Source: Anaerolineae bacterium
Lineage (GTDB): Bacteria; Chloroflexota; Anaerolineae; Aggregatilineales; Ch27
Assembly: GCA_013178165.1 (NCBI GenBank)
Contig: JABLXG010000001.1
Coordinates: 143,605-207,604 of the forward strand
Direction: 5' to 3'
DNA length: 64,000 bases
A program made the position numbers and the translations under genes. A model generated the notes under the pieces. It saw only the letters and a program-made list of their open reading frames with translations. It was not told where the DNA came from and made no database searches. Of this stretch, positions 1-64,000 are shown in pieces (position 1 is the stretch's first letter; each line of letters begins with the position of its first letter).

Positions 1-2
1 GA

Positions 3-365
3 CCGACGCTCACCCATGGTGAGATGACTTATGGCGCAGGCGTGGTGGCGGCGCGGCGCTTTGGCGCAGCCGAGATTATCGATCCTCGCCCGTATGCGGT
101 AGGCAGTATTGCCGAGACCTTTGCCAAGTATCCGGGAACGGGGGCGCTGCTGCCAGCCATGGGATACGGCGAGAAGCAGGCGGCAGATCTGGAAGCGACC
201 ATCCGCGCTGTGCCGGCGGATATGGTGATCATTGGGACGCCAATTGATCTGACGCGGGTGATCACCATCGATAAACCGTATCAGCGCATTCGTTATGAGC
301 TTCAGGAGATCGGCGCACCAACCCTCGCTGATATTCTAACCGCCAAGTTTGGCAAGAAGTCGTGA
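3..365 (+). CDS. C-terminal part of a COG2403-type predicted GTPase (5' end outside window)
   Basis: The reading frame is open from the first bases of the window, so this is the last 120 residues of a longer protein. The visible part starts PTLTHGEMTYGAG and contains DPRPYAVGS, a LPAMGYG motif and VIIGTPIDLTRVI before ending ITAKFGKKS-like. These are features I associate with the predicted GTPases annotated as cyclic 2,3-diphosphoglycerate synthetase-like (COG2403). The nucleotide-binding P-loop would lie upstream and cannot be seen. The biological role of this family in bacteria is poorly defined. The next gene starts within or just after its stop codon, so the two may be cotranscribed. Confidence 0.7.
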   Translation, partial: PTLTHGEMTYGAGVVAARRFGAAEIIDPRPYAVGSIAETFAKYPGTGALLPAMGYGEKQAADLEATIRAVPADMVIIGTPIDLTRVITIDKPYQRIRYELQEIGAPTLADILTAKFGKKS

Positions 366-381
366 GGTCTGCACAGGGGCG

Positions 382-1293
382 ATGTCGGCCAGCGCTAGAA
401 ACCTGCCTGAGCGGATCATGCGATTGGCGGGCTTTAGTGTGTTCCTGATCGGCTTTGTGCTGATACTGGTTCCGGTGGGGCTGGGATGGATGACGCTGTG
501 GGGTACCACCCATCCGCCGTGCAGTATAGGGCCGGAGCCAGCGCAAGTAGGGCTGGAGGCCGAAGAGGTGAGCGTCCCGTCACGGCATGGCGTCGCGTTC
601 CGCGGTTACTTTCTGCCGGGCAGCAATGGCGCGACGATCATCGTGCCGCCAGCCTATGGCCAGGATCGCGGCGGCTGGCTGCATGAGGTGGCCGTGCTGG
701 TGGCAGGGGGCTACAACGTCCTGACCTATGACAGCCGCCCGTGCACGGGGATGTCTCCGCACAGCCTCGGTGTGTGGGAAAGCGGTGACATTCTAGATGC
801 TCTTGCTTATCTGCGCCAGCGCCCTGATGTGGATATGTCCCGCATCGGGGCGCATGGTTTTTCCCAGGCGGGCGCCAGCGCGTTGTTCGCGGCGGCGCAG
901 GCGCCGGAGATCCGCGCGGTCGTTGCTGAAGGCGGGTATGTTGACTACGGGGCGCAGACACTGGGAATCGGCGGGCCACAGGACCCTGTTACAGCGCTGT
1001 TCAGCCTTGGGGCACGACTGGGGTATCGCTCCGCAACGGGGATGAGCCTGAGCCAACTCAAGCCGCTGGATGTCATCGCAGCTATTGCACCACGCCGTGT
1101 GCTGCTGATCTACGGCGAACACGAAGTTACGCTGGCCGGCGCGCAGTATGCCGCCACGCTGGGTGCACACATCGATTTATGGATCGTGTCGGGGGCGACA
1201 CATGGCTCCTACCTGACCAGCGCCGGCCAGCGGGCTTTCACCGAGCGTGTTGTCGGCTTCTTTGATGCGGCGCTCCAGCCTGTCGGGTCATAA
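382..1293 (+). CDS. Membrane-anchored alpha/beta hydrolase
   Basis: A 303-residue serine hydrolase of the alpha/beta fold. One hydrophobic helix (AGFSVFLIGFVLILVPVG) near residues 17-35 should anchor it with the catalytic domain outside the membrane. The nucleophile elbow is G-F-S-Q-A-G with Ser161. A Glu in IYGEHE is in the usual acid position, and His274 in GATHGSY completes the triad. ATG 382 follows AGGGG closely. A TTG at 349 overlapping the upstream gene and an ATG at 418 are alternatives; the TTG adds 11 unconvincing residues. Substrate unknown: the family includes esterases, peptidases and lipases. Confidence 0.75.
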   Translation: MSASARNLPERIMRLAGFSVFLIGFVLILVPVGLGWMTLWGTTHPPCSIGPEPAQVGLEAEEVSVPSRHGVAFRGYFLPGSNGATIIVPPAYGQDRGGWLHEVAVLVAGGYNVLTYDSRPCTGMSPHSLGVWESGDILDALAYLRQRPDVDMSRIGAHGFSQAGASALFAAAQAPEIRAVVAEGGYVDYGAQTLGIGGPQDPVTALFSLGARLGYRSATGMSLSQLKPLDVIAAIAPRRVLLIYGEHEVTLAGAQYAATLGAHIDLWIVSGATHGSYLTSAGQRAFTERVVGFFDAALQPVGS

Positions 1294-1334
1294 TCCTTAC
1301 AGGATTGTGAGAAATCTGGCAAAGTCTTTTCTTG

Positions 1335-1343
1335 TGCGATAAT
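1335..1343 (+). promoter_or_regulatory. Candidate extended -10 promoter of tpx
   Basis: TGCGATAAT is an extended -10 element in an AT-rich stretch between the hydrolase stop and tpx, about 55 bases before the tpx start. No convincing -35 lies 16-18 bases upstream, as is usual for extended -10 promoters. Confidence 0.4.
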
Positions 1344-1398
1344 CTTCTAATTAAGCTCAACTATATCTACAATATCTCTTCTGGAGGGATGAAGTTCT

Positions 1399-1911
1399 AT
1401 GGCTGGCAGGCCCGGTATGATCGTGCGCGGAGTGGAACATCCTGTACGCGGCGAGATGCTCAAAGTTGGAAGCAAGGCTCCGGATTTCGCGCTGGTGGCC
1501 AACGACTGGTCGATCAAGACGCTGGCTGATTACGGTGATAAGATCAAGATTCTGAGCGTGGTGCCGTCGCTGGAAACCAGTGTATGCGCAGCTCAAACAC
1601 GCCGCTTCAATGAGGAAGCGGCTTCGCTGGGTGAGGAAGTGGTCATCCTGACCATCAGCGCCGATCTGCCTTTTACCCAGAAGCGGTGGTGCGGTGCGGA
1701 GGGTATCGACCGCGTGGAGACACTCTCTTCCCACCGGGACATGAAGTTCTCAGACGATTACGGCGTCCATGATACAGAGTGGCGGATCAACCAGCGAGCG
1801 GTATTCGTCCTCGATCGCGACAATACCATCCGTTACGCTGAATATGTGCCGGTGATGGGGAATGAAGTGAACTTTGAGGCAGCCCTGGCCATCGTGCGGG
1901 AGCTGCTTTGA
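1399..1911 (+). CDS. tpx: Thiol peroxidase (atypical 2-Cys peroxiredoxin)
   Basis: A 170-residue cytoplasmic peroxiredoxin that reduces hydrogen peroxide and alkyl hydroperoxides with electrons from thioredoxin. The peroxidatic Cys63 sits in PSLETSVC, matching the family PSxxTxVC motif. The resolving Cys98 is in RWCGAEGI, the position that defines Tpx as opposed to AhpC or Bcp. Length is typical of the family. GGAGGG at 1383-1388 is ten bases from ATG 1399. The gene is monocistronic: its own candidate promoter precedes it and a strong terminator follows. Confidence 0.95.
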   Translation: MAGRPGMIVRGVEHPVRGEMLKVGSKAPDFALVANDWSIKTLADYGDKIKILSVVPSLETSVCAAQTRRFNEEAASLGEEVVILTISADLPFTQKRWCGAEGIDRVETLSSHRDMKFSDDYGVHDTEWRINQRAVFVLDRDNTIRYAEYVPVMGNEVNFEAALAIVRELL

Positions 1912-1938
1912 GCGCAGGTAATCGTCTGTAGGGATGTG

Positions 1939-1980
1939 AAGCTGGTAGCGGTCTGGCGCCGCCGCCAGCTTTTTGTTTTT
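1939..1980 (+). terminator. Intrinsic terminator after tpx
   Basis: AAGCTGG (1939-1945) pairs with CCAGCTT (1965-1971), extended by GCGG/CCGC inside, with a seven-base loop, followed by the T-rich run TTTTTGTTTTT. Confidence 0.8.
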
Positions 1981-2069
1981 TGTACTATGATCGAAGTGCC
2001 AGGCAGGGAACCGCGGGACGGTATCGTGCGTCTAGCATGCAGGACGGCATGCGAGCGAAAGAGGTAGCT

Positions 2070-5000
2070 ATGAACCGCAGAGTGCTGGCGACTCTGATGT
2101 GTGTGTTCATCCTGGGAGGGCTTGTGACGATCGAAGGTGAGCAGCACTGGCTTGCTGCTCAGAACGAAGAAGCGCTCCCTCCACACGTGATCGACGTCTG
2201 GCCGTTGCCCGGCGTCGAACTGAGCGGCGCGGAGCCGCTGACCATCACGTTTGACCAGGCGATGGATAGAGCCAGTGTTGAAACGGCGATGAGTTTTGAC
2301 CCGGCGCTGGAAGGAGCATTTAGCTGGCAGGATGATCGCACGCTGATGTTTTCGCCAACTGAGGAATGGCCGCGGGCAGCCCAGTACCGGGTCACGATCG
2401 GCACGGGGGCGGTTGCGACCAACGGCCTTCCGCTGGAGGAGGCTTACCGGTTTGAAGCGCGGACGATCGGCGCGCTGGCCGTGACCGTTGTGACACCGGA
2501 AGTTGGGGCCGAAGGTGTGGCCGCTGACGCGCGCATTGTGGTCACCTTCAATCGCCCGGTTGTGCCGCTGGTCTCAACGGCGCAACAGACGGATCTACCA
2601 TCCCCCCTGGTGATCGCTCCACCGCTGGCAGGCAAGGGTGAGTGGCTGAATACGTCCATCTACGCTTTTACCCCATCTGAAGCCCTGCGCGGCGGCACGA
2701 CCTACACCGTCACGGTGCCAGCCGGGCTGGAAGCCGTAACCGGCGCAAGGCTTGAAGAGGCGTTCCGCTGGTCATTCCGGACGTTGCCGCCGCAAATTCT
2801 GGATATTTCGCCCGGGCCGATGGAGCAGGGGGTATTGCTGGATCGCCAGGTACGGATCACCTTCAGTCAGCCGATGGACAAAGCCAGTACGGAGGCAGCA
2901 TTCCTGCTCCTGGGGCTTGGCCAACAGGTTCCGGGGAGCTTCTACTGGAGCGACGACGCCACGCAGATGACGTTTACGCCAGCCAGTCTGCTGGCAATGG
3001 AAACCATCTACACTATCCACGTCAGTCCGGAGGCGCGCAGCGCCGGCGGAGAAGCCACGCTCGACCGGGGGCAGTCCACGACCTTCAGCACGGTTCCCTA
3101 TCCAGGGATTGCTAACACCTATCCCCGTAACGGCACGTCCGACGTTCGACCAGGTAGTGGCGCCTCGATTGAGTTTCGCTCGCCGATGAATACGGAGACC
3201 TTCCGGAACAGGGTTGTGATTTCGCCGGAGACTGATTGGCAACCGGAGATCTGGGGTAATCAGTCGTTGGGTATCCAGTTTTCCGCGCTGCCGAACACCA
3301 CTTACATGATCACCTTTCTGGCTGGAGCGGAAGACATTTACGGGAATGTGATCAGCACGGATTACACATTCAGGTTCACCACTGGCGACATTGCGACCTG
3401 GGCCTATCCGGTCACCGGCAACACTGCTCTCGCGATTGTCGGCGCCCACCGGGAAGATACCCGCTTCCCGCTGGTGATCAGCGGCAGGCCGACTGTATCG
3501 TTTGAGCTTTATCGCGTGGCAGTAGAGGATCTCGCCTACGCTCTAAGTGATTACGCTGAGCGCGGGATGGTCCGCTGGGCACGCCCGGAGAACCTGGTTC
3601 GCGCCTGGACTCAGACGTTTGATTCGCAGGGGCGCGAAGGCGTCTCTGCTGAAGTACTGCTGGCGTCGGAGCAGGGTGGGCAGCTGTCTGAAGGTAATTA
3701 CTGGGTGGTGATGCGCGGTCCTGATCAGCAGGTCTACCAGTTCCCACTGGTTGTGGCTTCGCTTAACCTGACGGTCAAGCGAGCGCCCGGAGAGGTGCTG
3801 GTCTGGGTTACCGATATGGTCACGGCGGAGGCCATGCCCGGCGCCACTGTCACTGTCCTGCGTGCGGGAACGGCAATTGCTCGCGGGCAGACCGGTCCCG
3901 ATGGGGTATGGCGTGCGTCAGTTAGGGCCTTCAGCAGTGATGACTTTGTGACAATTGTCGCCCAGGGGCGCGGTGAGTACGGCGCGTGGTTCAGCTATTC
4001 GGAGTCTGATTTGCCAACCCGGCAGGGGTATCTGTATACCGACCGGCCAATCTACCGCCCCGGGCAGATAGTGTACTTTCGGGGGGTGTTGCGTGATCGG
4101 CACGATATGGACTACCGATTGCCCAACATGCGCTCTGTGCACGTCACGATCCAGTCCACGTATTCCAGCCAGAAGCTGTATGAAGATGACGTGCCTTTGA
4201 CAGACTTCGGCACGTTCAGCGGCGAATTCAGACTGCCCGATACCGCGCCGATCGGCGAGGCTATCATCCGTGCTGACCAGGCATCCGTCATGTTCACAAT
4301 TGCGGAGTTCCGCGTGCCAGAATACGAGGTGACGGTCACGCCGCAGCAGGAGGCGATCTTCCAGGGGGATGCACTCAACGCCCTGGTGGAGACCACCTAT
4401 TACGCGGGCGGAGCGGTCAGCAATGCAACAGTGAACTGGAGTGCCTACGGCGAACCGATCAGCTTCCCGTACTCTGGCCCGGGGCGGTATCACTTCGACG
4501 ATGAGACACAGGACAATTTCCACCATTACGTCGGGGATGGCACGGCCCTCACCGACGCAAACGGCAAGTTCTTGGTAACTACTGCGAACACACGTCCGGC
4601 GACGGTGCGACCGATGCGCCTGACAGTGGAAGCCACCGTTGTCGATGAAAGCCAGCAGGCGATCAGTGGGCGAACATCAGTGTTAGCCCATCCCGCCAAC
4701 GTGTATGTTGGCCTGCGCTCCGATCGTTATTTCGGCAAGGCCGGAGAGCCAATGCCAATCGAGTTGATCGCTGTGACCGCCGCCAGCGAGCCGCTGGCCG
4801 GGAAACGCATCGACCTCACTGTTGTGGAAATCCGCTGGTCGCGGGCGCCTGTTGAAGGCGAGTACGGGCGGTACACGTGGACGCGCGAAGAGATCGAGGT
4901 GGCAACGGCCCAGGTGGTTACCGGGAGTGATGGCAAGGCTGCATACCTGTTCACCCCGCCGGATGCCGGTATCTTCCGCATACGTGCTTCGGCCCTGGAC

Positions 5001-7937
5001 GAGTACGAGCGTCGCAACAGCAGTACGCTCCGCTTCTGGGTGATGGGTGGCCGTCCGGTGTGGTGGGGCGAGCCATCGCGCACGATCGACCTGATCGCGG
5101 ACAAGGAGAGTTACCGGCCAGGCGATGTGGCGCAGGTGCTGGTGCCGATCCCGTTTGCAGGGGCGAGCACGGTGCTGGTCAGTGTCGAGCGGGCCGGAGT
5201 CATCAATTATGAGGTGCGGCGCGTGGAAGGTTCCACGTTGCTGTATGAGCTGCCGATCACGGAGGCGCACGTTCCTACCATCTACTTCGATGTGACGGTG
5301 GTTAAAGGCATTGATGAAGAAAGCCTGAACCCGGACTACCGGACGGGCGAGATCTCGCTGGATGTAGAGCCGGTCCGCCAGGCGCTGACAATTACGGTCA
5401 CACCGTCGACAACGTTGGCTCAGCCCCGCGAAGCCGTGACGTTTGACCTGCAGGCCGTAGATGCCAGCGGTGAGCCGGTACAGGCCGAGTTCGGGGTGGC
5501 GTTAACTGACAAAGCCATCCTCGCGCTGCTGCCTCCAAACAGCGGTACGCTGCTGGATGCCTTCTATGGCCGGCAGGGGAATTATGTCTTGACCGATCAC
5601 TCGCTGTCGGCACTGCTTGACCGCCTGTCGGATGAGTATCTGGGCGAGACGGCAGCCCGGAGCACTGTTCCCGAGGGCATGGTGATGATGGGGGCCATAC
5701 CGACCATGACTGCCGCACCGATGGCGGACACAGGCGGCGCACAGGGTGGACAAGCTGCACCATTGCTGATCCGGGAGCAGTTCGAGCAGACGCCACTATG
5801 GGCCGCGCATGTGGTGACCGGTCCTGATGGCCGGGCGACGGTTTCCGTTGACCTGCCCGATAACCTGACAACGTGGACATTTGACGCACGCGCGCTGACC
5901 GTCGATACACGGGTCGGCCAGACTACGGCAGAGATCGTCGCCACGCTGCCGCTGCTGATCCGTCCGGTGGCGCCGCGCTTCTTCGTGGTTGATGATGTCG
6001 TGCAACTGGCAGCGGTGGTCAACAATAACACCGGCCAGGCGCAACGGGTCACGGTGATGCTGGAGGCGGCAGGGGTGACCCTGCAATCGGACGCTGCGCA
6101 GACGATCACCATCGAAGCCGGGGCGCGCGGGCGGGTCAACTGGACTGCTGTGGCCGAGGATGTCGACTATGTCGATCTGACCTTTATCGCCCGTAGTGAG
6201 CAGGGCTACCAGGACGCCAGCAAGCCGACATTGGCGACCGGGCCGGACAATACCATCCCTGTCTACCGGTATACGGCCCCGGATGTGGTGGGCACGGCGG
6301 GCGTGCTACGGGGGGTCGGATCGCGAACGGAGGCGATCAGCCTGCCGCCACGTCTGGACACTAGACAGGGCGAACTGACGATCCGGCTTGATCCTTCGCT
6401 GGCGGTGACGGCGACGGATACCTTCGACTACCTGAAGAACTATCCGCACCAGTGCATCGAACAAACTGTTAGTCGCTTCCTGCCGAATGTGGTCACCTAC
6501 CGCGCCCTGAGGAATCTGGGGATCCAGGACCCGGCGCTGGAAGCCAATCTCTACACGGCGCTGCAGCAAGCGCTGGAGAAACTGACTGCAGAGCAGAATC
6601 CAGACGGTGGTTGGGGCTGGTTCGGGCATATGGAGAGCAATCCGCTGGTAACAGCTTACGCTGCCCTTGGGCTGATCGAAGCTCGCCATACCGGGCTGGC
6701 AGTCGACGCGTGGATGATTGACCGGGCGCTGAATTTCGTGCGCAGCGATCTGATCCGGCCAGCCGTCGACACCCCTGCCTGGCAGCTCAACCGGCAAGCC
6801 TTCTACCTCTACGTTTTGGCGCGCGGCGGTCAGGGTGACCTGAATCAACTGTTGGCATTGCATAACGCCCGCCTGGAGATGTCGCATCAGGGGCGGGCCT
6901 ACCTGTTGATGGCTTTCCATGAGCTGTATCCGGAGCACGAGGCGGTGAGCGACCTGGTGAGCGATTTGGTCACAGGGGCTATTCTCTCGGCAACCGGCGC
7001 ACACTGGGAAGAGGAGACCGTTGACTGGTGGAACTGGGGCAGCGACACGCGCACCACGGCGCTGGTGTTGAGCGCACTGGCGCGCACTGTGCCGGATAGT
7101 GACCTGCTGCCAAACGCCGTCCGCTGGCTGATGGTAGCCCGGCAGGGCGATCACTGGGAAACCACGCAGGAGAATGTATGGGCGGTCATCGCGCTGACCG
7201 ATTGGATGGTGCTGACCGGGGAATTGCGCGGCAACTATGAGTACTCGCTGGTGGTTAACCGTGATACGCTGGCCCGGACGACCGTCACGCCGGAAACAGT
7301 CCGCGATGGTCAGGTGATTCGGGTGGCAGTCAGGGACCTGCTACGCGGGGAATTGAACCGGGTGACGGTGGCCCGTGGCGAGGGCGAGGGCGCGCTGTAC
7401 TACACGGCGCATCTGAACCTGCGCCTGCCTGCCGCTGAAGCGGAAGCCATCAGCCGGGGGATCACGGTTAGCCGCGAGTACTTCCTGACCGGAGCGCCAA
7501 ATGAGCCTGTCACAGCGGCAAAGGTTGGTGATGTGATCACAGTCCGGTTGACGATCACGCTACCGGAAGACATCTACTACTTTGTGTTGGAGGATCCAAT
7601 CCCGGCGGGTACAGAAGGCGTTGATGCTTCCCTGCTCACCACAAGCCGGTTGGTCGAGGGGCCACAACTGGAGCGGCAACGACAGGACAACTACGATCCG
7701 TACTGGTACTGGGGCTGGTGGTGGTTTGACCATACCGAGATGCGGGACGAACAGGTCAACCTGTATGCTGATTTTCTGCCGCGTGGGACCTACGTGTACA
7801 CATATCAAATCCGGGCCAGCCTGGTCGGCGAATTCCAGACAATGCCCGCCCATGCTTACGCCTTCTACTTCCCTGAGGTCTTTGGCCGCACAGCCGGGAT
7901 GTTGTTCACCGTGCAGGAGGCAGACAGGGCACAGTAG
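2070..7937 (+). CDS. Bacterial alpha-2-macroglobulin with thioester
   Basis: A 1955-residue exported protein. ATG 2070 follows GAGGT and opens a signal sequence (MNRRVLATLMCVFILGG). Four Ig-like Big_5-type repeats fill roughly residues 30-430, each with a T-F-x-x-x-M motif. The MG domains contain YTDRPIYRPGQ near residue 656, the hallmark of MG2. The A2M segment (TPLW, then LPDNLTTW) lies near residue 1240. The thioester motif C-I-E-Q is at Cys1462-Gln1465, followed by an alpha-alpha toroid complement-like domain. In other bacteria such proteins trap attacking proteases covalently at the cell surface. The usual partner, a PBP1C transglycosylase, is not adjacent. There is no clear lipobox, so anchoring is uncertain. 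A Trp/Tyr-rich patch (YWYWGWWWF) lies near the C-terminus. Confidence 0.92.
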   Translation: MNRRVLATLMCVFILGGLVTIEGEQHWLAAQNEEALPPHVIDVWPLPGVELSGAEPLTITFDQAMDRASVETAMSFDPALEGAFSWQDDRTLMFSPTEEWPRAAQYRVTIGTGAVATNGLPLEEAYRFEARTIGALAVTVVTPEVGAEGVAADARIVVTFNRPVVPLVSTAQQTDLPSPLVIAPPLAGKGEWLNTSIYAFTPSEALRGGTTYTVTVPAGLEAVTGARLEEAFRWSFRTLPPQILDISPGPMEQGVLLDRQVRITFSQPMDKASTEAAFLLLGLGQQVPGSFYWSDDATQMTFTPASLLAMETIYTIHVSPEARSAGGEATLDRGQSTTFSTVPYPGIANTYPRNGTSDVRPGSGASIEFRSPMNTETFRNRVVISPETDWQPEIWGNQSLGIQFSALPNTTYMITFLAGAEDIYGNVISTDYTFRFTTGDIATWAYPVTGNTALAIVGAHREDTRFPLVISGRPTVSFELYRVAVEDLAYALSDYAERGMVRWARPENLVRAWTQTFDSQGREGVSAEVLLASEQGGQLSEGNYWVVMRGPDQQVYQFPLVVASLNLTVKRAPGEVLVWVTDMVTAEAMPGATVTVLRAGTAIARGQTGPDGVWRASVRAFSSDDFVTIVAQGRGEYGAWFSYSESDLPTRQGYLYTDRPIYRPGQIVYFRGVLRDRHDMDYRLPNMRSVHVTIQSTYSSQKLYEDDVPLTDFGTFSGEFRLPDTAPIGEAIIRADQASVMFTIAEFRVPEYEVTVTPQQEAIFQGDALNALVETTYYAGGAVSNATVNWSAYGEPISFPYSGPGRYHFDDETQDNFHHYVGDGTALTDANGKFLVTTANTRPATVRPMRLTVEATVVDESQQAISGRTSVLAHPANVYVGLRSDRYFGKAGEPMPIELIAVTAASEPLAGKRIDLTVVEIRWSRAPVEGEYGRYTWTREEIEVATAQVVTGSDGKAAYLFTPPDAGIFRIRASALDEYERRNSSTLRFWVMGGRPVWWGEPSRTIDLIADKESYRPGDVAQVLVPIPFAGASTVLVSVERAGVINYEVRRVEGSTLLYELPITEAHVPTIYFDVTVVKGIDEESLNPDYRTGEISLDVEPVRQALTITVTPSTTLAQPREAVTFDLQAVDASGEPVQAEFGVALTDKAILALLPPNSGTLLDAFYGRQGNYVLTDHSLSALLDRLSDEYLGETAARSTVPEGMVMMGAIPTMTAAPMADTGGAQGGQAAPLLIREQFEQTPLWAAHVVTGPDGRATVSVDLPDNLTTWTFDARALTVDTRVGQTTAEIVATLPLLIRPVAPRFFVVDDVVQLAAVVNNNTGQAQRVTVMLEAAGVTLQSDAAQTITIEAGARGRVNWTAVAEDVDYVDLTFIARSEQGYQDASKPTLATGPDNTIPVYRYTAPDVVGTAGVLRGVGSRTEAISLPPRLDTRQGELTIRLDPSLAVTATDTFDYLKNYPHQCIEQTVSRFLPNVVTYRALRNLGIQDPALEANLYTALQQALEKLTAEQNPDGGWGWFGHMESNPLVTAYAALGLIEARHTGLAVDAWMIDRALNFVRSDLIRPAVDTPAWQLNRQAFYLYVLARGGQGDLNQLLALHNARLEMSHQGRAYLLMAFHELYPEHEAVSDLVSDLVTGAILSATGAHWEEETVDWWNWGSDTRTTALVLSALARTVPDSDLLPNAVRWLMVARQGDHWETTQENVWAVIALTDWMVLTGELRGNYEYSLVVNRDTLARTTVTPETVRDGQVIRVAVRDLLRGELNRVTVARGEGEGALYYTAHLNLRLPAAEAEAISRGITVSREYFLTGAPNEPVTAAKVGDVITVRLTITLPEDIYYFVLEDPIPAGTEGVDASLLTTSRLVEGPQLERQRQDNYDPYWYWGWWWFDHTEMRDEQVNLYADFLPRGTYVYTYQIRASLVGEFQTMPAHAYAFYFPEVFGRTAGMLFTVQEADRAQ

Positions 7938-7964
7938 GACCGCATCTCAGCGTGGCTGACACAG

Positions 7965-7996
7965 GGCGGCCTGCCCGCGAGCACGGGCAGGCCGCC
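7965..7996. terminator. Hairpin between convergent genes
   Basis: A perfect 13-base-pair stem (7965-7977 with 7984-7996, loop of six) lies between the macroglobulin gene and the converging permease gene. Its right arm reaches the permease stop codon. There is no T-run on either side, so it may act as a bidirectional barrier or 3' stabiliser. Confidence 0.6.
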
Positions 7997-8862
7997 TAAC
8001 GTTCTACCGCCATGCGCTTCTCGATGTACCGCACGCCCAGCGACAGGACGATAGTCATTGACAGGTAGAGGAAGGCAACCACGTTGTACGTTTCAAAGAA
8101 GCGAAACGTGCTGGTGGAATAGACTTTGCCCAGCATGGTGATGTCGCGCACGCCCAGCACCGATACGAGCGATGAATCCTTGAGCATGGCTACAAAGTCA
8201 TTGCCAAGTGGGGGCAATACCCGCTGGATGGCCTGCGGCAGGATGACATAGCGCATGGCCTGCCAGTAGGTCATGCCCAGCGAGCGGGCGGCTTCCATCT
8301 GGCCGCGCTCGATGGATTCGATGCCAGCGCGGAAAATTTCGGAGAGGAAAGCGGCATAGCCCAGCGTGAGCGCCAGCACAGCCCGCGCGGTGAAGTCCAG
8401 GTCGCGGACGGCCATATTCGCCAGCGAAGCAGCAATATCCGGCAGGATGCTGCTGGCTAGCATGGCCTGGCCGATAGTGTTGATCGCACTGACCAGGGCG
8501 GGACCAACGACAAAAGCGATATAGTACAGCAGGACGAGCATGGGCACACCGCGCATGATCTCCACGTAGAACGTTGAGAGGTGGTAGATTACCTTGTTTG
8601 CAGAAACACGTGCCAGACCGATGATCAGTCCCAGGATGAGCGCCAGGGCATAAGCAACCAGGGTCACATAGATGGTTGTGCCAAAGCCCTCACGGACTCG
8701 CTCGAAAATCACCTGGTAGGACTCGTTGGTGGTGATCGACCAAAGCAGCACCACGCCGATCAGAGCGACGATCAGCAGCCACCAGGGCAGTTGTGCCAGG
8801 CGATCAATTACGGGTAAGGCGCGTGAGCGTCCAACTACCGGGGATGAACTTGGGTGGGTCAT
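7996..8862 (-). CDS. Polar amino-acid ABC transporter permease
   Basis: A 288-residue inner-membrane permease of the HisM/GlnP/ArtM family. After a short cytoplasmic N-terminus there is a first helix ([15 protein letters not shown]), then the conserved [12 protein letters not shown] start of the transport domain. The cytoplasmic EAA loop is [20 protein letters not shown], which contacts the ATPase. The C-terminus ends in [10 protein letters not shown], typical of the family. The binding-protein gene lies directly upstream in the same direction, separated by a terminator. No ATPase gene is in the window, so it is either elsewhere or shared. Confidence 0.92.
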
Positions 8863-8881
8863 ACAGGAGTCCTCTTCTGGT

Positions 8882-8920
8882 CAAAAAACGAGGTGCGTTG
8901 CGCGTGGGGCAACGCACCTC
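8882..8920 (-). terminator. Terminator between binding-protein and permease genes
   Basis: On the minus strand GAGGTGCGTTG (8920-8910) pairs with its complement (8900-8890) over 11 bases, and a run of six T follows (8888-8883). It sits after the binding-protein gene and before the permease gene. It would let the binding protein be made in excess over the membrane part. Confidence 0.85.
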
Positions 8921-8943
8921 TGTGTTCAACTCAACCGCTGGTT

Positions 8944-9768
8944 CTAGCTCCCGCCGGTGGGGTCATAGAGGAAGAACCACTTGTTATTGAGGTAGTCAAG
9001 GTAGCCATCGGCCTTCATGGTAGCGAGGGCGGCGTTGACAGGGGCGATGAGGTCGGAGCCAGGGGTGAAGATGAAGCCGAACTCCTCAGAGGAGAGGGCT
9101 TCGCCGACGAGCTTGAAGGCTTCGGGGTTAGCGCCGATGTAGCCCCGGCTGGAGGCGGCGTCCATGATGACGGCGTCGACATCGCCGCTGCGGAGGGCTT
9201 CGACAGCGGCGCCGAAGCTATCGAGCAGGACGATACGGGGGTTGTTCTCGTCGCCATCGAGGACGGTGTAGACGGCGGTGTAGAAGGGGGTGGTACCGGG
9301 GACGGTGCCGATGAGCAGGCTGTCGTTGGCGGCGAATTCGGCGGCGTTGGTGAAGCGGTCTTCATCGGCGCGGACGAGCAGGAACTGCTCCAGCATCATG
9401 TAAGGGTCGGAGAAGTCGATGACCTCATCACGCTCGGCGGTGATGGTGATGCCATCCATGCCGATCTCGAACTGACCTTCAGCGACAGCGGGGATCATGG
9501 CGTCCCAGCCGATCAGATTCCACTCGACGACGCAGTTGAGGCGACGGCAGATCTCCTCCATGGCCTCGTATTCCCAGCCCATGGCTTCGCCGGTGGTCGG
9601 GTCTTCGAAGTTGAGCGGCATGTAGCCGTTCTCAGTCACCGCCACTACCGTTCGCCCACCCAGATCGGGCAGGCTGCCCCACTGGGCCTGAGCGGCTGGC
9701 TGCGGCGCGAGGCTAAACAGCAAGGCAAACGCAATCAGTAGCACAGCAAGACGGGTGTTACGCGGCAT
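8944..9768 (-). CDS. Amino-acid ABC transporter substrate-binding protein
   Basis: A 274-residue periplasmic-type binding protein of the SBP_bac_3 family. The signal peptide (LAVLLIAFALLFSLAPQPAAQAQ) is followed by the family opening TVVAVTENGYMPLNFED. The mature lobes contain GWEYEAMEEICRRL, the ligand-contact stretch GMDGITITAERDEVIDFSDPY, and VDAVIMDAASSRGY. There is no lipobox, so it is probably soluble or held by the uncleaved signal. A GGAGG lies just upstream of ATG 9768. Paired with the downstream HisM-type permease it should import polar or acidic amino acids. The exact ligand cannot be read from sequence. Confidence 0.92.
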   Translation of the reverse strand: MPRNTRLAVLLIAFALLFSLAPQPAAQAQWGSLPDLGGRTVVAVTENGYMPLNFEDPTTGEAMGWEYEAMEEICRRLNCVVEWNLIGWDAMIPAVAEGQFEIGMDGITITAERDEVIDFSDPYMMLEQFLLVRADEDRFTNAAEFAANDSLLIGTVPGTTPFYTAVYTVLDGDENNPRIVLLDSFGAAVEALRSGDVDAVIMDAASSRGYIGANPEAFKLVGEALSSEEFGFIFTPGSDLIAPVNAALATMKADGYLDYLNNKWFFLYDPTGGS

Positions 9769-9853
9769 CCTCTTCCCTCCTCGGGTATCTCAGGCCCCCA
9801 CTGAATGGCTCTTCGTAATATGTTACCACCGGATGCGGGCTTTCCAAACGGCT

Positions 9854-10783
9854 CTATGCGATGGGATCGGTTGATCGTACCAGGTGAAGCCCCGCAGTCT
9901 GATAGCTCGTCAGGGCTGCTGTGGCAAGTTGCTCGAAGTCGATCTGGGGATGGACGACCGAAGACGTACAGTCGATAAGCACGTGCAGCCGATTGATCAC
10001 CTCCGGGCGTTCAGCGAAATACCGCATTAGCGAGCCGACCGTCTCCAGCACACAATGGCTTTTGGCCTGCCCGGCGATGTAAATGCGGTCGTAGGCGGCG
10101 ATCATTTCCAGGAAGGGTGTATTTAGCTCCCCGCCATGCTCACGTTCTTCCGGGATTTTGACTTCCGGTTCGACAATCGAGTAGTGTTCCGTCCTGGCCA
10201 GAAAGCCTTTGGAAAGAAAGTAGGGCTGCGCGCCGCGCGCCGCAGCGTGATAAGCGATGGCTTCGTAGAGGGCGGGAGTGATGGCCTGGCCGGGTGTGCC
10301 GATCATGGTGTGGTAGGGCCAGATCATCAGTGTTTTCTTGGCCTCGCGTTCCAGGCGCTCCACATACTGAACTGACCACTCTGGCTCGATCACCGGCCGC
10401 CAGCGTCCTGTCTGCACATCTGCGGCGGTGATGGGCGTAAATGGGGCGGGGGCGCGGCCATCCGGGTCTGTCCACCAGGTGGGATAAAAGATCTGCAGCG
10501 GCGTGTGGCTATCCAGCGAAGCAGCAATGGTCGTAATGTGCACCAGGTTACGGAACAACCATTCAATGGTGCGGCGGGTATCCTCCACTGCGCCCGGCAC
10601 AGCAAGGGCGCCATCCGGGTGGATAAAGTCGACCTGAGTATCGACCAGGATCAGGAGGGTACGGTAGCGGTCATCTACCGCCGGGGTCGTTCGGGCGGCC
10701 AGCCCGGCAGCAATGGCCGCGGCGGTATCCGGTGTGTAGAGCGTGCCCACGCGATCAGGGCTGTAGAAGGCTGGAAAACTCAT
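9854..10783 (-). CDS. Nicotinamidase/isochorismatase-family hydrolase
   Basis: A 309-residue cysteine hydrolase. The catalytic Asp48 is in LVDTQVDF. The metal-site pair D-x-H is in SLDSHTP, with a second His in WPYHTMIGTPG. A candidate catalytic Lys is in LSKGF, and the nucleophile Cys244 is in AKSHCVLETV. The protein is longer than typical nicotinamidases (about 200 residues) because of an N-terminal extension and an insertion between the metal site and the Cys. Substrate could be nicotinamide or another amide. It stands alone on the minus strand beside a dipeptide epimerase gene, with which it may or may not be cotranscribed (about 90 bases between). Confidence 0.8.
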   Translation of the reverse strand: MSFPAFYSPDRVGTLYTPDTAAAIAAGLAARTTPAVDDRYRTLLILVDTQVDFIHPDGALAVPGAVEDTRRTIEWLFRNLVHITTIAASLDSHTPLQIFYPTWWTDPDGRAPAPFTPITAADVQTGRWRPVIEPEWSVQYVERLEREAKKTLMIWPYHTMIGTPGQAITPALYEAIAYHAAARGAQPYFLSKGFLARTEHYSIVEPEVKIPEEREHGGELNTPFLEMIAAYDRIYIAGQAKSHCVLETVGSLMRYFAERPEVINRLHVLIDCTSSVVHPQIDFEQLATAALTSYQTAGLHLVRSTDPIA

Positions 10784-10874
10784 GGCGACTCTCTCCTCTC
10801 ATCCGGTAAATGTCATCCGGTCAACGTACCAGGGCGATTCAGCGTATATCTCTTCGGATGTGTCTTCGAACGTG

Positions 10875-11897
10875 TTACTGGGAGCGACGGTGGACGCCCA
10901 GGCCGGGCGTATCCGGCAGGTGAAGCCGGCCATTATCCCAGCGCACGCCACCTTCGTACGGATCGTTCGTGACCGTCAGGAAGCCATCCAGATCGGCGAA
11001 ATCGACCAGCGGGGCCAGGTGCGCCGCCGCCGTCACACCGACAGTGCTCTCAATCATGCAGCCGAGCATGACCTTCATGCCAAGTGTCCGGGCAAGGGTG
11101 ATCATGCGGCGCGCTTCGCGTAGGCCGCCACACTTGGCCAGCTTGATATTGATGCCATCTGCCGCACCGTGTAGCGGAAGGATGTCTCGCGAGTCATGGA
11201 TCGATTCATCAGCGATCAGCGGCGGCGTGCCTGCGGGGAGTCGTTTGGCTAGCGTGTGCCAACCGGCGATATCGTCCCGGGCAAGCGGCTGCTCAATGAA
11301 CATGAGGTCGTATGTCGCCAGGCGGGGAATGATCTCCGCTGCCTGGTTGATCGTCCAGGCAGCGTTAGCGTCAACGCAGAGCCGGGCGCTGCTTTCCTCC
11401 CTGGCCATGCGCACCAGGGCTTCATCCCCTTCCAGTGTGCCGGTTCCCAGCTTGATCTTGAGCAGCGGATAGCGCACTGCTTCCCGCACACGCTGGCGGA
11501 ATTCGCCTTCCTCGGCCATGCTGATCGTGAAGGTGCTGTACGGGGCACGGGCCGGGTTGAGACCCCAGAGACGATAGAGTGGCTGGCCGAGCGATTGCGC
11601 CCAGAGATCATGCAGGGCGATGTCGAGAGCGGCTCGCGCTGGGGCCGGTCCCTCTGGCAGGGCATCCAGGATGTCCTCGATAAAGCGAATGTCTGGCTCA
11701 AGCGCCTGCTGCGTCCGTTGATCGCTCAAATAGGTCAGCACATCGGGGACCTGGGCGGGGTAATAAGGCGTGATGGCAGCCACCCCAACGCCGTTATCGA
11801 CGTGAACCAGCACGTTGTGACGTTCGGTACTGGTGCCGTGAGCAATGCGGAAAGGGGTGCTCAGGCGCAGGGCAATCGGTTCGGCCTGGATGCGCAT
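10875..11897 (-). CDS. Dipeptide epimerase (enolase superfamily, L-Ala-D/L-Glu epimerase-like)
   Basis: A 340-residue enolase-superfamily enzyme of the muconate-lactonizing subgroup. The acid/base lysines form the KxK motif (Lys147 and Lys149 in LLKIKLG). Metal ligands are Asp176 (CVDANAAW), Glu202 (FIEQPL) and Asp230 (IADES), and the opposite-face Lys252 is in NIKLAKCGG. This set matches L-Ala-D/L-Glu and related dipeptide epimerases, which recycle murein peptides. The exact dipeptide is not predictable here. AAGGAGAG precedes ATG 11897. A longer frame opens upstream but crosses the divergent promoter region and the fumarase start, so I reject it. Confidence 0.85.
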   Translation of the reverse strand: MRIQAEPIALRLSTPFRIAHGTSTERHNVLVHVDNGVGVAAITPYYPAQVPDVLTYLSDQRTQQALEPDIRFIEDILDALPEGPAPARAALDIALHDLWAQSLGQPLYRLWGLNPARAPYSTFTISMAEEGEFRQRVREAVRYPLLKIKLGTGTLEGDEALVRMAREESSARLCVDANAAWTINQAAEIIPRLATYDLMFIEQPLARDDIAGWHTLAKRLPAGTPPLIADESIHDSRDILPLHGAADGINIKLAKCGGLREARRMITLARTLGMKVMLGCMIESTVGVTAAAHLAPLVDFADLDGFLTVTNDPYEGGVRWDNGRLHLPDTPGLGVHRRSQ

Positions 11898-11939
11898 TGT
11901 GCTCTCCTTCTTGCGCGCAGGACTCCCGCTAGCGGGGCT

Positions 11940-11945
11940 ATTATA
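11940..11945 (-). promoter_or_regulatory. Candidate -10 of the epimerase gene
   Basis: A perfect TATAAT on the minus strand, about 43 bases before the epimerase start in the divergent gap with the fumarase genes. The -35 is weak at the proper distance; CTGACA upstream is too close. Confidence 0.4.
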
Positions 11946-12050
11946 ACATGTGAGTAATGTCAGGTGAGGGGGTGCCTTTAGAGGCTGCCACAGGCCAGGA
12001 GGAGATGCTATTGTTGGTGTATCCGTCAGTTTTTGGTCTGGAGGTATTCC

Positions 12051-12923
12051 ATGCAGCCGGATCTCACTGAAGCGTTTGTGGAGCTGATCCGCCGGGCTTC
12101 CACTGACCTGCCACCTGATGTTGAGGAGGCCCTGCGCGAAGCCTATAACCGGGAAGAAGAAGGCTCGGCGGCGCAGAGTGTCTTCAGTAGCATTCTGGAA
12201 AATGTCACCCTGGCCCGCCAGCATTCGACGCCGGTGTGTCAGGACACGGGTACACCGATCTTCTATGTGCACTACCCCTTTGGCTGGTCAACGCTGAAGC
12301 TGCGGGAGCAGATCCGGGCAGCAGTTCAGGAAGCCACCAGGCGTTCCTACCTGCGGCCCAATGCGGTCGACAGCCTGACGGACCGCAATAGCGGGGACAA
12401 CACCGGGCAGAACTTCCCCGTCATCCACTTTGAGGAGTGGGAAGAGGGCTATCTCCAGGTTGATCTGACTCTTAAGGGCGGTGGATGTGAGAATGTCGGG
12501 ATTCAATATTCGCTTCCAGACAGTCGCCTGAAGGCTGGGCGAGACCTGGAAGGCGTGCGCAAAGTTGCGCTGGATGCTGTGGTCAAGGCGCAGGGACAGG
12601 GTTGTGCGCCGGGCATTCTGGGGATTGCCATCGGGGGCGACCGGGGCACCGGTTATGAGGTCTCCAAAGAGCAGTTTATCCGTAAGATCGGGGAGCGCAG
12701 CGACGTTCCAGAGGTGGCAGCGCTGGAGGAGCGGCTCAAAGAGGAAGCCAATTCACTGGGTATTGGCCCGATGGGTTTCGGCGGCAAGACAACGGTGCTG
12801 GATGTTCAGATCGGGGCGGCGCACCGGTTGCCGGCCAGCTACTTCGTGACGGTATCCTACATGTGCTGGGCCTGCCGCAGGAACCGGATGATCGTGCGTG
12901 ACGGTCAGGTGTCGTACCAGTAG
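12051..12923 (+). CDS. Class I fumarate hydratase, alpha subunit
   Basis: A 290-residue subunit of the two-part, oxygen-sensitive [4Fe-4S] fumarase, which interconverts fumarate and malate in the TCA cycle. Cluster-ligand cysteines are visible in VCQDTGTP, KGGGCENVG and GQGCAPGILG. The C-terminal MCWACRR is also typical of the alpha chain. GGAGGT at 12040-12045 fixes the start. The beta subunit follows after 19 bases. The related L-tartrate dehydratase has the same fold, but the context with an aspartase-like gene favours fumarase. Confidence 0.92.
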   Translation: MQPDLTEAFVELIRRASTDLPPDVEEALREAYNREEEGSAAQSVFSSILENVTLARQHSTPVCQDTGTPIFYVHYPFGWSTLKLREQIRAAVQEATRRSYLRPNAVDSLTDRNSGDNTGQNFPVIHFEEWEEGYLQVDLTLKGGGCENVGIQYSLPDSRLKAGRDLEGVRKVALDAVVKAQGQGCAPGILGIAIGGDRGTGYEVSKEQFIRKIGERSDVPEVAALEERLKEEANSLGIGPMGFGGKTTVLDVQIGAAHRLPASYFVTVSYMCWACRRNRMIVRDGQVSYQ

Positions 12924-12942
12924 GAGAAAGCGAGCGACGAGC

Positions 12943-13560
12943 ATGATCAGGCTGCAAACCCCCATTTCGGAAGAGCAGATTCGCGCCCTGCACACGGGCG
13001 ATGTTGTCCAGTTGAACGGCATCGTGGTCACAGCACGTGATGCTGCTCACAAACTGATGATCGAAAACTTCATCAAGACGCCGGAAATCAAGCGCCCGGA
13101 GCTATACGCCCGCCTCAAACCCTTGCTGGAGGGTGGGGTAATCTATCATTGTGGCCCGGTGGTGGCGCAGAATCCAGATGGCAGCTACCGTTTCGTGGCT
13201 GCCGGGCCGACCACCAGCATCCGTGAGGAGCCGTACGAAGCGGATGTGATCGGCCATTTCAAAGTGCGTGCGATCATCGGCAAAGGCGGTATGGGCGCCC
13301 GAACCCTGGCCGGTTGCAAGGAACATGGCGCTGTGTATCTGCATGCAGTCGGCGGCGCGGCGACTCTGATTGCGGCGACAGTCGAGAAGGTTGAGGATGT
13401 GCTGTTAAAGGATGAACTGGGCGTGCCGGAAGCCTTCTGGGTGATCCGCGTCAAGAACTGGGAACTGGTGGTGACAATGGATTCCCACGGTAACAGCCTG
13501 CATGATCAGATTCAGGCGACCTCCGAGCAGCGTTTTAAGGAGCTGGTTGGGTTGGCCTGA
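12943..13560 (+). CDS. Class I fumarate hydratase, beta subunit
   Basis: A 205-residue partner of the preceding alpha subunit. The conserved LHTGDVVQLNGIVVTARDAAH opening, YHCGPVV, the GPTTSIREEPY segment and IIGKGGMG are diagnostic of the fumarase beta (C-terminal) domain, which completes the active site. Alpha and beta are fused in E. coli FumA but separate here, as in many anaerobes and thermophiles. A strong terminator follows. Confidence 0.92.
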   Translation: MIRLQTPISEEQIRALHTGDVVQLNGIVVTARDAAHKLMIENFIKTPEIKRPELYARLKPLLEGGVIYHCGPVVAQNPDGSYRFVAAGPTTSIREEPYEADVIGHFKVRAIIGKGGMGARTLAGCKEHGAVYLHAVGGAATLIAATVEKVEDVLLKDELGVPEAFWVIRVKNWELVVTMDSHGNSLHDQIQATSEQRFKELVGLA

Positions 13561-13598
13561 GCCGGCTATCTGAACAGGCGGGTGTGACTTCCCGTCGC

Positions 13599-13658
13599 GC
13601 CCGGCAGAGGCGTCCCGCGATTTATCGCCTGGGATTGCCCTGTCGGGCGTTTTTGTTT
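13599..13658 (+). terminator. Intrinsic terminator after the fumarase genes
   Basis: GCCCGGCAG (13599-13607) pairs with CTGTCGGGC (13640-13648) with one wobble, enclosing an inner AGGCG/CGCCT stem, and is followed by GTTTTTGTTT. Confidence 0.75.
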
Positions 13659-13739
13659 CTGGTGGGCACCAAGTGGTTGTTGGCGTTGCCCCGACACGCT
13701 AGACTTACAAAAAATCGGACTGAAATTATCAGGAGTATA

Positions 13740-15191
13740 GTGAAGAAGATGGGCGCTGTTCGTGTGGAGAAGGATTCGCTTGGCGAGGTGCTGGTCCCTG
13801 CAGGAGCGCTCTACGGTGCGCAGACACAGCGGGCGGTTCAGAACTTCCCTGTCAGTGGCATGCGCTGCTACCCCGCCTTCATCTGGGCAATGGCGGTGAT
13901 CAAACGCGCAGCAGCAGAGGTCAACAGGGACCTGGGGCTGTTCCGGGATGTGCAGGTCGGCGGGCGAATCATTCGTGGGGAAGAACTGGCGGGGGCGGTG
14001 ATGGCCGCGGCGGATGAGGTGATTGCCGGTCAGTGGCATGACCAGTTTGTAGTGGACCCTTTCCAGGCTGGCGCTGGCACCAGTCAGAACATGAACACCA
14101 ATGAGGTCATCGCCAACCGGGCGAACCAGTTGCTGGGCTTCGCGGTGGACGATCCGGCCAAGCCAGTTAGCCCCAATGACCATGTCAATATGGCTCAGTC
14201 AACCAATGACACTATCCCGACAGCTATCCGGCTGGGTGTGCTGTGGCGGCTGGATGAGTTGATGAAGGCGTTGCGTGACCTTCAGTATGCGCTGGAGGGA
14301 AAGGCTGCAGCGTTTGATGATGTAGTGAAGAGCGGCCGGACGCACCTTCAGGATGCCGTCCCGGTCCGGCTGGGACAGGAGTTTGGCGCCTATGCCAGGG
14401 CCGTGGAGCGCAATATCGAGAAGATCGAGATGGCTACGGAGGGCTTGCGGCGGCTAGGCATCGGCGGCACAGCAACCGGTACCGGCCTTAATGCCCACCC
14501 GGAATACCATAGTCGCATGATTAGGGTGTTATCTCGCCTGACTGGTTTCAAGCTGTACGAGAGCGATAATCTCTTTGAGTCGATGCAGTCCATGCAGGAT
14601 GCTGTGTTCTTCTCCGGGGCGATGCGGGTGCTGGCCCAGGATTTGACGCGCATCGCCAATGATTTCCGCCTGCTGAGTAGCGGTCCCGCTACTGGCCTGG
14701 ATGAGATCCGTCTGCCGATGGTACAGCCCGGATCAAGCATTATGCCCGGCAAAGTTAACCCGGTGTTGGCGGAGATGCTGAACATGGCCATGTATCATGT
14801 GATGGGCAACGACTTAACGGTGATGCTGGCCGGGCAAGCGGGGCAGCTTGAACTGAATGTGATGATGCCGATCCTGGCTCATAACCTGTTTGAGATGATG
14901 CACGTGACGATCGGGGCGGTGCGCGCCTTTACCGAGAAGTGCGTGGTTGGCGTCACGGCTAACCGGGAAAAGGCGGAAGGCTGGCTGGCAAAAAACCCGA
15001 TTCTGGTTACGGCGCTTAATCCCATTATCGGGTATCTCAAAGGGGCCGAAGTAGCCAAGAAAGCCATGGCCGAAAACAAGACCGTGAAGCAGGTCGTGGT
15101 GGAACTGGGCTATATGACCGCTGAGGAGGCGGAGGCGCTGTTGAATGCCCGCGCGATGACGGAGGGCGGCATTCGAGGCGCTGGCGCCTGA
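13740..15191 (+). CDS. Aspartase/fumarase-superfamily lyase, most like aspartate ammonia-lyase
   Basis: A 483-residue enzyme with the superfamily signature GSSIMPGKVNP and conserved THLQDAVPV and STNDTIPTA blocks. Several positions resemble aspartase more than class II fumarase: YGAQTQRAVQNFPVS, FQAGAGTSQNMNTNEVIANRA, and GQLELNVMMPILAHNL, where fumarases have GNFELNV. It would release ammonia from aspartate to give fumarate, feeding the fumarase encoded just upstream. Class II fumarase remains possible. AGGAG at 13731-13735 lies four bases from GTG 13740 and thirteen from ATG 13749, so the start is ambiguous by three residues. Confidence 0.8.
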   Translation: MKKMGAVRVEKDSLGEVLVPAGALYGAQTQRAVQNFPVSGMRCYPAFIWAMAVIKRAAAEVNRDLGLFRDVQVGGRIIRGEELAGAVMAAADEVIAGQWHDQFVVDPFQAGAGTSQNMNTNEVIANRANQLLGFAVDDPAKPVSPNDHVNMAQSTNDTIPTAIRLGVLWRLDELMKALRDLQYALEGKAAAFDDVVKSGRTHLQDAVPVRLGQEFGAYARAVERNIEKIEMATEGLRRLGIGGTATGTGLNAHPEYHSRMIRVLSRLTGFKLYESDNLFESMQSMQDAVFFSGAMRVLAQDLTRIANDFRLLSSGPATGLDEIRLPMVQPGSSIMPGKVNPVLAEMLNMAMYHVMGNDLTVMLAGQAGQLELNVMMPILAHNLFEMMHVTIGAVRAFTEKCVVGVTANREKAEGWLAKNPILVTALNPIIGYLKGAEVAKKAMAENKTVKQVVVELGYMTAEEAEALLNARAMTEGGIRGAGA

Positions 15192-15213
15192 GACAGTTCT
15201 TCGGCAGTATAAG

Positions 15214-15242
15214 GTGGGACGGCTGACAGGGAGCCGTCCCAC
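15214..15242. terminator. Hairpin between convergent lyase and treS genes
   Basis: GTGGGACGGCT (15214-15224) pairs perfectly with AGCCGTCCCAC (15232-15242) across a seven-base loop. TTCTT follows on the plus strand. It probably serves both converging transcripts. Confidence 0.6.
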
Positions 15243-15254
15243 TTCTTACCGGCT

Positions 15255-16862
15255 CTATGCGCCAGGGGCGGGCGCCAGCCAGCGAAACGCGTATGGGGAA
15301 AGGCTCAGTGGTTCGTCTGTCGCGATCTGTTCCCCGGTCAGGATGTCCGTGGCCAGGGCAGGCATTGTGGAGGGGAGGGATAGCCTAGCGGTTGTATCTG
15401 CTAAATTGTGCAGGATCAGCAGATTCTGATCAGGGCTGGTGCGCCAGAAGACCAGAGTCGACAGAGGGGCGTTCTCAACCCACTGGAGCTTCCCTTCGGC
15501 CAGGGCAGGCTGTTGTTTGCGAACGTGAATCATGTGGCGGATACGGTTGAGGAGCGAGTCTGGGTCTGCCTTCTGGGCGGCAACGTTGACGCGGCGGTAG
15601 CCATAGACGTCATCATCGATTACCGGCGCATAGAGCTGGTGCGAGGGTGCACTGGAGAACCCGGCATTGGGTCCAGAGTCCCATTGCATGGGAGTGCGGA
15701 CTCCGTTGCGATCGGGCAGATGGATGTTATCACCCATCCCGATCTGGTCACCGTAGTACAGCACTGGCGTGCCGGGTAGTGTGAACAGCATCGAATACAT
15801 GAGCAGGATTTTGCGGCGATCATTGTTCATCAACGGCGCCAACCGGCGGCGGATGCCCAGGTTGAGGCGCATACGCGGTTCCGGAGCGTAGGTGTTCCAC
15901 AAGAATTCACGCTCTTCCGGGGTGACCATCTCCAAGGTTAGCTCATCGTGGTTGCGCAGGAAGGTTCCCCACTGGCAGCCAGGGGGGATTTCCGGGGTTT
16001 CGGCGAGGATGTTCACGATTGCTGTGCGGTCCTGGCGGGCCAGCGCCATATACAGGCGGGGCATGAGAGGGAAGTGGAAATTCATGTGGAATTCGTCGCC
16101 ATTGCCAAAATAGGGTAGGGTGTCACGCGGCCACTGGTTGGCTTCAGCGAGTAGAATTGTACCTGGATAGTGATCGTCCATGAAGCGCCGGATGCGCTTG
16201 CAGTACTCATGCGTTTCGGGTAAGTTCTCGCAGTTGGTGCCCTCCCGCTCAAACAGATACGGTACGGCATCCACGCGGAAGCCATCGACCCCCAGATCAA
16301 GCCAGTACTTGATGACATCCAGCATCGCCTGCTGCACTGCCGGGCTGTCATAGTTCAGGTCAGGCTGGCTGCTATAGAAGCGGTGCCAGTAGTATTGCTG
16401 GCTAACAGGATCGAGCGCCCAGTTGGAGGTTTCAGTATCCAGGAAAATGATGCGGGCGTCGGCGTAGCGAGCAGGTGTATCGCTCCAGACGTAGTAATCG
16501 CGCAAGCGTGACTGGCGCGACTGGCGGGCGATCCGGAACCAGGGATGTTGATCCGACGTATGATTCATCACCAGATCGGGGATGAGGTGCATCCCGCGTC
16601 GGTGCACTTCATCGACAACCAGGCGGAACTCCTCGATTGTCCCATAGTTAGGGTGGATACCGTAGTAACTGGAAATGTCATAGCCGTCATCCTTGAGCGG
16701 TGAGGGATAGATCGGCGTGATCCAGATGCAATCCACGCCCAGCCATTCCAGATAGTCCAGCCGTTCCAGAATCCCGGCGAAATCGCCCCAACCGTCGCCG
16801 TTGCCATCGGCGAAAGCGCGGGGATAAAGCTCATAAAAGACTGCGTTGGTGTACCAGGCCAT
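15255..16862 (-). CDS. treS: Trehalose synthase (maltose alpha-D-glucosyltransferase)
   Basis: A 535-residue GH13 enzyme that interconverts maltose and trehalose. GH13 catalytic residues are visible: Asp nucleophile in GFRVDAVPYL, acid Glu in LLAEANQWP, and stabilising Asp in FLRNHDELTLEMVT. The phrases REGTNCENLPETH and GVRTPMQWD are characteristic of TreS rather than other alpha-glucosidases. There is no maltokinase fusion. It is the last gene of a minus-strand set with a LacI-type regulator, a sugar-binding protein and two permeases, which suggests that imported trehalose or maltose is interconverted in the cytoplasm. Confidence 0.93.
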   Translation of the reverse strand: MAWYTNAVFYELYPRAFADGNGDGWGDFAGILERLDYLEWLGVDCIWITPIYPSPLKDDGYDISSYYGIHPNYGTIEEFRLVVDEVHRRGMHLIPDLVMNHTSDQHPWFRIARQSRQSRLRDYYVWSDTPARYADARIIFLDTETSNWALDPVSQQYYWHRFYSSQPDLNYDSPAVQQAMLDVIKYWLDLGVDGFRVDAVPYLFEREGTNCENLPETHEYCKRIRRFMDDHYPGTILLAEANQWPRDTLPYFGNGDEFHMNFHFPLMPRLYMALARQDRTAIVNILAETPEIPPGCQWGTFLRNHDELTLEMVTPEEREFLWNTYAPEPRMRLNLGIRRRLAPLMNNDRRKILLMYSMLFTLPGTPVLYYGDQIGMGDNIHLPDRNGVRTPMQWDSGPNAGFSSAPSHQLYAPVIDDDVYGYRRVNVAAQKADPDSLLNRIRHMIHVRKQQPALAEGKLQWVENAPLSTLVFWRTSPDQNLLILHNLADTTARLSLPSTMPALATDILTGEQIATDEPLSLSPYAFRWLAPAPGA

Positions 16863-16957
16863 AGGGCTTTGACTTCCTTATTGCAGAAAAACACCGGCAC
16901 ATTCCAGCGGAGGAGGTGCCGGTGACCGATTATACAGCAGCCTTCGAACCGTTCCAG

Positions 16958-17806
16958 CTACCCTTTGACCGCGCCAGCGGTCAGGCCGGCGACAATGCGG
17001 TTCTGGAAGATCAACACCAGGGCTAGCAGCGGCAGTGTGACCACCATGGCCGCCGCCATGACCTCGGCGATCGGCTCTTCGCGGGCGATCCGGCCAGAGA
17101 ACAGCGCTATGGCAACCGGGACAGTGCGCGCGCTCGGGTTAGTCATGGTGAAGGTCAGCGCGAACAGGTATTCATTCCAGGCGGCAATGAAGGCCAGCAG
17201 GCCGGTTGTCACCAGGGCAGGAGCGGTCAGCGGGAGGAGGATCATGCGGAAAGTCTGAAAGGTGGTTGCCCCGTCAACCAGCGCCGCCTGTTCGATCTCC
17301 TTTGGCAGGCCCCGGAAGAAGCTGGTGAGCACCCAGACGGTGAAGGGCAGGGTGAAGATCGGGTACGAGATGATCAGGGACAGTTGCGATCCGAAGACAC
17401 CCAGGTCTCTGACGATGCTAAACAGTCCCGAAAGGACAGAAATCTGCGGGAACATAGTCATGGAGAGCACCGCGTACAGCATGGCGGTGCGCCCGCGAAA
17501 CCGCAGGCGACCCAGTGCGTAGGCCGCAAACGAGCCGACTACCAAGGCCAGGAGAACCGTCGTCGCTGAGACGACGGCGGAGTTACCCAGAGCGCGGATG
17601 AACTCATCATTCTGGAAAACGCCCTGATAATTGACCAGTGTCGGGTTACGCGGCAGGTACGAAGCTGGCTCCATAATCTCCTGTTCGCTCTTGAACGACG
17701 AGTTGAGCGCCCAGTAGAAAGGGAACAGCGTGTAGGCGGCAATGACGATCACCAGCAACCAGAATCCTGCACGCCCCAACAGGTGGCGTAACGCTTTGGC
17801 TGTCAT
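16958..17806 (-). CDS. Sugar ABC transporter permease, MalG type
   Basis: A 282-residue inner-membrane permease with six predicted helices, beginning LLVIVIAAYTLFPFYWALNSSF, typical of MalG-like CUT1 permeases. The EAA loop is PKEIEQAALVDGATTFQTFR and contacts the shared ATPase. Its ATG overlaps the stop of the MalF-type gene by four bases (ATGA), so the two are translationally coupled. No ATPase gene lies in the cluster, so a general MsmK-like ATPase elsewhere is likely. Confidence 0.93.
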   Translation of the reverse strand: MTAKALRHLLGRAGFWLLVIVIAAYTLFPFYWALNSSFKSEQEIMEPASYLPRNPTLVNYQGVFQNDEFIRALGNSAVVSATTVLLALVVGSFAAYALGRLRFRGRTAMLYAVLSMTMFPQISVLSGLFSIVRDLGVFGSQLSLIISYPIFTLPFTVWVLTSFFRGLPKEIEQAALVDGATTFQTFRMILLPLTAPALVTTGLLAFIAAWNEYLFALTFTMTNPSARTVPVAIALFSGRIAREEPIAEVMAAAMVVTLPLLALVLIFQNRIVAGLTAGAVKG

Positions 17807-19410
17807 TCTGTCTCCACCCCCAGTGTGCGTACATAGATGACGGCGAAGATGAAGATCAGGATGAAGATGATTACCCCGATCGCAGAGGCGTAGCCGCCAT
17901 CCTGATTCTGGACAAGGGTTTCAAAGTTGTAAGTGGCCATGGAGAGCTTGCGCCGCCCCAGCAGGACGTTGAAGACATCGAAGACACGCAGGGCGTCCAG
18001 TGTGCGGAAGACCAGCGCTACGGCGATGGTCGGTCGCAGCAAGGGGATGGTGACCGCGAAGAACTGCCGGACGCGGTTAGCTCCGTCCACGGAGGCGGCT
18101 TCGTACAGGTCTTCCGGAATGGTCTGCAGACCGGCCAGCAGCAACAGGGCCATGAAGGGGGTGGTCTTCCAGACATCCACCAGGATGAGCGACCAGAGCT
18201 GAATATCGGGGTTAGCCAGCCAGGCCTGCGATTGGGAGAAGATACCGAGGTCAACCAGCATCTTGTTCAGGATGCCGGACTGGTTATCACGCAACATGAT
18301 CTCCCAGAGGCGGGCCGAGATCACGGTGGGGATGGCCCAGGGCACCAGCATGGCGGCGCGCATCAGACCGCGGCCACGGAACTTGGAATTGACCACCATT
18401 GCCACAAACAGACCCAGTATCAGCTCCAGCAAGACGGACACAACGGTGAAGAACAGCGTGTTGCCCGCGCTGGAAATAAAGCTGGCGTCTATAGCGCTTA
18501 CGGTCAGACCGCGCCCGCCGCCAAGGTCAATGGTTGACACGGGACGGAAGCCCTGCCGCAACAATTCCCGATCGATCATCTCCCAGCGCACTGCGCCAGT
18601 TGTGTCTATGGCACAGGTATTGGTCTCTTCATTCAGGCGGCAGGGTACGATATCCAGCCGGAAGCTGAGCAGCCTGGCGTAATTGTTCAGGCCGACGAAG
18701 TTGACCGTTTGAGTGCCGGCGAAGCGTTTGTCGGTCAGGCTGGTGATAAACGTTTCTTCCAGAGGGCGAGCGGCAACCACGATCAGGACGACCAGCGTGG
18801 GGATCAGCAGGTTCCAGGCCATGCGGGTATCGCGGGCAGTAAGGGTCTCGTCGCCCTCGAAGATCACGTTGAGAAGCCGGCTGAGCCAGCGCAGAGCAAC
18901 CAGCAGGATGATCAGGACAACCGCATGGGGGATCACCGCCCCCAGCGCTTCAGTCCATTTGAAGCCCGTGTCTGTCAGGGCCAGCGTTGGCCGGCCTGCA
19001 TTATAGAAGGCGCTCAGACCCAGCACCGCTACGCCTACCGACAGCCAGACCAGGGCGAGTTGTGCCCAGCGTGCGGCGGTGATCCCACGCTGGCGCAGCC
19101 TGACGCCCAGCCAGATCAGTAAACTGCCGAGCACCAGAATCAGGATCGGCACGACAATGCCGAAACTGTCCAGAAACGCCAGAATGAGCGATTGCTCTGA
19201 CCGGCCCTGTGTGATAGCCTGGATGGTCGTGTCGCTGTTGATGCTGACGAAAAGCAGGGCAAACGCCCCCAGACCAATCAGGATAAACAGACCACTGATC
19301 AACTCGATGGCAACCGCTTCGATATCTGTGGGGGAGCGCATACGCTCCAGTGACGGGGTGACGGGTTCGTCGATATCTTCCAGGGGATGTTTGGGGGTTC
19401 TGGTTACCAT
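17803..19410 (-). CDS. Sugar ABC transporter permease, MalF type
   Basis: A 535-residue permease, longer than usual because several N-terminal helices and a large non-cytoplasmic loop (about residues 190-290) precede the transport domain, as in MalF. The EAA loop is PEDLYEAASVDGANRVRQFF. GGAGGGAG lies just upstream of ATG 19410, which I prefer to longer frames. It pairs with the MalG-type protein to form the channel for the sugar delivered by the upstream binding protein. Confidence 0.92.
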   Translation of the reverse strand: MVTRTPKHPLEDIDEPVTPSLERMRSPTDIEAVAIELISGLFILIGLGAFALLFVSINSDTTIQAITQGRSEQSLILAFLDSFGIVVPILILVLGSLLIWLGVRLRQRGITAARWAQLALVWLSVGVAVLGLSAFYNAGRPTLALTDTGFKWTEALGAVIPHAVVLIILLVALRWLSRLLNVIFEGDETLTARDTRMAWNLLIPTLVVLIVVAARPLEETFITSLTDKRFAGTQTVNFVGLNNYARLLSFRLDIVPCRLNEETNTCAIDTTGAVRWEMIDRELLRQGFRPVSTIDLGGGRGLTVSAIDASFISSAGNTLFFTVVSVLLELILGLFVAMVVNSKFRGRGLMRAAMLVPWAIPTVISARLWEIMLRDNQSGILNKMLVDLGIFSQSQAWLANPDIQLWSLILVDVWKTTPFMALLLLAGLQTIPEDLYEAASVDGANRVRQFFAVTIPLLRPTIAVALVFRTLDALRVFDVFNVLLGRRKLSMATYNFETLVQNQDGGYASAIGVIIFILIFIFAVIYVRTLGVETE

Positions 19411-19587
19411 TCGCTCCCTCCTGCGGGAGGACTTTCGCGGCACATAGCCCCGGCAGTGTTCTTTAGCGTACAAATGGTTAATATTGGCTCAGGCGAAGCA
19501 ACACACCTTATCCTGCCAGCTTGCACGTAGTCTTCCGGGCCAGACTGTATGCCTGTGGCCCGCTTGTTGGCAGGGTCCGTAACTGAT

Positions 19588-19613
19588 CTGGGGGTAGGGT
19601 GACCTACCCCCAG
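19588..19613. repeat. Hairpin between binding-protein and permease genes
   Basis: An 11-base-pair perfect inverted repeat (CTGGGGGTAGG with its complement, four-base loop) lies in the 247-base gap between the sugar-binding protein and MalF genes. No T-run follows on the minus strand, so it more likely stabilises the upstream message or weakens read-through than terminates fully. Nothing else is recognisable in the gap. Confidence 0.55.
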
Positions 19614-19657
19614 ACGCATGTTCAGCAGCGAGTCAGGACTTGACGATCCCCCGGCGG

Positions 19658-20965
19658 TTATTTGCCAAGGAGATCCGCCAGATCCAGTTCGAGCAGTTCC
19701 AGGGCGACCGCGGCGTCCTGTTCGCCGGTCAGGATGCTGTGCACGGCGGTGAAGTAGGCGGTCGAGACGGCGTTGTAATTCGGAGCGGACAGGGTCGACG
19801 GACGGGCTACGGCGTTGATGAAGACGTCATACAGGCTGCCGAAGAACGGTGCGGCGGCCAGGACTTCCTCATCCTCGTAGAGTGACATGATCGTCGGGTT
19901 GAACGACCCCTGTACTGCACGGATCTTCTGTTCCGCAGCGCTGGCCAGGTAGACAGCCACAGCCGCGGCAGCATCTGGATTCTTGGAGTACTTGGAGACA
20001 GCCAGCTGCCAGCCGCCCAGGGTGGCCGCGCCGTGCCCGCTGGCGCCGAAGGGCAGCGGAGCGACATCGAACAGGCCCTTGATCGGGCTGTCGTCGGCGT
20101 TACCGAGGCTGTAGGCATACGGCCAGTTGCGCATGAAGGCAGCATTACCAGCCTGCCAGACCGCGCGAGCATCTTCTTCAGCGTAGCTTGTCACACCATC
20201 AGGACTGATGGTGCCCACCCAGCTGGCGGCGCGCTCGAAGGCGGCGATGGTCGCCTCATTGTTGACCTCGATCTCGCCAGTTTCGGGGTTGACGATCTGG
20301 GTGTCGCTCTCGCTGTACTGCCACTCCAGTGCGTCGCAGGTCAGGCCTTCGTAGGCATTGCCCTGCCATACAAAGCCCCAGAATTCAGCATTGCCCGCGG
20401 CACGTTCGCCGTCCTGGATGACCTGAGCCATTTCGGTCAGTTCGTCCCAGGTCGCGGGTGGGGCGTCAAAGCCATACTTCTCCAGAAGGTCGGTGCGATA
20501 GTAGAGCAGACCGGCATCAGTGAACCACGGAATGCCGACCAGCGCGCCATTCACCGTGTTGTTCTGGATGATGGCCGGGAAGTGAGCGGCGATCTCCTCC
20601 TCGGTCAGATAGGGGGTGAGGTCGATCAGGTGCTCAGCCAGGTCACCGGGCCAGATCACGTCGATCTGGAAAACGTCGACATCGCCACTCTGGGCCTCAA
20701 AGAGCTGCAGGTAGAAGCCCAGACGATCCTGTACCATGTCGGGCGTTTCCAGAACAGTCACGGTGATGTTGGGGCAGGCTTCCATGAAGCGCTCGGCGCC
20801 GGCGCGGGTCAGTTCAAGTTCCTGGCCCACGGCGCCAGCAGCTACCACGACAGTTGCTTCTTCGTCGGTAAAGCACTTGATCTCAGGTTCCTGGGCGGTC
20901 ACAGCGACGGGAAAGGCAGCCATGACCAGCATCACTACCAGGAGAAGGGCGGTTAGTTTGCGCAT
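19658..20965 (-). CDS. Sugar ABC transporter substrate-binding protein (trehalose/maltose type)
   Basis: A 435-residue extracytoplasmic binding protein of the SBP_bac_1 family. The signal peptide (LTALLLVVMLVMAAFPVAVTAQ) has no lipobox Cys. The body contains VDVFQIDVIWPGDLAEHLIDL, GIPWFTDAGLLYYRTDLLEKYG and PATWDELTEMA, blocks common to trehalose/maltose-binding proteins of the ThuE/LpqY type. Neighbouring treS supports a trehalose or maltose ligand. The LacI-type regulator gene lies directly upstream. Confidence 0.9.
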   Translation of the reverse strand: MRKLTALLLVVMLVMAAFPVAVTAQEPEIKCFTDEEATVVVAAGAVGQELELTRAGAERFMEACPNITVTVLETPDMVQDRLGFYLQLFEAQSGDVDVFQIDVIWPGDLAEHLIDLTPYLTEEEIAAHFPAIIQNNTVNGALVGIPWFTDAGLLYYRTDLLEKYGFDAPPATWDELTEMAQVIQDGERAAGNAEFWGFVWQGNAYEGLTCDALEWQYSESDTQIVNPETGEIEVNNEATIAAFERAASWVGTISPDGVTSYAEEDARAVWQAGNAAFMRNWPYAYSLGNADDSPIKGLFDVAPLPFGASGHGAATLGGWQLAVSKYSKNPDAAAAVAVYLASAAEQKIRAVQGSFNPTIMSLYEDEEVLAAAPFFGSLYDVFINAVARPSTLSAPNYNAVSTAYFTAVHSILTGEQDAAVALELLELDLADLLGK

Positions 20966-21081
20966 GTTTAGCTCCTCAAAAAGATGCAGATGTCAGGACG
21001 TCAATAGTTGAGAGTGCAAGTCTCACCAGATGCTCGTAACCCCCTTTCCTTTATCGTAATCGAAAAACTAAAAATCGGATG

Positions 21082-22122
21082 TCACGATTCCTGTAAAGGC
21101 GCCGTCGAGTGGCGGATAACGAGACGGGTTTCCAGCAGAACACGACGCGGCACAGGGGTGTCACCCTGGATCAGCTGCATCAGCATCTCGCCGGCGCGCA
21201 CACCGAGCTGGATAACCGGGATGTGAATCGTCGTCAGACCAGGCGCCAGGTAACTGGCCAGCGGGATGTCATCGAAACCCACGATGGAGATATCGGTTGG
21301 GATGCGCAAGCCTGCTTCCTGAATAGCTCTGATGGCCCCGAAAGCGACAACATCGCTGGCAGCGAATACGGCGGTTGGCCGCTCCGGCAGGTCAAGGAGG
21401 CGGCGCATCGCCTCGTAACCGCCCTGGTCGGTGAAGGTCGGATTGACCTGAACATAGCGATCTTCGCAGGGTAGCCCTGCGTTGAGCAGCCCCTGCCGGT
21501 ATCCTTCCAAGCGATCGCTGCTGGCGGTGTAATTGAGCGGGCCGTTGGTGATGTGGGCAATGCGGCGGTGGCCGAGATCAATCAGGTGCTGTACGGCAGT
21601 TCGGGCGCTGGCGACGTTGTCAACATCAACGCTATAGAGTTCCTCAAAATCTGGCTTGCCGTTGACGACGATCGGCACGTTCTCGCGGTGCAGGCCCCGC
21701 AGTTCGGTATCATCCACCACCGGCCCGGAGATGATGAGGCCATCGACGCGCTGGGTGCGCACCAGTTCCGTATACGTGCCAGCAGAAGCATCATGCCCGG
21801 CGGTCTCAAACAACAGGCGGTAGTTATCAGCGCTGATGGCCTGAGTCACGCCGCTCAGCAAACCGCCCAGGAACGCGTTCACCAGCAGTTCGTCGGGCAT
21901 CTGACGCAAGATAAACGCTATCGTCTGCGATCGTCCGGTAGCCAGTGAACGAGCAGCAAAGGTACGGGCATAATTGAGGTTAGCGACGGCCTGCCAGACG
22001 CGGGCGCGTGTTGCGGCGGAAATGTTCACATTGGGCGTGTTGTTGAGGACGAAAGAAACCGTCGTCCGTGACACGCCCGCTTCATCGGCCACCTGCTGCA
22101 TGGTTACCCGTTTACCGGACAT
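21082..22122 (-). CDS. LacI-family transcriptional regulator
   Basis: A 346-residue repressor. The N-terminal helix-turn-helix is VTMQQVADEAGVSRTTVSFVL, followed by a hinge (AVANLNYARTFAARSLATG) and a periplasmic-binding-like ligand domain (GLIISGPVV, GYRQGLLNAGLP, FAASDVVAFGAI, VGFDDIPLASYLAPGLTTI). The start ATG 22122 has AGGG five bases before the intervening TCAGG; a GTG eight codons upstream is less likely. It heads the sugar transport/treS cluster and probably represses it until the sugar or a derivative binds. Confidence 0.92.
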   Translation of the reverse strand: MSGKRVTMQQVADEAGVSRTTVSFVLNNTPNVNISAATRARVWQAVANLNYARTFAARSLATGRSQTIAFILRQMPDELLVNAFLGGLLSGVTQAISADNYRLLFETAGHDASAGTYTELVRTQRVDGLIISGPVVDDTELRGLHRENVPIVVNGKPDFEELYSVDVDNVASARTAVQHLIDLGHRRIAHITNGPLNYTASSDRLEGYRQGLLNAGLPCEDRYVQVNPTFTDQGGYEAMRRLLDLPERPTAVFAASDVVAFGAIRAIQEAGLRIPTDISIVGFDDIPLASYLAPGLTTIHIPVIQLGVRAGEMLMQLIQGDTPVPRRVLLETRLVIRHSTAPLQES

Positions 22123-22167
22123 CCTGACCCTATGTGAAGTCGTCACTACAGAGCGATCAGGTGAAGC

Positions 22168-22188
22168 GCGTTACTAAACCGCGTTACT
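22168..22188. repeat. Direct repeat upstream of the lacI-type gene
   Basis: GCGTTACT occurs at 22168-22175 and 22181-22188, thirteen bases apart start to start, about 46 bases before the regulator start. The position suits an autoregulatory site, but the repeat is direct rather than the palindrome usual for LacI proteins. Confidence 0.3.
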
Positions 22189-22292
22189 TTTCACTATACG
22201 CCTGAGTGGGTGTGGTGTCAAGTAAATTGTTGTGCATCTACTGGCAGGATGTCTGGGCAAGATGACTATATTAGCATGATGATGCAAAGAAC

Positions 22293-22324
22293 GAACGTGT
22301 CCGGTCATACGACCGGACACGTTC
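22293..22324 (-). terminator. Hairpin after the DHOD-like gene
   Basis: A perfect 14-base-pair inverted repeat (22293-22306 with 22311-22324, loop ATAC) lies 37 bases after the DHOD-like stop codon. On the minus strand it is followed by a T-rich but interrupted stretch. Confidence 0.65.
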
Positions 22325-22360
22325 TGTATGCTCTGATCGGAAACTGGTCGTGGTGGTGGA

Positions 22361-23347
22361 TCAGTGCGCGCCGCTGAGCAGTTTGACGTACTGGGCCCGC
22401 TCAAAGGCGAAGGGATCATCGCAATTCCTCTGGCTGAGCTTGCCCCGGAAGTCAGGCAGGGTGGTGTAGCCTTTTTCCTCCATCCAGTTCTGGATGTCCA
22501 GCAGCATCGTAGAGATGTAGGGAATCCCGTTTTTCAACAGTGTTGCGGCGACCTGTACAACCGTTGCACCGGCCAGGAGCGCTTTGATGACGTCGCGTCC
22601 GGTGTGTACACCGGTGTTGACAGCAATATCAAGGCTGGTGCGGCCATAGAGCAGCGCCGCCCAACGCAGGGGTACTTTCAACTCGGCAGGGGTGCTGAGG
22701 ACCATTTCGTTGATGAGGGATTCGGTGTCTGGATCGATATCCGGCTGGAGGAAGCGGTTGAAGATCACTATCGCGTTCACCCCGCGCTTTTCCAGTTCTT
22801 TGACGACATTGGCCGGGGCAGTATAGAACGGGCTGAGTTTCACCGCGATAGGCAGTGAGACCTCTTTCCTGATGGCTTCAATGACATCGTAAAGCTGCTG
22901 CTCGATGACGCTGCCGGGTTGATTCGGGTCGGCAGGTACGGCATAGACGTTGATTTCCAGGCCGTTGACGCCGGTATCAGCCAGTTGCCGTGCATAGGTA
23001 GTCCAGGCTCCTGGTGAGACGGCATTCAGGCTGGCGAAGATAGGCATGGTGACAGCCTTGCGTGTCTTTTCCACCCACATCAGGTGTTCCTTAATCCCGC
23101 CGTGTTCCACCTTTGGGAAGTAGGACACCGCTTCGGCGAAGCTCTCAGCTCCGATGGCGAGCGCTTCTTCCATCCGCCACTGATCCAGGGAGATCTGCTC
23201 TTCAAACAGGGAGCGGATAACCAGCCCACCAGCACCGGCGCTTTCCGCCATCTGCACACGGTCGACGTAGCTGGAAACGGAGCTGGCGGCTACCATCACC
23301 GGGCTTCTGAGGGGGATGCCCATGTAAGTAGTCTTGAGGTCAGCCAT
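22361..23347 (-). CDS. Dihydroorotate dehydrogenase-like flavoprotein
   Basis: A 328-residue TIM-barrel protein of the DHOD/dihydropyrimidine dehydrogenase class (COG0167), opening LKTTYMGIPLRSPVMVAASSV. Conserved blocks include PIFASLNAVSPGAWTTYA, VNGLEINVYAVP, LPIAVKLSPF and VAVNTGVHTG-like IAVNTGVHTG. True PyrD enzymes carry a catalytic Cys or Ser in a motif that I do not see clearly here. Members of this type are often found next to nifJ, as here (divergent), and their substrate is not established. AGGAG nine bases upstream supports ATG 23347. Confidence 0.8.
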   Translation of the reverse strand: MADLKTTYMGIPLRSPVMVAASSVSSYVDRVQMAESAGAGGLVIRSLFEEQISLDQWRMEEALAIGAESFAEAVSYFPKVEHGGIKEHLMWVEKTRKAVTMPIFASLNAVSPGAWTTYARQLADTGVNGLEINVYAVPADPNQPGSVIEQQLYDVIEAIRKEVSLPIAVKLSPFYTAPANVVKELEKRGVNAIVIFNRFLQPDIDPDTESLINEMVLSTPAELKVPLRWAALLYGRTSLDIAVNTGVHTGRDVIKALLAGATVVQVAATLLKNGIPYISTMLLDIQNWMEEKGYTTLPDFRGKLSQRNCDDPFAFERAQYVKLLSGAH

Positions 23348-23458
23348 CAATCTTTCTCCTCTTTGCGGAAACAGATGTTGCTGCCAATAACTGCCGGTTC
23401 TGTAGGTGATCGAAGTTATTCCAGGCCAATTCTACCCTATAACTGTGCAGGGGAGAAG

Positions 23459-23501
23459 ATAAGTGATAACTGACACCAAACTCATGCTGTTATTCACTTA
23501 T
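23459..23501. repeat. Imperfect inverted repeat in the nifJ/DHOD-like divergent promoter region
   Basis: ATAAGTGATAAC (23459-23470) matches the complement of GTTATTCACTTAT (23489-23501) with a single bulged base. The arms lie 18 bases apart in the 225-base divergent gap. It could be an operator serving both genes, or two half-sites of a redox regulator. No known consensus fits cleanly. The rest of the gap holds no gene. Confidence 0.4.
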
Positions 23502-23572
23502 GAGATCTGGATCGCCATGTTACCCTAGGGCCGAATATGGACTACTGTGTCTAGCAGCTAGGAAGGGTAATC

Positions 23573-27139
<3,567 letters not shown>

Positions 27140-27162
27140 AGCTTACAGGCGTCGCAACAACC

Positions 27163-27199
27163 ACTGCCTGTCGGTGCCACCGACAGGCAGTTTCTTTTT
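27163..27199 (+). terminator. Intrinsic terminator after nifJ
   Basis: A perfect 12-base-pair stem (27163-27174 with 27180-27191), loop of five, and TTTCTTTTT downstream. Confidence 0.9.
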
Positions 27200-27321
27200 G
27201 CACCTGTGCCATTTCATTGGCTGGGGGAAAGCATGGCGCGGAAGATGGTAGCTAGGCCTGCGAAAGCATGGTATAACAGCGGCGCAGCAGCGGAGAGGCA
27301 CTGCGACGAGAAGGGGCGGCC

Positions 27322-28053
27322 ATGCGCGTACTGGTGATCTCGGATATTCATGCCAATCTGACGGCGTTTCAGGCTGTCCTGGAAGATGCCAGGGGGCAAT
27401 GGGATTTTGTCTGGTGCCTGGGGGACATCGTCGGATATGGCCCGGACCCCAATGAATGCATCGATCTGCTGCGAACGTTGCCGCATCTGTGTCTGGCCGG
27501 GAATCATGACTGGGCAGCACTGGGTCGGCTGGATGTGCGGACCTTCAATACTGATGCACGCAAGGCTGTGGTCTGGACGGCAGAAACTCTCCGTCCCGAC
27601 AACCGGGAATACCTAGCTGCTCTGCCAACGACGTTTGTCATTGGCCCTTATACGCTGGTTCACGGCAGTCCGCGGGAGCCAATCTGGGAATATATTCTGG
27701 ATCCGCTGATTGCCACATTGAACTTCACCCACTTTGAAACGCCTTATTGCCTTGTTGGCCACACACACACGCCGGTTGTTTTTGAGATGATCACTGAGCG
27801 TGGTGATACCGAGGCCCAGTTGCCGGTATATGACAGGCCTCGGTCGTTGAATGGGCGGCGGCAGATCATCAATCCAGGGTCAGTCGGGCAACCCCGCGAT
27901 TCAAATCCCCACGCAGCTTACGCCTTCCTCGATGTGGCGCGCGCACTTTTTGAGCATCGGCGTGTTCCCTACGATGTGGCCTCAGTGCAGCGTCGCATGG
28001 CAGCCATTGACATGCCTGAACGGCTGGTTGTCCGGCTGGAGCATGGCTGGTAG
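27322..28053 (+). CDS. Calcineurin-like metallophosphoesterase
   Basis: A 243-residue metal-dependent phosphoesterase of the YfcE/MJ0936-like group. Metal-ligand motifs appear in order: D-I-H in ISDIHANL, GD in LGDIVGYGPDP, GNHD in AGNHDWA, H in VHGSPREP, and GHTH in VGHTHTP. It may act on phosphodiesters, nucleotides or phosphoproteins; sequence does not say which. Its stop codon directly abuts the region that encodes the GDP-fucose synthase, so the two are probably cotranscribed. Confidence 0.9.
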   Translation: MRVLVISDIHANLTAFQAVLEDARGQWDFVWCLGDIVGYGPDPNECIDLLRTLPHLCLAGNHDWAALGRLDVRTFNTDARKAVVWTAETLRPDNREYLAALPTTFVIGPYTLVHGSPREPIWEYILDPLIATLNFTHFETPYCLVGHTHTPVVFEMITERGDTEAQLPVYDRPRSLNGRRQIINPGSVGQPRDSNPHAAYAFLDVARALFEHRRVPYDVASVQRRMAAIDMPERLVVRLEHGW

Positions 28054-29061
<1,008 letters not shown>

Positions 29062-29076
29062 GTTGTTCTGCTTTGG

Positions 29077-29102
29077 CGCCCGGCGGGGATACCAGCCGGG
29101 CG
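29077..29102. terminator. Hairpin between convergent genes
   Basis: CGCCCGGC (29077-29084) pairs with GCCGGGCG (29095-29102), loop of ten, between fcl and the convergent lipoprotein gene. No T-run is present. Confidence 0.45.
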
Positions 29103-29108
29103 TATGAC

Positions 29109-30293
29109 TTAGTTCTCCGGCGGTGGGGTTGGCGCGCGGGCGTTGTACTGCCAGAGCAGCGTATACGGGCCACCCTGGTAACCCTCAGCGGGTGCCACAG
29201 CCAGGTAGAATTGCCCGGTCTGGGGGGCGATCACCTGGCGCAGCGCCGCCCGGCCTTCCTCCTCTAGACCGGTGTATAGCGGCTGACCATCAGGAGACAG
29301 CAGGGTAAGGATCGGGGAGAAGCGTGCGTTATCCGCCACTACCGCTGCGCTGATGATGTCGCCGATGGTCAACCGAATCGGCCAGATGTCGCGGGTGAAG
29401 GGTAGTTCCAGCACTCCAGCGTATACAAGGTCTGGCTCTGGCTCTGGCAGTACGACTTCGCGGAATGTAACACCGTAGCCAAAAGCGAGATCATACGGTC
29501 CGCTGGCCTGGTCACCAACAGCGCTGACATAAACGACATACGCTCCTGTCACAGGCAACTGAATGCCGGCAATGATGGCCTGGGTATCTATCTCGATACT
29601 CCGGGCCAGGATATCGCCGCTGGGAGCGAAAAGCATAAGAGCAGGACGAACCGGGCTGCCGGGCACGTGCGATGCGCCAATGGTCACTACCGTGCCTGCC
29701 GGGGCGAGGATCGTATAGTGTTCGGTTGCTCCAAAGTCGACGATCTGGCCGCGAATCGGGCGGTAGGGCTGCAGGCGCGCTCCGGAGCCGACGCGCAGGG
29801 GCGCGCCGGTGGCCGTGACCAGGGGCGTCATCGCCAGGGGAGATTCCGCCGGCACTGGCGCCGAGGTTGCCAGCGAGACTGGCGTAGGTGTCGCTGAGAA
29901 CGGCTGGACTTCGGTAATGGTCAGACGGTAGGTGGTAGTAGCACTAATCCTCAGGGCTACCGCCAGCCGGTAGCTGCCAGTCTCAGGGAGCCTGGCGGCT
30001 CTGGTCAGGCTGGCCGGGGTGGCGCTATCACTGACCTGCATCGGGATGGTAGCGCCTGATGGGCCATACAGGCTCAGACTCAGGGGCGGTCCGACGACCT
30101 CGAGAGCGATGGTGATCAGTTGCCCGCTTTGCCCGCTGAAAAGCCAGTTCTGTTCGGCATCTGGGCCGATCAGAGATTGCTCTACCGTCTGGTTGAATTG
30201 CAGCAGATTGGTCTGGGTGACCGGTGTTGGCGCGATAGGGCGACAGGCAGCGACCATCCCGGCAAGCAGTGCCACGGTAAACCAGCGAGTCAT
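29109..30293 (-). CDS. Putative lipoprotein with PPC-like beta domains
   Basis: A 394-residue exported protein of unknown function. The signal peptide ends in the lipobox V-A-A-C (Cys17), so it should be a lipoprotein. Three regions resemble pre-peptidase C-terminal (PPC) beta-sandwich domains, with recurring patterns such as LPETGSYRLAVAL, LPVTGAYVVYVSA and APQTGQFYLAVAP. Pro/Thr-rich linkers separate them. There is no catalytic motif. Its ATG overlaps the glycosyltransferase stop by four bases, so the two are cotranscribed. It may bind surface polysaccharide or protein, but that is a guess. Confidence 0.75.
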   Translation of the reverse strand: MTRWFTVALLAGMVAACRPIAPTPVTQTNLLQFNQTVEQSLIGPDAEQNWLFSGQSGQLITIALEVVGPPLSLSLYGPSGATIPMQVSDSATPASLTRAARLPETGSYRLAVALRISATTTYRLTITEVQPFSATPTPVSLATSAPVPAESPLAMTPLVTATGAPLRVGSGARLQPYRPIRGQIVDFGATEHYTILAPAGTVVTIGASHVPGSPVRPALMLFAPSGDILARSIEIDTQAIIAGIQLPVTGAYVVYVSAVGDQASGPYDLAFGYGVTFREVVLPEPEPDLVYAGVLELPFTRDIWPIRLTIGDIISAAVVADNARFSPILTLLSPDGQPLYTGLEEEGRAALRQVIAPQTGQFYLAVAPAEGYQGGPYTLLWQYNARAPTPPPEN

Positions 30294-31459
30294 GGCTGCG
30301 CCCCGCGCTGGTGGCCGGTTCTCTCCAGGACCTGGCGGTAGACCGCCAGGGTAGCTTCCGCAGTGTTGCGCCAGCTAAACTGCATGGCCCGGCTAAGGCC
30401 CAGATTGCGTAGCTGACCGGCCAGTTCGGGTTGGACAAGAATGCTCAGGATAGCCCCGGCCATACCACGGGCGTCATCTGGAGGGACAAGAAAGCCGGCA
30501 TCTCCCACGATCTCCGGGATGGACGACGCCTCACAGGCAACCAGCGGAGTGCCGCAGGCCATCGCCTCCAGCGGAGGCAGGCCAAAACCCTCATAGCGAC
30601 TGGGAAAAGCAACGACCGCGGCCAGCCGGTACAGCGAAGGCTTGTCTCGTTCATCGATTTCTCCCAGCCAGCGCACATAGTCGCCTATCCCCAGTTGCTC
30701 GATGTACGAAGGCAAATCCGGAAAGCGCGTAGTGCCCCACGCGCTCGGTGGCCGGCCAGCCAGAACTAATGGCACTTCATCCGCCATTGCCTCGACAACA
30801 TACGTGTATGCCAGCAGGAGGGTGTGTACGTTCTTGCGGATGTCATAGCCGCCCAGGTACAGGACAAAGCGTTCAGGAAGGCTGTACTTCTCAGCTACTG
30901 CCGCGTCGTGTTCGTTGTCGATCCGGGGATGAAAACGCCTGTCTGTAGCGAGCCAGGCAACTGATACCTTTTCAGGGGCTATTCGGAGACAGTTGATGAT
31001 CTCTTCTCTGGAGGCCTGCGAATCGGTCAGGATGTGCGCGGCTGCCTGCGCCCCGGCAACCACGAGACCGGTGTACAGGCGGGCCAGAGGCCCACCGCGA
31101 TAGGCAGGGATGGCCAGCGCGATCACATCATGGATAGTGGACACGACTGGTACGGGGGCACTGAGCGGCGGTGCCCAGTAGGGCACGTGGAGCAGGTCGG
31201 CGGCGACTCTGCGGGCAGCCCGGGGGACGCTGACCTGCTCAAACCAGACCTTGCCAAGCTGACCGCCGATCGGCGTGGCTACCCGGAGCAGACTCACATC
31301 CGGTGGAAGTTCCTCTACCTGCCTGATATGCGGTGGGAGGAGCAACGTGAAATGCGCATCAGTTGCCAGGTCACGCAGCGCATGGAGCAGGCAACGGATG
31401 TACTGTCCGCTACCAGTATCAGGACGATCCCAGAACCAGCCACTGAGTGCGATATGCAT
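30290..31459 (-). CDS. Family 4 glycosyltransferase (GT-B fold)
   Basis: A 389-residue GT-B glycosyltransferase. The N-terminal acceptor domain contains GSGQYIRCLLHAL and STIHDVI. The C-terminal donor domain contains VLYLGGYDIRKNVHTLL and the E-x7-E signature in EGFGLPPLEAMACGTP, which binds the nucleotide sugar. It resembles mannosyl- or rhamnosyltransferases that act on surface polysaccharides. Neighbours are galE upstream (49 bases) and the coupled lipoprotein gene downstream, which fits a small glycan-assembly unit together with the convergent fcl gene. Confidence 0.9.
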   Translation of the reverse strand: MHIALSGWFWDRPDTGSGQYIRCLLHALRDLATDAHFTLLLPPHIRQVEELPPDVSLLRVATPIGGQLGKVWFEQVSVPRAARRVAADLLHVPYWAPPLSAPVPVVSTIHDVIALAIPAYRGGPLARLYTGLVVAGAQAAAHILTDSQASREEIINCLRIAPEKVSVAWLATDRRFHPRIDNEHDAAVAEKYSLPERFVLYLGGYDIRKNVHTLLLAYTYVVEAMADEVPLVLAGRPPSAWGTTRFPDLPSYIEQLGIGDYVRWLGEIDERDKPSLYRLAAVVAFPSRYEGFGLPPLEAMACGTPLVACEASSIPEIVGDAGFLVPPDDARGMAGAILSILVQPELAGQLRNLGLSRAMQFSWRNTAEATLAVYRQVLERTGHQRGAQP

Positions 31460-31507
31460 GATCGTTCCGGCGCGTTTCCCTATCTTGCCCGGACAGGGCA
31501 GCCGACA

Positions 31508-32509
31508 TTACAGAGGGTCAGTGTAGCCGTTAGGGTGTGTGCTGTGCCATGCCCAGGCGCTGCTGATGATCTCTTCCAGGGCAGTATATCGGGGCTGCCA
31601 TCCCAGTTCCCGCATGATTCGTTCGGAAGAAGCGACCAGGATTGGCGCATCCCCGGCGCGTCGCGGCGCTTCTTCTTCTGGAAAATCGATGCCGGTGACC
31701 TGGCGGGCGACATTGATGACTTCCCGGACGCTGTAACCGCGACCATTGCCAATGTTGTAAATCATGGTTGGACGCTCATCAAGCGCTTCAAGGGCCAGGA
31801 CATGCGCCTGCGCCAGGTCTTCTACGTGCACATAATCGCGGATGCAGGTGCCATCGGGGGTGGGGTAGTCCGTGCCAAAAATCTTGACGCTGGCGCGCTG
31901 CCCAAGCGGCACCTGCAGCGTCAACGGAATCAGGTGTGTTTCCGGGCGGTGAGCCTCTCCCCTGATGGCCTGACCATTTTCACCCAGCATAGCTCCACAG
32001 GCGTTGAAATAGCGCAACGCCGCGTAGCGGAGACCGAGCTGGCTGGCATACCAGCGCAACATAGTCTCGATCATCAGCTTGGTTTCGCCGTAAACATTGG
32101 CCGGACACAGCGGGTCAGATTCTTCCAGCAGGGAGTTTTTGCTGGCGTAAACAGCGGCTGTAGAGGAGAACACGATCCGCCGGACGTTGTGGGCAAGCAT
32201 AGTGTCCAGAAGGGCTTGCGTGTTGACGACGTTGTTCCGGAAGTACTTGCCCGGATTAACCATGCTCTCGCCGGCTTCGATGAACGCGGCGAAGTGCACC
32301 ACGGCGTCGAAAGCGCTGCTTTGAAACAGCACATCAAGCGCCGAGCGATCGCCAACGTCTCCCCGGATAAAGCTCGCGTCAGCAGGGACCGCAGCCCGGT
32401 AGCCATAGCTCAGGTTATCGTAGACAGTGACCCGGTGCCCCGCCTGCAGGAAATAGGCGGCTGTGACTGAGCCAATGTAGCCTGCACCGCCGGTGACGAG
32501 AATGTGCAT
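31508..32509 (-). CDS. galE: UDP-glucose 4-epimerase
   Basis: A 333-residue extended short-chain dehydrogenase that interconverts UDP-glucose and UDP-galactose. It has the NAD motif VTGGAGYIGS, FSSTAAVY with the catalytic Ser/Thr, YGETK with the Tyr and Lys, and the conserved RYFNACGA and CIRDYVHVEDLA segments specific for GalE. Length is normal. It is the first gene of the minus-strand glycan set. Confidence 0.95.
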   Translation of the reverse strand: MHILVTGGAGYIGSVTAAYFLQAGHRVTVYDNLSYGYRAAVPADASFIRGDVGDRSALDVLFQSSAFDAVVHFAAFIEAGESMVNPGKYFRNNVVNTQALLDTMLAHNVRRIVFSSTAAVYASKNSLLEESDPLCPANVYGETKLMIETMLRWYASQLGLRYAALRYFNACGAMLGENGQAIRGEAHRPETHLIPLTLQVPLGQRASVKIFGTDYPTPDGTCIRDYVHVEDLAQAHVLALEALDERPTMIYNIGNGRGYSVREVINVARQVTGIDFPEEEAPRRAGDAPILVASSERIMRELGWQPRYTALEEIISSAWAWHSTHPNGYTDPL

Positions 32510-32590
32510 AAGCTCCCAGACTCCTGGTGAAGAGTAACGTGCCTGTATTCTACCGCGATAACCTTCTATACCAAGCCTCCATTCTACTGC

Positions 32591-32599
32591 TGCTATAAT
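32591..32599 (+). promoter_or_regulatory. Extended -10 promoter of the FHA/kinase pair
   Basis: TGCTATAAT, an extended -10 with perfect TATAAT, lies about 50 bases before the FHA gene in the divergent gap with galE. The -35 is poor. Confidence 0.5.
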
Positions 32600-32648
32600 A
32601 AGACAGCGTGGCGTTGGATAAGTGTGGCGGCAGGCAACGATACTCGCA

Positions 32649-32999
32649 ATGACAGATCAAGCGGTTCAGTGCGTAATGGTAGCGATCATGAGCGGGCCGG
32701 ATGACGGACGCCGATACGAGTTTCGGCGTGCTGATGGGGCTGGCAGTCCGGGGCCGAATGGTACCTGGATTCTCACGCTGGGGCGCCGCGATGACTGTGA
32801 CCTGTGTCTGCAGTTCGATACCCAGGTTTCTCGTCTGCACGCGCGGTTGATTGGCCTGCCCGATGGCGGGTGGCTGCTGGAGGATACCGGCAGTCGCAAC
32901 GGCACCTATGTGGGCAAGAAGCGAATAGAGGGCGCTACCCCGCTTGAGTCGGGTACGCTTTTTCGGGTTGGACGCACCTGGTTGCGTCTGGAAGAGTAA
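32649..32999 (+). CDS. FHA-domain protein
   Basis: A 116-residue protein that is essentially one forkhead-associated domain, a phosphothreonine-peptide binder. Key residues are present: GR in LTLGRRDDCD, S-R-x-H in VSRLHARL, and N-G in SRNGTYVGKKRI. There is no other domain. It is followed after six bases by the Clp_N/kinase-like gene, so it may recognise a phosphorylated partner made by that protein. The start is uncertain: ATG 32649 is chosen, with a GTG at 32622 and an ATG at 32676 also possible; ribosome sites are weak for all. Confidence 0.85.
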   Translation: MTDQAVQCVMVAIMSGPDDGRRYEFRRADGAGSPGPNGTWILTLGRRDDCDLCLQFDTQVSRLHARLIGLPDGGWLLEDTGSRNGTYVGKKRIEGATPLESGTLFRVGRTWLRLEE

Positions 33000-33005
33000 G
33001 GGGCC

Positions 33006-35012
33006 GTGTCTGCCAGGATATTCGACGAGATCATGGCGCTGGCACGCAAAGAGTCGGCCAACGCCAGACACTATTATATCGGTGTAGAACATTTGTTTAT
33101 GGCGCTGACGCGGCTTGAGGGCGGTGTCACCGCCGGTGCCCTGGAAGAACAGGGGCTTGCGCCGCGTTTTGTGCGCTACATGTTGCGGCAGGAACTGGGT
33201 CAAGGAGATGATCGCCGCTTCTGGCCGGGATACCGGGAAACCCCCCGTCTGCAGGCTGTTCTGAAACTGGCCCACAAGCTTGCCAAGGAGAGAGGGGAGG
33301 AGGGGCCGTCAGAGCGTGACCTGCTGCTGGCGATCCTGCGTGAAGGGGATAGCCTGCCTGTGCGCGTGCTTATGGCGGTGGAAGCTGATCTGGATCGTCT
33401 GGAGGTGGTGGCGGCAAACTGGTCAGCGGATCAGCGGCCGCCATCGGTGTCGGTGCCGGTGTACATCCAGGACACCGGCGTGATACTTAACGCCGAAGAG
33501 CTGGAAGTTATCCGCCAGATGTTTCCGGGGCATGGGCGGGTCGTGATTGACCGCCAGCTCCACGGCGGCTATTCCAGCGCCAGGGTGCTGGTAGCGACTC
33601 CTTACCAGCCCGATGGGCGGGTTATGGCCGCAGTCGTTGTCAAGCTGGCGGATCGGCAGGCTATTCTCTACGAGAAGATGCGTTTTGACTCCTTTGTCCG
33701 TGATACATTGCCTCCTACGACTGCGCGAGTGGTAGGCAATCCGACGCTGGTTGAGAAGTCGACGCTTGGCGGGCTGAAATACACGTTTATCCGCGAACCT
33801 GGTGCACCCGGACCGATTGATCTGGCTGACTATGGGCGCGACCAGGGGCCAGAAGCGATGGCTGAGCTGCTGCGAAACAGCCTCTTCCGAGTATTTGGCG
33901 AGACCTGGTGGTTACAGCATCAACGGTACCAGTTTGGCGTGTGGCAGGAGTACGAGCTTCTGCTGCCGCCGGCGCTAGTCATCGAAGCGGTACCTGAAGC
34001 GGGGACACCGCGTCGACGGCTGACCCCGCTTGGGCAATGGAGCCGGCGCGGCCACTATGAGCATGGTGAGATGGTGGCGCTTGAGGGATTTACGGTTGAG
34101 GATTTCTATCCCGACCGGCAGGGCATTCAGTTGATTGCCGGTTCCGGGGCGGATGCTCAATTCCGGGCTGGCAAGGTCGAGGTACGGGGTATTGCGAACG
34201 CGATGCGAATGTACCACCGCGGCTCGGTGGTGGAGCAGATCGTCGGCCGTGTGTTGTATACGAGGGACGACCTGCTGTTCCAGCAAGTGGCTGATCTCGA
34301 TCCGGACTTTGACCCCGCTCAGGAACGATTGCCCGCGCCCACAGGCTTTGACTATTCGTTGCCTAATCCGTTGCGGCGTTACCCGAATCTATTGCAGCGG
34401 CAGATCACCGGCTCGCTGTCAACGATTCACGGGGATTTGCATGTGCATAATATCCTGGTTGGCCCTGGCGGCAACGCCTGGCTGATCGACTTTGCCCAGA
34501 CGCGTGAGGGTCACACCCTCTTCGATTGGGCTGTTCTGGAAGTCAGCCTGTTGAGTGAATACATCGCGCCACATCTCCGATCAGAGCAATGGGTGGATGT
34601 CTGGGCGGCTATCACGTTGCTGCTCGAGATCAGCCAGACGCGCCGCCTGAGGCAGACCACTGATTCGCTGTCTCACGCCCTGACGGCGATCGTGGCGATC
34701 CGTGACATTGTGGCGGATTGCCTGGCCACGGCGGATGATTGGCGGGAGTATTATGTGGCGCTTGCACTCTGCGCACTGCGGGGTATGCGCTGGGCGAAGA
34801 CCGTCTCTTTGGCCGGCAGGCGACTGCTATTTCTAGTGTCGGCACTGGCCATGGCGCTGGCCATGGGGCGTGAGGGCGTTTCCGCCTCTAGCCCGGATGT
34901 TGACACCACCGATTTCAACATCGGCGTCACGGATATCTTCTCCAGCCAGCGGATGCAGGATGCCCTGGGCGCCAGCGACGATCTCAACCCGGATGAAGAC
35001 GACGCGGTGTGA
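33006..35012 (+). CDS. Clp_N-domain protein fused to an APH-like kinase fold
   Basis: A 668-residue protein of unusual architecture. Residues 1-130 form two Clp N-domain repeats (IFDEIMALARKESANARHYY with GVEHLF, then LKLAHKLAKERGEEGPSERD with LLLAILREG), as in ClpA/ClpC adaptor-binding domains, but no AAA ATPase follows. Residues about 160-610 look like an aminoglycoside-phosphotransferase/choline-kinase fold. The catalytic loop is HGDLHVHN (His475, Asp477, Asn482) and the metal Asp495 is in LIDFAQT. A hydrophobic stretch (LLFLVSALAMALAM) near 608-622 precedes an acidic tail. GTG 33006 is used because the Clp_N fold starts there, with AAGGGG just before. Substrate is unknown. The adjacent FHA protein suggests phospho-dependent signalling. 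Confidence 0.8.
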   Translation: MSARIFDEIMALARKESANARHYYIGVEHLFMALTRLEGGVTAGALEEQGLAPRFVRYMLRQELGQGDDRRFWPGYRETPRLQAVLKLAHKLAKERGEEGPSERDLLLAILREGDSLPVRVLMAVEADLDRLEVVAANWSADQRPPSVSVPVYIQDTGVILNAEELEVIRQMFPGHGRVVIDRQLHGGYSSARVLVATPYQPDGRVMAAVVVKLADRQAILYEKMRFDSFVRDTLPPTTARVVGNPTLVEKSTLGGLKYTFIREPGAPGPIDLADYGRDQGPEAMAELLRNSLFRVFGETWWLQHQRYQFGVWQEYELLLPPALVIEAVPEAGTPRRRLTPLGQWSRRGHYEHGEMVALEGFTVEDFYPDRQGIQLIAGSGADAQFRAGKVEVRGIANAMRMYHRGSVVEQIVGRVLYTRDDLLFQQVADLDPDFDPAQERLPAPTGFDYSLPNPLRRYPNLLQRQITGSLSTIHGDLHVHNILVGPGGNAWLIDFAQTREGHTLFDWAVLEVSLLSEYIAPHLRSEQWVDVWAAITLLLEISQTRRLRQTTDSLSHALTAIVAIRDIVADCLATADDWREYYVALALCALRGMRWAKTVSLAGRRLLFLVSALAMALAMGREGVSASSPDVDTTDFNIGVTDIFSSQRMQDALGASDDLNPDEDDAV

Positions 35013-35055
35013 CGCCGTGGCAAGTAACCTCTCAGGAGATTACAGCATCAGCCAG

Positions 35056-35092
35056 ACGATGCCCGGCCTCCAGGGTACAGGCCGGGCATCGT
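35056..35092. terminator. Hairpin between convergent kinase-fusion and leuB genes
   Basis: A perfect 14-base-pair stem (35056-35069 with 35079-35092, loop of nine) ends both the kinase-fusion transcript and the long ilv-leu transcript. There is no clear T-run. Confidence 0.65.
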
Positions 35093-35101
35093 AGCGCCGG
35101 T

Positions 35102-36172
35102 TCAGGCGGCCAGTTGCGCCAGGATGGCATCTGTCATTTCGGCTGTGGTGGCTGCTTTTTGCCCTTCCAGGTTGATATCCGCCGTGCGCAAGCCGGATTC
35201 AAGCACGGCTTCTACAGCTCGTTCAATGAGCAAAGCTTCTTCCACCAGGCCGAGGCTATAGCGGAGCAGCATGGCCGCGCTCAGGATTGTACCGATAGGG
35301 TTAGCGATCCCTTTCCCGGCGATATCTGGCGCTGAGCCGTGGATTGGCTCGTAGAGGCCAAACCTGCTTTCACCCAAGGAAGCTGAAGGCAGCATCCCCA
35401 GGGAGCCAGCCAGGGTTGCCGATTCGTCGCTGAGGATATCGCCAAACATGTTGTCGGCCAGAATGACGTCAAATGAGGCTGGACGACGCATAAGATGCAT
35501 GGTGCAGGCATCGACAAGCACGTCTTCCAGCGCTACGTCGGGGTAATCCCTGGCGACATTGTGGACGGTTCGCCGCCACAGACGCATCGCCGCCAGGACG
35601 TTCGCCTTGTCCACAGAGGTTACCTTGCGACGGCGCTGCTGCGCGGCCTTGAAGGCGACATGGGCCACGCGCTCGACCTCAGCGACGGTGTAGTACAGAG
35701 TGTCGTAGGCGGAATCGCCCGATCCCTGCTCGCGTCGCTCGCCGAAGTAGATGCCTCCGGTTAGCTCCCGCACAAACAGGATATCGACGCCATCGGCCAG
35801 CAGTTCCGGGCGCAGCGGGGCATGAGGAATCAGGGCCGGGAAGACTTTGACCGGGCGCAGGTTGGCGAAGAGTGTGAAGTGCTGGCGCAGGCCGAGCAAT
35901 CCCTGTTCGGGGCGGACAGGCGAAGAAGGATCCGACCAGCGTGGCCCACCTACCGCCCCCAGCAGGATGGCGTCGGCGTTCTCACAGACGCCAAGCGTCC
36001 GGTCGGGCAGGGGAGAACCGGTTTCATCAATTGCACACCCGCCCAGCAAGGCTTCCTCGAAAACGAATGTGTAACCACCAATATCGGCGATCCGCTGGAG
36101 TACCTGCCGGGCAGCGGCAACCACCTCAGGGCCGATGCCATCTCCCGGCAGAACAGCGATCCTGACGCTCAT
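35102..36172 (-). CDS. leuB: 3-isopropylmalate dehydrogenase
   Basis: A 356-residue NAD-dependent decarboxylating dehydrogenase of leucine synthesis. It can also act on the citramalate-derived 3-methylmalate. Motifs are LPGDGIGPEVV at the start, RELTGGIYFGE, DKANVL, DNMFGDILSDE and EPIHGSAPDIAGKGIANPIG, which bind substrate, metal and NAD. It is the last gene of the ilv-leu operon, and its start overlaps the cimA stop by four bases (ATGA). Confidence 0.96.
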   Translation of the reverse strand: MSVRIAVLPGDGIGPEVVAAARQVLQRIADIGGYTFVFEEALLGGCAIDETGSPLPDRTLGVCENADAILLGAVGGPRWSDPSSPVRPEQGLLGLRQHFTLFANLRPVKVFPALIPHAPLRPELLADGVDILFVRELTGGIYFGERREQGSGDSAYDTLYYTVAEVERVAHVAFKAAQQRRRKVTSVDKANVLAAMRLWRRTVHNVARDYPDVALEDVLVDACTMHLMRRPASFDVILADNMFGDILSDESATLAGSLGMLPSASLGESRFGLYEPIHGSAPDIAGKGIANPIGTILSAAMLLRYSLGLVEEALLIERAVEAVLESGLRTADINLEGQKAATTAEMTDAILAQLAA

Positions 36173-37767
36173 ACCCGGACTTCCTCCCTCTGTTGTTGTT
36201 CCTGCTCCAGCAGGAGACCGTACTCGACGCTATCTACCAGAGCGCGCCACGAAGCATTGATGATGTTCGTACCAGCGCCGACGGTGCTCCAGCGGCGGTG
36301 GCTATTCTGAGTGTCGATCAGTACGCGGGTGGTGGCGGCGGTTCCCCGGTTGCCATCCAGAATACGAACCTTGTAGTCCGCCAGATGGAAGTTGGCGATC
36401 TCCGGATAGACCGGCGTGAGCGCCTTGCGCAGGGCCTTATCGAGTGCGTTGACTGGCCCGTTGCCTTCGGCGGCGGTGTGGAAAACTTCGCCTTTGACGC
36501 GCAGCTTGACCGTGGCCTCTACCTCGGAACCGTATTCGCCATTCTGGATGACCAGCGTAGTGAAGTTCAGTAACTCAAATGGCGGGACATACCCTTCCAC
36601 AGACCGGCGCAACATGAGCGCCACAGAGGCCTCAGCACCCTCAAACACATAGCCTTCATGTTCCAGGCGCTTGATCTCTTCCAGGACGGCGTGGGCCTTA
36701 TCGGAGGAAAGGTCCATGCCCATCTTCTCCGCCTCATGGAGCACGTTACCGCGTCCTGAGAGATCAGAGATTAGAAAGCGCATTTCATTACCGACCAGCG
36801 CAGGATCAATGTGCTGGTAACTCTCAACTGTACGTCGCATTGCGGCGACGTGGATGCCGCCCTTGTGGGCAAAGGCGCTCTTGCCCACGTATGGCTGGTG
36901 GGTATCCGGGGCCATGTTGGCCGTCTCGGCCACCGAGCGCGAGATGTGGCTCAGCCGTCTCAGCGCCCCTTCGGGCAGGCAGCGGATGCCCATTTTCAGT
37001 TCCAGATCGGGGATGATTGAGCACAGGTTGGCGTTGCCGCAACGTTCCCCATAACCGTTGATCGTGCCCTGAATATGGACAGCCCCCTGACGCACCGCCG
37101 CAAGCGTGTTGGCCACGCCCAGTTCACCGTCGTTGTGGGTATGGATGCCCAGGCTAACGCCGGGGAATGCCATAGCGACCGCAGCGGTGATATCCTCAAC
37201 TTCCCAGGGCAGGGTTCCGCCGTTGGTGTCGCACAGGACGAGTACCTCCGCCTGACCATCGACAGCGGCGCGGAGGGTGGCCAGCGCATAATCGCGGTCA
37301 AGCTTGAAACCATCAAAGAAGTGCTCGGCATCATAGATCACTTCTTTGCCCCGGGCTTTGAGAAAGGCCAGACTCTGGCGAATGATGCGGAGGTTTTCCT
37401 CAGGAGTGGTGCGTAGCACCTCTGTGACATGCAGCATGGACGTCTTGCCGACAACGGTCACGACCGGTGTCTGGGCATCCAGCAACGCCCGAATATTCGG
37501 ATCATCTTCCGGCTGGCCACCCACGCGACAGGTCATGCCAAAAGCGGCCAGGCGCGCATGGCGCAGATTGAGATCCTGGGCGCGACGGAAGAAGGCGGCA
37601 TCCTTGGGGTTAGAGCCGGGCCAGCCGCCCTCGATATAAGCGACTCCCAGTTCGTCCAGCAAGCCGGCGATCTTGAGCTTATCCTCGACCGAAAACGAGA
37701 TGCCCTCACTCTGCGATCCGTCACGAAGGGTAGTGTCATAGATGACAACCTGAGCTGGCGTGGGCAT
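36169..37767 (-). CDS. cimA: (R)-citramalate synthase
   Basis: A 532-residue homologue of isopropylmalate synthase that condenses acetyl-CoA with pyruvate. This gives a threonine-independent route to 2-oxobutyrate and isoleucine. The catalytic metal site is YDTTLRDGSQSEGISFS, followed by EGGWPGSNPKD, FFDGFK and IHTHNDGELGVANTLAA, wording typical of the CimA group rather than LeuA. The C-terminal LeuA dimer-type regulatory domain is present (ATVKLRVKGE onward). It works with LeuC, LeuD and LeuB, encoded on either side. Confidence 0.92.
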   Translation of the reverse strand: MPTPAQVVIYDTTLRDGSQSEGISFSVEDKLKIAGLLDELGVAYIEGGWPGSNPKDAAFFRRAQDLNLRHARLAAFGMTCRVGGQPEDDPNIRALLDAQTPVVTVVGKTSMLHVTEVLRTTPEENLRIIRQSLAFLKARGKEVIYDAEHFFDGFKLDRDYALATLRAAVDGQAEVLVLCDTNGGTLPWEVEDITAAVAMAFPGVSLGIHTHNDGELGVANTLAAVRQGAVHIQGTINGYGERCGNANLCSIIPDLELKMGIRCLPEGALRRLSHISRSVAETANMAPDTHQPYVGKSAFAHKGGIHVAAMRRTVESYQHIDPALVGNEMRFLISDLSGRGNVLHEAEKMGMDLSSDKAHAVLEEIKRLEHEGYVFEGAEASVALMLRRSVEGYVPPFELLNFTTLVIQNGEYGSEVEATVKLRVKGEVFHTAAEGNGPVNALDKALRKALTPVYPEIANFHLADYKVRILDGNRGTAATTRVLIDTQNSHRRWSTVGAGTNIINASWRALVDSVEYGLLLEQEQQQREEVRV

Positions 37768-37784
37768 GGTGCATTCTCCTGGTT

Positions 37785-38414
37785 CTATAGCAGCTCCTGT
37801 GGAGCCGGCTGTCTGGTGTTCACACGACTGGGGATAGACGCTTCAAAGGCTTCGATCTGCGGTAACTGGTTCAACAGGTAGCCAAACTGGTCAACGCCGT
37901 TGAGCAAGCACATCCTGGCAAAGCCATCAACCGGAAAGGTCACGCTTCGGCCATCAGGCAGGGTAAGTGTCTGCGCGGCCAGATCGATAGTGATCGTGGT
38001 TGTTGGTTCTTCAGCCGCCAGGCTGAACAACTGCTGCAGGGTGGGCCTGTCAACAATCACCGGCAGCAGGCCATTCTTGAGCGCGTTGTTACGAAAGATG
38101 TCGGCGAAACGTGTGCTGACAACCGCACGAATACCATAGCCCAGCAAGGCCCAAGGAGCATGCTCGCGGGAACTGCCGCAGCCGAAGTTATCGCCGGCGA
38201 TAAGAATTTGCGCCCCGCGGTACTCCGGTCTGTTCAGCGGGAAATCGGGGCGCGGCTGTCCTTCAGGTGTATAGCGCCAGTCGGCAAAGAGACTTTCGCC
38301 CAGGCCAGCCTTGTTCGTGGTCTTCAGAAAGCGAGCCGGGATGATCTGGTCAGTGTCAATATTCTCAATTGGCAGTGGCAGCATGGTGCTGGTTAGAGTC
38401 GTGAACGCTGGCAT
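37785..38414 (-). CDS. leuD: 3-isopropylmalate dehydratase, small subunit
   Basis: A 209-residue swivelling subunit of isopropylmalate isomerase. Diagnostic segments are [31 protein letters not shown] and [16 protein letters not shown]. Its ATG overlaps the leuC stop by one base (TAATG), which indicates translational coupling and fixed subunit ratio. It also completes citramalate isomerisation for the CimA route. Confidence 0.96.
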
Positions 38415-39838
38415 TAGAGCATCTCCCTTACATCCGTGATCTGGCCGGTCAGCGCCGCAGCAGCTGCTGTCAGCGGGCTGGCCAGGAAGGTGCGGCCGCC
38501 TTTGCCCTGGCGACCTTCAAAATTGCGGTTGCTGGTGCTGACAGCGTACTGACCGGGCGCAAGCTGGTCGCCGTTCATAGCAATGCACATGGAGCAGCCA
38601 GCCTCACGCCATTCCGCGCCAGCGTCGCGGAAGATCCGATCCAGGCCTTCCGCTTCCGCCTGCTTCTTAACCTGCTGCGAGCCGGGTACAACCAACATTC
38701 GGACGCCAGAGGCAACATGGCGGCCTTTGACCAGCCGGGCTGCCGCCCGCAGGTCGGAGATTCTGGAGTTGGTACAACTGCCGATAAAGACGACATCAAT
38801 CTTCTTGCCCAGCAACGGCTGGCCGGGCTGTAGGTCCATGTATGCCAGCGCCTTCTCAAGGGCCTGTCGCTGGCTCAGATCGCCAACCGCCATCGGGTCA
38901 GGCACACGACCGGTCACCGGCACACCCATGCCGGGATTGGTGCCATAGGTGATCATTGGCTCCAGAGCGCTGGCATCGATAACCAGTTGTGAGTCATATG
39001 TGGCGCCATCGTCGGTGGCCAGTTGACGCCATTCGGCCACTGCGGCGTCCCAGCCCGCTCCTTGCGGCGCGTACGGGCGTCCATAGAGGTATTCAAACGT
39101 TGTGTCATCCGGCGCGACCATACCGGCGCGCGCGCCGCCCTCGATCGACATGTTGCAGATGGTCATCCGGCCCTCCATATCGAGGCTCCGGATCGCTGAA
39201 CCGGTATACTCAAACACGTGGCCGGTTCCGCCTTCCACCCCAATACGGGCAATGATCGCCAGGATGATGTCCTTGGCAGAGACTCCCGGCCGAAGGCTGC
39301 CGTCAACACGAATCTCATAGGTTTTGGGGCGATACTGGAGCAGGCATTGCGTGGCCAGGACATGGGCCACCTCACTTGTGCCAATGCCAAAAGCCAGCGC
39401 CCCAAAGGCGCCGTGCGTGCTGGTATGGCTGTCGCCACAGACAATGGTCATGCCAGGCTGGGTCAGACCCTGTTCCGGGCCAATGACATGCACGATCCCC
39501 TGCTTTTCACTGCCCAGCCTGTAAAGGGGGATGCCAAATTCCTCACAGTTGCGAGCGAGTTGCTCAAGCTGCGCCGCCGCAAGGGCATCCGTCACCGGAA
39601 TCTGGCCGTCTGCTGCCCGCGGGGTGGTAGGCGTGCTGTGATCCATCGTGGCCAGCGTGTGATCCGGGCGACGCACCCTGAGGCCGCGCTCACGCAGTGC
39701 AGCAAACGCCTGCGGAGAGGTGACCTCATGAACCAGATGCAAGTCGATGTAAAGCGTGGCCGGCACGCCATCTTTCTCAGGGGCCACAAGATGGGCGGCC
39801 CAGATTTTGTCAAACAACGTGCGAGGGTTTCCGGTCAT
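38414..39838 (-). CDS. leuC: 3-isopropylmalate dehydratase, large subunit
   Basis: A 474-residue aconitase-family [4Fe-4S] enzyme. Opening [12 protein letters not shown] is typical of LeuC. Cluster ligands are Cys in GSCTNSRI and the C-x-x-C pair in [34 protein letters not shown] is the family signature. ATG 39838 is preceded by GAGGAAGAAG; an upstream in-frame ATG adds twelve non-conserved residues. Confidence 0.96.
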
Positions 39839-39877
39839 CAGTCTTCTTCCTCGGTAGTACGGCGATGCGAACAAATC

Positions 39878-39900
39878 CGGGGGAGCAACGCGCTCCCCCG
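39878..39900. repeat. Hairpin upstream of leuC
   Basis: CGGGGGAGC (39878-39886) pairs with GCTCCCCCG (39892-39900) over a five-base loop in the short gap between the small ORF and leuC. No T-run follows on the minus strand, so it may limit read-through or shape message decay inside the operon. Confidence 0.5.
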
Positions 39901-39929
39901 TCGTCCAGGTCTTCCTACGGGCAAGCGCG

Positions 39930-40148
39930 TTAGCGGGCGCTGGTAATGCGAATCATGATGCTGGCGGAGCGTGGCCGGGGCGATGCCTCAGGCGTATAGA
40001 GATAATCGATCGTCTCTTTCTGATGAGCAGGCCCCGCCCACATATCACCGCCAAACTGCCAGCCACGTGGCGCGGGAAAGGCAGGAAACATTGAGGAGTT
40101 ATCTTGGCACTTGTGGTCGGCTGCACCGGTAGAGCGTGGTGTGGTCAT
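39930..40148 (-). CDS. Small unknown protein between leuA and leuC
   Basis: A 72-residue ORF that I do not recognise. It starts [13 protein letters not shown], has an aromatic/Pro-rich centre ([19 protein letters not shown]) and a basic end ([10 protein letters not shown]). Third codon positions are mostly G or C, as in neighbouring real genes, which supports coding. GGGAGAAG lies about twelve bases before ATG 40148, and an in-frame ATG at 40169 is an alternative. There is no signal peptide or membrane helix. Lying inside the leucine operon, it would be made with LeuA and LeuC. Confidence 0.5.
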
Positions 40149-40175
40149 GGTTTTTCTCGCTTCTCCCATTCATAA

Positions 40176-41822
40176 TCAGCCAGCGGCTGGCGTTACCTGT
40201 ATCGCGGAAGACTCACCTTCGGGCTGGCCGAACTGGCTGCCTTTAACCACCAGCATCCGGTTGAGGGCGGCCAGGTAGGCCTTGGCGCTGGCCATGATGA
40301 TATCGGTGTCAGCGCCGTAACCGCCGAATGTGCGCGATGGGCCGTTCTGCGCGGCAATGCGGACAGTGACTTCCCCCATCGCATCAATACCTTCCGTGAT
40401 GCTGTGCACACTGTATTCGATGAGCGTATTGGGGGCCTTGATGATGCTGTCAATAGCGGCGAATGAGGCGTCTACCGGGCCTGTGCCAACCGCTGGCGCG
40501 ACATATTCACGGCCATCCGGCCCCTGCAGGCGTACGGTGGCAGTAGGCATTCCCGGCCGGCCACAGGTGACCTGCAGATCCAGTAGCCTGTACAATTCGT
40601 GAGGGCCGTAGAACTCGTCTGCCACCAGCGCCTCGAGGTCGGCGTCGGTAACGGTCTTCTTCTTGTCCGCCAGATCTTTAAAGCGGACAAATGCTGTGGT
40701 GATTTCCTCGTCGTTCAGCTCAAAGCCCAGTTCCTGCAGGCGGACGCGGAAGGCGTGCCGCCCGCTGTGCTTGCCCAGCACCAGCCGACTCTGGCTCAGA
40801 CCGACCGTTTCGGGAGTCATGATCTCGTATGTTTGCTGGTTCTTGAGCATGCCATCCTGGTGAATGCCTGCTTCGTGGGCGAAGGCATTGCTGCCGACAA
40901 TGGCCTTATTGGGCTGGACAATCATGCCGGTGTAATTGCTGACCATGCGGCTAGCGCGGACGATCTGGGTTGTGTCGATGCCGGTGTACAGGTTGTAGTA
41001 AGCACGGCGGGTATGGAGAGCCATCACCACTTCTTCGAGGCTGGTATTGCCAGCCCGTTCGCCAATCCCATTGACGGTCACTTCTGCCTGGCGAGCGCCA
41101 GCGCGGATGCCCGCCAGGGTGTTGGCGGTTGCCAGGCCCAGGTCATCATGACAATGCACTGACCAGATCACGCGGTTACCGCCCGGCGTTTCGGTGATCA
41201 GCCGATGCATCAGGGCGTAGTATTCGTCCGGGGTGGTATAGCCTACTGTATCGGGAATGTTCAGCGTGGTTGCCCCGGCTTCAATGGCTACCGCCAGCAC
41301 TGCGATCAGAAAGTTCGGATCGGAGCGTCCTGCATCTTCCGGGCTGAACTCCACATCCTGGCAGTATGCCTTGGCGTAGGCAACCATCTCCCGCGTGCGC
41401 TCGATCACCTGTTCGCGGGTCATGCGTAGCTTGTGTTGCATGTGGATGTCAGACGTAGCCAGGAAGGTGTGGATGCGAGGCCTGGCGGCAGGTTTCACCG
41501 CCTCCCAGGCCTTGTCAATGTCGCCGGGTGTAGCGCGCGCCAAGCCTGCAATGACTGGCCCATCCGGTGTGCCCACTTCTTGGGCAATGCGCTGAACTGC
41601 CAGCAGGTCATCCGGGCTGGCGGCGGGGAAACCGGCCTCGATGATATCCACGCCCAGGCGGGCCAGTTGCCGGGCGATCTCCAGCTTCTCGGCGCTCGTC
41701 AGGCTGGCGCCGGGCGATTGCTCTCCGTCACGCAGGGTGGTATCGAAGATAAACACCCGGTTCGGGTCTACACCCGATACAGCCGGTTCGCTTGTGCTGG
41801 TTTCTGCAGTGTTGTCAGCCAT
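40176..41822 (-). CDS. leuA: 2-isopropylmalate synthase
   Basis: A 548-residue enzyme that condenses acetyl-CoA with 2-oxoisovalerate, the committed step to leucine. Catalytic and metal motifs are [41 protein letters not shown] and the [16 protein letters not shown] block. The C-terminal LeuA dimer domain ([17 protein letters not shown]), the site of leucine feedback inhibition, is present. A small ORF with a much stronger ribosome site overlaps its start in another frame. Confidence 0.96.
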
Positions 41823-41944
41823 AGAGAGGTGTCCTTTTCTGTGCTCGTTTCCATTTCAGCGGTACTGGAAATGGTCATGCCGTCGGCATGGCCGGAAAGC
41901 CTGCCAGCGACGCGACTAAGGTCGCTAAGGCCATCTTCGGGCAT
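41768..41944 (-). CDS. Candidate small ORF overlapping the leuA start
   Basis: A 58-residue ORF in the 173-base gap between ilvC and leuA, ending 55 bases inside leuA in a different frame. It has a near-perfect ribosome site, AAAGGAGGTG, four bases before its ATG 41944. It begins [18 protein letters not shown] and has no run of branched-chain codons, so it is not a second attenuation leader. It could couple translation to leuA or encode a small protein. Not recognised. Confidence 0.35.
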
Positions 41945-41995
41945 AGAACACCTCCTTTCGTTTCCGATCGGCGCTAACCGTGACGCAACGGGTCC

Positions 41996-43000
41996 TCATT
42001 CGACGGTCTTTGCCTGCAGGAAAGGCATCATGGCGCGCAGTTCTTTGCCGATCTGCTCGATCATGTGGTTGCGCTCCTTGGCCCGCTGCTCGTTGAACCA
42101 TGGACGACCGTCCTGGTTCTCTTTGATCCAGTTACGGGCGTAAGTGCCGTCCTGGATTTCAGCCAGGATATGGGCCATTTCCTCGCGGGTTTCGGCGGTG
42201 ACGATGCGGTTGCCAGCCATGTAGCCACCGTGTTCAGCAGTATCAGAAACGCTATACCACATGTAGGACAGGCCGCCCTGGTACATCAGGTCAACGATCA
42301 ACTTCAGCTCGTGCAAGCACTCAAAGTAGGCGATTTCCGGCTGGTAACCGGCCTTGACCAACGTCTCAAAACCAGCGCGAACTAGCGCCGTCACCCCACC
42401 GCACAGAACAACCTGCTCGCCAAACAGATCGGTTTCTGTTTCCTCGGCGAAAGTGGTCTCAATGACGCCGGCGCGGGTGCAGCCGAGCGCTCTGGCGTAG
42501 GCCAGAGCCTGGGCCTTGGCATGCCCGCTGGCATCCTGCTCTACCGCGATCAGGGCAGGGGTGCCGCCGCCCTCCACATAGACCTCGCGGACGCGGTGGC
42601 CGGGAGCTTTTGGGGCAACCATACTGACGTCTACTGACTCCGGCGGCTTGATCTGCCCGAAGCGGATGTTGAAGCCATGGGCGAACATCAGCGTATCGCC
42701 GGGCTTGAGGTTAGGCGCGATGCTCTCGTTGTAGATGGCAGGCTGCACGGTATCCGGCGTAAGCATCATGATGATGTCAGCGCGAGCAGCAGCCTCGGCC
42801 ACCGGGTAAACGGACAGTCCTTCCGCCTCAGCCTTGGCACGGCTCTTGCTGCCTTCGTGCAGGCCAACGATGACGTTGACACCGCTGTCTCTGAGGTTCA
42901 GCGCGTGGGCATGACCCTGGCTGCCGTAGCCGATAATGGCAACAGTTTTGCCATTGAGAAGGCTCAGATCAGCGTCTTGGTCGTAATACAGCTTAGCCAT
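41996..43000 (-). CDS. ilvC: Ketol-acid reductoisomerase (class I)
   Basis: A 334-residue enzyme that isomerises and reduces acetolactate or acetohydroxybutyrate in valine and isoleucine synthesis. The cofactor motif is [14 protein letters not shown]. Metal ligands lie in ETDLFGEQ and in the knotted C-terminal domain ([20 protein letters not shown]). The length fits the short, class I form. It follows ilvN in the operon after 51 bases. Confidence 0.97.
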
Positions 43001-43051
43001 GATAGCTCCTCATCAGGTGGTGGGCCTCATCCAAAAGCCCGCAACGCACAA

Positions 43052-43597
43052 TTAGATCACCGACTTATGGCCATTACCGTTGGCACCAGGCTGGGGGCGA
43101 TACCCGTTGGAAGTCAGCAGGTGATCGCCACGTCCCATCGCCACAATGCCAGTGCGGACCATCTCCAGGATGCCGATCGGGCGCAGCAGATCAGCAAAGC
43201 TTTCGATTTTGTCCTCATCCCCGGTGATCTCAACGACAACTGATTGCGGGCCAACATCTACGATGTGCGCCCGGAAGATGTCGCAAAGCTGCATCACCTC
43301 GGAGCGGTTGGTGTTATCTACGGCCACTTTGATCAGAGCCAGGTCGCGGATGACATTTGGCTTGTCCGTCAGATGATCCACCTGGATGACATTGACCAGC
43401 TTGTACAGGTTCTTCTCAATGCGGTCGGCATCCTGTTCGGTGCCGTCTACGACAATCGTCATCCGCGAGATTTCCGGCGTGTGTGTACGGCCAACCGTCA
43501 GGCTGTCGATGTTGAAGCTGCGCCGGCGAAACAGACTGACCACCCGGTTCAACACTCCGGGCTTGTTTTCCACCAAGACGCTCAGTGTGTGTTTCAT
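43052..43597 (-). CDS. ilvN: Acetolactate synthase, regulatory small subunit
   Basis: A 181-residue regulatory subunit. The N-terminal ACT domain is clear: TLSVLVENKPGVLNRVVSLF, FNIDSLTVGRTHTPEISRMT. The C-terminal ALS_ss_C domain follows (RDLALIKVAVD, VVEITGDEDKIESF). It confers valine feedback and activates IlvB, whose gene precedes it by 26 bases. Confidence 0.96.
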   Translation of the reverse strand: MKHTLSVLVENKPGVLNRVVSLFRRRSFNIDSLTVGRTHTPEISRMTIVVDGTEQDADRIEKNLYKLVNVIQVDHLTDKPNVIRDLALIKVAVDNTNRSEVMQLCDIFRAHIVDVGPQSVVVEITGDEDKIESFADLLRPIGILEMVRTGIVAMGRGDHLLTSNGYRPQPGANGNGHKSVI

Positions 43598-43623
43598 AGA
43601 GGGTCCCTTTCTTTGGCGACCGG

Positions 43624-45330
43624 CTAAACCATGTCCGGTGCAGCAACAGGCCGGCGAATCATGTTGTGTAGATCGGCGCCAGCGGGCACCATCGGGTAGA
43701 CGATGTCGTGTTTTTCCACCACAAACTCGATCAGGAAGGGGCCGCTGTTGTACGCACGGGCAGCTTCCACAGCGTCTTTGATCTGATCGCGGCTGGTCAC
43801 ACGGCGGGACGGGATGCCATAAGCCTCGGCGAGCTTGCAGAAGTCAGGGCTGAACATGGGCGTGGCGTTGTAGCGCTCTTCGTAGAAGAACTCCTGCCAC
43901 TGGCGCACCATGCCCAGGTAACCGTTGTTGATGATAGCGATATTGACCGCCGCTTTCTCCTGTACAGCGGTGGCCAGCTCGGCGATGGTCATCTGGAAGC
44001 CGCCGTCGCCCACGATTGCCCAGACTTCCTCGTCGGGACGGGCCAGTTTGGCGCCAATCGAAGCCGGCAGGCCGAAGCCCATCGTGCCCAGTCCGCCGCT
44101 GGTGATCAGCGTGTAGGGGCGTTTGTGGGGGTAGTACTGCGCTTCCCACATCTGGTGCTGGCCAACATCGGTGACCACGGTAGCGTTGCCGCCGGTGTAT
44201 TCCCAGAGGTCGCGGATCACATGGGCAGCGAAGAGCTTGCCACCTGCGTCGCGGTTCACAATGTCACGCTTGAACGAGTCATCCTGCCAATCGCGGATCT
44301 GCGCCATCCACTCTGGATGCTGCTTAGAGTGCACACGCGGGGTGAGCTGGCTCAGAACCGTACGCAGGTCGCCCACAATGCCCAGATCAACCCGAACATT
44401 TTTGTTGATCTCGGAAGGGTCAATATCGACATGAATCTTGCGGGAGTGGGGCGCGTAAGTCGCCAGGTTGCCGGTCACCCGGTCATCGAAGCGCATCCCA
44501 AAAGCCAGCAGCAGGTCGGCCTCCTGGATGGCCTGGTTGACATAGGCTTCGCCGTGCATACCCATCATCCCCAGTACCATCGGGTGTCCTTCCGGCATGC
44601 CACCCTTGCCGAGCAGGGTGAGGGCAACCGGAATCTGCGTCTTTTCCACGAAGGCCATCAACTCGTTGGCGGCTCCGGACATCACGACGCCGTGCCCGGC
44701 CAGGATCAGCGGTTTCCGGGCGGCATGGATGAGATCGAGCGCATGTTCGATGTCGGCTTCGGTTGCAGCGGATGCCGGGCGATAACCGGGCAGGACAATC
44801 GGCTCGTCCGGATAGACAAACTCAGTTTCTGCGTTCTGGATATCTTTCGGGATATCGATGAGCACCGGGCCGGGGCGACCAGTGCGGGCGATGTGGAAAG
44901 CTTCGCGGATGGTGTAAGCCAGGTCTTCGACATCGGTGACCAGGTAATTGTGCTTGGTGATGGGTAGGGTCACACCGGAGATATCGGTTTCCTGAAAGGC
45001 ATCTGTGCCGATATAGCTGGAGGCAACCTGCCCGGTGATGCAGACAATGGGCGAGGAATCCATCATCGCGGTAGCGATGCCGGTGACCATGTTAGTCGCG
45101 CCGGGACCGCTGGTGGCAATGGCCACGCCGACCTTGCCGGTAGCCCTGGCGTACCCATCAGCCATATGCGTGGCACCCTGCTCATGGCGGGTGAGTACGT
45201 GGTGAATCTGCGGGTACTTGGTCATGGCATCATAGGTTGGCAGGATGGCGCCGCCTGGATAGCCAAATACAAGGTTGACTCCCTCCCGCAGCAGACATTC
45301 CCAGATAATTTCCGCGCCTTTGAGTTTCAT
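43624..45330 (-). CDS. ilvB: Acetolactate synthase, catalytic large subunit
   Basis: A 568-residue TPP-dependent enzyme that condenses pyruvate with pyruvate or 2-oxobutyrate. The opening GAEIIWECLLREGVNLVFGYPGGAILP-type region carries the TPP-activating Glu in RHEQGATHMADGYARATG. The FAD-binding middle domain has GMRFDDRVTGN, and the TPP motif is GDGGFQMTIAELATAV through INNGYLGMVRQWQ. Subunit gene ilvN follows. Confidence 0.97.
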   Translation of the reverse strand: MKLKGAEIIWECLLREGVNLVFGYPGGAILPTYDAMTKYPQIHHVLTRHEQGATHMADGYARATGKVGVAIATSGPGATNMVTGIATAMMDSSPIVCITGQVASSYIGTDAFQETDISGVTLPITKHNYLVTDVEDLAYTIREAFHIARTGRPGPVLIDIPKDIQNAETEFVYPDEPIVLPGYRPASAATEADIEHALDLIHAARKPLILAGHGVVMSGAANELMAFVEKTQIPVALTLLGKGGMPEGHPMVLGMMGMHGEAYVNQAIQEADLLLAFGMRFDDRVTGNLATYAPHSRKIHVDIDPSEINKNVRVDLGIVGDLRTVLSQLTPRVHSKQHPEWMAQIRDWQDDSFKRDIVNRDAGGKLFAAHVIRDLWEYTGGNATVVTDVGQHQMWEAQYYPHKRPYTLITSGGLGTMGFGLPASIGAKLARPDEEVWAIVGDGGFQMTIAELATAVQEKAAVNIAIINNGYLGMVRQWQEFFYEERYNATPMFSPDFCKLAEAYGIPSRRVTSRDQIKDAVEAARAYNSGPFLIEFVVEKHDIVYPMVPAGADLHNMIRRPVAAPDMV

Positions 45331-45365
45331 TGTCGTCTCCTGTTCCAGAATGATCAGGCGTATGG

Positions 45366-47030
45366 TTAGTCGAAAAACACCGCGCCTGTGCTGGCGCTAC
45401 TGACGAGCCTGGCGTAGCGGCGCAGCCAGCGGCTTTCGATTTGCGGTTCAAAGGGAGGCAGAGCCTGCAAACGGGCAGCAAGCTCATCGTCGGGTAGTTC
45501 CAGCGTGATCGAGGGGCCGTCCAGGTCGATGGTGATTATGTCGCCGTCGCGAACTGCTGCAATTGGCCCACCTGCCGCAGCTTCCGGGCTGACATGCCCG
45601 ACGGCCAGACCGCGACTGCCACCAGAAAACCGGCCATCGGTCACAAGTGCCACCGACTCGCCCAGGCCGACGCCCTGGATCTGGGCGGTGGGGCCGAGCA
45701 TCTCCTGCATACCAGGACCTCCACGCGGGCCTTCATAGCGGATAACGATCACATCGCCAGCCTGCACTTCGCCGTTGAGGATGCCACGCGAGGCGTCTTC
45801 TTCAGCTTCGAAGACCCTGGCAGGGCCGCGATGGTAACGCTTGCCCGCCACCCCCCCTGTCTTAATGACAGCGCCTTCGGGAGCCAGATTGCCAAAGAGG
45901 ATTGTCAGCCCACCAGTGGCGGAATAGGCCCGATCGCGACGACGGATGACTTCTTCGTCCTTGATTTCGGCAGCCGCGATGTTCTCCCGCAGAGTCCGGC
46001 CAGTGACGGTCAGGCGGTCAAGATGAAGGGTGTTGCCATCGCGACTGATCTCACGCAGGATGGCTGGCACGCCGCCCGCCCGATGGACATCTTCCATGTG
46101 CCAGTGGCTGGCGGGGCTGACCTTGCAGATATGCGGCACGCGGGCAGCAACTTCGTTGATTCGCTGGAGGGGATAGTGGATGCCGGCTTCATGAGCAATA
46201 GCCAGGGTATGCAGAACTGTGTTGGTGCTGCCGCCCATGGCCATATCTAGGGCGAAGGCATCATCAATGGCTTCCGCCGTCACAATCTTGCGAGGGGTCA
46301 GGTCCATGGCGATCAGAGCCATGATCTGGGTAGCCGCCTGGCGAGCCAGGGTATAGCGCTCTTCTGTCTCGGCCAGAGCGCTGCCGTTGTAGGGCAGGGC
46401 AAGCCCCAGAGCCTCCATCAGGCAATTCATGCTGTTGGCAGTAAACATCCCGGAGCACGAACCGCAGGAAGGGCAACCGTAATCTTCCAGCGTCTTCAAT
46501 TCGGCTTCGTCGATCCGGCCCGCCTTGTACGCGCCAACACCCTCAAACACGCTGATCAGGTCTATTGTGCGGCCATCTGGAGTCTTGCCAGCAGCCATAG
46601 GGCCGCCACTGATAAAGATGGTCGGGATGTCCAGACGCATGGCAGCCATCAGCATGCCGGGCACGATCTTGTCGCAGTTGGGGATGCAGATCATGCCGTC
46701 GAAGGCATGAGCGGCCACCATGGTCTCCACCGAGTCAGCGATCAATTCCCGGCTGGGCAGGGAGTAATTCATGCCCTGGTGGCCCATGGCGATGCCATCG
46801 TCAACGCCAATGGTGTTGAACTCAAAGGGGACACCGCCCGCCTCCCGGACGGCCTGCTTGATGAAAGCGCCGAACTTTTGGAGATGGACATGACCAGGGA
46901 TGATATCCACATAGCTATTGCAGATGGCGATGAAGGGTTTGAACATGTCCTCATCACGGACGCCTGTCGCCTTCAGCAGTGAGCGGTGTGGCGCACGTTC
47001 GAAACCCTTCTTGATCCGATCGGAACGCAT
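45366..47030 (-). CDS. ilvD: Dihydroxy-acid dehydratase
   Basis: A 554-residue Fe-S enzyme, the third common step of valine and isoleucine synthesis. Cluster and Mg sites are visible in [12 protein letters not shown] and [18 protein letters not shown], with [17 protein letters not shown] near the start. ATG 47030 has AAGG nine bases upstream and matches the family N-terminus [19 protein letters not shown]. It is the first structural gene after the attenuator, and its start is 29 bases beyond the terminator T-run. Confidence 0.97.
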
Positions 47031-47058
47031 ATTGCGCATCCTTCTGTAAGCCAGAACG

Positions 47059-47087
47059 AAAAAGCCCCCCGCTGGTTGGGGGGCTTT
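47059..47087 (-). terminator. Attenuator terminator of the ilv-leu operon
   Basis: On the minus strand AAAGCCCCCC (47087-47078) pairs with GGGGGGCTTT (47070-47061) across a seven-base loop AACCAGC, and the T-run ends at 47059. It lies after the leader ORF and before ilvD. A segment in the leader ORF (47155-47145) is complementary over 11 bases to 47081-47071, which spans four bases of the ascending arm and the whole loop, so the two structures exclude each other. Confidence 0.9.
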
Positions 47088-47118
47088 GGTTGCCTGTTTT
47101 CTGTCGCTTGTGGCTTGC

Positions 47119-47241
47119 TTAGCTCCTGACAGCCGCCTTCTGCGCCCCAACCAGCATTGCCTCGTCGCCAATAAGGATGACGAGGTTCACAAGTACGATG
47201 ATAATGAGGCTCAGAAGGGACAGTCTATCAGGTTGAGACAT
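47119..47241 (-). CDS. Branched-chain leader peptide of the ilv-leu operon
   Basis: A 40-residue ORF beginning MSQPDR followed by [18 protein letters not shown]. In residues 7-24, 15 of 18 are Leu, Ile or Val, the logic of the enterobacterial ilv leader peptides. It ends at TAA 47119-47121. A purine-rich GAGGGT lies about nine bases before its ATG. Ribosomes short of charged Leu-, Ile- or Val-tRNA should stall in this run and favour an antiterminator over the downstream hairpin. A hydrophobic small membrane peptide is an alternative reading, but the terminator geometry favours attenuation. The rest of the 357-base gap between argH and ilvD holds only the promoter. Confidence 0.85.
47145..47155 (-). 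promoter_or_regulatory. Antiterminator segment of the ilv-leu leader
   Basis: GCTGGTTGGGG on the minus strand, inside codons 29-33 of the leader ORF, is the exact complement of CCCCAACCAGC at 47081-47071 in the terminator ascending arm and loop. Pairing would block the terminator. Confidence 0.8.
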
Positions 47242-47288
47242 CAGTGGCGCACCCTCTTCCGGGTGATGTAATCGCTTATTTGTAGCCC

Positions 47289-47317
47289 AAGGTACTGTCT
47301 TTTCGGAGCTGTGTCAA
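47289..47317 (-). promoter_or_regulatory. Promoter of the ilv-leu operon
   Basis: A perfect -35 TTGACA (47317-47312), a 17-base spacer and -10 TACCTT (47294-47289) on the minus strand. The start of transcription would be near 47282, giving about 40 bases before the leader ATG. Confidence 0.65.
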
Positions 47318-47387
47318 CGAAATGGGCCAAAACAGGCAAAAGTTCGTTGTTTGTTGCTGAGTATATTTGTGCAGGATGACAGATAGT

Positions 47388-48764
47388 TCATGACCGACCC
47401 AGCAGAGCTTGCCATTGCTTGATCTGTGTCGACACGGTCTCCGGGGCTGTTCCCCCTACAGGCTGGCGACGCGCCACGGCCTGACCAAAGTCGAATACAT
47501 CACAAACATCCGGGCCAAATTGCGGCGCGATGGCCTGGTAGTCAGCCAGGGGCAGGGCGGACAGCTTCACTCCAAGCGCTTCAGCGCGGCGGACGACCTG
47601 ACCGGTCAGATGATGCGCCTGGCGGAAGGGTACGCCCCTGGCTACGAGGTAATCGGCCAGGTCTGTGGCGAGCATGGTTTCGTCGAGTGCTGCACGCATC
47701 CGGTCTGGATGCAACGTCATGGAGGCAATCAGGGCGGTCAGGACAGGCAGGAGCAACGCCAGTGTATCGTAAGCATCAAAGAGTGGTTCTTTGTCCTCCT
47801 GGAGGTCCTTATTATATCCGGAAGGCAATCCCTTGAGCGTGGTCAGCAGGCCGGCTAGGTGGCCAATGATCCGTCCAGTTTTGCCGCGGGCCAGTTCCAG
47901 CGGATCGGGATTGCGCTTCTGAGGCATCAGGCTGCTGCCTGTGCTATAGCGATCGTCAAGGGTAACAAAGCCGAAGCACGGGTTGCTGTAGATGATCAGA
48001 TCCTCAGCCAGCCGGGAAAGATGCGTCATCAGCAGCGCAGCGGCATGCAGAAAGTCAGCCACGAAGTCGCGATCGGAGACGGCGTCAAGACTGTTGCTGC
48101 TGGCTTTTTGAAAGCCCAGCGCCACCGCCAGGGCGGTACGGTCGACAGGGTAGGGGGTTCCGGCCAGCGCCCCCGATCCCAGCGGACACTGGCTGGCAGC
48201 AGCAGCTGTAGCCTGACCCAGCCGATCCCGATCGCGCTCAAGCATGGCCACAGTACTCAGTAGCCAGTGTGCTGCCGTGATCGGCTGGGCAGGTTGAAAG
48301 TGGGTCAGGCCGGGCATCACGCTGTGGACGTGCCCCGCAGCCTGGGTCAGGAGGGCGCGCTGCAAATCACGGACGTGATCCAGTAGGGCGGGCGTGGCCT
48401 GCATGACCCAGAGCCGCAGGTCTGTCGCCACCTGATCGTTGCGGCTACGACCTGTGTGCAGCTTGCCGGCGACGGGGCCAATAGCCTCTGTAAGGCAGCG
48501 TTCAATGGCGGTGTGGATGTCCTCATCACCGGGGGCGGGCGCAAACTGGCCGGCGGTAAAAAGCCGGCGCACCTGCTCCAGTCCCTGCACGATGGCCTGA
48601 TGTTCTTCGGACGTCAGAATCCCTGCCTGGTGAAGCGCCCCGGCCCATGCCTGGCTGGCGGTGATGTCGACGTCATAAAGTCGCCAGTCAAACGACAGGC
48701 TATCGTTTAGCCGCCTTACCGCGTCATCGGTCGGTTGCTGGAATACGCCACCCCACAGTGTCAT
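47388..48764 (-). CDS. argH: Argininosuccinate lyase
   Basis: A 458-residue enzyme of the aspartase/fumarase superfamily that splits argininosuccinate into arginine and fumarate, the last step of arginine synthesis. The signature is GSSLMPQKRNPDPLEL. Other blocks are TGRSRNDQVATDLRLW and MPGLTHFQPAQPI. It follows argG in the same direction after 29 bases, so it should share the arginine attenuator upstream of argG. Confidence 0.97.
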   Translation of the reverse strand: MTLWGGVFQQPTDDAVRRLNDSLSFDWRLYDVDITASQAWAGALHQAGILTSEEHQAIVQGLEQVRRLFTAGQFAPAPGDEDIHTAIERCLTEAIGPVAGKLHTGRSRNDQVATDLRLWVMQATPALLDHVRDLQRALLTQAAGHVHSVMPGLTHFQPAQPITAAHWLLSTVAMLERDRDRLGQATAAAASQCPLGSGALAGTPYPVDRTALAVALGFQKASSNSLDAVSDRDFVADFLHAAALLMTHLSRLAEDLIIYSNPCFGFVTLDDRYSTGSSLMPQKRNPDPLELARGKTGRIIGHLAGLLTTLKGLPSGYNKDLQEDKEPLFDAYDTLALLLPVLTALIASMTLHPDRMRAALDETMLATDLADYLVARGVPFRQAHHLTGQVVRRAEALGVKLSALPLADYQAIAPQFGPDVCDVFDFGQAVARRQPVGGTAPETVSTQIKQWQALLGRS

Positions 48765-48793
48765 GGCATCCCTCGCCGGCAGATCAATGGCTG

Positions 48794-50059
48794 CTAATCA
48801 CGCTTGAACAAGGCATAGTCGGGTTGGGCATATTCGCTTGTCTTCCGACCTTCGAGGGCCAGGAGCGCTTCCACTTTCAGCGGCAACCCGAATAGATTGA
48901 TGAACCCTTCCGCATCAGTCTGATCGTAGATGTCCATTTGCCCGAACGACGCATAGTCTTCCCGGTACAGGCTAAAGGGACTCTTGCGTCCGGCGATGAT
49001 CGCATTGCCTTTGTACAGCTTGAGCCGTACCGTGCCGGTGACATTCCTCTGGGTCACCCGGACAAAGGCATCCAGCGCTTCCCGAAGCTGGGTGTACCAC
49101 TGGCCGTTATACACCAGTTCGGCGTACTTCACGGCGATGAAGTCCTTGAAGTGCATGGTGTATTTGTCAATGCAGATGCTTTCCAGAGCCTGATGGGCCT
49201 TGTAGCAGAGCGTGCCGCCAGGGGTTTCATAGACGCCGCGGCTCTTCATACCAACCAGCCGGTTTTCGACCATATCGACACGCCCGATACCGTGCTTGCC
49301 GCCCAGAGCATTGAGTTGCTCGAACAATTCGACAGGGGGTAGCTTCTGTCCATTCAGGCTGACGGGGACCCCCTTCTGGAAGCCGATCTCAATGTACTCA
49401 GGTTCGTCGGGCGCTTCCTGAGGACTGGCGGTCAGTACATACATATCTTCCTCAGGTTCATTCCAGGGGTCTTCCAGCGGGCCGCCTTCGTGACTCATGT
49501 GAAAGAGGTTGCGATCACGGCTGTAGATGCTCTTGAGAGTTTGGGCAATCGGTACGTTATGCGCCTGGGCATAGGCGATGGCGTCCTCGCGGCTCCGGAT
49601 ATGCCATTCCCGCCACGGGGCAATGACCTTGAGTTTGGGATTCAAGGCCATTGCTGTCAGCTCAAAGCGTACCTGATCGTTTCCTTTGCCAGTGCAACCG
49701 TGAGCGATGGCATCCGCGCCTTCCACTTCCGCCACTTCCACTAGGCGCCTGGCGATCAACGGACGGGCCATTGAGGTGCCGAGGAGATAATCACGCTCAT
49801 AGACCGCACCGGCCTGCATGGTCGGAAAGACAAACTTGAGCAGGAACTCCTCCCGCAGATCGTCAAGGATGAGTTTGCTGGCGCCGGTCTTGCGGGCTTT
49901 TTCCTCCAGCCCTTCAAGTTCTTCTCCCTGGCCGATGTTGCTGGTATAGCAGATCACCTCGCAGCCATAGTTTTCGATCAGCCAGGGAACGATGATCGAG
50001 GTATCCAGACCACCGCTATAGGCGAGTACGACCTTGTTTACCTTTTGCTGGCCAGCCAT
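48794..50059 (-). CDS. argG: Argininosuccinate synthase
   Basis: A 421-residue ATP-dependent ligase of citrulline and aspartate. The PP-loop is [11 protein letters not shown]. Further conserved parts are [31 protein letters not shown] and the C-terminal [18 protein letters not shown] region. AAGGAG eleven bases upstream supports ATG 50059; an in-frame start fifteen codons upstream would run into the leader region. An attenuator with an arginine-rich leader peptide precedes it. Confidence 0.97.
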
Positions 50060-50109
50060 GTTCTTCACACTCCTTCGGGGAACACCCTGGTACGGCCCAA
50101 ACACACGAA

Positions 50110-50146
50110 AACGTCCCCAGACCTCTTGCTTTGGTCTGGGGACGTT
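50110..50146 (-). terminator. Attenuator terminator of argG-argH
   Basis: On the minus strand a perfect 14-base-pair stem (50146-50133 with 50123-50110, loop of nine) is followed by TTCGTGTGTTT. The stem with the bases that follow reads GACGTTTTCG. It lies 50 bases before argG and downstream of the arginine leader ORF, with no other gene on this strand between promoter and argG. Confidence 0.85.
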
Positions 50147-50191
50147 CAGAGCACCTTCGGGAAATTCGGCGCCTGCAGCAACCCAAGAATT

Positions 50192-50287
50192 TCAGCACAC
50201 GCCAAAATTCTCCGCCAGACCAATATGCAGTCGGCGGATACGACGGCGCAAACGTGAAACAGACGAATTGACCCAGGCGATATTCAT
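50192..50287 (-). CDS. Arginine-rich leader peptide of argG-argH
   Basis: A 31-residue ORF, MNIAWVNSSV then SRLRRRIRRLH, ending at TGA 50192-50194. Six of the eight residues 12-19 are Arg. It lies between a promoter and an intrinsic terminator directly ahead of argG, so stalling at Arg codons during arginine shortage would plausibly allow read-through. There is no obvious Shine-Dalgarno. The predicted transcription start falls at or next to the ATG, so the mRNA may be leaderless. A seven-base hairpin (AGAATTT/AAATTCT, 50211-50186) spans the stop codon. The remainder of the 392-base gap to pheA shows only the two promoters. Confidence 0.8.
   Translation of the reverse strand: MNIAWVNSSVSRLRRRIRRLHIGLAENFGVC
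50215..50223 (-). promoter_or_regulatory. Antiterminator segment of the arg leader
   Basis: TTGGTCTGG on the minus strand, in codons 22-25 of the leader ORF, is the exact complement of CCAGACCAA at 50139-50131, which covers seven bases of the terminator ascending arm and two bases of its loop. Pairing would prevent the terminator from forming. Confidence 0.7.
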
Positions 50288-50293
50288 GATTGT

Positions 50294-50323
50294 ATCATAG
50301 CGATACATCAACGCCAACGTCAA
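50294..50323 (-). promoter_or_regulatory. Promoter of argG-argH
   Basis: -35 TTGACG (50323-50318), an 18-base spacer and -10 TATGAT (50299-50294) on the minus strand. Six bases separate the -10 from the leader ATG at 50287, so transcription should begin at or within a base or two of the start codon. Confidence 0.6.
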
Positions 50324-50451
50324 CGGACAGTTTGACATGTTTGTTCACGGCTTTTCTTGGATGATCTGCCTAAACGCTGTGATACGGCTTAACGTTGTTG
50401 AAGATGAACAGGGTATGCTAGCATCAACACAGCCAGAGGAAGGGGGCTGCT

Positions 50452-51291
50452 GTGACCAGGCGAGTTGCTTTTCAGGGCATTCATGGTGCTTATTCCGAGC
50501 AGGCCATTCGCCAGCATTTTGGCGACGATGTGGAGACAGTACCCTGCCGGACGTTTATCGAGTTGTTCCAGTGCATCGAGTCGCAGCAGGCTGATCATGC
50601 TATCCTGCCAATTGAGAACGCCCAGGCAGGCACAGTTTCGCAGTCCTATGAGTTATTGATGGAACACGACCTGCGCGTTCAGGGTGAGGTTATCCTGCAT
50701 GTTCGCCATGCCTTGCTTGCGCCCCTGGGTACACGGCTGACTGATCTACAGCGAGTGCGCTCCCATCCCCAGGCGCTGGCTCAGTGCGAGCAGTATTTGC
50801 GCCGATTTGGGCTGGAGGCCGAGCCCTGGTATGACACTGCTGGCAGCGCGCGCGATCTCGCTGCCGCGCCGATTCCCGGAGTCGGGGCGATTGCCAGCCC
50901 GCTGGCTGCCGAGCTTTATGGACTGGAAGTGATCGAGCCGAACATTGAGGATGTGGCGCACAATTTTACGCGCTTCTTCATCCTGGGGATTGAGGATGCA
51001 GAACGGGCGGAGAAAAACAAGACTTCGCTGGTGTTCGCCACACGCCACCGCCCAGCGGCGCTTTACGAGTGTCTGGGTGAATTCGCCCTGCGTGGAATCA
51101 ACCTGACCAAAATCGAGTCCCGGCCCCGGCGTAACAGACCCTGGGAGTATGTCTTCTACCTGGATTTTGAAGGGCACTGGAAAGATCCGGTCTGCGAAGC
51201 GGCGCTGGTTGCCCTCCTGCGGCGTGCCTCATTTGTGAAGATGCTGGGTTCTTATCCTGCTGCAGACTCGCCGATTGTTGAGACAGCATAG
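50452..51291 (+). CDS. pheA: Prephenate dehydratase
   Basis: A 279-residue monofunctional enzyme that turns prephenate into phenylpyruvate for phenylalanine. The catalytic domain opens [15 protein letters not shown] and contains [18 protein letters not shown] and the HNFTRFFIL active-site Thr motif. The C-terminal ACT domain carries the ESRP element ([20 protein letters not shown]), which binds Phe for feedback inhibition. There is no chorismate mutase domain. Start is GTG 50452 behind GGAAGGGGG. asd follows after 11 bases. Confidence 0.95.
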
Positions 51292-51302
51292 GAGAAACCG
51301 AC

Positions 51303-52364
51303 ATGGCCAGGGTCAATGTTGCCATTCTGGGTGCAACCGGCGCGGTAGGACAACGATTCATTCAGTTACTGGAGAATCATCCCTGGATGCGCGTGACGGC
51401 GGTAATTGCCTCGGACCGAAGCGCGGGGAAATCGTATGCGGAAGCGACCAGGTGGGTACTCACCGGGACGCCGCCTGCAGACGTAGCTGCGTTGCCCGTC
51501 CTGCCGCTTGACGCCGATCCGGATACGCCGTTAGTTTTCTCAGCTCTACCCGCCGAGATTGCCACAGAACGCGAACTTGAACTGGCCGCAGCTGGTTATG
51601 TCGTATGCTCCAATGTGAAGTCGCATCGTATGGCTGACGACGTGCCGCTGCTGATCCCCGAAGTTAATGCCGATCATCTGGGGCTGATCGATGTGCAGCG
51701 TCGGCGCAGAGGTTGGAGCACAGGGGCGCTGGTGACCAGCCCCAATTGCACCACCACACCAGTGGTTATGGCTCTGGCTCCGCTCAAGCCGTTCGGAATC
51801 AGCCGGGTCAGCGCAGTAAGCATGCAGGCGATCAGTGGGGCGGGTTACCCCGGCGTGGCTTCCCTGGATATCTTCGACAACGTCATCCCCTACATTCCCG
51901 GCGAGGAAGAGAAACTGGAGACCGAGTCTTGCAAGATGCTTGGCGACCTGAATGGCGAACGGGTCGAGTGGCTGGCGGCGACGGTCAGCGCCCAGTGCCA
52001 TCGCGTGCCTGTGCTGGATGGTCACACGGTTGCTGTATCCGTGACTCTCGATCGGCAGCCTGAACTGGCGGCAATTCGAGAGGCGTGGGAAAGCTTCACA
52101 GGGCCGGAAGTGGTTCGGGGCTTACCTAGCGCCCCCCAGAAACCCCTGGTGATCTGCGATGCGCCGGACCGTCCCCAGCCCCGGCGGGATCGCGACGCTG
52201 GAAATGGGATGAGCGCCGTCATCGGACGCTTGCGTCCGTGTCCGGTGCTGGGGTACAAGTTTGTGACCATGGCACACAACACCGTGCGCGGAGCGGCGGG
52301 CGGCGCCATTCTAAATGCCGAACTGCTGATTGCGCAGGGTTACCTGACAGGTGTCGCGGTCTAG
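51303..52364 (+). CDS. asd: Aspartate-semialdehyde dehydrogenase
   Basis: A 353-residue NADPH-dependent enzyme of the aspartate pathway, feeding lysine/diaminopimelate, threonine and methionine. It has the nucleotide motif AILGATGAVGQRF, the catalytic Cys in TSPNCTTTPV, and the substrate His region CHRVPVLDGHT. The sequence around the active site resembles the archaeal/fungal-type Asd subgroup rather than the E. coli type. It probably forms an operon with pheA. A new promoter begins 16 bases after its stop. Confidence 0.94.
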   Translation: MARVNVAILGATGAVGQRFIQLLENHPWMRVTAVIASDRSAGKSYAEATRWVLTGTPPADVAALPVLPLDADPDTPLVFSALPAEIATERELELAAAGYVVCSNVKSHRMADDVPLLIPEVNADHLGLIDVQRRRRGWSTGALVTSPNCTTTPVVMALAPLKPFGISRVSAVSMQAISGAGYPGVASLDIFDNVIPYIPGEEEKLETESCKMLGDLNGERVEWLAATVSAQCHRVPVLDGHTVAVSVTLDRQPELAAIREAWESFTGPEVVRGLPSAPQKPLVICDAPDRPQPRRDRDAGNGMSAVIGRLRPCPVLGYKFVTMAHNTVRGAAGGAILNAELLIAQGYLTGVAV

Positions 52365-52379
52365 TATGACAGTTCCATG

Positions 52380-52408
52380 TTGACATGCCGGGCGGTAGCC
52401 GTTAGACT
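52380..52408 (+). promoter_or_regulatory. Promoter of the hisD operon
   Basis: Perfect -35 TTGACA (52380-52385), 17-base spacer, -10 TAGACT (52403-52408). It lies directly after asd and about 50 bases before the histidine leader ORF. Confidence 0.6.
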
Positions 52409-52459
52409 GCGTGGTGTTCCGTGACAATGGCCTATTTGCTTGTCGTCCAGGGAAGAACA

Positions 52460-52555
52460 ATGTGCCGCGCGGGTAACAGTCTGGCTGTCTGCCTTGCTGG
52501 TGTGAATCACTATCATCACCGTATTCCTAACCGGCCAGACCCCGCTGTCAGGTAA
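52460..52555 (+). CDS. Histidine leader peptide of the hisD operon
   Basis: A 31-residue ORF beginning MCRAGNSLAVCLAG with the cluster VNHYHHR, three His in four residues (17-20), and ending at TAA 52553-52555. AGGGA lies six bases before its ATG. It sits between the promoter and a terminator in front of hisD, in the manner of the enterobacterial his leader, although its His run is shorter. Stalling at His codons would leave the antiterminator segment (52538-52548) free; a ribosome at the stop codon would cover it. Confidence 0.75.
   Translation: MCRAGNSLAVCLAGVNHYHHRIPNRPDPAVR
52538..52548 (+). promoter_or_regulatory. Antiterminator segment of the his leader
   Basis: GACCCCGCTGT in the leader ORF can pair with GCGGTGGGGTC at 52580-52590 over 11 bases (eight Watson-Crick, three G-U), which sequesters most of the terminator ascending arm. 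Confidence 0.6.
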
Positions 52556-52576
52556 CGGATTGTTCAGGTGTATGGG

Positions 52577-52606
52577 AGCGCGGTGGGGTCATCCACCGCG
52601 CTTTTT
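52577..52606 (+). terminator. Attenuator terminator of the hisD operon
   Basis: AGCGCGGTGG (52577-52586) pairs with CCACCGCGCT (52593-52602) across a six-base loop, followed by TTTTT. It is 22 bases before the hisD start and downstream of the leader ORF. Confidence 0.9.
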
Positions 52607-52627
52607 GTATTGAAAGGTACGAGACAG

Positions 52628-53938
52628 ATGGCGATCAAGGTTCGAGAACTGGCCAGTACCCCGCCTGAAGAGCTGGCCCGGATCATGCGGCGGGCGGAGC
52701 AGGATATCACCGATCTTTTGCCTGTGGCCGATGAGGTTATCCGGCGCGTCCGGCAGGAAGGCGATGCCGCGGTCGTTGCCTATACGCGGAAGTTCGATGC
52801 GCCGGAATTCACTGTCGGGCAGCTCAAAGCTTCCGATGCTGATTTTGCGGCAGCGCGCAAGACTCTTGCGGAAGACGTCAAGACAGCGATCATGCAGGCA
52901 TATACCAACATCCGGCGCTTCCATGAGGCGCAGATGCCCGAACCGATGTGGTTCACCGAGGTTATGCCGGGTGTTATGGCCGGGGAGAAGATCACGCCGG
53001 TAGCCAGTGTCGGGCTTTATGTGCCGCGCGGTAAAGGCGCGTTCCCGTCAGTGATGTTGATGCTGGCTGTCCCGGCTGTAGTGGCGGGCGTTGAACGCGT
53101 GGTTGTGGTCACACCGCCAGGGCCGGATGGCAAGGTGGATGATGCCTCACTGTTCGCGGCGGAAGTCTGTGGTGTCAGGGAGGTCTACGCTGTAGGCGGG
53201 ATGCAGGCGATTGCAGCGCTCGCCTATGGCACGGCAACAATCCCGAAGGTCGCCAAAGTCATCGGCCCTGGCAGCAGCTATGTGTCCGCGGCCAAACGTC
53301 TGCTGTACGGCGTGATGGACGTGGGCACACCAGCTGGCCCAAGCGAGTCAATCATCCTCGCCGATGAAACAGCAGACCCCCGGATCGTCGCGGTTGATCT
53401 GCTGGTGGAAGCAGAGCATGGACCGGATTCGGCGGCGTTGCTCGTGACCCACAGCCGTGCAGTCGCCGAGCAGGTGGAGCGTCTCCTGCCAGAGCTGATC
53501 AACACTCTGCCGGAATGGCGACGCAAGTTCGTGGAAACCGTGCTGGGTGGTTACGGTGGGATCATGATCACGGAGAGCCTCGAGGACTCCATTCGCTTCA
53601 CCAATGACTATGCCCCGGAGCATCTGGAGATTCTGACCTGGGAGCCATTTGTGACCCTGCAGAAGATCAGGAATGCTGGCGAAATCCTGCTGGGACCATA
53701 CACGCCTATCCCGATCAGCAACTACTGCCTGGGATTGAATGCTATTCTGCCGACCGGAAGCTTTGCGCGGTCATTCTCGGCGGTTGGTGTGTACGATTTT
53801 CTCAAGCGTAGCGGGGTAGGGTATCTGTCGCGGGAGGGTTACGATGCCCTCAAGGCGACAACGGCTATCCTGGCTGACTACGAGGGATTCCCGGCGCATG
53901 CCCAGGCTGTGCGTCAGCGGGAGGTCTGGTGGAAGTAG
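52628..53938 (+). CDS. hisD: Histidinol dehydrogenase
   Basis: A 436-residue zinc enzyme that oxidises histidinol to histidine with two NAD. Conserved parts are GLYVPRGKGAFPSVMLML, YAVGGMQAIAALAYGT, DVGTPAGPSESIILAD, LVEAEHGPDSAALL and the catalytic Glu-His in NDYAPEHLEI. ATG 52628 follows AAAGG at a somewhat long distance; an upstream in-frame start would lie within the terminator hairpin and is rejected. It is the first structural gene behind the histidine attenuator. Confidence 0.96.
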   Translation: MAIKVRELASTPPEELARIMRRAEQDITDLLPVADEVIRRVRQEGDAAVVAYTRKFDAPEFTVGQLKASDADFAAARKTLAEDVKTAIMQAYTNIRRFHEAQMPEPMWFTEVMPGVMAGEKITPVASVGLYVPRGKGAFPSVMLMLAVPAVVAGVERVVVVTPPGPDGKVDDASLFAAEVCGVREVYAVGGMQAIAALAYGTATIPKVAKVIGPGSSYVSAAKRLLYGVMDVGTPAGPSESIILADETADPRIVAVDLLVEAEHGPDSAALLVTHSRAVAEQVERLLPELINTLPEWRRKFVETVLGGYGGIMITESLEDSIRFTNDYAPEHLEILTWEPFVTLQKIRNAGEILLGPYTPIPISNYCLGLNAILPTGSFARSFSAVGVYDFLKRSGVGYLSREGYDALKATTAILADYEGFPAHAQAVRQREVWWK

Positions 53939-55164
53939 ACATCCTGCAGACAGTACAGCGCCTGCAATTCACGGATCGAGAGGCCGCGCAGACTATGCTC
54001 CGGCGCTTCATCCAGGAGGTCTTTGAACTGGATGTGGCGACTGTGGAATTGCGGCCTCTCGCCGTATCCTTGAATTCCTTTAACGGCTTCGTCTCATTGC
54101 GCGATGGCCGCCGGTTGTTCTTTAAGTCGCATGTTGAGCCGGGTAGCGTAATCGCGGAGTATTACAACAGCGATCTGCTCCGGCAGGCCGGATATCCGGT
54201 TGTTATGCCGGTGCTGGCTTCGACTGTACCGAGTCGCCAGATGCTGCTGTATGAGGTCATCGAAGACGAGTCCCTGTTTGATGCGGCATGGGCGGTTGAG
54301 TGCAGCCAGGCCGCGCCAGGGAGCTTTGAGCGGTTACGTCAGGCTCAGCAGACCTGCGACGACCGGCTTCTGGATGTGTATTTCCGAACACTAGCCTGGC
54401 AGGATGCGGCGACTCATGCGCGCCAGCCAGTGCATCAGCTCTTCTACCACCGTCTGGCCGGGGGGCGGCTGGATAGCTTCTATGGGCCGGGAACAGAGGT
54501 TGCGCTGCCCGGTCTGCCGGAGGCGGCCCTTGCCACCGTGCGGCAAGTGCAGTGGACGATCAATGGCGTCGCCTTCAGGGACACGCTTGATGACATCATT
54601 GCGCACGCCAGGACTCTTCTGGCACCGGAGCGCGATGGTCCGGCAGTTGTCGGGCACGGCGATGCCCACAATGGTAACCTGTTCGTGCGCGGCAGAGACC
54701 TGGTCTACTTCGATCCGGCTTTTGCCGGGCGGCATGATCCGTTGCTTGATCTGGTGAAGCCGCTGTATCACAACGTTCACGCGATGTGGATGTATTTCCC
54801 CCAGCGCTGGGCGCAGGAGAATGGCATCTTACTCACGACGAGGGACAGCGAGTTTGTAGTGACCTATCCCGACCGCCTGCCAGCTATCCGGGAGATGTTC
54901 TGGCAGAGCAAGACACAGCGTGTGTTGATTCCCCTGCTGCAGGAATTGCGCAGGCGCGGCTGGTTGCGTCCTGACTGGCGCGCCTACCTGCAGGCGGCGC
55001 TGGCGTGCTGCCCGCTGCTGACGATGAATCTGGCGGATGGCCAGCGGTTTCCTCCGGTAGTGGCGCTGCTGGGACTGGCTCAGGTGGTCGAGATGGGCGG
55101 GCGCTCACATGCCGGCAATAGCAGGGTGGAGCGGTGGCTGGACGGCGTGGAGGCGGTACTGTGA
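53929..55164 (+). CDS. APH-fold phosphotransferase-like protein
   Basis: A 411-residue protein of the aminoglycoside phosphotransferase/choline kinase fold. The catalytic loop is GHGDAHNGNLF (H-x-D-x4-N) and the metal Asp is in VYFDPAFAG. An ATP-binding Lys may be that in RLFFKSHVEPGSV. Its GTG start lies within the end of hisD (10-base overlap) behind GGGAGG, so it is translated from the hisD message. Substrate is unknown. Coupling to hisD and the following phosphatase gene suggests a metabolic small-molecule kinase rather than drug resistance. Confidence 0.8.
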   Translation: MEVDILQTVQRLQFTDREAAQTMLRRFIQEVFELDVATVELRPLAVSLNSFNGFVSLRDGRRLFFKSHVEPGSVIAEYYNSDLLRQAGYPVVMPVLASTVPSRQMLLYEVIEDESLFDAAWAVECSQAAPGSFERLRQAQQTCDDRLLDVYFRTLAWQDAATHARQPVHQLFYHRLAGGRLDSFYGPGTEVALPGLPEAALATVRQVQWTINGVAFRDTLDDIIAHARTLLAPERDGPAVVGHGDAHNGNLFVRGRDLVYFDPAFAGRHDPLLDLVKPLYHNVHAMWMYFPQRWAQENGILLTTRDSEFVVTYPDRLPAIREMFWQSKTQRVLIPLLQELRRRGWLRPDWRAYLQAALACCPLLTMNLADGQRFPPVVALLGLAQVVEMGGRSHAGNSRVERWLDGVEAVL

Positions 55165-56216
55165 CCAGGCCTGTCGACCTGATCATCTTCGATCTGGACG
55201 GGGTGATCACAACTGAACAGATCTACTGGGAATGCGCCCGGCTGACTCTGTGGGAGCTTATGCAGCCAAGGCAAGGCACTCCGGCGGTCAGGGCGATGCC
55301 TGAGGGCGCTGTGCGTGAGAGTATCCTGCCGCCGGTGTTGATCGACGCTGCTAAAGATCGGATGGTGAACTCCAACTGGGATCTGACTTACCTGGCGGCC
55401 TGCGCATTGTTGATCGCCTGCGATCCTGGGGAGGGGCTACCCCCCAACACGATCCCTGCATTGCTGGGACAATTGCGACCGGGGTTTGCAAACCTGATGG
55501 CCTGGCCAGCGCCGATCGAGAAGCTACTAGATATGGCCGGGGATCGCCAGAGCAGCGCTCTATTGTCCTTTGCCGGGCAAGCGGCAGCGGATCATCTGGG
55601 CGCACCGCCTGATCTGTTGCGACCGCAGGGAGCCTGGTGGTCTTACCTGTACGAGCGATTCCAGATGTGGCTTTCGGGTGAGGCGTTGGTTGCCTTCGGC
55701 ATGAGGCCGCTGGCAGACACGCTGATATTGCCTGCTGAGACTCTGCAGCGGACGCTATGCATTCTGCGAGAGAAAGGTTACCTGCTGGGAATCGCTACCG
55801 GTCGCCCGCATGCTGAGGCGATGCCTCCGCTGCGTGATAACGGCTTGCTCGATCTGCTGGACCCACGCCGGATCGTCACGTATTCTGAGGTGAAGGCAGC
55901 CGCTAAAGAAACAGGCCAGACTGGGCTGGGAAAGCCCCATCCTTTTTCGGTCTGGCGGGCAATCTACCCTGAGCTGCCGGCAAGCCGTTTACTGGGCACG
56001 CCGCTTCCCGGCGGTTTGCGGGCGCTGATGGTCGGCGATTCCCCCAGCGATGCCCAGGCAGCGCAAGCTGCGGGGATTCCTTGCGTGGGTGTGCTCAGTG
56101 GGATTACCGAGCTTCAGCGCCGTGAGCGTCGCCGGGCAGCTCTGCAACTGGCAGGCTGTGTTGATGTGCTCTTGGATGTGAGTTACCTGCCGGCCTGGCT
56201 GGATGATTGGCGCTGA
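55161..56216 (+). CDS. HAD-superfamily phosphatase
   Basis: A 351-residue haloacid-dehalogenase-type hydrolase. All four motifs are present: I in IIFDLDGVIT, II in GIATGRPHAE, III Lys in LGKPHPFS, and IV in LMVGDSPSDAQAAQAAG. The long insertion between motifs I and II (about 200 residues) is an all-alpha cap. GTG 55161 overlaps the preceding stop (GTGA) with GGAGG seven bases upstream. As part of the hisD transcription unit it is a candidate histidinol-phosphatase, for which no other gene is seen here, but this is inference. Confidence 0.8.
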   Translation: MTRPVDLIIFDLDGVITTEQIYWECARLTLWELMQPRQGTPAVRAMPEGAVRESILPPVLIDAAKDRMVNSNWDLTYLAACALLIACDPGEGLPPNTIPALLGQLRPGFANLMAWPAPIEKLLDMAGDRQSSALLSFAGQAAADHLGAPPDLLRPQGAWWSYLYERFQMWLSGEALVAFGMRPLADTLILPAETLQRTLCILREKGYLLGIATGRPHAEAMPPLRDNGLLDLLDPRRIVTYSEVKAAAKETGQTGLGKPHPFSVWRAIYPELPASRLLGTPLPGGLRALMVGDSPSDAQAAQAAGIPCVGVLSGITELQRRERRRAALQLAGCVDVLLDVSYLPAWLDDWR

Positions 56217-56243
56217 TGGCTGGACGTGGTCGGGCACAAGGCG

Positions 56244-57260
56244 CTACTGTCCCAGCAGCCGTTCCAACCGCTCAATACTCGGCGAGTGTCCCAGGAAAAC
56301 GTAGCGTGCTGGCGTCACGATTGTCTGGACGCCGCCGATGGAGCGCAGGTGTTCGACAGTGGCCAGCAGGTCGCTGTTGCGGATCATGATGGTTACTGTG
56401 TACCACTGATGATTCTCATCTGGAAGTGAACTAGGGGTATAGATGGGGGCAATCGTTGGCCCCTGCAAGCCACGAGTCAGTGGGTTGCCAGCCACCAGTG
56501 CAGCTACTGCCTCGGCGCTTGTTCCCCGCACATTTGCTGTGACGGTATAGAAATCACGCCCCTGCAGGGCGGCGTCAATCAACTCCAGCAGAATGTGAGC
56601 AGTCCGGCGAACAACCGGTTGTGTTTCAAGCGCTGTCCGGTTGGCAACCAGGCATGTTTGCGACCTGAGAACAACGCCATCAACCAGGGTCTTGAGATGA
56701 TTCTCCCGCAGTGTCGTGCCTGTTGCGGTCAGATCGCAGATTACATCGGCGTAGCCGAGAGTCGGAGCAGCCTCCAGAGCGCCCTCCGATTCGACGAGCG
56801 TGAAATGCTGCAACCCGTGCTCATGCAAAAAGCGGCGGGTAAGATTGGTGAACTTAGTGGCGATGCGTAGATTGCGACGCTTGTGTTCACGGAAGTCCAG
56901 CGAAATGTCGACCAGATCGCTCATCGACTCCACATCCAGCCAGCTTTCCGGGACGGCCACAATTAGCTCACAGAAGCCGTAACCCAGGTTATCGTGGATG
57001 ACCAGCAGCTGGCTGCTGGGATGCTCCATGACGACATCCAGGCCGGTGATGCCCATGTGAATGGTGCCGTCAGCCACCTTGTAGACAATGTCGCTTACCC
57101 GTTGGAAGAGGACATCGACCTGGGGCAATGCCGGGATGCTGGCCGTGTACTGGCGCGGATTGACCTGGTGAACCTTCAGGTCGCACGATTTCAGAAAATT
57201 GAGGGTTGGCTCCGCGAGCAATCCTTTGCTGGGGAGCGCCAGGGAGACCCGTTCTGTCAT
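56244..57260 (-). CDS. hisG: ATP phosphoribosyltransferase, long form
   Basis: A 338-residue enzyme that commits PRPP and ATP to histidine. The catalytic part has LALPSKGLLAEPTLNFL, GITGLDVVME, RIATKFTNLTRRF, and the PRPP loop in GYADVICDLTATGTTLRENHL. Beyond residue 230 there is a C-terminal ACT-like regulatory domain (YTVTANVRGTS, VTIMIRNSDLLATVEHLRS), which defines the long HisG form that normally works alone. Yet its start overlaps the stop of a HisZ gene by four bases, an unusual pairing. Confidence 0.92.
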   Translation of the reverse strand: MTERVSLALPSKGLLAEPTLNFLKSCDLKVHQVNPRQYTASIPALPQVDVLFQRVSDIVYKVADGTIHMGITGLDVVMEHPSSQLLVIHDNLGYGFCELIVAVPESWLDVESMSDLVDISLDFREHKRRNLRIATKFTNLTRRFLHEHGLQHFTLVESEGALEAAPTLGYADVICDLTATGTTLRENHLKTLVDGVVLRSQTCLVANRTALETQPVVRRTAHILLELIDAALQGRDFYTVTANVRGTSAEAVAALVAGNPLTRGLQGPTIAPIYTPSSLPDENHQWYTVTIMIRNSDLLATVEHLRSIGGVQTIVTPARYVFLGHSPSIERLERLLGQ

Positions 57261-58699
57261 GAGCGCAACTCCAGGGCGCGAAGGACACCGGCGATATCGC
57301 CGTGATCCAGGGTTATTTCAGTGTGATCAGCCAGTTGAGACAGGCGCAGCCCTGACTGCTCGACTGTGAGCAAATGAGTCTCGCTGTGTGGTTCTCTCCG
57401 GGCAGCACTGAAACTGGATTGCGTGGTCACCTGGATGTCAGCAGCGCGGAGGGCGGAAGCCAGGGCGATCGCTTCGCCGGTCAGCTGATCCTCGGAGGGG
57501 CGCACCAGTACATGGATACGATCGCGGGGTTCCTCCAGCAGGGCTGGCTGCTGAGCATTCAGTAGCGGATTCAGGTACAACATGAATCCGACCGCCGGGA
57601 CGCTGTGTCTGGCTCCCAGTAACCCGATCAACTCGTCATAGCGCCCACCACCGCCGAATAGACGGCCTGGCACCTGCCCGGCATGGCACTCAAAGATCAG
57701 CCCGGTATAGTAATCCAGGTTGCGGGTGAAGCTCAGATCAAAGGCGATCCGATCCTGAGGAATGCCGTAAGCAGCCAGCAGGCTGAAAGTTGCCAGGATG
57801 TGCTGCGCCATGACCTGTAGCGTGTCGTCCTCAAGATGCGCCAAGAGCGCGGCGGGGGCTACAACATGCTCAAGGAGTTGCTGAAGATCGCGCAAAGCGT
57901 GGCGTACCCTATCGCGCTGATTGCCCTGTTGCTGCTTCTCCAGTAGACGCCGCGCGATTTCCTCGCGGTTGCGCCCGCCAGACGGGCCATGTTGTGGGGT
58001 AGCCTGTAACAGCGCGTATAGGGCAGCTTCCGCTTCCAGATGGTTGTTGATGGGTTGCGTCTCTGTCAGGACTGCAGCTGGAGTCTCCAGGTTGGCCAAC
58101 GCTTCCAGTGCCTGCGCCAGCCCCTCGGCTCCCTGCCGAAGGGTGGACAGGTGGTTGATCACGAAGCGGCGCATCTGCCGGTTGAGCTGGTAGCGATCCA
58201 GGAAACGCTCGATCATGCCGCTGTGCCCGACTGTGACCTGCCAGTCTTTGACGCCGGCTTCCTCCACGAGCCTGATAGTAAGCGCAATAACCTCCGCATC
58301 TGCAGCCGGACTGTATTCGTTGATGAGTTCAGCGCCGATGGCGTTCTGCTCGGTGATCGCGCCGTGACTCAGGCTGTCATACTGCAGGATCGGGCCGGCA
58401 AACTGCAACCGCACTGGGCCAGGGTGATCCTGGAAGCGTTCGATGTACACTCTTGCAGCCGGAGCCGTGAACTCCGGACGCAAACACAGTGTCTGGCCGT
58501 TCAGCTCGAAGCTAACCAGGCGGTTGATGGCGGCGTCGCCAGCTTTGATCAGGAACACATCAGCCTGCTCGACCAATGGTGTATTGACCGGCAAATAGCC
58601 AAACAGTTCCAGTTGCCGGGTGAGCCGCGCCACGACCTGCTGCGTCTGGTGCAGCGCATCAGGTAGTTGGTCAGCCAGATGTGGGGGGAGAGTCAGCAT
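57257..58699 (-). CDS. hisZ: HisZ-like regulatory subunit (histidyl-tRNA-synthetase paralogue)
   Basis: A 480-residue class II synthetase-fold protein. The motif 2 region is CLRPEFTAPAARVYIERF and the HisRS-like segment RNLDYYTGLIFECH is present. However, the adenylate-site sequence after motif 2 (ILQYDSLSHGAITEQNAIGAELI) and the motif 3 end (VPAVGFMLYLNPLL) lack the conserved arginines of true HisRS. I therefore call it HisZ, the activator of ATP phosphoribosyltransferase. It is longer than usual HisZ, with a charged insert near residues 240-280 and a C-terminal anticodon-binding-like domain. It is translationally coupled to hisG. Confidence 0.82.
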   Translation of the reverse strand: MLTLPPHLADQLPDALHQTQQVVARLTRQLELFGYLPVNTPLVEQADVFLIKAGDAAINRLVSFELNGQTLCLRPEFTAPAARVYIERFQDHPGPVRLQFAGPILQYDSLSHGAITEQNAIGAELINEYSPAADAEVIALTIRLVEEAGVKDWQVTVGHSGMIERFLDRYQLNRQMRRFVINHLSTLRQGAEGLAQALEALANLETPAAVLTETQPINNHLEAEAALYALLQATPQHGPSGGRNREEIARRLLEKQQQGNQRDRVRHALRDLQQLLEHVVAPAALLAHLEDDTLQVMAQHILATFSLLAAYGIPQDRIAFDLSFTRNLDYYTGLIFECHAGQVPGRLFGGGGRYDELIGLLGARHSVPAVGFMLYLNPLLNAQQPALLEEPRDRIHVLVRPSEDQLTGEAIALASALRAADIQVTTQSSFSAARREPHSETHLLTVEQSGLRLSQLADHTEITLDHGDIAGVLRALELRS

Positions 58700-58780
58700 T
58701 CTGCCTCCCGGAGACCGGTACAGATAAGAGGATAGAGCTACTGCCGGCTGCCCGTAGCTCGTGGACTTGAGACGCAGATG

Positions 58781-59845
58781 TCACCTGGTGTACTGGCCGC
58801 TGCTGTAGACATAGACGTAGGTATTGGCGTAAGGTCCTTCTGTCCAGCGGTACAGCCAGTGCGCATCGGTGATCGTCAGGTTGACACAGCCATGGCTGTG
58901 ACGATACCCGAAGCCATCATGCCAGTATGTGCCGTGCAGGGCGATGTCATGGTCAAAGAACATCGTCCAGGGGACTTCTTCCAGGTAGTAGAAGTCGGGC
59001 GCGCCTTCAGCGCCGCTCATGGGGGTGTGTTCGTAGCGATCCCAGATTTGAAACAGCCCTTCATTTGTTGGCCAGTCAGGCAAGCCGGAGGAGATCAGGG
59101 TAGCATACACCGGGGTGTCATTCTCGTAGGCGATGAGTGTCTGCTCATACAGGTCAATGGCGATCCAGCGACCTTCGACGCCTTCCGGGCGCTTGACAGG
59201 TGTGATCTTGCCCAGGCGAGTCTGATGCACCCATTGATCCGGGCCAACAAGGTACCAGCGCCAGCCATCGACGGTAGTGCTGGCATAGATATTCACCAGC
59301 GTATAGCGCGGGATATATTCGGTGCCGGGCGCTGGCTTGGCGCCAGGGCGTTGGCTGGGTTTGGTGTCCAGCAGGAACCAGGCGAAAGGATAAAGAGGGC
59401 TGGAATTAAGGGTCACCCCGGCAAAGCGCGAAATCCGCGCACCACCCAGAAATTCATCCTGAATCCATTGGCCGGGGTTGACTTCCACCCAGTTGTCAAC
59501 ACGGTTGATGATGGTGACAAAATTGAAGCCGGGATCCAGGGTTCCAATCGGGTTACCGTTCGGAGCGTCATAAATGGTGACGGCGTCCAGCACGCGGCGG
59601 TAGCTGCGGCTGTTCAACAGCGACTCATCTACCGGGATGGGGGTAACGTCCGGCGCCGGGTAAGCGGCAATCTCTGCCATTAAGGCACGCAGTTCAATGG
59701 CAGTCAGTTCGCCGGTCAGGCACTGCCCGCTGGAATCAATCGGGCAGGTTGTCTCTGGGCCATCAGCGCTTGCGTAGCCTGCCACCAGCAGCGGCAGAAG
59801 GAACAAGAGCGAAAGTGCGAAGTTCCAGCAGTGGCGTCTGAGCAT
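58781..59845 (-). CDS. Exported L,D-transpeptidase (YkuD) with SH3-like domains
   Basis: A 354-residue secreted cell-wall enzyme. The signal peptide is FALSLLFLLPLLVAGYASA. SH3b-like repeats cover about residues 85-230 (VTIYDAPNG, WVEVNPGQWIQDEFL, TLVNIYASTTVDGW). The C-terminal YkuD domain carries the catalytic motif HGTYWHDGFGYRHSHGCVNL with the nucleophile Cys. It forms 3-3 crosslinks in peptidoglycan or anchors proteins to it. ATG 59845 is chosen because GGGAGAAG lies six bases upstream. It precedes hisZ in the same direction by 81 bases, with no leader peptide between. Confidence 0.92.
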   Translation of the reverse strand: MLRRHCWNFALSLLFLLPLLVAGYASADGPETTCPIDSSGQCLTGELTAIELRALMAEIAAYPAPDVTPIPVDESLLNSRSYRRVLDAVTIYDAPNGNPIGTLDPGFNFVTIINRVDNWVEVNPGQWIQDEFLGGARISRFAGVTLNSSPLYPFAWFLLDTKPSQRPGAKPAPGTEYIPRYTLVNIYASTTVDGWRWYLVGPDQWVHQTRLGKITPVKRPEGVEGRWIAIDLYEQTLIAYENDTPVYATLISSGLPDWPTNEGLFQIWDRYEHTPMSGAEGAPDFYYLEEVPWTMFFDHDIALHGTYWHDGFGYRHSHGCVNLTITDAHWLYRWTEGPYANTYVYVYSSGQYTR

Positions 59846-60128
59846 CGGACTTCTCCCGACAACCAATTAGCGATAAAGTGCAACCCTTACTAAGCCTGAC
59901 TTGTGTCCGGCGGACTTCAGCAACAATACCCGGCCATCGCCAATTCGTCAATTGCGGGTCTATTATAACAGAGGCTATCGGGATTCCGGCGCGAGCCAGC
60001 TACGGAAGATTGCATTGGAGGCGGGCATTTCACGAAAAATGACGCTGCCGATCGGTTGTGAGCCGGTAGAAATCAGACTAAGATCGTGCATTAGCAAATG
60101 AATTTCCACGCACCAGAAAGAAAAGCAC

Positions 60129-61115
60129 ATGGATATCTACGATGTTCTCATCCTTGGCGCCGGGCCAGCCGGTCTCTTCGGCGCGTTTTATGCCGGCATG
60201 CGTGAAATGCGGACCAAGATCGTGGAAGCGCTGCCGGAGCCAGGAGGGCAGCTGGCGGTACTCTATCCGGAAAAGTACATTTACGATGTTGCCGGGTGCC
60301 CGCGAATCCTCGCCAAGGACCTGGTTCGCAACCTGGTGGAGCAGTGTGAACAGTGGCATCCAACGTTCTGCTTTGAGGAACGGGGGGAAGCGCTGCGCCG
60401 CCTGGAGAGTGGTGTGTGGGAACTGGCCACCGATCGGGCGGCCCATCATGCCAGGGCGGTGATCATCTGCGCCGGGATCGGGGCTTTCCGGCCCAATAAG
60501 CTGGCCAATGAGACTGTTGAGCAGTTCGAGAATGGCGGCGGGGTATACTATTTCATCCAAGACAAAAGCCCGTTTTACAAGAAAGATCTACTGGTTGTGG
60601 GGGGTGGAGATTCGGCAGTGGACTGGGCACTTAACCTCAAGGACTATGCCCGTTCGGTGACACTGATTCATCGGCGGGAAGGATTCCGTGCCCATGAAAG
60701 CAGCCTGGCCCAGCTTATGAAGTCGTCGGTAAAAGTGCTGACCTTCTACGAAATCCGTCGCCTGGAGGGCGAGGGGCATGTTGAACGGGCAGTCATCTTT
60801 GACAACCGCACCAACGAAGAAACCACCCTCCATGTTGATGCCGTTCTGTTGAACCTGGGCTTTAAGGCTAACCTGGGCGCGATCAAAGATTGGGGGCTGG
60901 AGTTTGATGGTCGCTACATCAAAGTTAATGGGAGGCAGGAAACCAATCTGCCGGGAGTCTATGCAGCAGGCGATATCTGCAAACAGGAGGGGGTTGAGCC
61001 GCTGAATCTGATTGCCACGGGTTTTGGCCAGGCCGCTGTGGCAGTGAACCATGCATACAGCGCCCTCACCGGCAAGAGCGTATTCCCTGGCCATTCTTCG
61101 GAGATGCGGCTGTAA
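60129..61115 (+). CDS. Ferredoxin/flavodoxin-NADP reductase, YumC type
   Basis: A 328-residue FAD protein of the thioredoxin-reductase-like ferredoxin-NADP reductase group. It has the FAD motif LILGAGPAGLFGAFYAGMRE, the NADP motif VVGGGDSAVDWALNL, HRREGFRAHESS and the C-terminal VYAAGDICKQEG. The CxxC of thioredoxin reductases is absent, and EPGGQLAVLYPEKYIYDVAG is typical of YumC-like enzymes. It could move electrons between NADPH and the ferredoxin reduced by NifJ. The 283 bases upstream of it hold no gene I can support. Confidence 0.9.
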   Translation: MDIYDVLILGAGPAGLFGAFYAGMREMRTKIVEALPEPGGQLAVLYPEKYIYDVAGCPRILAKDLVRNLVEQCEQWHPTFCFEERGEALRRLESGVWELATDRAAHHARAVIICAGIGAFRPNKLANETVEQFENGGGVYYFIQDKSPFYKKDLLVVGGGDSAVDWALNLKDYARSVTLIHRREGFRAHESSLAQLMKSSVKVLTFYEIRRLEGEGHVERAVIFDNRTNEETTLHVDAVLLNLGFKANLGAIKDWGLEFDGRYIKVNGRQETNLPGVYAAGDICKQEGVEPLNLIATGFGQAAVAVNHAYSALTGKSVFPGHSSEMRL

Positions 61116-61148
61116 GATGTGATGCAGGGCGAACTGGGATTGTTCCGG

Positions 61149-61841
61149 CTAGCCCCTGTTGATAGGCTTCACGAGGATGTGCCTGGCAATATCAGCTGCA
61201 ACGGTTGAGGCGATATCTTCAATGAGCAGGTCGATGGTACCGGACGGGGAGATGTGACCAGTGACCACGATCTGTGCACCGGGCACCAGGCCCAGGCCGG
61301 ACAGATGGCGCAGCATCTCAGGGGACTGATCGGTGATGCGATGGATCAGGCAGGGTTGGCCCGGCACCGCCTCTGGCAGGGTGGTGAGTTCCTGCATGGG
61401 CAGCGAACCATCTAGAGCGGGGATGGGATCGCCGTGAGGATCATGGTCGGGATGCCCCATTGCTGCAGCTATGCGGGCTTCAAACTGTTCGGAGATGACG
61501 TGCTCCAACCGATCGGCTTCCTCGTGGACTTCGTCCCAGGTGTAGCCGAGGGCCTCCGTGAGGTACATCTCGATCAGACGGTGGTGGCGAATGACTTCCA
61601 GCGCAATGCGGCGCCCGGCTTCGGTGAGGCGTATGCCTTTGTATTTCTGGTGCTTCAATAGCCCGTGGGCCGCAAGCTTCCTGGCCATTTCTGTCACGGA
61701 AGGCGGTTTGATACCCAGTTCAGCAGCGATTGTTGTCGTAGCAACCGGGGATTGCTGGCGTTCAAGCAGGTAGACGGCTTTGAGGAAGTCCTCAACCGCC
61801 TCGGTCCGTAATGTATGGCGCAATTCATCTTTGCGGTCCAC
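61149..61841 (-). CDS. DtxR/MntR-family metal-dependent repressor
   Basis: A 230-residue regulator with three parts. The winged helix-turn-helix (residues 14-75) contains VEDFLKAVYLLE, SVTEMARKLAAHGLL and KGIRLTEAGRRIA. The metal-binding and dimerisation domain has VIRHHRLIEMYL, EADRLEHVIS and the GHPDHDPHGDPIP segment. The C-terminal FeoA/SH3-like domain (about 150-228) follows. It should repress iron or manganese uptake genes when metal is bound. The target genes are not in the window. Start is GTG 61841 behind GGGGAGG; no in-frame ATG exists near the conserved start. Confidence 0.92.
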   Translation of the reverse strand: MDRKDELRHTLRTEAVEDFLKAVYLLERQQSPVATTTIAAELGIKPPSVTEMARKLAAHGLLKHQKYKGIRLTEAGRRIALEVIRHHRLIEMYLTEALGYTWDEVHEEADRLEHVISEQFEARIAAAMGHPDHDPHGDPIPALDGSLPMQELTTLPEAVPGQPCLIHRITDQSPEMLRHLSGLGLVPGAQIVVTGHISPSGTIDLLIEDIASTVAADIARHILVKPINRG

Positions 61842-61928
61842 GTGACCGGCCTCCCCGCATTGAATACCTGTAATTCTGATTGTAACCGCTTGTCAGTGGC
61901 AGCGACAGACACATACTGGAGCTAGGCT

Positions 61929-62882
61929 GTGACCCAACCGGCGTTATCCGATCACAATGCGTTGATTCAAGAGCTTGTTGACACCGGTCTGCTCTTCGTG
62001 AACCATCAGGAAAACCTTGCATTCCGGCATGGGTGGCTGGCCGGTTTTCTGGCCGGGCGCATACCATCTGGCGCCCCGCCTTTTCAACTTGGTGGCCAGT
62101 GGGGACACAAGGCCGTGATCGGTGTGACCGGCAATATTGCCGTGGGCAAGAGCACTGTTCTGGCGATGCTGGGCAGCCTTGGCGCACACGTTATTGATGC
62201 CGACAAGATCGTTCATCGGTTACGCCAACCCGGCGCGCCGGGCTACAACGCCCTGATTGAGCTTTTGGGCACGGACATCCTGCTGCCGGATGGTCGTGTC
62301 GATACGGCCCAGCTGGCCAGAAGGGCTTTCGACGATGCCCAGACCTTGAGCCAGTTGGAAGGAATCTTCCGTCCGCTGGTAGTAGCAGAAGTTGCCCGTC
62401 AGGGTTGGGCCTGCAGGAGCGAAGTGGTGGTGATTGAGGCGATCAAATTACTGGAGGGCGAACTGCGGACCCAGGTGGATCAGGTATGGGTAGTAGATGC
62501 ATCGCGCGCGCAACAGATCGAACGCCTGATGGCTGCGCGTGGCCTCAGCCGACAGGAGGCTGAACGACGCATCGATGCCCAGAGTCCTCAGGAAGAAAAG
62601 CTGGCTCAGGCGGACGTCGTCATTCGCAACGATAGCGATCGCTCAGCGGTATGGCAACAGGTCATTACGGCCTGGGCAGATGTGCTTCAAGCGCTGTGGC
62701 ATCGGGGATGGCTCAAGGACGATCTGGTCGAGCGATTCATTGGGGCGCATGTCGCCGGGGAAAGCTCTTTGATCTCGCTCGCGGAGTTCTACTTGGCTTT
62801 GAAGCGCCTTGCCAAACCCATGGAAACTGCCCCGCTAACACGAGATCAGGCTGTTGCACTGCTGGATAGTTATACAGCATAA
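61929..62882 (+). CDS. coaE: Dephospho-CoA kinase with extra N- and C-terminal regions
   Basis: A 317-residue protein whose core (about residues 63-265) is dephospho-CoA kinase, the last step of coenzyme A synthesis. The P-loop is GVTGNIAVGKST, followed by GAHVIDADKIVH, the LEGIFRPLV segment and VVVIEAIKLLEGEL. The usual enzyme is about 200 residues. Here about 60 residues precede the P-loop (NHQENLAFRHGWLAGFLAGR) and about 50 follow the core, neither of which I recognise. GTG 61929 has GGAG seven bases upstream. It is divergent from the DtxR-type gene. Confidence 0.88.
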   Translation: MTQPALSDHNALIQELVDTGLLFVNHQENLAFRHGWLAGFLAGRIPSGAPPFQLGGQWGHKAVIGVTGNIAVGKSTVLAMLGSLGAHVIDADKIVHRLRQPGAPGYNALIELLGTDILLPDGRVDTAQLARRAFDDAQTLSQLEGIFRPLVVAEVARQGWACRSEVVVIEAIKLLEGELRTQVDQVWVVDASRAQQIERLMAARGLSRQEAERRIDAQSPQEEKLAQADVVIRNDSDRSAVWQQVITAWADVLQALWHRGWLKDDLVERFIGAHVAGESSLISLAEFYLALKRLAKPMETAPLTRDQAVALLDSYTA

Positions 62883-62921
62883 GTAGCGGGCTTCCCGGCA
62901 AAGTCCTGCCCTGTCGTTTGC

Positions 62922-64000
62922 TCAGTTAATCGGCGGGAGGTCCCAGCGCTGCAGTTCATCAAGAAGGGGGTTATCCTCAAGCCGGCAGGTTTCATCAACG
63001 GTTTCTGGATGGATGGCATTCAGTGGGGCGTCTGGATTGTAAGCGTTGTAGATCATGCGGGTGATCTCCGCCATAGCCGGCCAGGAGACTTCGTAGGGGA
63101 GCCACTGTGGTTGGTGGAGAGCCATTACCAGGACGAAGTCTCCGCCCGGTGTGAAGATGATCGCGGCATCGCCATGTGTGTCGTCGATCCAACCGTGCTT
63201 ATGGGCGACGCGGGTACCGGCAGGAACACCTGCTTCGGTTAGCACGTTGATCTGATTGCGGCTCATTGCCAGGATGATCTGGCGGCATTCTGTCGGTGTG
63301 AAGTCGCCCGGAAATACTTCCTGCAGTGGGCCGCTTCCATCGGCGGCACACTGATAGATCGCTCCCAGCAACCAGCCCAGATTCTCCGGAGTCATCTGGT
63401 TGAAGGGATCGGGCTCTGCCCTGCTCTGGTCTGCTGATGTTCTGGGCGTGACAACAGAACGGTTTTCTACCGGTTCATCGCCCAGCTTGAAAGGCGCCAC
63501 CAGGAAGGTGTCGGTCAACCCCAGTTTGTGCAGTGTATCGGTTACCTGCGCAGCGCCAGCAAAGGCATCTCCGTTTCCCAGAATGGACAGTAATTCGTTC
63601 GCCGTGTGGTTGCCGCTACAGATCATGGTATTGGTGATAGTCTCGGCCTGGAGGGCATCAGCAGGACGATTGGCCTGGCGGTAGAACTCCAGCAGAATCG
63701 GGATTTTGATCAGACTCATGCCACTGTAAGCAATTCCGCGACCGAGCGAGATGCTCTGGCCGCTAGCCAGATCCAGCAGAAAAAGCGAGGCAAGCCGGTT
63801 TTCTTCCGGGACAAAGCCGAGGTCAAGCAAATAATGAAGAATGCTATCTCCCAGCGCTGGCAGATTGACTGCCCTGTCCAGCGCTGTGCTGGTGGCATCC
63901 TGACTGGCAGCAGGCCAAGGTGGTATGGCGGTCACGACGAAAGGCGGGGTCGGAGTGAGCGTTGGCCATTCGACCTGCTCGATCGTGATGACTGGCAGGT
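62922..64000 (-). CDS. Serine hydrolase, class A beta-lactamase-like (5' end outside window)
   Basis: The frame stays open to the right edge of the window, so the start is not visible. Within the window it encodes about 359 residues. The region nearest the edge reads as a Pro/Thr linker (EWPTLTPTPPFVV), typical of exported Chloroflexi-type proteins. The catalytic domain has S-x-x-K in GMSLIKIPILLEF, an SDN-like SGNHTAN, and a KTG-like K-H-G in AHKHGWIDD. These define the beta-lactamase/D-Ala-D-Ala carboxypeptidase fold. Whether it hydrolyses beta-lactams or acts on wall peptides cannot be told. An internal GTG at 63935 is unlikely to be the true start. Confidence 0.82.
   Translation of the reverse strand, partial: LPVITIEQVEWPTLTPTPPFVVTAIPPWPAASQDATSTALDRAVNLPALGDSILHYLLDLGFVPEENRLASLFLLDLASGQSISLGRGIAYSGMSLIKIPILLEFYRQANRPADALQAETITNTMICSGNHTANELLSILGNGDAFAGAAQVTDTLHKLGLTDTFLVAPFKLGDEPVENRSVVTPRTSADQSRAEPDPFNQMTPENLGWLLGAIYQCAADGSGPLQEVFPGDFTPTECRQIILAMSRNQINVLTEAGVPAGTRVAHKHGWIDDTHGDAAIIFTPGGDFVLVMALHQPQWLPYEVSWPAMAEITRMIYNAYNPDAPLNAIHPETVDETCRLEDNPLLDELQRWDLPPIN

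Follow-up and report, generated by a model that had tools for sequence, protein, structure and literature searches.

ArgR is the textbook regulator of arginine synthesis in bacteria, and the argG-argH operon described here raises the question of whether this pathway can also be controlled by a leader peptide whose arginine codons are read by the ribosome. An earlier note on the window (the whole stretch of DNA that was analysed, 64,000 nucleotides from an Anaerolineae bacterium) had read the region upstream of argG in this way. We now consider, with a probability of about 0.88, that the argG leader is a ribosome-mediated transcription attenuator sensing arginyl-tRNA. Three attenuator features are found at this locus: a short leader ORF with clustered codons for the amino acid that the operon makes, an intrinsic terminator between that ORF and argG, and an antiterminator that excludes the terminator and has been kept by paired changes.

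Architecture of the argG leader

A sigma-70-like promoter lies 5' of a 31-codon ORF with six arginines, which are followed by a nine-base antiterminator segment, a 14-bp hairpin and then argG-argH. The features are as follows.

50294-50323, minus strand: predicted sigma-70-type promoter, TTGACG-18-TATGAT, with 10 of 12 consensus matches
50192-50287, minus strand: leader ORF, 31 codons, MNIAWVNSSVSRLRRRIRRLHIGLAENFGVC; ATG at 50287-50285, TGA at 50194-50192; recurs in relatives as an Arg-rich short ORF
50231-50254, minus strand: regulatory codon run, residues 12-19 (R L R R R I R R), seen in the sequence; Arg excess across 66 regions
50211-50238, minus strand: 1:2 hairpin TCCGCCGAC...GTCTGGCGGA, Arg codons 18-19 against segment 2, -13.9 kcal/mol
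50215-50223, minus strand: segment 2, antiterminator strand TTGGTCTGG, exact complement of 50139-50131; equivalents in relatives
50131-50139, minus strand: segment 3, CCAGACCAA, terminator 5' arm and loop, exact complement of segment 2
50110-50146, minus strand: 3:4 terminator hairpin, perfect 14-bp stem, 9-nt loop, TTTT tract, -26.7 kcal/mol
48794-50059, minus strand: argG, argininosuccinate synthase, the controlled gene (curated models TIGR00032 and NF001770)
47388-48764, minus strand: argH, argininosuccinate lyase, second gene of the operon, 29 nt after argG (curated model TIGR00838)

The positions given previously for the leader ORF, the terminator and its complement proved exact to the base on recheck. 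The arginines occupy positions 12, 14, 15, 16, 18 and 19 of the leader, and this density (six in eight residues) is the highest in any upstream ORF among the 14 strong hairpin-plus-T sites of the window, the runner-up having five. Two features are new relative to the earlier note, the 1:2 hairpin and the position of the -10 box, TATGAT (50299-50294), 6 nt upstream of the leader ATG; in most relatives' argG leaders this spacing is 6-10 nt. Transcription is thus predicted to start at the ATG, or at most one or two bases from it, so that the leader mRNA would be leaderless. There is also a longer in-frame ORF (ATG 50338), but its start is upstream of the -10 box.

Once the 1:2 hairpin is counted, the argG leader has the classic set of 1:2, 2:3 and 3:4 pairings. 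Segment 2 begins 7 nt past the last Arg codon. The terminator hairpin ends in TTTTCGTGTGTTT and its U-tract is short (TTTT, then CGTGTGTTT); the equivalents in relatives have longer T-tracts. One generic scanner, whose loop limit is below 9 nt, made no call at this terminator. As a whole, the 183-nt leader RNA folds at -79.4 kcal/mol, five standard deviations below its shuffles.

A second leader of similar appearance lies between argH and ilvD (47241-47055, minus strand), where a terminator follows an ORF of 40 codons, many of them for Ile, Leu or Val. Its segment CTGGTTGGGG (47154-47145) is the exact ten-base complement of 47081-47072, in the terminator 5' arm and loop. Its sequence suggests that the ilvD-ilvB leader is a branched-chain attenuator built like the one at argG.

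Recurrence of arginine leaders in relatives

Upstream regions of argG were drawn from the order, the class and the phylum, together with named contigs (Ardenticatenia, Anaerolineae, Thermanaerothrix, Candidatus Chloroploca, Oscillochloris and others). A strong terminator preceded by an Arg-rich short ORF was present in approximately 40 of 124 distinct Chloroflexota argG regions, with Arg runs such as RRIRRRRT, RLRRRRLTT, RRLRRRTRK, RPRRRYRRR, LRLRRDRRT and PRSRRPK. Most of the remaining regions lack a nearby terminator, and in several of these genomes argC, on the same strand and a few kilobases away, bears the leader instead.

Further Arg leaders were sought at argC and argF in the same genome as the window, and one was found before argC (contig 29), with the peptide MTLLIAIPVVELRRPRRRPQTNPVWQG followed by AATCCCCCCAGACCGGGGGGATTTTT; judging by gene order read from the ORFs, it precedes argC-argB-argD. 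Its core pair, GGTCTGG/CCAGACC, is the centre of the argG core, as if one had been copied from the other. Among the other sampled genomes of the order, all those with a strong terminator before argC have an Arg leader there too. No promoter could be assigned to the argC leaders, which are probably not leaderless. The leaders did not extend to argF or carA: argF (29 genomes) had a few terminators and no Arg-rich ORF, and among 17 carA upstream regions there was a single terminator and Arg-rich ORFs were absent. The window's own genome yielded no carA match exceeding the cut-off.

Three contigs labelled Deltaproteobacteria, Desulfosarcina and Bacteroidetes carry an argG 73-78% identical to that of the window, and two of the three have an Arg leader. 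These are probably mislabelled or contaminated bins.

Specificity for arginine

Runs of CGN codons are cheap at high GC, and the runner-up site in the window has five arginines in eight. The Arg-rich ORF and the complementarity might accordingly be by-products of GC-rich sequence. We compared the densest eight-residue window of any short ORF in 66 argG and argC regions with a terminator against dinucleotide shuffles. The observed windows held 4.3-4.6 arginines, against 1.8-1.9 in the shuffles. Furthermore, among 40 argG upstream regions outside Chloroflexota there was one terminator and no Arg-rich ORF. A compositional origin is, in our view, scarcely credible, and the pairing data below argue against it again.

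Across the 66 regions, Arg was the sole residue strongly in excess over shuffles (+2.58 in eight), followed by Met (+0.62), with Lys at +0.06. At least four arginines in eight residues were found in 22 of 22 argC and 30 of 44 argG regions. Synonymous-change counts in the Arg run were 67 versus 59.

This specificity also bears on how arginine might be sensed. Dense positive charge in a nascent peptide slows ribosomes, and arginine-sensing arrest peptides are known in fungi (the arginine attenuator peptide); SpeFL does the like with ornithine. It is conceivable, then, that the same terminator and antiterminator are operated by an Arg-rich nascent peptide that stalls the ribosome through its charge in the tunnel, or that binds free arginine, with no sensing of Arg-tRNA. 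However, lysine, which is equally charged, is not in excess, and the Arg runs are interrupted by neutral residues. Unlike arrest peptides, the leader peptides have no residues in common across families beyond the Arg run itself. On these grounds we judge arrest by the peptide improbable, and favour the reading of Arg codons through arginyl-tRNA.

Covariation of the alternative pairings

If the antiterminator matters, segment 2 should follow the terminator arm as both change. In a first set, 26 of 39 argG leaders paired with their terminator 5' arm better than shuffles did (p≤0.05). Over 62 leaders, pairing was stronger with the leader's own terminator arm (mean -19.8 kcal/mol) than with foreign arms (-14.6 kcal/mol; paired Wilcoxon p 1e-10), and poorer pairing with foreign arms is not what GC-rich composition alone would give. 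Contiguous complementary cores of at least seven bases occurred in 48 leaders, as 36 different pairs, among them GGTCTGG/CCAGACC, AGTCCGG/CCGGACT, CGGGGTCT/AGACCCCG, GAGAAGG/CCTTCTC and ATGAGGTTCG/CGAACCTCAT. The core starts a median of 15.5 nt past the last Arg codon (IQR 10-21). As read from these core pairs, segment 2 and the terminator arm have changed together many times.

Tested singly against shuffles, 28 of 62 cores reached p≤0.05, short cores being unable to score better, and the segment-2 cores of one leader (L028) and of the Chloroploca-type leaders were short, weak and non-significant. Segment 2 is mostly paired upstream across the leaders, with 1:2 energies that are not clearly below those of shuffles (mean z -0.7). 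The search among relatives for a conserved Arg run and covarying pairings, which had been suggested as a check, came out in favour of the attenuator. The claim that terminator and antiterminator are mutually exclusive is borne out both by the exact complementarity of 50223-50215 and 50139-50131 and by the paired changes in relatives.

Bacterial leader ORFs can raise or buffer expression simply by being translated. The terminator could be constitutive, or could belong to a small upstream transcript, with the Arg ORF boosting or buffering expression by keeping Rho or premature termination away and without sensing arginine. This would leave unexplained the enrichment of Arg alone, the restriction of the leaders to argG and argC, and the covariation between segment 2 and the terminator arm, and we regard it as very unlikely. 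Reinitiation has been proposed for ORFs very near the gene (PMC4833913), but 132 nt separate the leader stop codon from argG, a distance too great for reinitiation, which operates at about 10 nt.

Ribosome position and folding models

In the proposed attenuator, a ribosome stalled in the Arg run would open the 1:2 hairpin and leave segment 2 free. We set the distance between the first base of the A-site codon and the front edge of the ribosome to 13 nt, a toeprint value (PMC13009471). In this position model, the 1:2 hairpin is broken and segment 2 stays free when the ribosome stops at any of Arg14 to Arg18. At Arg19 it covers the first three of the nine bases of segment 2, and at Arg12 it does not reach the 1:2 hairpin (50238-50211). 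The earlier note had cautioned that, because of the close spacing, a stalled ribosome might mask segment 2; this applies only at Arg19, and to three of nine bases, and is otherwise minor. It had also proposed that stalls at Arg12-16 would leave segment 2 free, which is upheld for Arg14-Arg16 but not for Arg12, where the competing 1:2 hairpin persists. Since a stall at Arg12 spares that hairpin, the model makes Arg14-Arg19 the likely effective stall sites.

Equilibrium folding was carried out with a masked ribosome, both for the complete RNA and for RNA truncated before the terminator 3' arm. In the complete RNA, the terminator beat the antiterminator every time. Such folding therefore cannot model the switch, which has to be kinetic, as in trp; by these models, the antiterminator can win only kinetically. 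In the truncated RNA, the informative case, segment 3 and its flank kept 11-15 pairs with upstream sequence when a ribosome sat at residues 15-19. With the ribosome at the stop codon there was no clean loss of upstream segment-3 pairing in this model, and the stalled and stop-codon states were not cleanly separated.

Distribution of ArgR

The ArgR domain (PF02863) was found in none of the 61 genomes of the order that were searched (that of the window and 60 relatives) and in no sampled genome of the class; the same search detected it in 8 of 14 control genomes and, among 121 genomes sampled from the phylum, in 22. Phylum genomes that have ArgR often carry its gene immediately before argG, within the arg cluster (for example, G090 contig 94 and G146 contig 40).

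None of the 21 ArgR-bearing genomes of the phylum set had an argC leader, and neither of the two whose argG upstream regions were examined had an argG leader. An argC or argG leader was present in 24 of 28 ArgR-less genomes at the looser threshold of at least three Arg in eight (Fisher p 4e-10), and in 15 of 28 at a stricter threshold (p 3e-5), although both p-values make the association look stronger than it is, because the 28 genomes were picked for an argG resembling that of the window and share ancestry, and because only two ArgR-bearing argG regions entered the comparison. Judged by these gene and leader searches, Arg leaders and ArgR are mutually exclusive in the phylum genomes sampled. 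The order without ArgR, together with the Arg run and the covarying pairings in relatives, supports the attenuator interpretation with which we began.

A model for attenuation at argG

From the DNA we infer a course of events that runs from the start site and translation of the ORF to kinetic trapping of the antiterminator, read-through and a response to arginine. Transcription would start at or beside the leader ATG. If arginine runs short, a ribosome would stall in the Arg run, most effectively at Arg14-Arg19, and open the 1:2 hairpin; segment 2 could then capture segment 3 as it exits RNA polymerase, and this 2:3 pairing would prevent the terminator from forming, allowing argG-argH to be transcribed. 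When arginine is ample, the ribosome would reach the stop codon and cover segment 2. Behind it, the 1:2 hairpin would take up segment 2, the 3:4 terminator would form and transcription would stop before argG. In the stop-codon state, the 1:2 hairpin and release of the ribosome would together have to prevent antitermination.

More broadly, we think it likely that arginine control in several Chloroflexota lineages was ancestrally exerted by an Arg-codon attenuator regulon, made up of argG-argH and argC-argB-argD, which there replaces ArgR, and that a leaderless mRNA encodes the argG sensor peptide. If so, this would be the first case of arginine biosynthesis under an arginine-specific, ribosome-mediated transcription attenuator. 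Leader-peptide attenuation would thereby extend to arginine, in a phylum for which little RNA regulation has been described. As two arginine-control systems appear mutually exclusive among the sampled genomes of one phylum, they offer a test case for regulator swapping. The argG leader may also serve to test whether the coupling of ribosome and RNA polymerase on leaderless mRNAs is tight enough for attenuation.

Comparison with known systems

Rfam covariance models identified no leader, riboswitch or T-box family upstream of argG, and the microRNA matches in one relative (L062) were weak and below threshold. In Actinobacteria, a survey detected no RNA structure conserved at the operons for arginine and cited T-boxes as arginine RNA control elsewhere (PMC1262725). 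The full-text literature searched, which mostly excludes subscription papers, contained no precedent for a terminator-based Arg-codon attenuator of arginine synthesis or for ribosome-mediated transcription attenuation in this phylum, and the main text of Naville and Gautheret (2010) mentions neither arginine nor Chloroflexi.

Arg codons in leader peptides have been implicated in two other systems. In Salmonella, those of the speF leader orf34 report arginine supply (PMC6386406), but they number only two, they act through Rho, RBS access and RNase G decay, and the gene belongs to polyamine synthesis (PMC6386406). In Staphylococcus aureus, those of rbfL sense arginine limitation through ribosome pausing (PMC13009471), but the outcome is translational, since the RBS of rbf is blocked, expression is repressed at low arginine and the target is not an arg gene (PMC13009471). 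ArgR and arginine T-boxes also place arg genes under arginine-responsive control, but by protein-DNA or tRNA-RNA recognition.

The closest parallels are the trp, his, leu, thr, ilv and phe attenuators, with which the argG leader shares an ORF rich in cognate codons, a segment 2 that chooses between partners and an intrinsic terminator before a biosynthetic operon. Unlike them, it reads arginine, it is found in Chloroflexota and it probably starts at its own ATG. Ribosome-mediated attenuation itself is well known; the novelty lies in the amino acid, the phylum and the probable leaderless start.
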